Positions 1-32,186 of a DNA stretch of 32,186 nucleotides are shown piece after piece. The notes below the pieces were generated by a model. It made no database searches. It was not told where the DNA came from and saw only the letters and a list, made by a program, of their open reading frames with translations. Made by a program: the position numbers and the translations under genes. The stretch comes from Planctomycetota bacterium (GTDB taxonomy: Bacteria; Planctomycetota; Planctomycetia; Planctomycetales; Planctomycetaceae), in NCBI GenBank assembly GCA_003671275.1, contig QWPB01000068.1, positions 1 to 32,186 on the forward strand, given 5' to 3'. How positions within the stretch are numbered: position 1 is the stretch's first letter; every line of letters starts with the position of its first letter.

Positions 1-43
1 CACCGCTCACCGCGACTCACGGGGGGAGGAGATATTGGATCGG

Positions 44-2554
44 TCATGGCGTCTCCGGCCAGGCATGTTTGGGATAGCGGCGGGCCAGTTCTTTACGCAC
101 CATGGCGTAGGTCGTCGCCCAGAAGCTGGCCAGGTCGTCGGTGACCTGCTGCGGCCGCATGTTGGGGGCCAGCAAGTGCATCAGCACCCGCACACGTCCG
201 CCCGCAATTCGCGGCGTCTCACGCAAGCCGAACGCATCCTGAATCCGCACGGCCAGTACGGGCGGGCGGCCCGCTTCATAGGTCAGGCGGATCGACTTGC
301 CACCGGGCATCGTCAGTCGATCGGGGGCCTCGCGTTCGATCCGTTGCAGTTGTACGTAGTCAAACCGCCCCCGCAGTTCATCAAGCCAGGGGGCCTGTTT
401 CAATTGGGCGAATGACCGGCATCGATCGCAAAGCGACCGCAACACCTGCCGCAGAGCCTCGTCATCCAGCGGAGGCAGATCGATTTCGGGCAGCCATTCG
501 TGCAGGCACCGGACGCGAGTCAGGAACCCCGTAACCTCGGGCTGATCGGAGGGAAAGACGCGATCCCAGGACTTCGCTGCGGCGTCGAATAGTACCTCAG
601 CAGGGCGCTCATCCTCGGGCAAGGCACACGGCGTTTCGGCTAGCACCAGATCATCCCAGGCAGTCCGCCGCCGGGCAACGACCTGCTGCTGAGTGGGATG
701 AAAGAACACTTCATCCCCGGTACGCAGTCGCTCGCGCGGCAGCCAGTCCTTTTCGATGACAGTTGCCATGCGCACCAGCGCATCAGTCGAACCGCCGTCC
801 ACATCCAGACACAAAAACAATTCCCCGCTCGACACCGCCGACTGCGGAGCCAGCTTAACGCCCTTGCCCCCCACCATGATCCCTTTGTCACTGGCGCTGT
901 CTCGTCGTTTAGCGAGCCGGTCTGGAAACCCGGCCAACAACGCCAGCGAAGCCGACTCTTCGCGATCAATCACGATCGCCGAGGAACGTCCTAACTCGGC
1001 ATGGAGGGCATCATCCAACTGCTCAGCGGTGCGGCGGATGAAGTCGGCCGCGCCGCTGTTGATCGAGCCCAACGGAAAGTCCCGCCGCCCCGTTTGGAAG
1101 TAGTCCCGTAGCGCCTGCACCCGATCGAGGACATCAGAGCGTGATTTGTGAATCGATGCGGTGGGGATCGGTCCTCGTCCGCTGCCCGCCCCCGAGGGAT
1201 GAAAGAACGGGTTCCGCTCGGAGAGCAGCGCTGCCATCGCCACCGCATCTTCCACCGCCCCCAGGGCATGTCCTTCGACAAGCAAGCGGCCCAATCGCGG
1301 CTGCACGGGCAGGCTCGACATCGCCCGTCCGATGGGCGTGACTCGCGACTGTTCGTCCAGCGCTCCCAACTTGCGCAGCAAATGCAGAGCCTGGGTCAAG
1401 GCGGCCTCGCGGGGCGGCTCAAACCAGGGAAAGGCCGCCACATCCGTCTCGCCCCAGCAGAGCAGTTCCAACACCGGCCCGGCAAGATCGACGCGTCGAA
1501 TCTCAGGGTCGTCGACCTCGGGGCGTGCGCGGTGGGACGATTCGTCCCACATTCGCAGACAGACCCCCGGCTGCGTTCGCCCGGCTCGCCCCGCCCGCTG
1601 ATCGGCCGACGCTCGGGAGATTGGCGATAGTTCCAGTTGATCGAGGCCGACCTGGGGATCGAACCGCATGACCTTGGCCCAGCCGGTATCGACCACCCCG
1701 GTGATTCCCTCGATCGTGACCGAGGTCTCGGCGACGTTGGTCGCCAGTACGACCTTGCGTTGTGAACCGGGCAGGAGGACGCGGTCCTGGTCCTCAGCGG
1801 GCATGTCGCCGTAGAGCGTCATCACGGCCAGCCCCTGCCGGTGGGCGAGCGGCTCCAGCAGTCGTTCCGTACGTCGAATCTCGGGCACTCCCGGCAGGAA
1901 CACCAGCAGATCGCCCGGCGTCCGGGGCAGCAGTTGTTCAATGCCCGTGACGGCCAGTTCCTGAATCGGCGGACGATCCCGGATGCGTGCATATTGAATG
2001 TCCACGGGAAAGGTCCGTCCCTGGCTTTCGACAATCGGACAGTTCCCGAGAAAGGCCGCGATCGGTTCGACCTGCAAGGTGGCAGACATCACAACGATCT
2101 GCAGATCCGGTCGAACTGTCTGTTGAACACGTCGCGTCATGGCGAGCGCCAGATCGGTGTTCAGATTCCGCTCATGAAACTCGTCAAACAGAACAATCCC
2201 GATCCCGTCAAGAAACGGGTCAGCCTGCAACCTTCGAAGGAATACCCCGTCCGTGACAACCGCGATGCGCGTGGCGGACGAGGTCTGATCATCGAACCGC
2301 ACGCGATAGCCGACTTCATCGCCAACCCGCCCGCCGCGTTCGTGAGCGATGCGGCGGGCGGCGGTCCGAGTGGCCAGTCGCCGCGGCTCCAGCATGACCA
2401 GTTCCTGATCCCCGACCAGCCCGGCATCGCGCAGCGCGGGCGGCACGCGGGTCGTCTTGCCCGCACCGGTGGGGGCCTTGAGAACGACACACGGACTCGA
2501 TCGCAGGGCCTCCACCAACTGCGGCAAGACATCATCAATCGGAAGCGGTTTCAT
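44..2554 (-). CDS. hrpB: ATP-dependent helicase HrpB (DEAH-box, SF2)
   Basis: HrpB is a cytoplasmic DEAH-type RNA helicase-like ATPase; its physiological substrate is poorly defined. The protein has a Walker A motif GAGKT at residues 30-34, a DEFH box at 124-127 and the SAT motif (VVMSATLQ), followed by helicase C and HA2-like regions. The C-terminal HrpB-specific domain ends with the family's typical tryptophan- and arginine-rich tail. From the ATG at 2554 it is 836 aa, close to the roughly 810 aa of the E. coli protein. The frame stays open to a GTG at 2623, but those 23 extra residues do not resemble the family, so the internal ATG is preferred even though no clear Shine-Dalgarno precedes it. 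It diverges from the recombinase gene across about 180 bp. The family call is sure; the start is moderately sure. Confidence 0.95.
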   Translation of the reverse strand: MKPLPIDDVLPQLVEALRSSPCVVLKAPTGAGKTTRVPPALRDAGLVGDQELVMLEPRRLATRTAARRIAHERGGRVGDEVGYRVRFDDQTSSATRIAVVTDGVFLRRLQADPFLDGIGIVLFDEFHERNLNTDLALAMTRRVQQTVRPDLQIVVMSATLQVEPIAAFLGNCPIVESQGRTFPVDIQYARIRDRPPIQELAVTGIEQLLPRTPGDLLVFLPGVPEIRRTERLLEPLAHRQGLAVMTLYGDMPAEDQDRVLLPGSQRKVVLATNVAETSVTIEGITGVVDTGWAKVMRFDPQVGLDQLELSPISRASADQRAGRAGRTQPGVCLRMWDESSHRARPEVDDPEIRRVDLAGPVLELLCWGETDVAAFPWFEPPREAALTQALHLLRKLGALDEQSRVTPIGRAMSSLPVQPRLGRLLVEGHALGAVEDAVAMAALLSERNPFFHPSGAGSGRGPIPTASIHKSRSDVLDRVQALRDYFQTGRRDFPLGSINSGAADFIRRTAEQLDDALHAELGRSSAIVIDREESASLALLAGFPDRLAKRRDSASDKGIMVGGKGVKLAPQSAVSSGELFLCLDVDGGSTDALVRMATVIEKDWLPRERLRTGDEVFFHPTQQQVVARRRTAWDDLVLAETPCALPEDERPAEVLFDAAAKSWDRVFPSDQPEVTGFLTRVRCLHEWLPEIDLPPLDDEALRQVLRSLCDRCRSFAQLKQAPWLDELRGRFDYVQLQRIEREAPDRLTMPGGKSIRLTYEAGRPPVLAVRIQDAFGLRETPRIAGGRVRVLMHLLAPNMRPQQVTDDLASFWATTYAMVRKELARRYPKHAWPETP

Positions 2555-2733
2555 GGTCGGAACGGTATGCCAGTGGCTTTCCAAAAGGAAGTGATTCTCC
2601 GCAGCCCATCCCGGTTGTCCCACCGGAGTGCCGCGATTTCCGCCGATTCGCCTCGCGTCTCATCCCCACCCAGAAGTTCACCCACCACCGGGACCGATCA
2701 GATCAGAGAAAGTCCCCGGTCCAAGGCCGCCTC
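2555..2733. other. Divergent intergenic spacer hrpB / xerD
   Basis: This 179-bp spacer must hold the promoters for both divergent genes. I could not pick a convincing -35/-10 pair for either. An AAGG lies several bases upstream of the recombinase ATG at 2734 and may serve as its ribosome site. Confidence 0.4.
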
Positions 2734-3675
2734 ATGCCTCCTCGTAAGCGCCCCGTTGAGTCGAACCCGCAAAGTTCGCCCACTCATCCCCGGGCCTATT
2801 TTGCGACTTTTCAGCAATATCTGGCAGCTGAATGCGGCATGTCCGACAACACCATTGCCGCCTACCGGAATGATCTGGGGCAGTTCCTCACGTGGCTGGA
2901 ATCGTGCAAAGTCATCTCCCTGCAGCAGGTGGACCTCCAACTGCTCAGCGGTTACCTCCAGTTCCTGCACGAACAGGGGCTGGCGGCGTCCAGCGTGGCC
3001 CGCAAGCTGGTCTCACTAAAGATGTTCTTCCGGTATCTGGTCCTGGAACAGGCTGTCACCGAAAGCACGATTGATCTACTAACTTCGCCCAAGCTCTGGC
3101 AATACCTGCCCACGGTACTCAGCCCTGAAATGGTCGAGCGGTTGCTGGCGGCCCCAAGCCGTGAAGACCGTTACCCGCTCCGCGACCGAGCCTTGCTCAC
3201 AGTGATGTACGCCACAGGCTGTCGAGCTTCCGAGGTCGCCAATCTGAAGCTGTCCGACATCCGTCTGGGCGAGCGGTACTGCCGTTGCCTCGGTAAGGGA
3301 AATAAGGAACGCATTGTCTCACTGAATCCGGTCGCCGTTGCGGCTCTTGAGGCCTACCTCCAGCATGAGCGTCCCCGAATGGTTTCCAGCCTCGAGCAAG
3401 AGGCCCTTTACCTTACACGATCCGGCAAGACCTTAACTCGCATTAACGTCTGGCATCTGGTCAAACGGTATGCCACCCGAATTGGCTGTCGTCAGAAGAT
3501 CAGCCCGCACACGCTCCGTCACAGCTTCGCCACCCATATGCTGGCAGGTGGGGCCGAGATACGAGCCCTTCAAGAGATGCTCGGCCACGCCAGTATCCGC
3601 ACCACGCAGATCTACACCCAAGTCGAGCATAGCCGCCTGAAGGCGATTCACTCACGTTGCCATCCTCGAGGTTAG
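2734..3675 (+). CDS. xerD: Tyrosine recombinase, XerD-like
   Basis: This is a site-specific tyrosine recombinase of the XerC/XerD type, which resolves chromosome dimers at dif with a partner recombinase and FtsK. It is 313 aa. An N-terminal SAM-like core-binding domain spans about residues 20-105 and the catalytic domain about 125-305. The full catalytic set is visible: R164 (in ATGCRASE), K188 (GKGN), H259 and R262 (HTLRH), H285 (LGHAS) and nucleophile Y294 (QIYTQV). The C-terminus ends in HPRG, like the HPRA end of XerD proteins. About 18 N-terminal residues ahead of the core-binding domain are extra and basic. It stands alone, with no integrase-associated mobile genes or visible attachment site, so a housekeeping XerD role is more likely than a phage integrase. 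XerC is the alternative name. Confidence 0.9.
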   Translation: MPPRKRPVESNPQSSPTHPRAYFATFQQYLAAECGMSDNTIAAYRNDLGQFLTWLESCKVISLQQVDLQLLSGYLQFLHEQGLAASSVARKLVSLKMFFRYLVLEQAVTESTIDLLTSPKLWQYLPTVLSPEMVERLLAAPSREDRYPLRDRALLTVMYATGCRASEVANLKLSDIRLGERYCRCLGKGNKERIVSLNPVAVAALEAYLQHERPRMVSSLEQEALYLTRSGKTLTRINVWHLVKRYATRIGCRQKISPHTLRHSFATHMLAGGAEIRALQEMLGHASIRTTQIYTQVEHSRLKAIHSRCHPRG

Positions 3676-3701
3676 CCGTCGCGAACCTCCTCGTGACGCA
3701 A

Positions 3702-4511
3702 TTACCACAATCCGAACCAGCCACTCTTTTCTTTGGCAGGAGCGGTTCGTCGTCCCACGGGGGGGGCCGAAGTCATCGGCCCATTCCCCGAGGTCACCAC
3801 CTGCCGCTCAGGCAGCAGTACACAACTCAAGTCTCCTTGAACGCCCCCCGTCGTATCGATCAGGATCTTCCGCTGATGGAATTGCACCTGCGGCACGGGG
3901 ACGTGACCAGACACAATGGTCTTGGGACAGTCGGCAGGCGTCTCGGCAAACGGCAACGACTTGGAACAGAGCCACGTCGGACGGTTCAGCGTGAAATCAC
4001 GTTTGGTCAGAATCGACCGCTGCACCTCATAAGGTGAGTGCGGGTCCAATCCCGAATGGACAAAGAAGTAGTCCGGATGTTCGACGCACCACGGCAGATC
4101 AGCCAGACATTGAACATGATCGGCGGGAAGGGCTCGCCGTAAGGCATCCAGCTGACCAAACTCAACCCCATAGCTCGCAAACGTCTGCTGTGAGCCGTAA
4201 TGATCGAGCCAGCGCATCGGCCAGTCGGAATAGTCCGGAACATCCACGACCCGCAAGGCGGCCGACATCGCCAATTCGTGATTGCCGGAAATGGCCGTCA
4301 CCCGACCATGGCTTTTCTTCAGCTGAACCACGCGTTCGATGGCTCCGCGTGGATCGGGGCCACGATCCACCAGATCACCAATGAACACCACCCACCGTCG
4401 ATGGGCATCGGGCAGCGCAGCCAGCTTCCGCAAGAGAACATCCAGCTTGTCCACCTGGCCATGCACATCACCAATCACTGCCACCGGTCCGTCGATCCGC
4501 TTCTCAAACAT
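3702..4511 (-). CDS. Metallophosphatase, ApaH/PrpE/PPP-like
   Basis: This is a cytoplasmic calcineurin-like phosphoesterase of the bacterial PPP group (Ser/Thr phosphatase, PrpE or ApaH-like). All metal-binding blocks are present: GDVHG at residues 14-18, GDLVDRG at 45-51, GNHE at 76-79, a histidine in VHSG near 152 and SGHVP near 201-205. At 269 aa it is close to the usual 220-280 aa. A longer frame begins at 4535, but the ATG at 4511 starts directly at the conserved first strand. The substrate cannot be told from sequence: phosphoproteins or dinucleoside polyphosphates are both possible. In a kinase-rich planctomycete, reversal of Ser/Thr phosphorylation is plausible but is inference. The gene is convergent with xerD (27-bp gap) and divergent from the DUF1501 gene. 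Confidence 0.88.
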   Translation of the reverse strand: MFEKRIDGPVAVIGDVHGQVDKLDVLLRKLAALPDAHRRWVVFIGDLVDRGPDPRGAIERVVQLKKSHGRVTAISGNHELAMSAALRVVDVPDYSDWPMRWLDHYGSQQTFASYGVEFGQLDALRRALPADHVQCLADLPWCVEHPDYFFVHSGLDPHSPYEVQRSILTKRDFTLNRPTWLCSKSLPFAETPADCPKTIVSGHVPVPQVQFHQRKILIDTTGGVQGDLSCVLLPERQVVTSGNGPMTSAPPVGRRTAPAKEKSGWFGLW

Positions 4512-4706
4512 CCTTGCCCCCTGACTCTTCCTCATTTCCAGAGAACCGGATCATAGAAACCGACCGCCTCGCGGGACAAGACGGGTCTGCATTCGCCGCG
4601 GCAAGTGTGTGCGGCTTCTTCCATTTTTCTCTCACACTTTGGCAGAGAATTGCGTAACCTGATGGAGAGTGGGGGCGGACCTGGTTCAATTGCGGAAAGT
4701 TTTGGA

Positions 4707-6101
4707 ATGTTCTCAGGGTTCCCGACGCGGCGTGACTGGTTGCGAATGGCTTCACTGGGGGCGGCCTCGATTGGCGTTTCCAGCTTATCGATGAGCCGCT
4801 GGCTGCCCACATTAGCGGCAGAGACGGCGGCGGCTCCCGCTCGAAAAAAATCATGCATTTTGTTGTGGATGCCGGGCGGCCCATCGCAAATCGATACGTT
4901 CGACCCGAAGCCCGGCCATAAGAATGGAGGGGAGTTCAAACCGATCGACAGTTCCGTACCGGGAATTCAGATTTCGGAACATCTCCCACAACTTGCCCGA
5001 CAGATGGAACATCTGGCGATCATTCGCTCGATGCAGACCAAGGAAGGCGACCACGGGCGAGCCACTTATCACCTCCGCACGGGCTACCTGCCGCAAGGGC
5101 CGGTGCGATATCCGACGCTGGGATCGCTTGTCAGCCACGAACTGGGCAGTGAAACCAATGAACTGCCGAACTTTGTCAGCATTATGCCGAACCGTCTGCT
5201 CAGCCCGGGGGCATACGGAGCGGGGTTCCTGGGGCCGAGGTATGCCCCGCTGATTGTCGGCGCTGAACCGCCGCGCCGCGCCCGACCGATGAACGGACAG
5301 TCCGCAGAGGACATGCCGTACGGCCCACCGCTGGAAGTCCGAAACATCCGCCCCACCACGGAGATCAGCCTGCCGCAAAGTGAGTCGCGACTGGATCTGC
5401 TGGCCTCGATGGAGAAAGAGTTCCAAGCCCAGCGTCCCGGACTCTCGGCGGATAGTCACCAGTCAGCCTATCATCAGGCCGTTCGCATGATGCGATCGGA
5501 GGCGGTCGGGGCCTTCAACCTGGATGAAGAACCCGCTGAATTGCGAGCCGCCTACGGAAAGAACCGCTTCGGGCAGGCTTGCCTGCTGGCACGCCGACTG
5601 GTTGAACGGGGGGTTCCGTTTATCGAAGTCGCTCTCAGTGATGCGATGGGCGGAATGGGTATTGGCTGGGACACGCATGCCCAGAACTTTGAGGGCGTCA
5701 AGGCCCTGTCCGGCGTTCTCGATCCCGCCTGGGGAACGTTAATGCACGACCTTCAGGAACGCGGATTACTCGATTCGACGCTGGTGGTCTGGATGGGCGA
5801 GTTTGGCCGGACCGCCGCGATCAATGAACAGGGGGGACGCGATCACTATCCCACCGCATGGACCACGGTCCTGGGAGGCGGCGGCATCCGGGGCGGTCAG
5901 GTTTATGGCCGCACTGACGACGGGGGCGAGAAAGTTGTCGACAAGCCTGTTGCCGTTCCGGATCTGCTGGCAACCATCGTCAGCGCATTGGGGATCAATC
6001 CCGCCCAGGAGAACATGTCGAATGTCGGTCGTCCCATCCCGCTGACCGATCGCCTCGGTAAACCGCTGGCCGAGATACTGGTCAATCCTCCGGCTGGGTG
6101 A
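4707..6101 (+). CDS. DUF1501 family protein with Tat signal
   Basis: DUF1501 proteins are exported, sulfatase-fold-like proteins abundant in Planctomycetes, where they usually pair with DUF1553/DUF1549 cytochrome-type genes; no such partner is present here. The N-terminus carries a twin-arginine signal, TRRDWLRMA at residues 7-15 followed by a hydrophobic stretch, so export in folded form is expected. Family blocks seen include LLWMPGGPSQIDTFDPKP near the start of the mature protein, and VWMGEFGRT, GRDHYP and a glycine-rich GGGGIRGG segment near the C-terminus, which correspond to metal-site regions of the alkaline phosphatase-like fold. The frame opens at 4605 with another ATG at 4662. I chose 4707 because it places RR at residues 8-9. 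The length of 464 aa is typical. The 3' end overlaps the convergent DUF2784 gene by 20 bp. The substrate is unknown. Confidence 0.9.
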   Translation: MFSGFPTRRDWLRMASLGAASIGVSSLSMSRWLPTLAAETAAAPARKKSCILLWMPGGPSQIDTFDPKPGHKNGGEFKPIDSSVPGIQISEHLPQLARQMEHLAIIRSMQTKEGDHGRATYHLRTGYLPQGPVRYPTLGSLVSHELGSETNELPNFVSIMPNRLLSPGAYGAGFLGPRYAPLIVGAEPPRRARPMNGQSAEDMPYGPPLEVRNIRPTTEISLPQSESRLDLLASMEKEFQAQRPGLSADSHQSAYHQAVRMMRSEAVGAFNLDEEPAELRAAYGKNRFGQACLLARRLVERGVPFIEVALSDAMGGMGIGWDTHAQNFEGVKALSGVLDPAWGTLMHDLQERGLLDSTLVVWMGEFGRTAAINEQGGRDHYPTAWTTVLGGGGIRGGQVYGRTDDGGEKVVDKPVAVPDLLATIVSALGINPAQENMSNVGRPIPLTDRLGKPLAEILVNPPAG

Positions 6102-6492
6102 GTGATCTACGAATCGGCACCAGCCAGAAGGTCAACATCACCAACGCACCGAACAAGGTATAGATCACGGTAAATGCCCAAAGCGGAAGATCCATAAACA
6201 GCAGATCGTGAACTCCATTGGCCAGAAAACTGCCTGCATAGGAAGACTGGCCGGAACGGACGCGGAGGCTCTGTTCCAGTGTGGTGAGCGGACATGTGAT
6301 CCCCCACCATGCCTCGAAGACCACAATCAGAATCATCGTGAGATGCACTCCCCGGAATCCGGGGTGACGAATCCACTGCCAGCCACGCAGGTAACCGATC
6401 AGCACGGCAAACAACCCCAGCACCACAAACGCAACATAGGCGAAGTGGAGAAAAACGGTCACATCGGCAGCCAAGCGATAGAGTGTCTGCAT
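6082..6492 (-). CDS. DUF2784 membrane protein
   Basis: A small integral membrane protein of the DUF2784 family, whose function is unknown. At 136 aa it has four predicted membrane helices: about residues 8-32 (TVFLHFAYVAFVVLGLFAVL), 50-65 around the tryptophan-rich EAWWG, 90-105 and 110-130. Family hallmarks are the early H-F-A-Y-V-A stretch, the loop Pro/Leu motif CPLTTLEQSLR and a C-terminal cluster of basic residues. The frame extends to 6513, but the ATG at 6492 starts next to the first helix. Its last 20 bp overlap the 3' end of the DUF1501 gene on the opposite strand. I infer no functional link to its neighbours. Confidence 0.85.
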   Translation of the reverse strand: MQTLYRLAADVTVFLHFAYVAFVVLGLFAVLIGYLRGWQWIRHPGFRGVHLTMILIVVFEAWWGITCPLTTLEQSLRVRSGQSSYAGSFLANGVHDLLFMDLPLWAFTVIYTLFGALVMLTFWLVPIRRSLTQPED

Positions 6493-6867
6493 GCATTCAA
6501 GAGCTGCTGCCAATCCCGTTTATTCCCGACTGGGGGTGATATTTTGAGATCGATGTCGACAACAGGGACCGAATCGGATTCCAGACACACGCCCCTCACT
6601 GTGAGCTGTGATTCATGGAATGGAGTGACGCCTTATACACGACGATTTTGCGTTGCCGGAGCAATGCCAGTATCAGCCTTCCGCCGGCACTACAAAAATC
6701 TCTGAACCCTCGGCACCGGTGCGAGAGACTCTGTGGTTAATCCTGCGTCGTCGATTTCGAAGATTGAGGACATACCGTCACAGGAAACCGTCTTCGATTT
6801 CTTGGGCAGGCGATCTACAATCGGCCCAGCCGCTGATGAGCGGTGGTATTCCGTGAAAGGACTCCTG
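6493..6867. other. Gene-less spacer upstream of asnS
   Basis: This 375-bp spacer between divergent genes holds no recognisable gene. The asnS frame is open back to a GTG at 6733, but those 45 codons do not look like the family N-terminus. A TATACA at 6634-6639 could be a -10 box, yet no matching -35 lies at the correct distance. I see no T-box or other leader element. Confidence 0.4.
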
Positions 6868-8277
6868 ATGGCCCTCCCCCGTGTCGCGCAGTTGCTTCTT
6901 GAAGGTCAGCCCGGAACGACATTGACTGTCGCCGGATGGGTTCGGACTCGACGAGACAACCCCGCCTTTTCGTTCATTGAGCTGAACGATGGCTCGTGCC
7001 TGTCGAACTTGCAGATCGTCGTGGATGCCTCGGTACCGGGGTATGCGGAGACGATCAAGCTGGCAACAACCGGGGCCAGTGTTCGCATCGAGGGCGAACT
7101 GAAAGCCTGCCCGGCGGGGGCCAAGCAGCGGGTCGAGCTGCATGCCAAGTCGCTGGAAGTGCTGGGCGTGGCCGATGCGAAGACCTACCCCTTGCAGAAG
7201 AAGGGGCACAGCTGGGAATTTCTGCGCGGGATTGCCCACTTGCGACCCCGAACGAATACGTTCGGGGCGATGGCCCGCGTGCGGAACACGGTGAGTTACT
7301 CGATCCACCGGTTCTTTCAGGAGCGGGGATTCGTCTATGTCCACACGCCGATCATCACCACCAGCGACTGCGAAGGCGCGGGGGAGATGTTCCAGGTGAC
7401 CACACTGGACCTGGAGCGGCTGGCGAAGTCGACCCCAGCGTCGAATGCCGCACCGCTCGTCGATTACACCCAGGACTTCTTCGGCAAGAAAGCCCATCTG
7501 ACCGTCAGTGGCCAACTCGAAGGCGAAACCTACGCGACCGCTGTCGGGCCGATCTACACCTTCGGTCCGACGTTCCGGGCGGAGAACTCCAACACGACGC
7601 GGCATCTGGCCGAGTTCTGGATGATCGAACCGGAGATGCCGTTCTACGAACTCGATGACAACATGCAGTTGGCCGAAGAGTTCATCAAGACGATCGTCCG
7701 TGATGTGCTGCGTGAGCGGGCCGAGGACATGGCGTTCTTCAATGACCGGATCGACAAGACGATCCTGGCCACCTTGCAGAACATCCTCGACCACGACTTC
7801 AAACGGGTCAGCTACACCGAGGCGGTGGATATCCTGACGACGTGTGGGCAGAAGTTCGAGTACCCCGTCGAGTGGGGAATCAACCTGCAGGCCGAGCACG
7901 AACGCTACCTGACCGAGAAACACTTCCAGCAACCGATCATCGTCTACAACTACCCCCGCACGCTGAAGCCGTTCTACATGAAGTGCAACGATGACGGAAA
8001 AACCGTGCGGGCGATGGATGTCCTCGTCCCCGGCGTCGGCGAGATCATCGGTGGCAGCCAGCGTGAAGATGAGCTCGACACACTGTTATCGCGAATGCAG
8101 GAGTGCCACCTGAACCCGGATGATTACTGGTGGTACGTCGACCTGCGGCGGTATGGCTCAGTGCCGCACGCGGGGTTTGGTCTAGGACTGGAGCGAATGA
8201 TCCTGCTGCTGACCGGGATGCAGAACATTCGTGATGTGATCCCGTACCCACGGTTCCCGGGGAGCGCGGAGTTTTAG
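6868..8277 (+). CDS. asnS: Asparaginyl-tRNA synthetase
   Basis: Class IIb aminoacyl-tRNA synthetase that charges tRNA-Asn with asparagine in the cytoplasm. The N-terminal OB-fold anticodon-binding domain covers about residues 18-110. Motif 2 is [11 protein letters not shown] from residue 232 onward and motif 3 is GFGLGLERM at 436-444. The protein ends in the usual [10 protein letters not shown]-type tail, and the AENSNT loop after motif 2 favours AsnRS over AspRS. From ATG 6868 it is 469 aa, matching bacterial AsnRS. That start has AAAGGA a few bases upstream, whereas the GTG at 6733 would add 45 unrelated residues. The gene is monocistronic, and a strong palindromic hairpin follows its stop codon by about 36 bp. 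Confidence 0.96.
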
Positions 8278-8518
8278 AGCGAATTTGGTTTTTGTGTTCC
8301 GAAAAGACCGACAGGAATGTCCGTCCCACGGTTGTCGTGGCACAGACATTCCGGGCTGGGCTTGCGGAAAACCGTTTCCGAATCCTCTTGAGCCGGAGTC
8401 AGCAACTCGCCGATTCCCTGAGAGTGAAGCGGTGGAGAACCCTGCGGCGCGGTCCCCATGGTAACTAGATCGGTGAGCGGTTCCGGAGTGGTGTCCACAA
8501 CACGAAAGAGTCATTCGA
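8278..8518. other. Convergent spacer with palindromic repeats
   Basis: No gene is evident in these 241 bp between the convergent asnS and FHA genes. It contains the composite hairpin at 8314-8352 and a smaller perfect one at 8365-8380 (CGGAAA, 4-nt loop, TTTCCG). Frames on the minus strand here look like shadows. Confidence 0.5.
8306..8355. repeat. Palindromic intergenic repeat, copy 1 (composite hairpin)
   Basis: GGAATGTC at 8314-8321 pairs with GACATTCC at 8345-8352, and CCACG at 8326-8330 pairs with CGTGG at 8336-8340. A GT/AC step between them is also paired, so 15 of 17 positions match around a 5-nt loop. The left arm, read on the minus strand (8306-8325), is itself an imperfect palindrome that matches the repeat at 28558-28577 at 17 of 20 positions. 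The right arm is a half copy in the opposite orientation. It may also act as a two-way terminator for the convergent genes, although no T-tract is present. Confidence 0.7.
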
Positions 8519-9478
8519 CTATTGCAGGATCAGTTCAATCAGCTCTCGCAGCTCTTTGTCACTGGCTTTGCCACGTCCGGTTTGTCGACCGGTCAGCCCG
8601 TTGAGATTATCCGGGGCGGCAGTGTCGACGGCGTTTAGCAGTGACAGGACTCGCTTGAGTAGAACCTGCTCTTCGCGAAGGTGGCCTTGCGAGTGTTCGA
8701 CGGAGGCTTGTCGCAGCAGCTTCTGGTACTGCTCCTGCCCCTGCGAGTCTTTGCCGTAGAAGATGACCAGTTGAGACCGGGCCACGGCGGCGTCAGAACG
8801 AGTCCGCGCCGGTCTCGCCTCAAAGTCGACCAGCAGCAATCCAGCGGAGGACAGAAAGCTGGCAGCAAGCACGGTAAAGAGCAGGACGGGGTTCGATTCT
8901 CGAGGGGGCCGCTGGGCCGTGGGCTTAGCTGAGGAACTGGCCAGGGCTAATTCGGGGAACTTACCGTCCTGTCCCAATGTGACCGGCTCAGCGACCTTGG
9001 ATTGAGGGATCAGTCGGGCCACCTGTCGTTTGGATTCTTTACGGGGGGGGCGTCTTGCAACTGGTGGGGCCGGGGTCCGCGAGGCGGCTGGAGTCCCTTC
9101 CATGGCGGTAACCGGTTCGCTGACCAGCGATTCTCTGGATAGAGAGTTGGATTCACCGTCCGCTTCGCACAGCCGGACTTCCGTCACGCCCCCCAGATAG
9201 ACCCGAGAGTGCAGTTGCAGTGGCACCCACTGCTGGGGCGGGACGATCGCCCCATTGATGGTCACGGTCGAAGCCAGATCGGTATAAAGCTCAAACTGCT
9301 GCCCCTGTCGGGCGATGGTCGCCTGAAATTCGGCGATTGCCGTATCGGACAGCGGGATCGTGTTGTCATCGCTTCGACCAAAATGGGCGAGATCATCGAC
9401 AAGAGAGAACCTCTTCCCGCGATCCGGACCCGACAGGATTTCGATCTCGACAGACAAACCGACACCTCTGGCTGTCAT
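8519..9478 (-). CDS. FHA-domain single-pass membrane protein
   Basis: The N-terminal ~105 residues form a forkhead-associated domain, a phosphothreonine-binding module. The FHA signature is seen as GRSDDN at 34-39, a serine-containing region near 44 and a TINGAIV strand at 73-79. A Pro/Arg-rich linker (about 125-195) leads to one hydrophobic segment at about 197-217, then a charged helical tail of about 100 residues with coiled-coil character (QYQKLLRQ... HLREEQVLLKRVLSLLN). There is no signal peptide, so the FHA domain is probably cytoplasmic and the tail outside. I chose the ATG at 9478 over the longer frame at 9499. The gene lies 42 bp downstream of the lipoprotein gene and is probably co-transcribed with it. 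The phosphopeptide partner is unknown; a Ser/Thr kinase lies 5 kb away but no link is shown. Confidence 0.85.
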   Translation of the reverse strand: MTARGVGLSVEIEILSGPDRGKRFSLVDDLAHFGRSDDNTIPLSDTAIAEFQATIARQGQQFELYTDLASTVTINGAIVPPQQWVPLQLHSRVYLGGVTEVRLCEADGESNSLSRESLVSEPVTAMEGTPAASRTPAPPVARRPPRKESKRQVARLIPQSKVAEPVTLGQDGKFPELALASSSAKPTAQRPPRESNPVLLFTVLAASFLSSAGLLLVDFEARPARTRSDAAVARSQLVIFYGKDSQGQEQYQKLLRQASVEHSQGHLREEQVLLKRVLSLLNAVDTAAPDNLNGLTGRQTGRGKASDKELRELIELILQ

Positions 9479-9520
9479 GGTTGGCCGCAAGGGAGGCACT
9501 CTCGCTGGACACTCACCGGA

Positions 9521-10504
9521 TCAGCCCCCGTTGGCTTCCTTCGCTTTTTGCTTGGCCTCGAACTCAGCGATCCAGCGGGCCGGGTCTTCATCGAAGGCCG
9601 CTTTGCATCCGCTGCAGCAAACCCAATATGACTTACCGTTGAAGCTGACCTGTGAAGTGCCCAGACCTGCGGAGATGACGCACGTTCGGTCCTTATAGTC
9701 GCTGTCATTCAATGCGAACGAGGAGCCTTCCCGCTGCGTGCCGACGGTGTCGACACGGCTGAATCGGCTGCCCCGCTTCCTCTCGACTTCCAGCTGATAG
9801 CGGTTGTTGTCCTGCTGATTGAAGACCAGTTGGAGGGCATCGCGCGCATCCCCCACCTCGGTCAGCTGCAGCTTGAATTTCTTGTGAATGCGACGGTCTT
9901 CGCCTTCGAATTCTTCCACGGGGACGGAAAAGGTTCCTTCGAGGGTGTGATTCTGTCCGGCCTTGTCCTGGGCAGTGAACTGGTAAATCTGCCGGTCGAT
10001 CAAGTAGGTCAACCGCCCGCCGGTGACGTGCTGCCCCTGTTCTGACTTCAGGACGAGGGCGGGTTGTCCCGGTTCCGAACGGAAGTCCCAGACCCAGTTG
10101 GGTTGCTCGATTCCCTTGAATTCACCGACGGGCTTGTTGGTGATCCCCCGCCAATCCCCAAGCATGACCTGCAGCCCTTGCATCGCCGCCACGACTTGCT
10201 TGCGACGTTCGCTGTTCGTAAGCCCCGCCGTGGCGTTACTTCCCTGGTCCGTACTCGTTGCGGTATTCACCTGAACCGCCGGAGCCCCCCCCCCCAGTGA
10301 AATCGTGGGAAGTGGCATGACCTCCGCAGGTGGGGCCACGGAGGATGGAGCGACGGGAGCAGGCGGAACGGCCACCGGAGCAGCTACGGGAGCCGGAGCG
10401 GTTGCCACGGGAGCGGGCAACGGGGAGTTGCCACCACACCCCCACATCGTGGTGATCAGAACGAGCGGATTCAGAAAGCGTAATACAGGGGAGCGAAACA
10501 GCAT
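9521..10504 (-). CDS. Lipoprotein with YHS/TRASH-like C-terminal tail
   Basis: A 327-aa predicted lipoprotein of unknown function. The N-terminus has a hydrophobic signal and a lipobox-like MWGC with C23 as the acylation site. A Pro/Ala/Val-rich linker runs over about 28-65, followed by a 150-residue beta-rich middle region built around DWRG and WDFRSEPGQ, which resembles the 'TIGR03067-like' planctomycete domains in style, though I cannot assign it. The last ~50 residues contain GKSYWVCCSGCKAAFDEDP (CCSGC at 296-300), which looks like the metal-binding half of YHS/TRASH domains. I chose ATG 10504 because it begins the signal; the frame is open to 10678. An 11-base C run on the plus strand (10285-10295) encodes the triple glycine near residue 71 and is slippage-prone. 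It is upstream in the operon with the FHA gene. Confidence 0.78.
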   Translation of the reverse strand: MLFRSPVLRFLNPLVLITTMWGCGGNSPLPAPVATAPAPVAAPVAVPPAPVAPSSVAPPAEVMPLPTISLGGGAPAVQVNTATSTDQGSNATAGLTNSERRKQVVAAMQGLQVMLGDWRGITNKPVGEFKGIEQPNWVWDFRSEPGQPALVLKSEQGQHVTGGRLTYLIDRQIYQFTAQDKAGQNHTLEGTFSVPVEEFEGEDRRIHKKFKLQLTEVGDARDALQLVFNQQDNNRYQLEVERKRGSRFSRVDTVGTQREGSSFALNDSDYKDRTCVISAGLGTSQVSFNGKSYWVCCSGCKAAFDEDPARWIAEFEAKQKAKEANGG

Positions 10505-10920
10505 GGCAAGACTCCAGCAGACCAGACAGCACTGATCGGAAAGGATAACAAGAACACCGCATTCCGCGAAATCCGGGATGGCCGGGCCGTTTTGGCGTGA
10601 AGATCCATCCATTCGTCCAGCCCAAGCGGAAGGCACTGGTTCTCGCGTCCCGGCCTTTCTCGATTTCCAGCGCGGCATCCATTCGAATTATGGTTCGTCG
10701 ATGCAACTCAAATAGCGGTTCACGAATCTTGGGGGGCGGACTGTCCCACTCACGATGTCATGACTATCCTGCGGCGGTGATGCCCGGAGCACCGTTCGTG
10801 CGGTGCCGCCGAGACATCCCCCTCAAGACTCGCGAATCGGCGAACAGAACCTGGACGAGCCAGGCGGCGTTCGGACGGGCGGGTGTTGAATGGTCCACCA
10901 GTCAGGGTTGGGATGCGGTT
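10505..10920. other. Gene-less divergent spacer upstream of metF
   Basis: This 416-bp region lies between the divergent lipoprotein and metF genes. The metF frame is open back to 10597, but its translation is basic, low in hydrophobic structure and unlike MetF, so I treat it as untranslated. A perfect 6-bp stem with a 6-nt loop sits at 10789-10806 (GCACCG/CGGTGC). I looked for SAM, SAH and cobalamin riboswitch signatures, which would suit metF, and saw none. Confidence 0.45.
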
Positions 10921-11808
10921 ATGCGGATTCGGGATCTGTTCCAGTCCAAGCCATTTGTCATGTCGCTGGAGGTCTTTCCCCCCAAGACGGAAGCGGGTGA
11001 TGAAGGACTGTACCGGGCGCTGGAGCGACTCCGCCCCTACGATCCGGCGTTTGTCTCCTGCACGTATGGTGCGGGGGGCAGCACGCAAAATCGCACCGTG
11101 GATATCTGCCGCCGAATCCAGACCGAGTTCGCGTTGCCAGCCACCTCACATTTCACCTGCGTGGGGGCCACGCGGCTGGAACTGCTCGACTGGCTGTCTC
11201 GGGCCACGCAAAACGGGATTGCCAACATCATGGCCCTTCGCGGGGATCCGCCCCAGGGGCAGGCGGAGTTTCGGGCGGTTGAGGGCGGTCTGGCGAACGC
11301 CAACCAGTTGGTCTCACTCATCCGCGAGCATTACCCCAACATGGGAATTGGTGTCGCGGGTTACCCTGAAAAGCATCCCGAGGCTCCCAGCCTGGATGTC
11401 GACCTGCAGAACCTGAAACGCAAGGTCGATGCCGGAGCAGATGCCGTCTTCACTCAGCTGTTCTATGTGAATGAAAACTTCCTGCGGTTCCGGGACCGCT
11501 GCGGCGCGATGGGGATCGAGATTCCCATCGTTCCCGGAATTATGCCCATCACCGAATTCGCCCGGATCAAGCGAATCACCGCTCTCTGTGGAGCAGTCTT
11601 TCCCTCTTCGCTGGCCGCCCGACTGGAAGCGGTTCAGACCGATCCCCAGGCACAATTTGAAATTGGCGTCGAATTCGCAATCGAGCAGTGCCGCGAGCTT
11701 ATGACCGCAGGCGTTCCCGGGATGCATTTCTACGTTCTGAATAAAAGCGAATCGTGCGAACGCATTCTTGAAGGATTGGGATTGAAACCTGAGCCGGTCA
11801 CGGCATAG
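10921..11808 (+). CDS. metF: 5,10-methylenetetrahydrofolate reductase
   Basis: MetF is a cytoplasmic flavoprotein that reduces 5,10-methylene-THF to 5-methyl-THF, the methyl donor for methionine synthesis. It is 295 aa, the same size as bacterial MetF (about 296), and lacks the C-terminal regulatory domain of eukaryotic MTHFR. Key blocks are EVFPPK at 17-22 (E17 matches the catalytic glutamate), the [10 protein letters not shown] region at 46-55, ALRGDP at 105-110 with an FAD/folate-contacting aspartate, and GYPEKHPEA in the middle of the barrel. ATG 10921 gives the normal N-terminus. Its stop overlaps the convergent EF-hand gene by 11 bp. No other methionine genes lie nearby. Confidence 0.95.
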
Positions 11809-13369
11809 AGAGCTTGCTCACCTCGAACAGCGAAAGTACTCCATCGCGATTCTGGTCAAGTTCATCAAACTGATCCCGCGATCCGGGAAACTCACGCCAC
11901 GAAACCGACTTGTCGGTGTTGCGATCCATCCGCTGAAACCAGATGGGCCCCTGGCCAACCGGCACCCGGCGAAGGGCTTCCCCGTTCCGACGGCTCACCG
12001 GGCGCACAAGTTCCGCCGCGCGCGGACTCGCCAGACCCACCAGCAGTGACAACTGCCCCGGCAACTCATTGATCGCCAGCTGTCCATCCCCATCCCGATC
12101 CAGCCCCGCGATGTGCTGCGGGCTCTGAACGAGTTCCCAGGCCGAAAGACGACGATCACCGCTCTGATCCAGCACGTCAAACAGTGACTTGGATTCACGA
12201 TGCACGGTCCACTGCAACTGGCAGCGAGTTGCCAGATCATGCAGCTGGATCAAATGATCCAGTTCTTCTCGCGTAATCTGCCCATTCCCGTCTGTGTCAG
12301 CCAAAGCGGCCTCCGGGGCGAATTCGGCCTTCATCTCAGTCACGAGAGAGACAAACTCCAGAGCCGACAAGTAGTCATTGTCATCTCGATCAGCCGTCGC
12401 GAATTCCGTCGTCAGTTCGCGACGCTGAATCTGTTCCAGCAGTCCATGATTCTGAAACCGGACCTCGAATGAACTGCCACCCAGGTCGACGACATGGGTT
12501 CTCCGAGACGTTCGCGAAGCCGCCAATCCCTCCAGCCAGCGCACACCTTCGCGGCGCGAAACATAACTGACCAGCAACTGTGGATACGGCTCGCGGACGG
12601 ATACTGCGGTCAGTAACTCGTCCTCCGAGTAGAAACCGTTCTGGTCTCGATCGGCCACAGCCTGTACCCCCGATACTGCATTTCGTGGAACTCCCGATGC
12701 CTGACCATACCGCTGAACGATTTCTCGAACACCCATTGCCGTTTGATCAACATCGGACATCACCCAGAATGGGGCGGTCTTGAATTCCGCTGTAGCAGAC
12801 CGCCGGTCGGGCATCTGCAGTTCCGCCAGTTCGGAAGCCGAGATCGACTCATCGTTGTCAAAGTCGCAACGGAGCAGAGGTGTCGACGCACCTTGCAACT
12901 CCATGGGCGAGAGCATCCCATTACGATCAGAATCGACCAGTGAGAACAAAATCCCTGTCTGGCGCTGGGTACGGTCATCAACCGAAATCCGCATTGCCGG
13001 TCCGTACTTTGGGAACAGATAATTCCGCCACTCCGCTCCGGACAACTGACCATCACGGGGATCGACATCCGCTGTCTTCCAATCGCTCCCGACCATCTGC
13101 AACTGACGCAGTTCCGCAGACCAGACCGCCAGTCGACTGGCTTCGACGACGTCCAGATGACCATCCCGATTCTGGTCTCGGCTTGTGAACACGCGGCTTG
13201 CATATTCTTCCCGAGCAGCCCCGATGTGGTGTCCTTCCAGTTCCAGGGATACCCAGACCACGCGATCCGGTAGAAACACCAACAGGCTCGATGACGATTC
13301 AGCAGCCACGGAGAATGCGTGACTCCCGGTTCCGAGCAACAGGCCCAAGATCAATCCGCTGAACTTCAT
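11798..13369 (-). CDS. Secreted protein with ten EF-hand loops
   Basis: A 523-aa exported calcium-binding-type protein of unknown role. The ATG at 13369 starts a signal peptide (about residues 1-23, ending near FSVAAE); the longer frame to 13453 would bury it. Twelve-residue EF-hand loops start at about D65, D146, D169, D240, D327, D358, D401, D424, D482 and D505, each ending in Glu. A further loop near D101-E113 has one extra residue. Several loops keep the central glycine (such as those at 65, 358, 424 and 505), while others replace it, so not all need bind calcium. Regions between the loops carry no recognised enzyme motif. The gene starts 22 bp after the stop of the CPBP protease gene on the same strand, which suggests a two-gene operon. 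Proteins like this are common in Planctomycetes. Confidence 0.88.
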
Positions 13370-13391
13370 GGAATCTCCGGTGCACTCACTC

Positions 13392-14360
13392 TTACCGAGC
13401 CCCGGCACTCCAGACAAACGCTGCGGTATAACCCAGGAAGCTGCAGCCTTCATAGGCTCTTTGCCACTGTCGACAGAACGGCCCGGTCAACGTGGGCCCG
13501 TCTGAGTCATGATGTGTTCCCATCCGCCACGCCAGAGAGGTCAGGCAGGCAAACGCCGTCGCCAGCAGCACCGGACTGGTGGGCAACCCCTGATGCTGAA
13601 AATGAGCCAGTGTGACCACCAGCAGGTTATTCAGAAAATGCAGCAGGATCGGCACCCATAGCGTTCGGGTTTGAAGATAGACCCCGTGCAGGAACAACCC
13701 GATCGGCAAGGTCGCCAGCGCATGGGCGGGCGGCATGTGCATCAACCCAAATAACACGGTCGTGGCCAAGACCCCACCGACCGTACCCCAGCGGCGGACC
13801 ATTCCCTGACCGATCAGCCCTCGAAACACCAGTTCTTCCCCAAGCGCGGGGCCCAGAGCGATGGCCATCACCAGGATCGGATATGACACCCCCGTCGCCA
13901 GTGCCTGCACATGTTGATTGGTATCCACAGCCAACCCGAACCAGGCCTGACTCCACCGATACAACTCATTCGACAAAATCGCCAGCGGAACCACCGCTCC
14001 GGCGATCAGCAAGCCGTCCTGCCGCCGCATGGAGGTGAGTCCAATACGGAATCTCCATTCCGGCCCCAGTCGCCATCGGACCAGTGGAACCAGCACCAGA
14101 ACAGAGCCCAGCGTACTGGCGCCGATCACCAGAAAGCTGCGATCCAGTTCGATCGCCATAAACAGATCGAGCATCCGTTGCGGTGACAGGCTGCTGAGCC
14201 CCAGTGCGCTGAACGCAATCAGTGCCAGAACCAGACAGACTACGGCAAACTGGATGACGGCATACCCCGCTATCCAGAACAAAGCTTCTCCGGGCCCGAC
14301 ATCTCGCCAGCCGCCCGACTCAGACAGATTCGCAGTCTCGTTCGCTGTCTCTTCCGACAT
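13392..14360 (-). CDS. CPBP family intramembrane metalloprotease
   Basis: A polytopic membrane protein of the CAAX protease/bacteriocin-processing (Rce1/Abi) family. It is 322 aa with about eight hydrophobic segments from residue 27 on. The catalytic motifs are clear: EELVFR at 175-180, FGLMH with H208 and LLHFLNN with H241 and N244/N245. Bacterial members cleave within or next to membranes, but substrates are rarely known. An AAAGGTG ribosome site lies about 6 nt before the ATG, and a near-consensus promoter is found 48 bp upstream. It is the first gene of a likely operon with the EF-hand protein, so processing of an envelope protein is conceivable but unproven. Confidence 0.9.
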   Translation of the reverse strand: MSEETANETANLSESGGWRDVGPGEALFWIAGYAVIQFAVVCLVLALIAFSALGLSSLSPQRMLDLFMAIELDRSFLVIGASTLGSVLVLVPLVRWRLGPEWRFRIGLTSMRRQDGLLIAGAVVPLAILSNELYRWSQAWFGLAVDTNQHVQALATGVSYPILVMAIALGPALGEELVFRGLIGQGMVRRWGTVGGVLATTVLFGLMHMPPAHALATLPIGLFLHGVYLQTRTLWVPILLHFLNNLLVVTLAHFQHQGLPTSPVLLATAFACLTSLAWRMGTHHDSDGPTLTGPFCRQWQRAYEGCSFLGYTAAFVWSAGAR

Positions 14361-14407
14361 CCCGGCACCTTTCTGGAGAGTGCCCGTTCGCGAAAATCGA
14401 TTATTTG

Positions 14408-14436
14408 ACTATAAGATGGGGTATCCGGGGAGTCAA
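14408..14436 (-). promoter_or_regulatory. Near-consensus sigma-70 promoter for the CPBP protease gene
   Basis: On the minus strand TTGACT (14436-14431) is followed by a 17-nt spacer and TATAGT (14413-14408). This is one mismatch from consensus in each box with ideal spacing. The predicted transcription start, near 14401, leaves about a 40-nt leader before the ATG at 14360. The two boxes also form an inverted repeat (TTGACT/AGTCAA). Confidence 0.75.
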
Positions 14437-14582
14437 TTCGTGATCGTCTCTCACAAGCGGCGATCTGGTGACTCCGGGGATTATTTTCATAAGATGCGAC
14501 CCTTTCCACCGAATCATACTCGGGGAGCATCCCGCTGTGAGAATGGTCCCCTCTCTCAACACCCGCCGCTGGGTCGCCTTCC

Positions 14583-16016
14583 ATGACGGATCTACCGAAT
14601 CCTGCAGACCTCGTCTACTGCTTTGGCTGCAACGAACGATTTCTCAACTCTGATCTTCGTCAGGTCTGCCCTCGCTGCGGTCAGACAGCAGATGACAACC
14701 TGGTTCCGAGCGGTCCGACTTTCCTCTGGCGTAGTGCCGAAGCATGGGGGGCCCGACAGGCTCCTCCACCGGGTGATATTCGCGAGGCCCCCCTGGAACT
14801 TGTCGGGCAGACCATCGGGGATTACGAAATTTTGTCACTGCTGGGCCGCGGCGGGATGGGGTATGTGTTTCATGCACGCCATTTGCCGCTTGACCGCTAT
14901 TCGGCTCTCAAGGTTCTCTCGCCCCATTTGATCACACACGACCCGGACTATCTGGAACGCTTCGTGCATGAGGGCCAGGTAATGGCCGCCATCATGCACC
15001 CCAATATTGTATCGATCTACAACATCGACCGGATTGGTGACCTGCACTGCCTGGACATGGAGTACGTCCCCGGTCGTTCACTACAGCACCTGCTTCAAGA
15101 CCACCGATTGTCGATCGAACGAGCCCTGTTCCTGGCCAGTGAAATCGCCTGGGGCCTGTCGGAAGCCCATCGTGCTGGTATTCTGCATCGCGATCTGAAG
15201 CCGGACAATGTTTTGATGACACTGAACGGGATTCCCAAGATCGGGGACTTTGGCCTGGCCAAACGGCTGGAACACGGTCGCATTGAGCGTTTGCTCCCCG
15301 CCGGAACACCTCATTACATGGCTCCGGAGCTGTTCGAAGGCCACCCGCCCACAGCCGCCACGGACGTGTATTCTCTGGGAGTGTGCCTGTACCAGATGCT
15401 GGTCGGCAGAGTGCCGTTTCGGGAATCGGGCATGAATGCTCTAATCTCGGCAGTCACCACGACTCCCATCACGCCGCTGCGACTGTTGCGGCCTGACATA
15501 CCGCTCGACATTGCGGAAGTGGTCCATCAGATGCTGGAGAAGAGTCCCGCAAATCGTCCGCAATCCGGCGTGGAAGCCGCACAACTGCTCGATGCGGTGA
15601 TCGGGGGGATGCCTGACTTGCAGGCTCTGGTCGCCGAAGCGTTCGACCACGAACCGCACGTCCGCTGGAAACCCCAAGCGGGTGGCTTCGAATTTTATGT
15701 CCCCCTGCCCCATGGCCGGCATCAACAGGTTTGGATTGAGTCTTCAGGTACCGCCGCTCGCGAGAAGATTCTGCGAATCACCACACGCTGTTGCCCGGCG
15801 GATCCCCGGTACTTTGAAAAAGCCCTGCGGATCAACAATACGGTCGTTCACGGCGCGCTGATGATTCAGGACATCGATGGCGTCCCGTGGTTTCTGATGC
15901 AAAACTGCTATCCACGATTCACTGTCGATGCGGAAGAAGTCCGCCGTAGCGTCCTGGAAATCGCGTTTCACGGAGACGCCGTCGAACGCGAAATCACAGG
16001 CATCGACCACAATTGA
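14583..16016 (+). CDS. Ser/Thr protein kinase with N-terminal zinc ribbon and YbjN-like C-terminal domain
   Basis: A Hanks-type Ser/Thr kinase of 477 aa with no transmembrane segment, so cytoplasmic. The N-terminal ~35 residues form a zinc ribbon (C13/C16 and C29/C32). The kinase domain runs over about 81-340 with glycine loop GRGGMG (88-93), K110 in ALK, HRDLKPDN (202-209), DFG (222-224) and APE (247-249); it is complete and should be active. Residues about 357-472 form a separate alpha/beta domain with strands such as FEFYVPLP and GALMIQDIDGVPWFLM, followed by a D-x-E-E-V helix. This resembles the YbjN/type III chaperone-like fold; that call is inference. The ECF sigma factor gene starts 25 bp after its stop, so the two are almost certainly co-transcribed. 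The kinase probably receives a signal and acts on that sigma factor. Confidence 0.93.
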   Translation: MTDLPNPADLVYCFGCNERFLNSDLRQVCPRCGQTADDNLVPSGPTFLWRSAEAWGARQAPPPGDIREAPLELVGQTIGDYEILSLLGRGGMGYVFHARHLPLDRYSALKVLSPHLITHDPDYLERFVHEGQVMAAIMHPNIVSIYNIDRIGDLHCLDMEYVPGRSLQHLLQDHRLSIERALFLASEIAWGLSEAHRAGILHRDLKPDNVLMTLNGIPKIGDFGLAKRLEHGRIERLLPAGTPHYMAPELFEGHPPTAATDVYSLGVCLYQMLVGRVPFRESGMNALISAVTTTPITPLRLLRPDIPLDIAEVVHQMLEKSPANRPQSGVEAAQLLDAVIGGMPDLQALVAEAFDHEPHVRWKPQAGGFEFYVPLPHGRHQQVWIESSGTAAREKILRITTRCCPADPRYFEKALRINNTVVHGALMIQDIDGVPWFLMQNCYPRFTVDAEEVRRSVLEIAFHGDAVEREITGIDHN

Positions 16017-16041
16017 TGCCCCTGGCCTCCAGAAAACCCCA

Positions 16042-16617
16042 ATGAGCACCGACCCGTCCAGTACCGAACATGCGGTCTCTCGCATCCTGCATCGCCTGGC
16101 AGACGGGGAGGCCGGCGCGGCCTCGGAGTTGTTACCGCTGGTGTACGAAGAACTGCGTCGTCAGGCCGCCGCGCGGATGCGGCATGAAGCCGTCGATCAC
16201 ACGCTACAACCCACTGCCCTGGTTCACGAAGCGTACCTGCGACTGGTACGCGGACACCCCGAAGACTGGGACAACCGGAGACTCTTCTTCGGCGCGGCGG
16301 CGGAGGCCATGCGGCGTATCCTGATTGAACATGCCCGCAGCCGCGACCGGCTGAAACGTGGAGGTGACCGCCAGCAGGTCGTCGACTGCGATCCCCAGGA
16401 GATCGCGGGCCTCGACCCCGGGGAGATCCTGGCAATCAACGAAGCACTGGACTCGCTGGAACAGGAGATGCCCGATAAGGCCGAACTGGTCAAGCTACGC
16501 TATTTCGCGGGTCTCGACGAGATGGCCGCAGCCGAAGTCCTGGGGATCTCCCGGGCGACAGCCGCCCGCTGGTGGATGTTCGCTCGGGCGTGGCTGTTCG
16601 ATCGGCTGAAGTCGTAA
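16042..16617 (+). CDS. ECF sigma factor (PF07638/TIGR02999-type)
   Basis: An RNA polymerase sigma factor of the ECF group, 191 aa. Region 2 covers about 28-102 (ELLPLVYEELRRQAAARMR, then LQPTALVHEAYLRL and an RRILIEHAR helix). Region 4 covers about 130-188, with the helix-turn-helix around AAAEVLGISRATAARWW. The LQPTALVHEAYLRL and FFGAAAEAMRRILIEHAR blocks are hallmarks of the Sigma70_ECF family common in Planctomycetes and Acidobacteria. I chose ATG 16042 because it follows the kinase stop by 25 bp; a longer frame from 15928 overlaps the kinase. There is no anti-sigma factor gene beside it, so control by the adjacent kinase is likely, by analogy with known ECF-kinase pairs. Its target genes are unknown. 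Confidence 0.93.
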   Translation: MSTDPSSTEHAVSRILHRLADGEAGAASELLPLVYEELRRQAAARMRHEAVDHTLQPTALVHEAYLRLVRGHPEDWDNRRLFFGAAAEAMRRILIEHARSRDRLKRGGDRQQVVDCDPQEIAGLDPGEILAINEALDSLEQEMPDKAELVKLRYFAGLDEMAAAEVLGISRATAARWWMFARAWLFDRLKS

Positions 16618-16698
16618 TCCATCCGGCGCAGTTTCGAATCACCAGCCAAGACCAGTGGTGTGTGCCCGCACTCCGCAAGTTTCGATCTCGACGTAGTC

Positions 16699-18330
16699 TT
16701 ATTCTTCCGGAACATGTTCCCCCCGGCTGACACGCCCCAGCATTCGATCGGCCATCCGGAGCACAAGCCCCCGCAGCACGAGGGTCACCGCTCCATAGAT
16801 CGCCAGTGGGATCAGCAACTTCCAGAAGAGCGGCCAGTGGTGATCCACCCGCCCAACCGGGGGTAATGGGTAGGTCTCTTCGAGAGTCATCAGCCAGACT
16901 GCCGGTGAGGCGATCAGGCCATCGCGCAGCCACCGCGCCGATACGTGAGCCAGGTCCAGGGCATACAGCATCACCGGCCCCCCCAGTACCAGAATCGCTA
17001 GCAGGCTGAGCAGCTGCATGACGGCACGCATTTGTGATCGGGACTTGAGACCAATCCCCAGCCCCAGCCACATCACCATTCGCAGGAAGACCACGACACT
17101 TGTGATGGACAATGCCAGATACCGCAGATCCATCCGGTAACCGTGATACCACTGCTGAAACCCAAAGATCGAGACAAACGGGACCATCAACGTCCAGAAC
17201 AACCGCCGGACCCCACTCAGTTTACGAATCAGAATGTCACGTCCCGCGATTGGTGCCACCAGCAGGACATCCAACGTCTGTCGAGAGCGTTCCGCCGAGA
17301 TCACACTCGCGGAGTGGATCGTAGTCAGCCCCAATGCAATCACCCACACCAAGTACAGCAGGATGGTCATCGCGGACCGGGTCTGCATACTCAGATTGAC
17401 CAGTTGAGCCACCAGCAGAACCGGAATTTCGATCACCACCAATACGCGAAACAGATAGCGAAACGTCCCCAGCGAGCGGCGTGTTGTTTCACGCCAGGTG
17501 ATCGGATCATGATCCGGATACGGATCTCCATCCCGGACCAGAATCACGCCCCCGGTAACGGTGTTGGCCTGATTAAAAAAGGCATCCAGCTGCTTGAACA
17601 GAATAAGCAGGATATTCTTGGGCGGCACAAACGCCCGGTCGTACAAGAACACACAGGCCAGGCCAAACGCCACCAGCGTCATCGGCCCCAGAACAATCAG
17701 TGACAGCACCAGCCGCACCAGAATCTCATTTCCCCCCGAATACAGCGGAGCCCAAAAAACGGAAGAGAACGCAATGCACAGGTAACTGGCGATATAGGCT
17801 TCCACGGTGGTGCGGCAGTACGTCGAGCACATGATCGACATCATCCCGACATACACTGTCAACAACGTCAAGAACACAAACGCGAAGTACAACTCCGCTG
17901 TCGGCACACCCCCGAAGCTATATGCGGTCGCCATCAGGGGAAACGACAACACCACGAACGCCAGCATGGGTATGACCCGGCTGAGCGTTTTCTGCAACAC
18001 AATCCACTGGCGGGGAATCGTCGTCAACAACAGCAGAGACAGGCTCTCGCGCTCCTTCTCTCCGGCAAACGCCCCCGCACAGGTCGCTGGAAGAAACAAC
18101 AAAATTGCGAGCAATTGCAACTGGTAAATCTGCCGAAACATCTCGGCCCCCTGCCCCAGCTTGGCGACGCCCCCCGACGCCCCCCGGCCATAAATGATGA
18201 ACAGTCCGGAAGCAAACAGAATCAGTGCATAGATTGTCCGTACCCAATACGTGCGGGGACGGACCGCCTGTTCGATTAACTCCTTGGCGAGAAGGGGCAT
18301 GCCGAGATGGTGCCGCCAAGTGGCCTGCAT
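16699..18330 (-). CDS. ABC-2-type permease, 12 membrane segments in two similar halves
   Basis: A 543-aa integral membrane protein of the ABC-2 transporter permease type. I count about twelve hydrophobic segments, six in each half. Each half carries an equivalent cytoplasmic coupling motif: GEKERESLSLLLLTTIPR in the first and SAERSRQTLDVLLVAPIAGR in the second, both followed by an I/V-L-x-K-x-L-S stretch. This suggests an internal duplication, as in two-unit ABC-2 permeases. The start at 18330 is supported by AGGA with a 7-nt spacing; the next ATG at 18300 has weaker support. No ATP-binding subunit gene lies next to it, so its partner must be elsewhere. The substrate is unknown. It is convergent with the sigma factor gene (81-bp gap) and follows the small TPR-like gene on the same strand. 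Confidence 0.88.
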   Translation of the reverse strand: MQATWRHHLGMPLLAKELIEQAVRPRTYWVRTIYALILFASGLFIIYGRGASGGVAKLGQGAEMFRQIYQLQLLAILLFLPATCAGAFAGEKERESLSLLLLTTIPRQWIVLQKTLSRVIPMLAFVVLSFPLMATAYSFGGVPTAELYFAFVFLTLLTVYVGMMSIMCSTYCRTTVEAYIASYLCIAFSSVFWAPLYSGGNEILVRLVLSLIVLGPMTLVAFGLACVFLYDRAFVPPKNILLILFKQLDAFFNQANTVTGGVILVRDGDPYPDHDPITWRETTRRSLGTFRYLFRVLVVIEIPVLLVAQLVNLSMQTRSAMTILLYLVWVIALGLTTIHSASVISAERSRQTLDVLLVAPIAGRDILIRKLSGVRRLFWTLMVPFVSIFGFQQWYHGYRMDLRYLALSITSVVVFLRMVMWLGLGIGLKSRSQMRAVMQLLSLLAILVLGGPVMLYALDLAHVSARWLRDGLIASPAVWLMTLEETYPLPPVGRVDHHWPLFWKLLIPLAIYGAVTLVLRGLVLRMADRMLGRVSRGEHVPEE

Positions 18331-18431
18331 GACGAGTTCCTGAACAGAGAATTCCGGGGCATCGAGTCGAACGTGTTACGCCATCTCTTCCCCGACTGTG
18401 GGCGGGAATTCCCATTCGCAGAAGGGCTATC

Positions 18432-18740
18432 TCAATCCAGTTCTTCCAGGAACCGGCCCAGTTCGGACTCCGCGTGATCATCCCCGCACTTCCCCGCAGC
18501 AACGATCCCCGACCGAAAGGCGGATCGAGCCTCATCAATCCGCCCCAGTCTAGTCAGCTGCTGCCCCGCCATCAGAAAGGATGGAACATACGGATCGGCA
18601 TCCGCCTGCAGCCCGGCCAGCAGCGTCAGACTGCGGTCGTGGTCACCTTCTTTTTCCAGTTCCAGCGCCAGCATGTAGCGCAATGTTTGATCCTGTGGCT
18701 CGTCGACGAGCATGGCTTCCAATTTTTGACGACGCGACAT
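18432..18740 (-). CDS. Small TPR-like protein
   Basis: A 102-aa soluble, all-helical protein with tetratricopeptide-like repeats. The pattern is L-x-x-x-L-A-L-E-L-E-K-E-G-D-H around residues 21-37, then a second unit with PSFLMAGQQLTRLGRIDEARSAFRSGI at about 52-78, matching the TPR A/B helix signature. Planctomycete proteins of this size and style are common and usually unnamed. The ATG at 18740 is preferred, since the frame to 18812 adds a tryptophan-rich stretch unlike the rest. It lies 101 bp upstream of the ABC permease on the same strand and may be co-transcribed. A protein-protein interaction role is likely; nothing more specific can be said. Confidence 0.75.
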   Translation of the reverse strand: MSRRQKLEAMLVDEPQDQTLRYMLALELEKEGDHDRSLTLLAGLQADADPYVPSFLMAGQQLTRLGRIDEARSAFRSGIVAAGKCGDDHAESELGRFLEELD

Positions 18741-18905
18741 CACACACCAGCTTTCCCGAACGACGAACCAAAACCAGAGAGTAACGCAGATCGCCATACC
18801 CTGCCATTTCACCAGTGACGCGGTCCAGGCTGCGACTTCCCTGCGGCCATCAAATCGATAAACTCCGATGAATGCTTCCCGCGGCCTTGTTCTGGGAGTT
18901 AAGCC

Positions 18906-20198
18906 ATGCGACGTGATTTTTTGAAAAATTCAGCAGCCACTGCGGCCATGTGGGTCGCCCACCAGGCTCGAGCTGAGTCGCCGGATCGCAAGCTGGGAGT
19001 AGGACTAATTGGCCCCGGAGGAATGGGCACTGGCCATCTGAATCAACTGGTAAAACGGACAGACATTGAGCTGCGATGGGTCTGTGATGTCGATCGTCAG
19101 CGGCTGGAAAAAGCGCACCAGACCGCCACAAACCATGGTCATCCGACGCAAGGGACGGGCGACCTGCGGCAGGTGCTGGCTGATCCACGAATCGATGCCG
19201 TGTTCATCGCCACTCCTGACCATTGGCACGGCCCCGCTGCGATTCTGGCGCTGAATGCGGGCAAGCATGTCTATGTGGAAAAGCCCTGCTGTCACAATAT
19301 CCGTGAGGGGCAATTGATGCAGGAGGCGGTCCAGAGGTCCGGCAAGAAGCTGCAGGTGGGTACGCAAAGCCGCAGCACAGGATTTGTCCGCGAGGGGATT
19401 GAACACGTATTGCGAGGGGAGATTGGCGAGGTACTGGTTGCCAAGGCATGGAACAGCCAGCGTCGTGGTTCGATCGGCAAAACACAACCGACCACTCCGC
19501 CTGAGCCGCTCGATTTCGACACTTGGCTGGGGCCAGCGGTGCCTGTTCCCTACCGAACCAACCTGCTGCATGGCGTCTGGCGGTGGTGGTACGACTTCGG
19601 GTGTGGAGACATGGGGAACGATGGCGTTCATGACATCGATGTCGCGACGTGGGGTCTCGGCGTTGCGGGCCTTCCTAACCGAGTGACCTGCCTGGGCGGC
19701 AAGAACTTCTTTGATGACGACCAGCAGTTTCCAGACACCCAATATGTCGTCTGTGAATACCCCACATCGGGGGCCCCTGCCGGACGACACAAACAACTGA
19801 TTTTCGAACAACGCATCTGGTCACCCTACGTCCAGGAGGGGTACGAAAACGGCGCGGCGTTCTACGGCACCGAGGGCGTCTTAATCCTCGGTCACAGCGT
19901 GGGTTGGAAGCTGTATGGTCCGCGAAACAAGTTACTGGCAGAAGGTGCCGGCAGTGGCGACCTGGCAGGCCATCATCAGAACTTCTTCGATGCCATCCGA
20001 AAGGATCAAACCCCGCATGCCGACATCCTGGCCGGGACCACGGCGGCGGCGATCGTCCATTACGGGAACATTGCCGCGCGGGTGGGCCGGGTACTGAATA
20101 TCGACCAGTCAACCGGTCGAATTACAGGCGACGCGGTGGCTGATGCCCTGACCCATCGAGCTTACCGTCCGAACCACTGGGCGACTCCCTCCCTCTGA
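18906..20198 (+). CDS. Gfo/Idh/MocA family oxidoreductase with Tat signal
   Basis: An NAD(P)-dependent dehydrogenase-like protein of the Gfo/Idh/MocA family, 430 aa. The N-terminus MRRDFLKNSAATAAM is a twin-arginine signal, so export is expected, as for many planctomycete members. The Rossmann domain starts with GLIGPGGMG (33-41) and holds TPDHWH (103-108) and the family motif EKP (125-127). The C-terminal substrate domain contains GDMGNDGVHDIDVATWGLG, which includes the catalytic-type histidine. These exported enzymes are thought to act on sugars or sugar derivatives; the substrate here is unknown. A GGGAG ribosome site precedes the ATG. It diverges from the TPR-like gene. Confidence 0.93.
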   Translation: MRRDFLKNSAATAAMWVAHQARAESPDRKLGVGLIGPGGMGTGHLNQLVKRTDIELRWVCDVDRQRLEKAHQTATNHGHPTQGTGDLRQVLADPRIDAVFIATPDHWHGPAAILALNAGKHVYVEKPCCHNIREGQLMQEAVQRSGKKLQVGTQSRSTGFVREGIEHVLRGEIGEVLVAKAWNSQRRGSIGKTQPTTPPEPLDFDTWLGPAVPVPYRTNLLHGVWRWWYDFGCGDMGNDGVHDIDVATWGLGVAGLPNRVTCLGGKNFFDDDQQFPDTQYVVCEYPTSGAPAGRHKQLIFEQRIWSPYVQEGYENGAAFYGTEGVLILGHSVGWKLYGPRNKLLAEGAGSGDLAGHHQNFFDAIRKDQTPHADILAGTTAAAIVHYGNIAARVGRVLNIDQSTGRITGDAVADALTHRAYRPNHWATPSL

Positions 20199-20343
20199 AA
20201 CCCCCGTCATCGTGCCCACCGGCAAGTCCCTCTTGCAGGACTCCGCCCGTTGTACGAACATCCACCTGTTAACTCGGCGAGGCGATACGCCGGGTCAAGA
20301 TTTCGGCGGACCAATGACGGTCTGCTTGCGGGGGAGCGCATGG

Positions 20344-21567
20344 ATGTGGTGTTCTCGTTGTCATACTGATGTCGCAGCGGAGATTGCCGAAAACGGTCAA
20401 TCGCTGCTCTGCACATCTTGCGGGACAGAGATTCAGCGGTTTTACACACCATCGCTGCATCCGAATACTCGGAGCGCACGCGAATTGCTGGAGCGGTGGT
20501 CCCATGCGGATTTGCTTGATCCGCAGGCTGCACCAGATCTGGAAGCACTGCCCGCTGCTCCCACTCCGGTCTCGCCGACCATCCCGAGCGAACTATCCCG
20601 CGCAGTCTCTGCCGCTCCACCCGAGGTCGTAGCTGATTCCCCCGAAACCGTTCTTCCAACGGCAGAATCGGCTTCGAGAGTACCGAGCGAGTCCGTCGAA
20701 CCAGCGGCTCCGTTTGAGCTTCCAGCCAGTGAGGGTTCCCCCTCACGCCGTAGCAAACCAGACCGTTCCCAGCCTAAGCCACGAACGGTCTTCCGGGTCG
20801 ACGCCGCGCACAACACCACGCATCCCGTGGCCCCCACTCCCCCGCCAGTGCCACCGCGTAAACCACATTTCTCGGCCATCGTGGGGGATGACCCACTGGC
20901 CACGACGTCCCACGAAACCCCTCGTCGTCCCGAACCGATCTCTCCTTTACAGGCCATCTCTCAGCCCGCAATTGCCCAAGACGCGGGGCGCGGGGCGTCC
21001 GGTCCTGTGCTGCGAGATTCCCTCGATCCGATCGAACCGCCATTTCATCCCCCGGTTCCCCCGTCGCCTCCTCCGATTACGTCCCAGACGCCCGAGAATC
21101 GCACCGTGGTACGCGGCCCGCATGATTTGCGTCTTGATCCACCGCATGCTGGCCTATCCGGCCCCCACTTTGACCTACAAACCTTCCTGAAGCAGGACGG
21201 GCGAAAGCCTGGACGGGCGGAAGCCATCTGGGGACAGGTATTGGCCTACCTGGGTGTGGGGTTGATTACCGTGGGAACCACGCTGGTTCTGTGGGGCTGG
21301 TTCGGTAGTCAGCCGACTTATGCCCCCACGGGGTGGCTGGTCTGTACGATCGGTCAAATGCTGCTGTTCCTCGGGGTGATTACGTTGATCTCGGGCGGGA
21401 TGCAGCAGACCTCACACGAAGTCACCCGCCGCGTGGAGTACCTCGGCGACTGTATGTTGAGGTTTGAGCAGTCCGCCGAAGAAGTCCTCCGCGGCCCCCA
21501 TTTCCCCACAGCCGCCACAAAGACCCGCGAGTCGCAGCCCACACGGACCGAGAACGAAACAGCCTGA
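20344..21567 (+). CDS. Zinc-ribbon protein with Pro-rich linker and C-terminal membrane hairpin
   Basis: A 407-aa protein I do not recognise. The N-terminus is a four-cysteine zinc ribbon (C3, C6, C23, C26 when started at 20344), followed by about 240 residues of low-complexity Pro/Ser/Glu-rich sequence that is probably disordered. Near the C-terminus are two hydrophobic segments (VLAYLGVGLITVGTTLVLWGW and LVCTIGQMLLFLGVITLISGG), then a charged tail (THEVTRRVEYLGDCMLRFEQ-like) that may form a short coiled coil. The start is uncertain: ATG 20344 has GGGGGAG seven bases upstream, while ATG 20314 would add ten residues and GTG 20212 forty-four. The layout suggests a cytoplasmic ribbon tethered to the inner membrane. 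Function is unknown. Confidence 0.8.
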   Translation: MWCSRCHTDVAAEIAENGQSLLCTSCGTEIQRFYTPSLHPNTRSARELLERWSHADLLDPQAAPDLEALPAAPTPVSPTIPSELSRAVSAAPPEVVADSPETVLPTAESASRVPSESVEPAAPFELPASEGSPSRRSKPDRSQPKPRTVFRVDAAHNTTHPVAPTPPPVPPRKPHFSAIVGDDPLATTSHETPRRPEPISPLQAISQPAIAQDAGRGASGPVLRDSLDPIEPPFHPPVPPSPPPITSQTPENRTVVRGPHDLRLDPPHAGLSGPHFDLQTFLKQDGRKPGRAEAIWGQVLAYLGVGLITVGTTLVLWGWFGSQPTYAPTGWLVCTIGQMLLFLGVITLISGGMQQTSHEVTRRVEYLGDCMLRFEQSAEEVLRGPHFPTAATKTRESQPTRTENETA

Positions 21568-21651
21568 ACCAGCAGGCATTTCCCGCGACGTTGCCGGGCC
21601 ACGTGAGTTGCAGACGTTGCTTTGAGCGCCAGGGTTGCGGAGCCACAAGTG

Positions 21652-21682
21652 GATTGACATCGAGTCACAATCAGTGTCAATC
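21652..21682. repeat. Inverted repeat dyad 1 (GATTGACA/TGTCAATC)
   Basis: GATTGACA at 21652-21659 and TGTCAATC at 21675-21682 form a perfect 8-bp inverted repeat with a 15-nt spacer. It could be a stem-loop or an operator; TTGACA inside it also resembles a -35 box, but no matching -10 follows. Confidence 0.6.
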
Positions 21683-21802
21683 ACGGCTCAGCCCCTCCTT
21701 CTTGATATTGCGTCCAAAGACACCCAAAGAGAAGCCTGGGCCACCTCGCCTCGCCATGAACTGTAGCGCCCCCGGCGTTCGCGCGAGATGGCCTGCCGGG
21801 TG

Positions 21803-21836
21803 GATTGACACTCGCACGCAATGGTCCTTGTCACTC
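21803..21836. repeat. Inverted repeat dyad 2, imperfect copy of dyad 1
   Basis: GATTGACA at 21803-21810 recurs with TGTCACTC at 21829-21836, one mismatch from the second arm of dyad 1 and an 18-nt spacer. The ten bases TGGATTGACA (21801-21810) are a direct repeat of 21650-21659, 151 bp away. Confidence 0.5.
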
Positions 21837-22066
21837 GGGCGAGTTGTCGACATGCCCGGCGTAATCCATAATCCCCACTCACTCGGATGACCGACCTTCC
21901 CAGGGGACGATCGCGTCCTGAATGACACTTCGCCTCAGCGAAGGGATGTGATCGACCGAGGCGGACGGCCGCCCACCTCGGTTCGGATGATAGGGGAGTC
22001 GTGGACCGTCATGCGTTCCGTACCGTCCTTGTTCACCGTATCGGTTCCCCAGACGAATCCCCCCGC

Positions 22067-23065
22067 ATGAAAATCGAGTTCCACTGCGAGAGCTGTGACA
22101 GTCTGCTGCGGATCACCGAGCGTCTCGCCGGGGAAGCGATTGATTGCCCGGCCTGCCACACCCTGCAATGGGTTCCCCGGGTATCACGGGTTCCCCCCCC
22201 CGTGGCACCTCGCCCCTCTCCACCACGAGCCGATCAACGCCCCGCCCTCCGGCACCGCGAGGCTCCACCGGCTTCGAAAGCTCTCGATCGGGATTGCCCG
22301 GAGTGCCAGGCTCCCGTGTCTTCGCGAGACTCGGCCTGTTCCGCCTGCGGCACCGCTCTGGAACCCGATCGAGACTGGAATCCGACTGCCACTTCCGCCA
22401 AGGAGATCATTCAGGACGCCTGGGCCGTTTATGTCGACAATTTGTGGTTGCTGGTCGGGGCCTCCCTCATTGAAGGAGTGGTCATTCTGATTGGCTGGAT
22501 GCTGATCCTGATCCCCGCCGTCCTGGCGGCGGGAGCCATTGCTCCGCTCGGAAATCCGGTCCTGATCATGTTGACGATGATTGGCATGCTGGGACTGGGC
22601 TTGATCATTCAGAGAAACCTGATGGTTGCCAGCTTCTGCAAATTCCACCTGAAGGTTGTTCGTGGGGAGCGTGTCTCCGTCTTCGACTCTATTCACATCG
22701 AGTGGCGACGGGGCGGCGTCAGCCTGCTGCCCACGGTCTACGGGTTCATGTTCATCTCGGGCCTGATGATTCTGCTTGTGCCGGGGCTGTTCGTTTTTCT
22801 GGTCTTCTGGCCATACTGCTGGGTCTGGGCCGACAACAAGATCGACAAGAGCGAACTGCAGGCATTCCCTCTGGCTCGCGAGCTGACGACCCGCAACATG
22901 GGCACCTCGATGATTCTGGCCATCATTGGGGCGGCTTTGTTTTTCGTCCATGGGCTGGCGTTTCCCTTTTCGCACTCACTCAAGGGGGTGCTGCAAGCGG
23001 TGGCCTATTTAAGAATGAGTGGTCAATCAATCCCCGGACGACCGGATCGATCCCGGAATGTCTAA
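22067..23065 (+). CDS. Membrane protein with two N-terminal zinc ribbons
   Basis: A 332-aa protein with two four-cysteine metal-binding ribbons: C7/C10 with C27/C30, and C77/C80 with C91/C94, joined by a Pro/Arg-rich linker. The rest is a hydrophobic domain of about 200 residues with roughly five membrane segments (about 127-150, 165-182, 222-248 and 282-302 are the clearest). It looks like the DUF975/YciC-like helical membrane proteins in layout, but I cannot assign it firmly. A 9-base C run lies in the linker codons (22193-22201). ATG 22067 starts right at the first ribbon (MKIEFHCESC), so the longer frame from 22001 is rejected. Function is unknown; zinc-ribbon-plus-membrane proteins are frequent in Planctomycetes. 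Confidence 0.82.
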   Translation: MKIEFHCESCDSLLRITERLAGEAIDCPACHTLQWVPRVSRVPPPVAPRPSPPRADQRPALRHREAPPASKALDRDCPECQAPVSSRDSACSACGTALEPDRDWNPTATSAKEIIQDAWAVYVDNLWLLVGASLIEGVVILIGWMLILIPAVLAAGAIAPLGNPVLIMLTMIGMLGLGLIIQRNLMVASFCKFHLKVVRGERVSVFDSIHIEWRRGGVSLLPTVYGFMFISGLMILLVPGLFVFLVFWPYCWVWADNKIDKSELQAFPLARELTTRNMGTSMILAIIGAALFFVHGLAFPFSHSLKGVLQAVAYLRMSGQSIPGRPDRSRNV

Positions 23066-23178
23066 ATGCCCCATCAAGATTCGCCAAAGAATCGATCAAT
23101 CTGTGGGAATCACTTGCACTTCGGCGGCCAGTTCGCGAGGCTCACGCATTCACAACCTGACACACCGGAGAACTGTCG

Positions 23179-24786
23179 ATGCGTTCATTCATGGCATGCG
23201 CGGTGGCCTTGAGCACACTGCTGGTTTCAGGCTTCATGCTCCGCCAGGGCCACACTCAACCGGCTCCCTCCAAGCCGCCGCAATTGGCCAAGGGTGTCGT
23301 CTATCACGACGCCAACGGGAACCAGAAACGGGACGCCGACGAGAAGCCCTTACCCGGCGTGCGGGTCTCCAACGGCAGCCAGATCGTCGCCACCAATGAC
23401 CAGGGGCAATACACCTTGCCGGTCGATGAGGACACCATTCTGTTCGTCATCAAACCGCGCGGCTGGCGGACTCCCCTCAGCACCGACAAGCTGCCGCAGT
23501 TCTATTACATCCACAAAACCGCCGGATCGCCCGATGAGACGTTCAAGTACAAGGGCGTGCAGCCCACCGGTCCGCTGCCCGCATCGGTCGACTTCCCGCT
23601 CTACCCCCAGGACGAGCCCGACCAGTTCCAGGCCCTCCTGTTTGGTGACCCTCAACCTCGCGATCAGAAAGAAGTCGACTGGATCACGCACGATGTCGTC
23701 GAAGGGCTGATCGACAAGACCGACGCCTCGTTCGGCGTCACGCTGGGCGACATTGCCTTCGACAATCTGGAGACGTTCGAACCGCTCAATCGCTCGATCG
23801 CGCTGATCGGGATTCCCTGGTACAACGTGATCGGGAACCATGACATCAACTACGACGCCCGCACTCGGAAACATGCCAACGAGACCTATGAACGGGTTTA
23901 CGGTCCGTCGTACTACTCCTTCGATTACGGGCCGGTCCACTTCTTGGTGCTGGATGACATCGAGTGGATGCTCAAAGACGAGAAGAAGCAATCGTGGGGC
24001 TATCGCGGCGGCTTTGGCCCGGAGCAGTTGGAGTTCATCAAGACTGACCTCGCGCAGATTCCGGAAGACCAGCTCGTCGTGCTGATGATGCACATCCCGT
24101 TGATCGAGGTGAACGACCGGCACGGGCTGTACCGGCTGATCGAGAAGCGTCCGTTCGCGATGTCAATCTCGGCCCATACGCACACGCTGGAACACCACTG
24201 GATTACCAAAGCCGATGGCTGGGAGGGGCCGCAACCGCACCACCATTTCATCAACGTGACGGTCTGTGGAAGCTGGTGGAGCGGAGCCCCCGATGAACGC
24301 GGCATCCCGCATGCAATGATGTCCGACGGCGGGCCAAATGGGTACTCGGTGATGTCGTTCAACGGGCACGATTACTCGCTGAAGTTTCACCCTGCCGGAC
24401 GAAACGCAGATTACCAGATGCAGATCGACCTGCCTGAAGAGCTAGCAGCTGCACAAACGGCAGAGACCGACATCTACGCGAATGTCTTCAACGGCTCGCT
24501 GAAATCGACCGTCGAGGTCCGGGTTGTCGGCACCAGTGAATGGCAACCGATGACCCACGTCGGTGAAGTCGATCCAACCTTTGTACGGACGGCGAAGCAC
24601 GAGGAAGAACTGCTTCAGGCCAAGCCTGGCGACTTCCGCAAACTCCCCAAACCCGGGATCTGCACGCATCTCTGGAAGCTGAAGCTCCCGGCCTTGAAAC
24701 CCGGTCTGCACGATGTCGAGGTCCGCACCACTGACCAATTCGGTCAAATCGCTACAGGGCACCGAGCCGTTCGCGTGGTGGAGTAA
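23179..24786 (+). CDS. Secreted calcineurin-like phosphoesterase (MetallophosN-Metallophos-MetallophosC)
   Basis: A 535-aa exported metallophosphoesterase. Residues 1-26 form a signal peptide. About 38-130 is an SdrD_B-like beta domain (MetallophosN, starting GVVYHDANGNQKRD), which is typically extracellular. The catalytic domain follows, with GDPQ (156-159), TLGDIAFD (188-195), GNHD (219-222), MMHIP and the SAHTHT block supplying metal ligands. The last ~140 residues are the MetallophosC domain of mixed strands. This three-domain order is typical of Bacteroidetes and Planctomycetes enzymes that cleave phosphate esters outside the cytoplasm; the exact substrate is unknown. GGAG precedes ATG 23179. 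No phosphate transporter genes lie beside it. Confidence 0.93.
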   Translation: MRSFMACAVALSTLLVSGFMLRQGHTQPAPSKPPQLAKGVVYHDANGNQKRDADEKPLPGVRVSNGSQIVATNDQGQYTLPVDEDTILFVIKPRGWRTPLSTDKLPQFYYIHKTAGSPDETFKYKGVQPTGPLPASVDFPLYPQDEPDQFQALLFGDPQPRDQKEVDWITHDVVEGLIDKTDASFGVTLGDIAFDNLETFEPLNRSIALIGIPWYNVIGNHDINYDARTRKHANETYERVYGPSYYSFDYGPVHFLVLDDIEWMLKDEKKQSWGYRGGFGPEQLEFIKTDLAQIPEDQLVVLMMHIPLIEVNDRHGLYRLIEKRPFAMSISAHTHTLEHHWITKADGWEGPQPHHHFINVTVCGSWWSGAPDERGIPHAMMSDGGPNGYSVMSFNGHDYSLKFHPAGRNADYQMQIDLPEELAAAQTAETDIYANVFNGSLKSTVEVRVVGTSEWQPMTHVGEVDPTFVRTAKHEEELLQAKPGDFRKLPKPGICTHLWKLKLPALKPGLHDVEVRTTDQFGQIATGHRAVRVVE

Positions 24787-24847
24787 CTCGCCTGACGGCC
24801 TACCTCCACGTTTTTAAACGGACGGCTAAGACGATTCGGTACGATGG

Positions 24848-24881
24848 CCCCGTTGATGCACCTTGGTGAGCATCAACGGGG
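24848..24881. terminator. Perfect 12-bp hairpin between phosphoesterase and small membrane protein genes
   Basis: CCCCGTTGATGC at 24848-24859 pairs perfectly with GCATCAACGGGG at 24870-24881 around a 10-nt loop, which can itself partly pair as CACC/GGTG. It lies 62 bp after the phosphoesterase stop and 34 bp before the next ATG. It lacks a downstream T-tract, so it may be a factor-dependent terminator, an RNA-stability element or a leader structure for the next gene. Confidence 0.6.
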
Positions 24882-24914
24882 GGGATTCATTTGTTGACCG
24901 TACCCTCATTCGTC

Positions 24915-25322
24915 ATGAACAACTCGCAGCACACTTCTTCCGCTGAGCAGCTCCCATCATCCACCGATGCCCGTTCACCGGATGATATCCCTCGAAAACG
25001 TCGTCTGCTCATTCAAATTCTGCTTTGCTCGGTGCTCCTCGGCCTCTTGCCAAATGAGGATTCATTACTCGCCAGAATCCTTTGGTTCACCATGCTGGTG
25101 CATGCCATTCTGTGGACTGAAGCTGACGCCCGCGAACACGGTTTACCCATAGGATCATGTTTTCGCTGGTTTCTGCGACTCGCCTTTGCTTTCGCGATGC
25201 CGGTCTACTGCTTTCGATCCCGCGGCTGGAAAGGAATCGGGTTACTCCTAACGGCCATCGGATTCCTTGCCCTCAACGTGTTCATCATTCAATTGATCGA
25301 AGAACTCAAGGTTTGGCGATAA
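24915..25322 (+). CDS. Small membrane protein, function unknown
   Basis: A 135-aa protein I do not recognise. The first ~30 residues are polar and Ser/Pro-rich. Three to four hydrophobic segments follow: about 33-48 (LLIQILLCSVLLGLLP), 53-66 around the ILWTEAD turn, 85-98 (RWFLRLAFAFAMPVYCF) and 103-124. The pattern W-x-E-A-D-A-R and P-V-Y-x-x-R-x-R-G resembles the short hydrophobic proteins found near transport or stress genes, without a firm family. ATG 24915 is chosen over a TTG at 24891. A strong hairpin lies 34 bp upstream. It is convergent with sufS, with a 23-bp gap. Confidence 0.7.
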   Translation: MNNSQHTSSAEQLPSSTDARSPDDIPRKRRLLIQILLCSVLLGLLPNEDSLLARILWFTMLVHAILWTEADAREHGLPIGSCFRWFLRLAFAFAMPVYCFRSRGWKGIGLLLTAIGFLALNVFIIQLIEELKVWR

Positions 25323-25345
25323 GCCCGGCAGGCTCCGTCCTTGTA

Positions 25346-26575
25346 TCACACCAGCCGTAACTTCCCTCGAGCGAATTCAATCGCCTCGACCAGCTGATGG
25401 ATATCCTCGTCATTGGAGTACACGCCAAAGCTGGCCCGTACGGTGGCACTCAACCCCAGCTTATCGTGAAGCGGCATCGTGCAGTGATGTCCGTGCCGGA
25501 CGAACACTCCCTTGCGATCCAGCAGTTGAGCAAGATCTTCCGGATGCGCCCCCTTGACCGTGAAGCTCAGAATGCCACCCCGACGGGCGGGCGGCGGACC
25601 ATGAATCACCATGCCAGGAATGGCCATCAGCGCATCCCAGGCGCGCTGGGTCAACCCTTGCTCATACGTGTGGGCGGCAACCAGACCTACTGACTCGATC
25701 CATTCGAGGGCCGCTCCCAGGGCGATGACCTGCGCGATCGCCGGGGTTCCCGCCTCAAACTTGGCGGGAGGGGCCGACCAGGTCGAGTGTGTCTTGAAAA
25801 CGCGATCGATCATATGGCCGCCGCCCAGAAAAGGTGGCATGGCCTCCAGCAGCTCCCGACGTCCATACAGCACGCCGACGCCGCTAGGACCGTAGATTTT
25901 GTGCCCTGAAAAGGCCAAAAAGTCGATCCCCTCAGCCTGCACGTTCACGGGCAGATGCGGGACGCTTTGAGCCCCATCCACCACGAGAATCGCTCCCACG
26001 GCATGGGCCCGTTGCGCCAGCTCCGCCACGGGGTTAATTGTCCCCAGCATGTTCGACATGCCGGTCACCGCGACCAGTTTGCAACGTGAAGTCAGGCACC
26101 CGTCCAGCTGGGCCATGTCCAGTTGTCCATCCGCCGTTAACGGGATGAACTTCAGGACCGCCCCACGCTCTTTCGCAACCAACTGCCAAGGCACCAGATT
26201 CGCGTGATGCTCCATTTCACTGAGCAGTATTTCGTCGCCCGAATTCACGAAGGCCCGCGCCCACGTCATCGCCACCAGGTTCAGCGACATGGTCGCTCCA
26301 CTGGTGAAGATGATCTCCTCCGACGAGTCCGCACCGATAAACTGAGCAATCCGCGACCGTGTCGCCTCCATCTGCTCATCAACGATGGCCCCGAATCGAT
26401 AGACCCCGCGATAGGCATTCGCGTAGCAGGTCTCATAGACCTCACGTTCTTTGTCGATCACACATTGCGGTTTCTGTGCGCTGGCTGCCGTGTCCAGAAA
26501 CGCCAGCCGCACTCCCTTGGGCAATGGCCGTGAGAGAATCGGGAACTGGGCACGAATCGTGTCAATCGGAAACAT
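25346..26575 (-). CDS. sufS: Cysteine desulfurase SufS
   Basis: A PLP-dependent class II cysteine desulfurase, 409 aa, that frees sulfur from cysteine for iron-sulfur cluster assembly. Key residues are visible: HH at 123-124 (EMEHHANLVPW), D200 and Q203 (VVDGAQS), K226 in SGHKIYGPSG as the PLP Schiff-base lysine, and C365 in GHHCTMPL as the persulfide cysteine, placed exactly as in E. coli SufS. The short spacing at the cysteine loop fits SufS rather than IscS. No sufBCD or sufU/E gene is present within the window, so other Suf components must lie elsewhere. It follows recJ on the same strand with a 39-bp gap, and the two are probably co-transcribed. Confidence 0.94.
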   Translation of the reverse strand: MFPIDTIRAQFPILSRPLPKGVRLAFLDTAASAQKPQCVIDKEREVYETCYANAYRGVYRFGAIVDEQMEATRSRIAQFIGADSSEEIIFTSGATMSLNLVAMTWARAFVNSGDEILLSEMEHHANLVPWQLVAKERGAVLKFIPLTADGQLDMAQLDGCLTSRCKLVAVTGMSNMLGTINPVAELAQRAHAVGAILVVDGAQSVPHLPVNVQAEGIDFLAFSGHKIYGPSGVGVLYGRRELLEAMPPFLGGGHMIDRVFKTHSTWSAPPAKFEAGTPAIAQVIALGAALEWIESVGLVAAHTYEQGLTQRAWDALMAIPGMVIHGPPPARRGGILSFTVKGAHPEDLAQLLDRKGVFVRHGHHCTMPLHDKLGLSATVRASFGVYSNDEDIHQLVEAIEFARGKLRLV

Positions 26576-26614
26576 GGACGTACAACACCGAAAAAAGTCG
26601 TGGATCAGCCACCG

Positions 26615-28435
26615 CTACACCGCCGAGGTGACCGGCTCCGAGGATTGCTCGCCAGGTTCGATCCGGCGATTGGGAGCCAGGTCCGACTGCCAGTCGATCA
26701 GCTGCAGATCGACGGTTTCATAGCCGTTGAAGCTGTTCAGGCCAGGAGAAAAGCACAGCGAGATCGGCCCGCCGGCGGCAGCAATCTCATCCGCCCAATC
26801 CGCTTTGCCAAAGGCAATCGCCTTCATCACCTTGTTGAACTGGCGCACCTTCAGGGAAAGATGCCGCTCACCGCCACCGATCTTCTTGGGAGGTTCGACC
26901 AGTTCACAGCCGGTCGCGGCAAAAATCGGTTTGCGGTGTTCGCTTCCAAACGGCCCAAGTCCGTCCAGTTCCTTGATCGCTCCGAACGTCAGATCGTTGA
27001 GTACCACTTCCGCGTCGATCGCCAGTTCCGTGACCACATCCCCATCCGGCTTCCTGACAGCCACCCGCCGCGCAAACGCCTCCCGAAACGCATCCAGTCG
27101 GTCCGCCTGAATCCGCAATCCCGCGGCGGCTTTGTGCCCACCGTAAGTCACCAGATGTTCTGCACATTCTCCAATGGCCGCATGCAGATCGATCCCGTGT
27201 ACCGTCCGAGCCGACCCCTGGCCGACCTGATCGTCGTTCATCGCAATCATGATGGCCGGCCGTTCGTAGGTCTCCGCCATCCGACTGGCCAAAATCCCAA
27301 TCACCCCGGGATGCCATTCGGGATGAGTCAGCACGAGGGCTGCGGCCTCCTTCCATTCGGGATGCTCTTCGACCAGCGCCCGGGCCTCCTTGAGCATCTT
27401 CCGCTCCACCGACTTGCGGTTCTCGTTCAGCTGGTTCAGATAGTCCGCCAGCTGTGCCGCCCGCAGCCGATTGGTGGTCGTCAACAGTTCCACGGCCAGT
27501 CTGGCCTGGCCCAGGCGGCCCGCCGCGTTGATTCGGGGGGCAATCCCAAAGGCAATATCCTCCGAGCTGATCTGTTTTTTCTGCTCCATGCCGCTGACTT
27601 TCATCAGCATTTCCAGCCCCGGATGCTTGTGTTCCGGACGGGTCTTATCCTTCTCCAGCAGAGTCGACAATCCATACCGAACGATGATTCGGTTCTCACC
27701 AGTCAAGGGCACCACGTCGGCCACCGTGCCGATCGCTGCCAGACCGACCGCCCCCTTCAGATACTCTCGCATGGCCGGACTGGCCTTGGTGCCATCACCC
27801 AGTTTCTGGCAGATTGCCCACGCCAATTTGAATGCCACGCCCGCACCGCACAGTTCACCATACGGATAGTTCCCCCCCGGCAATCGCGGATGTACCAGAC
27901 ACGCCGCATCAGGCAGCGTATCCAGCATCGTATGGTGGTCCGTGATAATCAGCTCCAGCCCCAATTCGCGGGCCAGTTCCGCCTCCTTCACCGAACAGAT
28001 CCCGCAATCGACTGTCACCAGTAGCCGCTGCGAATCTTCGGCATGCAGCTTACGAATGGCTTCCAGGTTGAGCCCGTACCCCTCCTCCATCCGAGAGGGA
28101 ATGTAATAATCAACGCGAGCCCCGATCAGCTTCAGACAGTGCCACAGGATACTGGTCGCGGTGACACCATCCACGTCGTAGTCGCCATAGATCGTGACAC
28201 ACCGCTGAGCCTTGACCGCCGCGACAATCCGTTCCGATGCTTCGGGGATTCCCGGCAGCAGTTCCGGGGGATGCAGATCCGTTAGCTTCGATTCCAGAAA
28301 CAGCCTGGCCTCTGCTCCAGTCTGGAACCCGCGGGAGGCCAGCACCTGCGCCAGGAGCGGCGAACACCGCATCTCCCGACTGATCCGGCTGACAATTCCA
28401 CGGTCATGAGGGGCAATTCTCCAGCGACGAGGCAT
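26615..28435 (-). CDS. recJ: Single-stranded-DNA-specific exonuclease RecJ
   Basis: RecJ is a 5'-3' single-strand DNA exonuclease for recombination and repair (DHH/DHHA1 superfamily), 606 aa. Visible motifs are GDYDVDG (84-90), VDCG (142-145), TDHH (165-168) and CGAGVAFKL (196-204) for the DHH metal site, then the DHHA1 GGHKAAAGLR block and a C-terminal OB domain. The start at 28435 has AGGAGAG with about 7 nt spacing, which is better than the ATG six codons upstream. About 280 bp without genes precede it, including a palindrome at 28556-28579. It is probably the first gene of a recJ-sufS transcript. Confidence 0.95.
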   Translation of the reverse strand: MPRRWRIAPHDRGIVSRISREMRCSPLLAQVLASRGFQTGAEARLFLESKLTDLHPPELLPGIPEASERIVAAVKAQRCVTIYGDYDVDGVTATSILWHCLKLIGARVDYYIPSRMEEGYGLNLEAIRKLHAEDSQRLLVTVDCGICSVKEAELARELGLELIITDHHTMLDTLPDAACLVHPRLPGGNYPYGELCGAGVAFKLAWAICQKLGDGTKASPAMREYLKGAVGLAAIGTVADVVPLTGENRIIVRYGLSTLLEKDKTRPEHKHPGLEMLMKVSGMEQKKQISSEDIAFGIAPRINAAGRLGQARLAVELLTTTNRLRAAQLADYLNQLNENRKSVERKMLKEARALVEEHPEWKEAAALVLTHPEWHPGVIGILASRMAETYERPAIMIAMNDDQVGQGSARTVHGIDLHAAIGECAEHLVTYGGHKAAAGLRIQADRLDAFREAFARRVAVRKPDGDVVTELAIDAEVVLNDLTFGAIKELDGLGPFGSEHRKPIFAATGCELVEPPKKIGGGERHLSLKVRQFNKVMKAIAFGKADWADEIAAAGGPISLCFSPGLNSFNGYETVDLQLIDWQSDLAPNRRIEPGEQSSEPVTSAV

Positions 28436-28717
28436 CCGGCAACTCTCCTGCACTCCGGTCCAATCCGAACCGCTGCATAGTACCTAACCGCCGCCCCCTG
28501 AAGAAGGATTCACTGCTACTCGTTGAAATCACGTACTCGCGTTCGGAAAGTCGGTGCGACAGACAATCCTGTCTGTCGCAGGCCCCCAAAGCCGCTGCTC
28601 GCTCTCCGATCGAGGGGCTGGCACATGGCCTGCCCGGCCACTTCTTTCGGCCATTGCCGGTCCACAAGTCCAACACGGACGGTTATCTCTCCAGCGAATC
28701 GTTCAGGACTGAGGGCT
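28436..28717. other. Gene-less spacer upstream of recJ
   Basis: No gene is evident in these 282 bp downstream of the oxygenase-like gene and upstream of recJ. It holds the recJ ribosome site (AGGAGAG, 28449-28443 on the minus strand) and the 10-bp palindrome of the dispersed repeat. No strong -35/-10 pair stands out. Confidence 0.45.
28556..28579. repeat. Palindromic intergenic repeat, copy 2 (perfect 10-bp hairpin)
   Basis: GCGACAGACA (28556-28565) pairs perfectly with TGTCTGTCGC (28570-28579) around the 4-nt loop ATCC. The inner 20 bases match the minus strand of 8306-8325 at 17 positions, so this looks like a second copy of the same dispersed element. It could also terminate transcription of the oxygenase-like gene, but no T-tract follows. 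Confidence 0.7.
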
Positions 28718-29344
28718 TCACTTGTCGGTAAAGGGCCGATTGCCAAAGCCCTGATGAAGCTGGTTTGCCAATGCCTCCAGATGAACGGGACTTCTGTCTG
28801 TCAATCTCGCGTATGGAACCTTCAGGTCTGGAAGGACAAAGTACACCAGGGAAGAACGCGACACGCTCTTCGGTGGATTCCGCACAGCATGGTCCATGAA
28901 TGGAATTCGGCCCCCTGAAAGAACGGTGAGCAAAGATCCGGTGAAGACGATGGCTTCATCCTCTAATATGTCCACCTTGTGGGGGACTCCACGTGGAAAA
29001 ATGACCAGCCCTTCATGCGAGGCTTTCACCAAGGTCAACAGATTCCCATCCTCATGACGGTCCTGGAGATACTCCCGGTCTTCACGTCGGTACTGATCCG
29101 CGTAGGCACAGAACTGCAGATAAGAATTGTCGCGAATCGGAATACGGCACTCCGCATGGAACGCGACACAGATTGCTTCCAGCAACCGCTCGGCGATCGC
29201 TGATATCCCCGACTCGTAGCATGTCGTCTCCTGGTACAATCGCGAGTCCGAGAACGAATGCTGAAGATGATCCATTCGATATTTGTGCCGATAGCAATAC
29301 CGCTCGCACAGATCGACTCGATTGGTGGTGCAGGACCGCTCCAT
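28718..29344 (-). CDS. 2-oxoglutarate/Fe(II) oxygenase-like protein (isopenicillin N synthase fold), 5' end problematic
   Basis: The C-terminal half of an IPNS-type 2OG-Fe(II) dioxygenase. The metal triad fits the family: H97 and D99 in HEDGN, H152 in DHAVRN (55 residues later, against 56 in IPNS), and an R-x-S pair at R163/S165 that normally binds the cosubstrate. The ATG at 29344 yields 208 aa, shorter than the usual ~300 aa. The same frame stays open upstream to a TGA at 29585-29587, and the added sequence resembles the missing N-terminal half, but it holds no usable in-frame start. Strand layout: recJ lies downstream on the same strand and an FAD protein is divergent. The substrate is unknown. 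A frameshift, sequencing error or decaying gene are all possible. Confidence 0.75.
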   Translation of the reverse strand: MERSCTTNRVDLCERYCYRHKYRMDHLQHSFSDSRLYQETTCYESGISAIAERLLEAICVAFHAECRIPIRDNSYLQFCAYADQYRREDREYLQDRHEDGNLLTLVKASHEGLVIFPRGVPHKVDILEDEAIVFTGSLLTVLSGGRIPFMDHAVRNPPKSVSRSSLVYFVLPDLKVPYARLTDRSPVHLEALANQLHQGFGNRPFTDK

Positions 29345-29583
29345 GCCGAATGGAAGAAAGCCATCCGTCCGCTCCGGAAATGCAAAGGACTCCTTGGTGT
29401 CCGGGGAGAGTTCGGAATAACAAGAGATGATCTTTCCGAAGTGCCGGTCGAGACTCTGAGGGAGTCGGATCGTGCAGTGCCCTTCGGCGATCAGTGCCTG
29501 AGCACACGCCTCATAGTCACACTGCGGAAAGAATCGCTCTGGATCGGAGAGTACGACAGCCCTGTGCCCCGTGAAGGAATCAT
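29345..29583 (-). pseudogene. In-frame N-terminal half of the oxygenase with an out-of-frame start
   Basis: Reading the oxygenase frame upstream of 29344 gives about 80 residues with family-like texture, including FFPQCDYEACAQALIAEGH and FGKIISCYSELSPDTKESF. The only strong start site is ATG at 29583, preceded by GGGAGGGGTGAA, but it is one base out of frame and reads to a stop at 29491. One base missing near this start would reconcile them. This could be a sequencing error, a mutation or a decoy start. Confidence 0.55.
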
Positions 29584-29666
29584 TTCACCCCTCCCTGATC
29601 GCCGCTTGGTGTTGCGTCTCCGAGTCGAGCGCGAGTCACTTGCCGCAGTGACTCCCCTCATCGGTA

Positions 29667-30509
29667 GTGGGATCGCGCCACGAGGGGATTCGCATCCGGT
29701 GGGGCAACGCAAGTCGTTTCGAGCCGTATGGTCGGGACGAAGCGGGGCCGTGGTGTGGTTACCAAGTGTGGCGAGCGGATTTCGACGCCATGCTGCTGGA
29801 GCGGGCCCGCGAAGTGGAAGTGGAGATATTCCAGCCCTGTACCGCCAGCAGGGTGTTGACGGAGAACGGCGCGGTCTCGGGCGTACTCACCTCGGCGGGC
29901 CTGATGACTGCCCCAGTGGTCGTGGACGCTACCGGACGTGCGCATTGGCTGGGAACGGAGCTGGAGATCAAACGGCGAGTTCATTCTCCGAGTCTGGTGG
30001 CTCGCTACGGTTACGCGGAAGGGGCACTTCCCACACTCGATCCGTCACCATTGCTGGTGGGAAATTCATCCGGATGGTTGTGGACGGCACTGGTACGTCC
30101 CGGACTTTACCAGTGGACTCGAGTCGCTCTGGACGGTTCCCGGATACCCCGAGATTGGCAGCCAGACGAATTTTGCGACTTGGTTCCGCGAGGTCTGCCT
30201 CGAGGTGTCGATGTGACCTGGAGGTTGTCGCAGAAAGTCGCGAGCCCCGGTTGGTTCATGGTGGGAGATGCCGCCGCAGTCCTCGATCCGACCTCCGCCA
30301 AGGGAGTGCTGAAAGCACTGCTCTCCGGGATCACTGCGGGAAAACTGATCTCCGCCGTGACAACCGGATCGGCCCCCGCCGACGAGGTCGCCAATATCTA
30401 CAATGATTGGTTGTCCGGCTGGTTTGTCAGTGACGCGGATCAGTTGGGGAAATTCTATCAATCCCTGGGTGTTCGGGAATTGGGAATGCGACGAGATGGA
30501 ACGCCCTGA
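29667..30509 (+). CDS. FAD-dependent oxidoreductase, N-terminally truncated
   Basis: The C-terminal two thirds of a flavoprotein of the halogenase/geranylgeranyl-reductase-like monooxygenase group. It has WRADFDAMLLERA near 35-47 (the usual 'R-x-x-F-D' step), VVVDATGR (84-91) and the FAD-binding GDAAAVLDPTSAKG (200-213). The first ~100-120 residues, which should hold the GxGxxG dinucleotide fold, are missing. The frame begins at a GTG with no ribosome site, and a stop lies 16 bp upstream at 29649-29651. Only about 80 bp separate it from the divergent oxygenase-like gene. As seen it cannot bind FAD normally, so it is probably a remnant, unless the true N-terminus lies in another frame through a shift. 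Confidence 0.7.
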   Translation: MGSRHEGIRIRWGNASRFEPYGRDEAGPWCGYQVWRADFDAMLLERAREVEVEIFQPCTASRVLTENGAVSGVLTSAGLMTAPVVVDATGRAHWLGTELEIKRRVHSPSLVARYGYAEGALPTLDPSPLLVGNSSGWLWTALVRPGLYQWTRVALDGSRIPRDWQPDEFCDLVPRGLPRGVDVTWRLSQKVASPGWFMVGDAAAVLDPTSAKGVLKALLSGITAGKLISAVTTGSAPADEVANIYNDWLSGWFVSDADQLGKFYQSLGVRELGMRRDGTP

Positions 30510-30563
30510 ACGACATCCGCTGATCCCGGGCGACCTCATCCTGAACTCACTGCCCGCCTGCCA

Positions 30564-31091
30564 CTAAACTTTACCCAGCTCTTTTCGCAAAGCGAACAGC
30601 TCGTCCTCGACATCGTGGGGGCTGTCATCCAGGCGGGGATCGGCGGAGTAAGCCACGGGATCGGCAACGGCCTGCACAGTCGTACGTTTGCGTTCAGCCT
30701 CGGCCAGCCGGGCTTCGATGGCGCGGTAAGTGGTCATCAGATAGTCCCGTGTGGCCATCGCCGAGGACAAATTCTGCTCCAACCCTGCGACCAGATTCTC
30801 AACCTCTTTCTTTCGCCGCAGGGCTTCGCGGGCCTGGTCCTCACGGTCGACACTCAAGGCGGTTCGGGCTTTTTCGATCCAGAGGACAACTTCACTCTGC
30901 TGCTCAGCAATCTGCCGCTCGATCCCCCCCACATTCCGCTGGGCGGTATCGACGCTGCGGCGGGCTCCGGCAATCCCTTCCTGAATCTCGGAGATAATCT
31001 CCTCGATCCCCCCCGCGCGATCGGCGACCTGCTCCAGCAGCGCACTCAGATTACAGTTCACGATCTCAGTCAGGCGGCTGAAGTACGGCAT
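30564..31091 (-). CDS. PspA/IM30 family membrane-associated protein
   Basis: A 175-aa, nearly all-helical protein of the PspA/IM30 (Vipp1) family, which forms ring or rod assemblies on the inner membrane and protects membrane integrity. The N-terminus MPYFSRLTEIVNCNLSALLE matches the conserved amphipathic helix region (usually M-x-x-F-S-R-x-x-x-I-V-N-A-N). Long coiled-coil helices span about 25-140, with IAEQQSEVVLWIEKAR and RRKKEVENLVAGLEQNL. The tail is charged and short. It is shorter than E. coli PspA (222 aa). ATG 31091 is preferred, with GGAGA upstream; the frame to 31139 adds unrelated residues. No psp regulator or partner genes lie nearby. Confidence 0.88.
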   Translation of the reverse strand: MPYFSRLTEIVNCNLSALLEQVADRAGGIEEIISEIQEGIAGARRSVDTAQRNVGGIERQIAEQQSEVVLWIEKARTALSVDREDQAREALRRKKEVENLVAGLEQNLSSAMATRDYLMTTYRAIEARLAEAERKRTTVQAVADPVAYSADPRLDDSPHDVEDELFALRKELGKV

Positions 31092-31332
31092 TTCAGTGTC
31101 TCCGTGCCAGCTGTGGCGAGCCTGCGCCACGTTGGCCATGCATCGATGGATGTCCTTGCCTTCAGCATCTTACGCAGGAGAATTGGCGAGAGCGAGAGGC
31201 CACACACCCGGTCGTCTCAGATTCCCTTCCCCTGGAGCGCAACGCACCCGATGGCCTCAGGGATCACGCCCATTCCTCAAGATTCCAGACATTTCTCAAA
31301 ATCGATTGCGAGGACGGCCCCCGTAATCCGAC

Positions 31333-31632
31333 TTACGGCTTCTCCTCGACCCCGCAGACGCAGACCATCGCGTGACAGCCAGGACAACCTTGCCCGTATT
31401 TTTTCTGAACGGCCGCCTGAAGATCGATCTGAGCGACGTTGGCGATCGTCGCCAGCCACGCCAGTACGTCGGCAAATTCGAGGGCCAACTCTTCTTTCGT
31501 CCCGCTGCGGAGAGCGGTGGCCAGTTCGCCCACTTCCTCCATCAGCCACATGAACGTTCCCTCTACTCCTCGCTCTTCATCTTTCCGGGAATACATCGTA
31601 TCGATCAGCTGTTGCAGCTCACGCAGTGTCAT
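31333..31632 (-). CDS. MazG-like nucleotide pyrophosphohydrolase with Cys-rich tail
   Basis: A 99-aa helical protein of the MazG/dUTPase-like all-alpha NTP pyrophosphohydrolase superfamily. The metal-binding motifs are EEVGE (32-36) and EFAD (52-55), matching E-x-x-E followed by E-x-x-D. Such enzymes remove pyrophosphate from non-canonical or excess nucleotides. The C-terminus holds four cysteines (C83, C86, C91, C93 in CPGCHAMVCVCG), an unusual addition that could bind zinc. At 99 aa it is compact, like single-domain MazG-like proteins. It lies upstream of the PspA gene on the same strand, about 240 bp away, and opposite the secreted protein at the edge. Confidence 0.85.
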   Translation of the reverse strand: MTLRELQQLIDTMYSRKDEERGVEGTFMWLMEEVGELATALRSGTKEELALEFADVLAWLATIANVAQIDLQAAVQKKYGQGCPGCHAMVCVCGVEEKP

Positions 31633-31911
31633 CGGTGGGTTTCACGAAAGGAGGAGAACGGACCACGGAATCGTAAGCCCCCCGCAAGCCCATCGCCAGC
31701 AAGCCCAGGCACGGTGTCCAATCCAAGGTCTGCACGGAGGGAAGGATTTCTTGCGACCAGGGGAAAAGAAACCATCCCGGGAGCCAGAACCGCCTGCGGG
31801 ACGGATCTCACGGATGATCGATATTGGCCCAAATTCACTGGAATCAAAATGAACATGAATATAGTCTTACAGACGTAGCATGGTTTTTCTCGCGTCGATG
31901 AAGGGCATCTC
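31633..31911. other. Divergent spacer MazG-like / secreted protein
   Basis: No gene is seen in these 279 bp. TATAGT at 31860-31865 could be a -10 box for the secreted protein, but the hexamer 17 bp upstream (ACTGGA) is a poor -35. A strong purine-rich AAAGGAGGAGA at 31646-31656 is not followed by a start codon at the correct distance. Confidence 0.4.
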
Positions 31912-32186
31912 ATGCACTTTCGTAAACATCTTCTGGTCGTCGTGGTTTGTCTGGCCCTGGACGGGATCGCCTCGCTGGTTGGGGCGGTTGAGAAAGGCGA
32001 CACGGTTCGCTTCCGTTATGCGGGTGAATCAGCCTCCGGAAAAGTGATCAACGTGCGATCGTCAGGAGCGGTCGATGTGGAATTCCGATGGAATGGGATG
32101 AAGATCACGCGGACTTTCCCGTCGAGCCTGGTCGAAGTGGGCACTGCCCCGGAAAAGCCCGCTCCCCCTGCCGGTGGCGGGACAAA
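31912..32186 (+). CDS. Secreted protein, start only (cut by window edge)
   Basis: An open frame of 91 codons runs off the window end, so it is partial. The N-terminus is a signal peptide (MHFRKHLLVVVVCLALDGIASL...), followed by about 45 residues with alternating strands (GDTVRFRYAGESASGKVINV and VEFRWNGMKITRTF) that resemble an SH3-like beta barrel in style. A Pro/Gly-rich segment then begins. AAGGG lies 6 nt before ATG 31912, supporting this start. I do not recognise the family. Confidence 0.75.
   Translation, partial: MHFRKHLLVVVVCLALDGIASLVGAVEKGDTVRFRYAGESASGKVINVRSSGAVDVEFRWNGMKITRTFPSSLVEVGTAPEKPAPPAGGGT

Follow-up and report, generated by a model that had tools for sequence, protein, structure and literature searches.

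The closest described relatives of the locus analysed here are the ECF43 sigma factors, known from the EcfP/PknT pair of Vibrio parahaemolyticus and the EcfK/PknS pair of Xanthomonas citri. In these sigma factors the DAED motif is replaced, a threonine within that motif is phosphorylated by the adjacent kinase, and phosphorylation restores contact with RNA polymerase (PMC13147305, PMC8999054). A second point of comparison is the fold shared by the class I type III secretion chaperones and the YbjN superfamily, including CesT, SycE, ExsC, YbjN, AmyR and DR1245. The solved proteins of the YbjN fold have been described as secretion-chaperone-like, and DR1245 is reported to partner DdrB, an SSB-like protein (PMC5398634, PMC3575483), and the superfamily, under the name "TY-chaperones", has been proposed to act as peptide-binding chaperones (PMC9503650). 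The Ser/Thr kinases of planctomycetes form a third; as far as the main text of PMC11032199 goes, it puts the weight on tails of the WD40 and TPR type and on the many kinases that span the membrane, and does not mention YbjN or zinc.

The window, by which we mean the whole stretch of 32,186 nucleotides analysed, encodes a sigma factor without DAED next to a Hanks-type kinase gene, as in the ECF43 pairs, and the kinase is a planctomycete protein with accessory domains, like those of PMC11032199 (Table 1). All catalytic motifs of the kinase are intact, comprising the glycine loop (GRGGMG, 88), the catalytic lysine (K110), HRDLKPDN (202), DFG (222) and APE (247). PknS is a membrane kinase, whereas the window kinase, which we refer to as the core kinase, has no membrane helix (the top 19-residue hydropathy is 1.09), and it carries a zinc ribbon and a domain of the chaperone fold. 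The sigma factor matches PF07638 with an E-value of 1.8e-54 and TIGR02999 (NCBIfam) with 195.5 bits against a cut-off of 126.15; its assignment is by these two models, and it is likened to ECF43 by its motif. The two genes lie on the same strand with a gap of 25 bp, and no anti-sigma gene is found between them or was recognised among the neighbouring genes read. The initial annotation of this DNA, which described a soluble zinc-ribbon kinase 25 bp from a sigma gene that has no anti-sigma gene, was correct on these points. A longer sigma open reading frame starting at 15928 was rejected: it overlaps the kinase, and the starts of the relatives correspond to the ATG at 16042. At about 0.65, the G+C content of the sigma gene exceeds the 0.57–0.60 of its surroundings, which include the kinase gene and most of the genes that follow.

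Table 1. Features of the kinase–sigma locus in the window
Feature	Position	Strand	Remark
Long protein with repeated EF-hand-like DxDxDG motifs (by-eye reading)	11798..13453	-	Two genes upstream of the core kinase
CPBP (Rce1-like) membrane protease	13392..14360	-	Divergent neighbour upstream of the core kinase
Hanks-type Ser/Thr kinase, soluble, 477 aa	14583..16016	+	Core gene of the family
Zinc ribbon, Cys13-x2-Cys16 ... Cys29-x2-Cys32	14619..14678	+	DZR match weak (E 0.071)
Kinase catalytic domain, residues 81–327	14823..15563	+	Pkinase (Pfam), E 2.3e-47
C-terminal domain, predicted class I secretion-chaperone/YbjN fold, residues 339–477	15597..16013	+	
Sigma factor, 191 aa, TIGR02999/PF07638	16042..16617	+	Apparently parted from its ancestral partner kinase (contig C179)
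QPTA motif in sigma region 2.2, replacing DAED	16207..16218	+	Thr58, predicted phospho-acceptor

The C-terminal part of this kinase, which has been missed by domain libraries, has the secretion-chaperone fold by its structure model. An AlphaFold model built from an alignment of 39 relatives (pLDDT 89.3, pTM 0.83) has the order helix, four strands, helix, two strands, helix. When it was compared with the PDB by VIA-align, the top 36 entries were class I secretion chaperones, YbjN/AmyR and DR1245, with a few little-studied proteins among them, at Z scores of 9.4–13.5, and the score then dropped to 6.5 at the next unrelated fold. The match extends over the whole domain, both to ExsC (Z 13.5, 2.4 Å, 123 residues) and to YbjN 6vu7 (Z 10.2, 3.1 Å, 125 residues), at identities of 6–15% in the structural alignments. 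Sequence models register little of this: a Pfam scan of the C-terminal domain of the window kinase alone matched no family, the window protein is not recognised by the Pfam model of the YbjN family proper (PF10722), and a profile search of PDB sequences returned just chance matches to ribosomal protein L1. Among the 39 relatives, PF10722 was matched weakly by six (best E-value 2.2e-4), and TY-Chap1 and CesT_Tir_1 by one each. The model thus confirms the YbjN/secretion-chaperone resemblance proposed initially for residues 357–472, although the domain is slightly longer than those bounds. In contrast to the secretion chaperones and YbjN, the domain here forms one protein with a kinase, and relatives carry it fused to an SPFH domain or HEAT repeats; and unlike the type III secretion chaperones, the window kinase has no secretion-system link that we could see.

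The core kinase is an old core gene, and none of the other zinc-ribbon orthologues examined has a sigma gene as its neighbour. Of 170 genomes of the order, 152 encode its C-terminal domain, as do 124 of the 130 good ones, in most as a single copy. An orthologue (L300) is also encoded by Thalassoglobus neptunius KOR42, a relative that is in culture. From more than 100 orthologous loci, 120 distinct kinases with the C-terminal domain were compared for ribbon and neighbours, and a script count found the four-cysteine pattern in 99. A three-domain kinase with a sigma gene within 1.5 kb occurs once among these 99, in the window itself; flanks of at least 800 bp on both sides were available for 79 of them, and the neighbour counts rest on our own ORF finder and a sigma profile made from few sequences. 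There is consequently no conserved zinc-ribbon kinase–sigma pair in the relatives, and the suggestion that the extra domains couple the kinase to the adjacent sigma factor is unsupported. The neighbours that do recur are different genes. A divergent CPBP protease gene similar to that of the window lies upstream in 37 of 104 loci, and a gene for a conserved secreted-looking protein directly downstream in 33 of 106, about a third (for example L061 8034–8870). The same-genus genome G154 (locus L047), where the core kinase C-terminal domain is 71% identical to that of the window, has the same CPBP gene upstream and a histidinol-phosphate aminotransferase-like (HisC-like) gene 3' of the kinase.

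As the initial annotation had supposed, the sigma factor is of the phosphorylation-dependent type by its motif. Region 2.2 has no acidic DAED, and the third place of the four-residue motif is a threonine in the window (QPTA) as in ECF43 (STTA, QATE, consensus QTTA; PMC13147305, PMC8999054). Each of the 32 distinct sigma sequences that were scanned has QPTA, QATA, TATA or QPTM there. Since Thr58 falls on the proven phospho-site of ECF43, activation of the window sigma factor probably needs a kinase. The candidates are two: ancestry points to a kinase on another contig, C179, and adjacency to the core kinase, and on comparison of the sequences we hold the C179 kinase to be more likely.

The best relatives of the window sigma factor, in genomes G133, G013, G132, G131 and G126, are 65–68% identical to it. 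In G013 a kinase of 1130 aa lies upstream of the sigma gene on the same strand and ends 72 bp before it, and in G131 a large kinase is also found upstream, 1.2 kb off. The genome of the window encodes the orthologue of this large kinase on contig C179 (78% identity over 552 aa), and the C179 protein is 78–84% identical to the G013 and G131 kinases over the first 390–550 aa. The large sigma-linked kinases are about 1130–1205 aa long; unlike in the core kinase, no zinc ribbon or chaperone-fold domain was noticed in those of G013, G131 and C179. In the genome of the window, unlike in G013, the large kinase is not adjacent to the sigma gene: no sigma gene is present on contig C179, which ends 848 bp after the kinase. 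The link of sigma factor to large kinase is seen in G013 and G131 and appears broken in the genome of the window. An apparent separation of the two genes in G133 was dropped from consideration; one contig breaks off within the kinase gene, and the sigma gene is near the start of the other, so the two may be neighbours there. In G126 (L101 8434–10647) the sigma gene is intact and the kinase upstream has shrunk to a 147-aa remnant beside a transposase-like gene.

The phylogenies of the two proteins agree. The window sigma factor groups with those of G013, G131, G126, G132 and G133 (99/98 support), and the C179 kinase groups with the kinases of G013 and G131 (100/100 support). Orthologues of the C179 kinase scoring above 700 bits are found in only four of 148 genomes, G000, G013, G131 and G133, all of the sigma clade, with the next best match at 470. 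The likelihood of such co-occurrence by chance is about 1e-6 by simple counting, which assumes that the genomes are independent, and this is not quite so. The agreement of the trees together with the co-occurrence indicates that the window sigma factor shares its history with the C179 kinase, which would be its ancestral partner. In this respect the window locus differs from the ECF43 pairs, as the kinase that adjoins the sigma factor does not appear to be its ancestral partner.

It is probable that the core kinase and sigma genes have histories of their own and came to lie side by side in the lineage of the window, and that the large C179 kinase, not the core kinase, is the activator of the sigma factor. 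The steps documented for this reading are the sigma-free conservation of the core kinase, its modelled chaperone fold, the motif change in the sigma factor, and the history that the sigma factor and C179 kinase appear to share. The core kinase would be a cytoplasmic enzyme whose C-terminal domain most likely forms dimers and binds a client protein or a peptide, which would bring kinase domains together or deliver a substrate, while the zinc ribbon probably aids partner binding. The sigma factor, lacking the acidic DAED contact to RNA polymerase and with threonine at the known phospho-site, would depend on phosphorylation, most likely still provided by the C179 kinase in trans. Given the gap of 25 bp, the sigma gene is probably co-transcribed with the core kinase gene, and through this its expression, as opposed to its activation, may have come under a new control. 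Counted against this reading are the gap and strand, which fit an operon, the end of contig C179 only 848 bp past the kinase, the sister clade described below, in which kinases with these two domains do adjoin a sigma gene, and the retention of the sigma factor in G132 and G126, genomes that yielded no intact large kinase. Even a neighbour confined to one lineage may have a function, and kinases may act across partnerships. Both the adjacency and the separation of the sigma gene from the C179 kinase come from one draft assembly, the adjacency from the single contig that is the whole window.

The adjacency does not exceed what is expected by chance, whereas the kinase and its C-terminal domain do. 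The genome of the window has 11 PF07638 genes, and by our estimate roughly 0.1–0.3% of genes would have one next downstream by chance, so a single kinase–sigma adjacency in about 58 genera is unsurprising. The sigma factor was not found in the same-genus genomes G154 and G155, but as those assemblies are just 66–71% complete, its absence there says little. A gap of 25 bp is no proof of a working pair. What the locus offers instead is a clean natural case of a sigma factor, apparently phosphorylation-dependent, that has left its kinase and now lies next to a different one, and it has brought to light a nearly universal family kinase with a predicted secretion-chaperone fold.

It is conceivable, though unlikely, that the sigma factor, after parting from the C179 kinase, exchanged one partner for another and is now phosphorylated on Thr58 by the core kinase, to which it would dock through either the zinc ribbon or the chaperone-fold domain. 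The short gap on the same strand, the need for phosphate implied by the motif, the position of the relatives' sigma gene downstream of its own kinase (72 bp in G013), and the divergent sigma factor of a sister clade of kinases that share the C-terminal domain would all be in keeping with such a swap. However, the arrangement is known from a single genome, which still has the old kinase at full length, and the 98 other zinc-ribbon orthologues have no sigma gene beside them, which argues that the domains did not evolve for sigma binding. It is very unlikely that two unrelated places were joined in assembly at the kinase–sigma junction; the genome is a single draft of 198 contigs and the G+C content is higher in the sigma gene, but both open reading frames are intact across the junction and the higher G+C equally fits an acquired gene. 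That the zinc-ribbon kinase and sigma factor were together from the start, as the title of the initial annotation suggests, with the sigma factor lost in most relatives, is extremely improbable, as the adjacency that speaks for it is in the window only, all other genera would have had to lose the sigma gene next to the kinase, none is present at the same-genus locus, and it is already contradicted by co-occurrence, by the neighbour count and by the trees, where the sigma tree agrees instead with that of the C179-type kinase.

A true link of a kinase with the chaperone-fold domain to a sigma factor is found elsewhere, in the sister clade. It comprises nine kinases, mainly from one genus (g49), at loci L175, L194, L203, L206, L210, L214, L287, L289 and L297, which have the same kinase and C-terminal domains. 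Their zinc ribbon is replaced by an N-domain ("DARCDEFE...") that is also found on a sigma-linked kinase (C157) of the window genome. A divergent PF07638-type sigma gene lies within 300 bp of eight of the nine, and about 2.1 kb upstream of the ninth. These sigma factors retain DAED. Within this kinase family, linkage to a sigma gene therefore tracks the N-domain, not the zinc ribbon or the chaperone-fold domain. The sister clade adjoins a different sigma factor, so kinases of this kind have evidently been taken up into the control of sigma factors.

The chaperone-fold domain itself is a mobile planctomycete module. Of 393 genomes sampled across the phylum, 85 match its profile, and outside the family it comes after HEAT repeats, which Pfam confirms in L106, L107 and L113. 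What is new here is the presence of this module on a kinase, and likewise on HEAT-repeat and SPFH proteins, and its occurrence on the latter two makes its ligand a testable question. We offer only tentatively, and think doubtful, the broader notion that planctomycetes use it generally to sense peptide ligands or misfolded proteins, on the core kinase, on the HEAT-repeat proteins encoded near FloA and on the SPFH proteins alike. Together these would form a signalling network for envelope or protein quality that has not been described before, and sigma factors would have been drawn into it at least twice, in the window and in the sister clade. An SPFH/Band 7 protein encoded by L115 (6505–7905) ends in the chaperone-fold domain. 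Proteins with HEAT repeats and the chaperone fold are also encoded by L111 (6703–9205) and L112 (7072–9483), from two genera outside the family, and at both loci a FloA flotillin gene is found two genes away, with a small gene between (the Pfam match being that in L111).

Follow-up and report, generated by a model that had tools for sequence, protein, structure and literature searches.

The DNA analysed here (the window, 32,186 nucleotides) makes up contig C27 in full, in a draft planctomycete genome of 198 contigs and 5.03 Mb that is rated 99.2 % complete. Two open frames stand head to head in it, as an earlier note on this DNA had described: a frame resembling FAD-dependent monooxygenases on the plus strand, open from 29652, and a frame resembling 2-oxoglutarate (2OG)-Fe(II) oxygenases on the minus strand, open from 29584. 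The FAD frame runs over 29652-30506 plus its stop, has its first start codon, a GTG, at 29667, and is recognisably homologous to relatives over 29658-30509 (70 % identity to the relative in genome G032 from 29658 on). The oxygenase frame runs over 29584-28721 (28718-29584 with its stop), and its first ATG, GTG or TTG appears only at 29344. The features between the two frames are a Shine-Dalgarno-like AGGGAGGGG with an ATG on the minus strand (29581-29596) and a hairpin (29633-29654) immediately before the point at which homology of the FAD gene to its intact relatives ends (29655-29662). Beyond the other end of the oxygenase, between it and RecJ, lies a near-perfect inverted repeat, GCGACAGACAATCCTGTCTGTCGCA, at 28556-28580; with up to 3 mismatches allowed, the window contains one copy.

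Truncation of the FAD gene

Judged by comparison with its relatives, the FAD gene is truly truncated, missing their residues 1 to ~67, i.e. the front fifth. We searched 101 genomes of the family with the FAD gene and obtained four matches above 200 bits, counting the window's own, the others being G032 (70 % identical), G008 (43 %) and G066 (40 %), and the next match stood at 45 bits. A profile search of 392 genomes of the phylum gave three above 200 bits, namely the window's own, G202 and G436, with the next at 154 bits; the 200-bit line for a close relative was chosen after these scores and the gaps between them were known. All five relatives (328-352 aa, with their ends as we cut them) carry an N-terminal FAD-binding Rossmann motif (GxGxxG) followed by PGE(T/S)xHPG, while the frame in the window begins at residue ~68 and has no Rossmann motif. 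The absence of this part, claimed in the earlier note, is thus borne out. In the comparison with related planctomycetes, which the note had proposed, all five relatives keep the N-terminus, and none of the family and phylum matches above 200 bits is a short form. No plus-strand frame in 29301-29661 holds the missing head. Elsewhere in the window's genome, searches for the head returned only generic dinucleotide-binding matches.

Over 281 codons the remnant aligns to the G032 gene without a stop or gap, and the differences fall 62/48/144 on the three codon positions, which suggests that the truncation is recent relative to the split from G032. An open frame of 280 aa from GTG 29667, free of stops, might be taken to speak for a short protein that works in some new role. 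We regard this as scarcely conceivable, as such a protein would be without the FAD-binding N-terminus that 5/5 relatives keep, would have no short-form relative among the matches above 200 bits, and would lack a partner, described below, that is missing from the window's genome. Without the Rossmann GxGxxG and PGE(T/S) motifs, the remnant is expected not to bind FAD and probably has no activity. One of the relatives may itself be damaged near its C-terminus, a single TAA lying inside the matched stretch of the G008 gene.

A partner gene beside the FAD gene in relatives

In 5/5 relatives a homologous gene for a protein of ~800 aa lies directly upstream of the FAD gene or overlaps it at its end (L025:7283-9787 and L027:7393-9669, both on the minus strand, L026:1899-4256, L095:5302-7731 and L096:5397-7838, each directly before the QhpG/LodB-like flavoenzyme). 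The window's genome yielded no match to this partner, either with a single query at E<=10 or with a profile that, as a positive control, found the partner in 2 of 392 genomes at E<1e-130; this genome is a binned draft, from which the partner's contig can be missing. In this protein a GLGSPFxEDxKLCAAL...WP block and a WDG..GP block are invariant in 5/5 members. Cys611 (in KLCAAL) and Trp666 (in WDG), ~55 residues apart, are likewise invariant in all five, among ~100 invariant columns.

We found no match for the partner among PDB sequences at E<=10, and across Pfam and NCBIfam the five members gave nothing beyond a TAT signal in one of them and chance-level matches. One of the latter, at 0.073, was to the gamma subunit of quinohemoprotein amine dehydrogenase; no LodA-type model appeared for any of the five. 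A literature search by title brought up nothing that we recognised as describing this family, which is no proof of novelty.

The FAD gene is more similar to its G032 counterpart (70 %) than RecJ is (61 %), and this would fit a horizontal spread of the FAD gene together with its partner. Plasmids carry matches to the FAD gene in 19 records, the ten listed being 26-30 % identical.

The junction

DNA homology to G032 begins abruptly at 29662, by blastn and by local alignments under two scoring schemes, and protein homology begins at 29658. The earlier note had read RVERESLAAVTPL, upstream of this point, as a possible frameshifted remnant resembling the V-G-E-S-L segment of FAD halogenase-like proteins. 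We aligned the three plus-strand translations of the 361 bp leading up to the junction with the five intact FAD N-termini, and the best local score was 32, against an average of 32.1 for dinucleotide shuffles (149 of 300 of which reach 32). Among 300 pieces drawn at random from the window, 198 reach this score as well. The resemblance of RVERESLAAVTPL is therefore at chance level and we rejected it as a remnant. The same test covers the HPS- and ESL-like strings that can be picked out by eye in two different frames upstream of the junction.

The hairpin before the breakpoint, GAGTCACT-6-AGTGACTC (29633-29654), occurs as a single exact copy in the window's genome. One copy with exact arms is found in the congener G027, in another context and, by eye, with longer arms, so we rejected a shared operator; the junction hairpin looks terminator-like instead. 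A scan for promoters and terminators gave no more signals than in shuffled sequence.

Given such an abrupt break, within ~70 bp of the start signals of the oxygenase, we considered whether two unrelated pieces of DNA had been joined at ~29655 by the assembler, with the true FAD N-terminus and the partner dropping out during assembly or binning. The draft is split into 198 contigs, and neither of the congeners G027 and G069 (71 and 66 % complete) offers a sister site of the junction. The neighbours of RecJ and PspA are not the same in relatives, so they are uninformative on the junction and synteny cannot vouch for the join. Against a chimera, the junction sequence occurs once in the genome and has no repeat that would invite a misjoin, and the partner and the FAD head, barring the generic dinucleotide-binding matches, are nowhere else in it. 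We thus favour a real junction over an assembly artefact, and rate the chimera as rather unlikely. A repeat-mediated join was rejected: the junction is single-copy, is without a tandem repeat and has only short repeats within 29500-29760.

The oxygenase and its relatives

By its sequence features and modelled fold, the minus-strand gene is a 2OG-Fe(II) oxygenase and is not truncated. It matches PF03171 at 24.1-24.7 bits, above the cut-off of 23, and H177, D179, H232, R243 and S245 are invariant in 9/9 aligned sequences as the HxD...H and RxS motifs. We take H177, D179 and H232 to be the putative iron triad and R243 to be the putative 2OG-binding arginine. The AlphaFold model (mean pLDDT 79, with residues 1-20 below 50) matches 2OG oxygenases in Foldseek at E-values of 1.2e-14 to 7.4e-13 among the 50 matches listed. 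In score, fold, HxD...H motif and arginine the protein agrees with the superfamily; it departs from it in having its start codon out of frame and in its identity to the structures listed by Foldseek, which is 12-22 %.

With the oxygenase alone as query, the genome contig search gave no matches; an alignment as query gave nine loci, in Massilia, Pseudoduganella, Acidovorax, Variovorax and others. The Massilia and Pseudoduganella proteins are 55 and 54 % identical over the best tblastn segment, and 52 and 51 % over the alignment. In its own phylum the oxygenase recurs in one other genome only (1/101, G035, at 30 %), the same one being found among the 392. This distribution, together with a G+C content of 0.543, where RecJ and the CsdA-like neighbour have 0.60-0.61, makes a horizontal gain of the oxygenase likely. 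Eight plasmid records hold matches to it, at up to 44.5 %, and viral contigs hold none.

The G035 gene (L028:2763-3602), the only planctomycete relative found, has by eye transketolase-, radical-SAM-, ATP-grasp- and kinase-like neighbours, and possibly belongs to a biosynthetic cluster. In three betaproteobacterial loci a gene for a LysE-type exporter (PF01810) follows the oxygenase (L087:5893-6525, L088:5829-6437 and L091:5823-6446), the count being three of the five loci with ORFs listed, out of nine in all. These exporters hint at an amino-acid-like product; none lies beside the oxygenase in the window.

The idea of a decaying two-gene redox locus, also raised in the earlier note, finds no echo in either set of relatives. 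No oxygenase occurs in the stretches fetched around the five FAD relatives, and no FAD gene occurs in the five of nine oxygenase loci whose ORFs were listed.

An offset at the start of the oxygenase

The start of the oxygenase had been called broken. This holds in so far as its frame contains no ATG, GTG or TTG before 29344, and fails in that no loss of sequence is visible: a strong Shine-Dalgarno sequence, AGGGAGGGG (29596-29588), and an ATG (29583-29581) are present at about the start site of the homologues, one base off the oxygenase frame. The frame from this ATG closes at a stop at 29491. The conserved D-Y is preceded by an ATG at a distance of ~24 residues in two of the homologous loci (L086 and L087), and homology to Massilia and Pseudoduganella begins at residue 21 of the window's frame, that is at 29524, so the offset must fall within 29524-29583. 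It could be either a real mutation or an error in the sequence.

We also weighed the possibility that the oxygenase is functional as it stands, by programmed frameshifting after ATG 29583 or by internal initiation at ATG 29344. Differences from Massilia by codon position (97/78/193) point to a maintained frame, the catalytic residues are intact, the strong ribosome-binding site is rightly placed, and one homologue (L089:4300-5091, on a contig titled Stenomitos frigidus) likewise has no in-frame start near its 5' end, whereas such a start is present in the near-identical L090 and L091. However, an in-frame ATG precedes the match in six of the nine loci (L086, L087 and L090-L093), with a GTG in L088 and L094, indicating that recoding is not a trait of the family, and a start at ATG 29344 would cost 80 N-terminal residues, among them helices and a strand of the model. 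We hold a functional oxygenase of this kind to be very unlikely.

Origin of the two lesions

The earlier note had both genes damaged at one junction and offered a deletion scar or decay among its explanations. For the FAD gene, whose 5/5 relatives keep both head and partner, a deletion scar or decay is supported; a single event striking both genes is not, the start signals of the oxygenase being present. A loss of DNA at ~29655 would leave the oxygenase frame where it is, since an intact ribosome-binding site and ATG separate that frame from the junction, and the two lesions are probably not one event. The reading that we consider probable is that the FAD gene is a pseudogene that has lost its head and its partner, that the oxygenase is a separately acquired gene with a one-base offset at its start, and that the two lesions differ in kind.

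Under this reading, the pseudogene would represent a FAD monooxygenase of the QhpG/LodB/GoxB-like kind, of which four fifths, the C-terminal part, are left. The first ~67 codons and the adjacent gene for the ~800-aa partner may have been lost by deletion, or may have been replaced by DNA bearing the oxygenase. The latter gene, related to betaproteobacterial proteins, would have been acquired separately, presumably by horizontal transfer, and a separate small indel, or a sequence error, within its first ~20 codons would part the ATG from the frame. The case looks like mostly ordinary decay of an accessory gene, and what is found in the window, a decapitated accessory gene beside a gene with an offset in its start region, matters little in itself. 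It does carry a warning for annotation, in that it would be wrong to label the products of the two genes as a functional FAD oxidoreductase and an oxygenase of 208 aa. The sole lead worth following is the partner family next to QhpG/LodB-like flavoenzymes in the relatives, a candidate new class of quinoproteins.

Relation to described systems

In NCBIfam the FAD remnant comes closest to QhpG (NF049967), at 2.9e-22 (79.2 bits), with the intact G032 relative at 7.6e-33 (114 bits), both below the cut-off of 240 bits; the QhpG entry PDB 7CTQ is also among the matches of the G032 relative, at 8.3e-05. QhpG is described as a flavoprotein that dihydroxylates a peptidyl tryptophan of quinohemoprotein amine dehydrogenase, and the FAD contacts named in that account include Ala14, Glu34, Arg36 and Glu42 (PMC7876137). 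They lie in the N-terminal region that the remnant is without. Matches of the FAD gene to LodB and GoxB (NF038171, NF038174) are below cut-off as well, the order of closeness being QhpG, then GoxB and LodB. LodB and GoxB are reported to mature LodA and GoxA, two amino-acid oxidases with CTQ, and LodA-like proteins are reported to pair with LodB-like proteins and to share a Cys and a Trp that become CTQ (PMC4417212).

An adjacent gene for the substrate protein is expected of a maturase of the QhpG, LodB and GoxB type; the window is without both the partner and the FAD N-terminus. In the relatives, the large partner has, among its ~100 invariant columns, a Cys and a Trp that could be counterparts of the pair that forms CTQ in LodA-like proteins (PMC4417212). 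The arrangement differs from that of QhpG in that the neighbour of the FAD gene is a protein of ~800 aa, and from LodA and GoxA in that the partner has no match to solved structures, nor to Pfam or NCBIfam beyond the TAT signal and chance level. We put forward, tentatively and as a possibility with the odds against it, that the remnant marks the loss of one copy of a two-gene quinoprotein system that would be new to the literature, in which a QhpG/LodB-like flavoenzyme would mature an ~800-aa Cys/Trp protein whose gene lies directly before its own; the partner, by detectable sequence unrelated to LodA and GoxA, might then be a new class with a tryptophan-derived cofactor.

Flavin-dependent halogenases are a further point of likeness, the intact G032 relative matching 8zop (7.9e-35), its closest solved sequence, and CmlS 3i3l (1.5e-17). 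In contrast to halogenases, the context of the FAD gene in the relatives is a conserved protein partner and not a biosynthetic cluster. In G008 a gene for a DyP-type peroxidase (PF21105, PF20628; L026:55-1818) lies directly before the partner gene, a neighbour that would fit an H2O2-forming oxidase.
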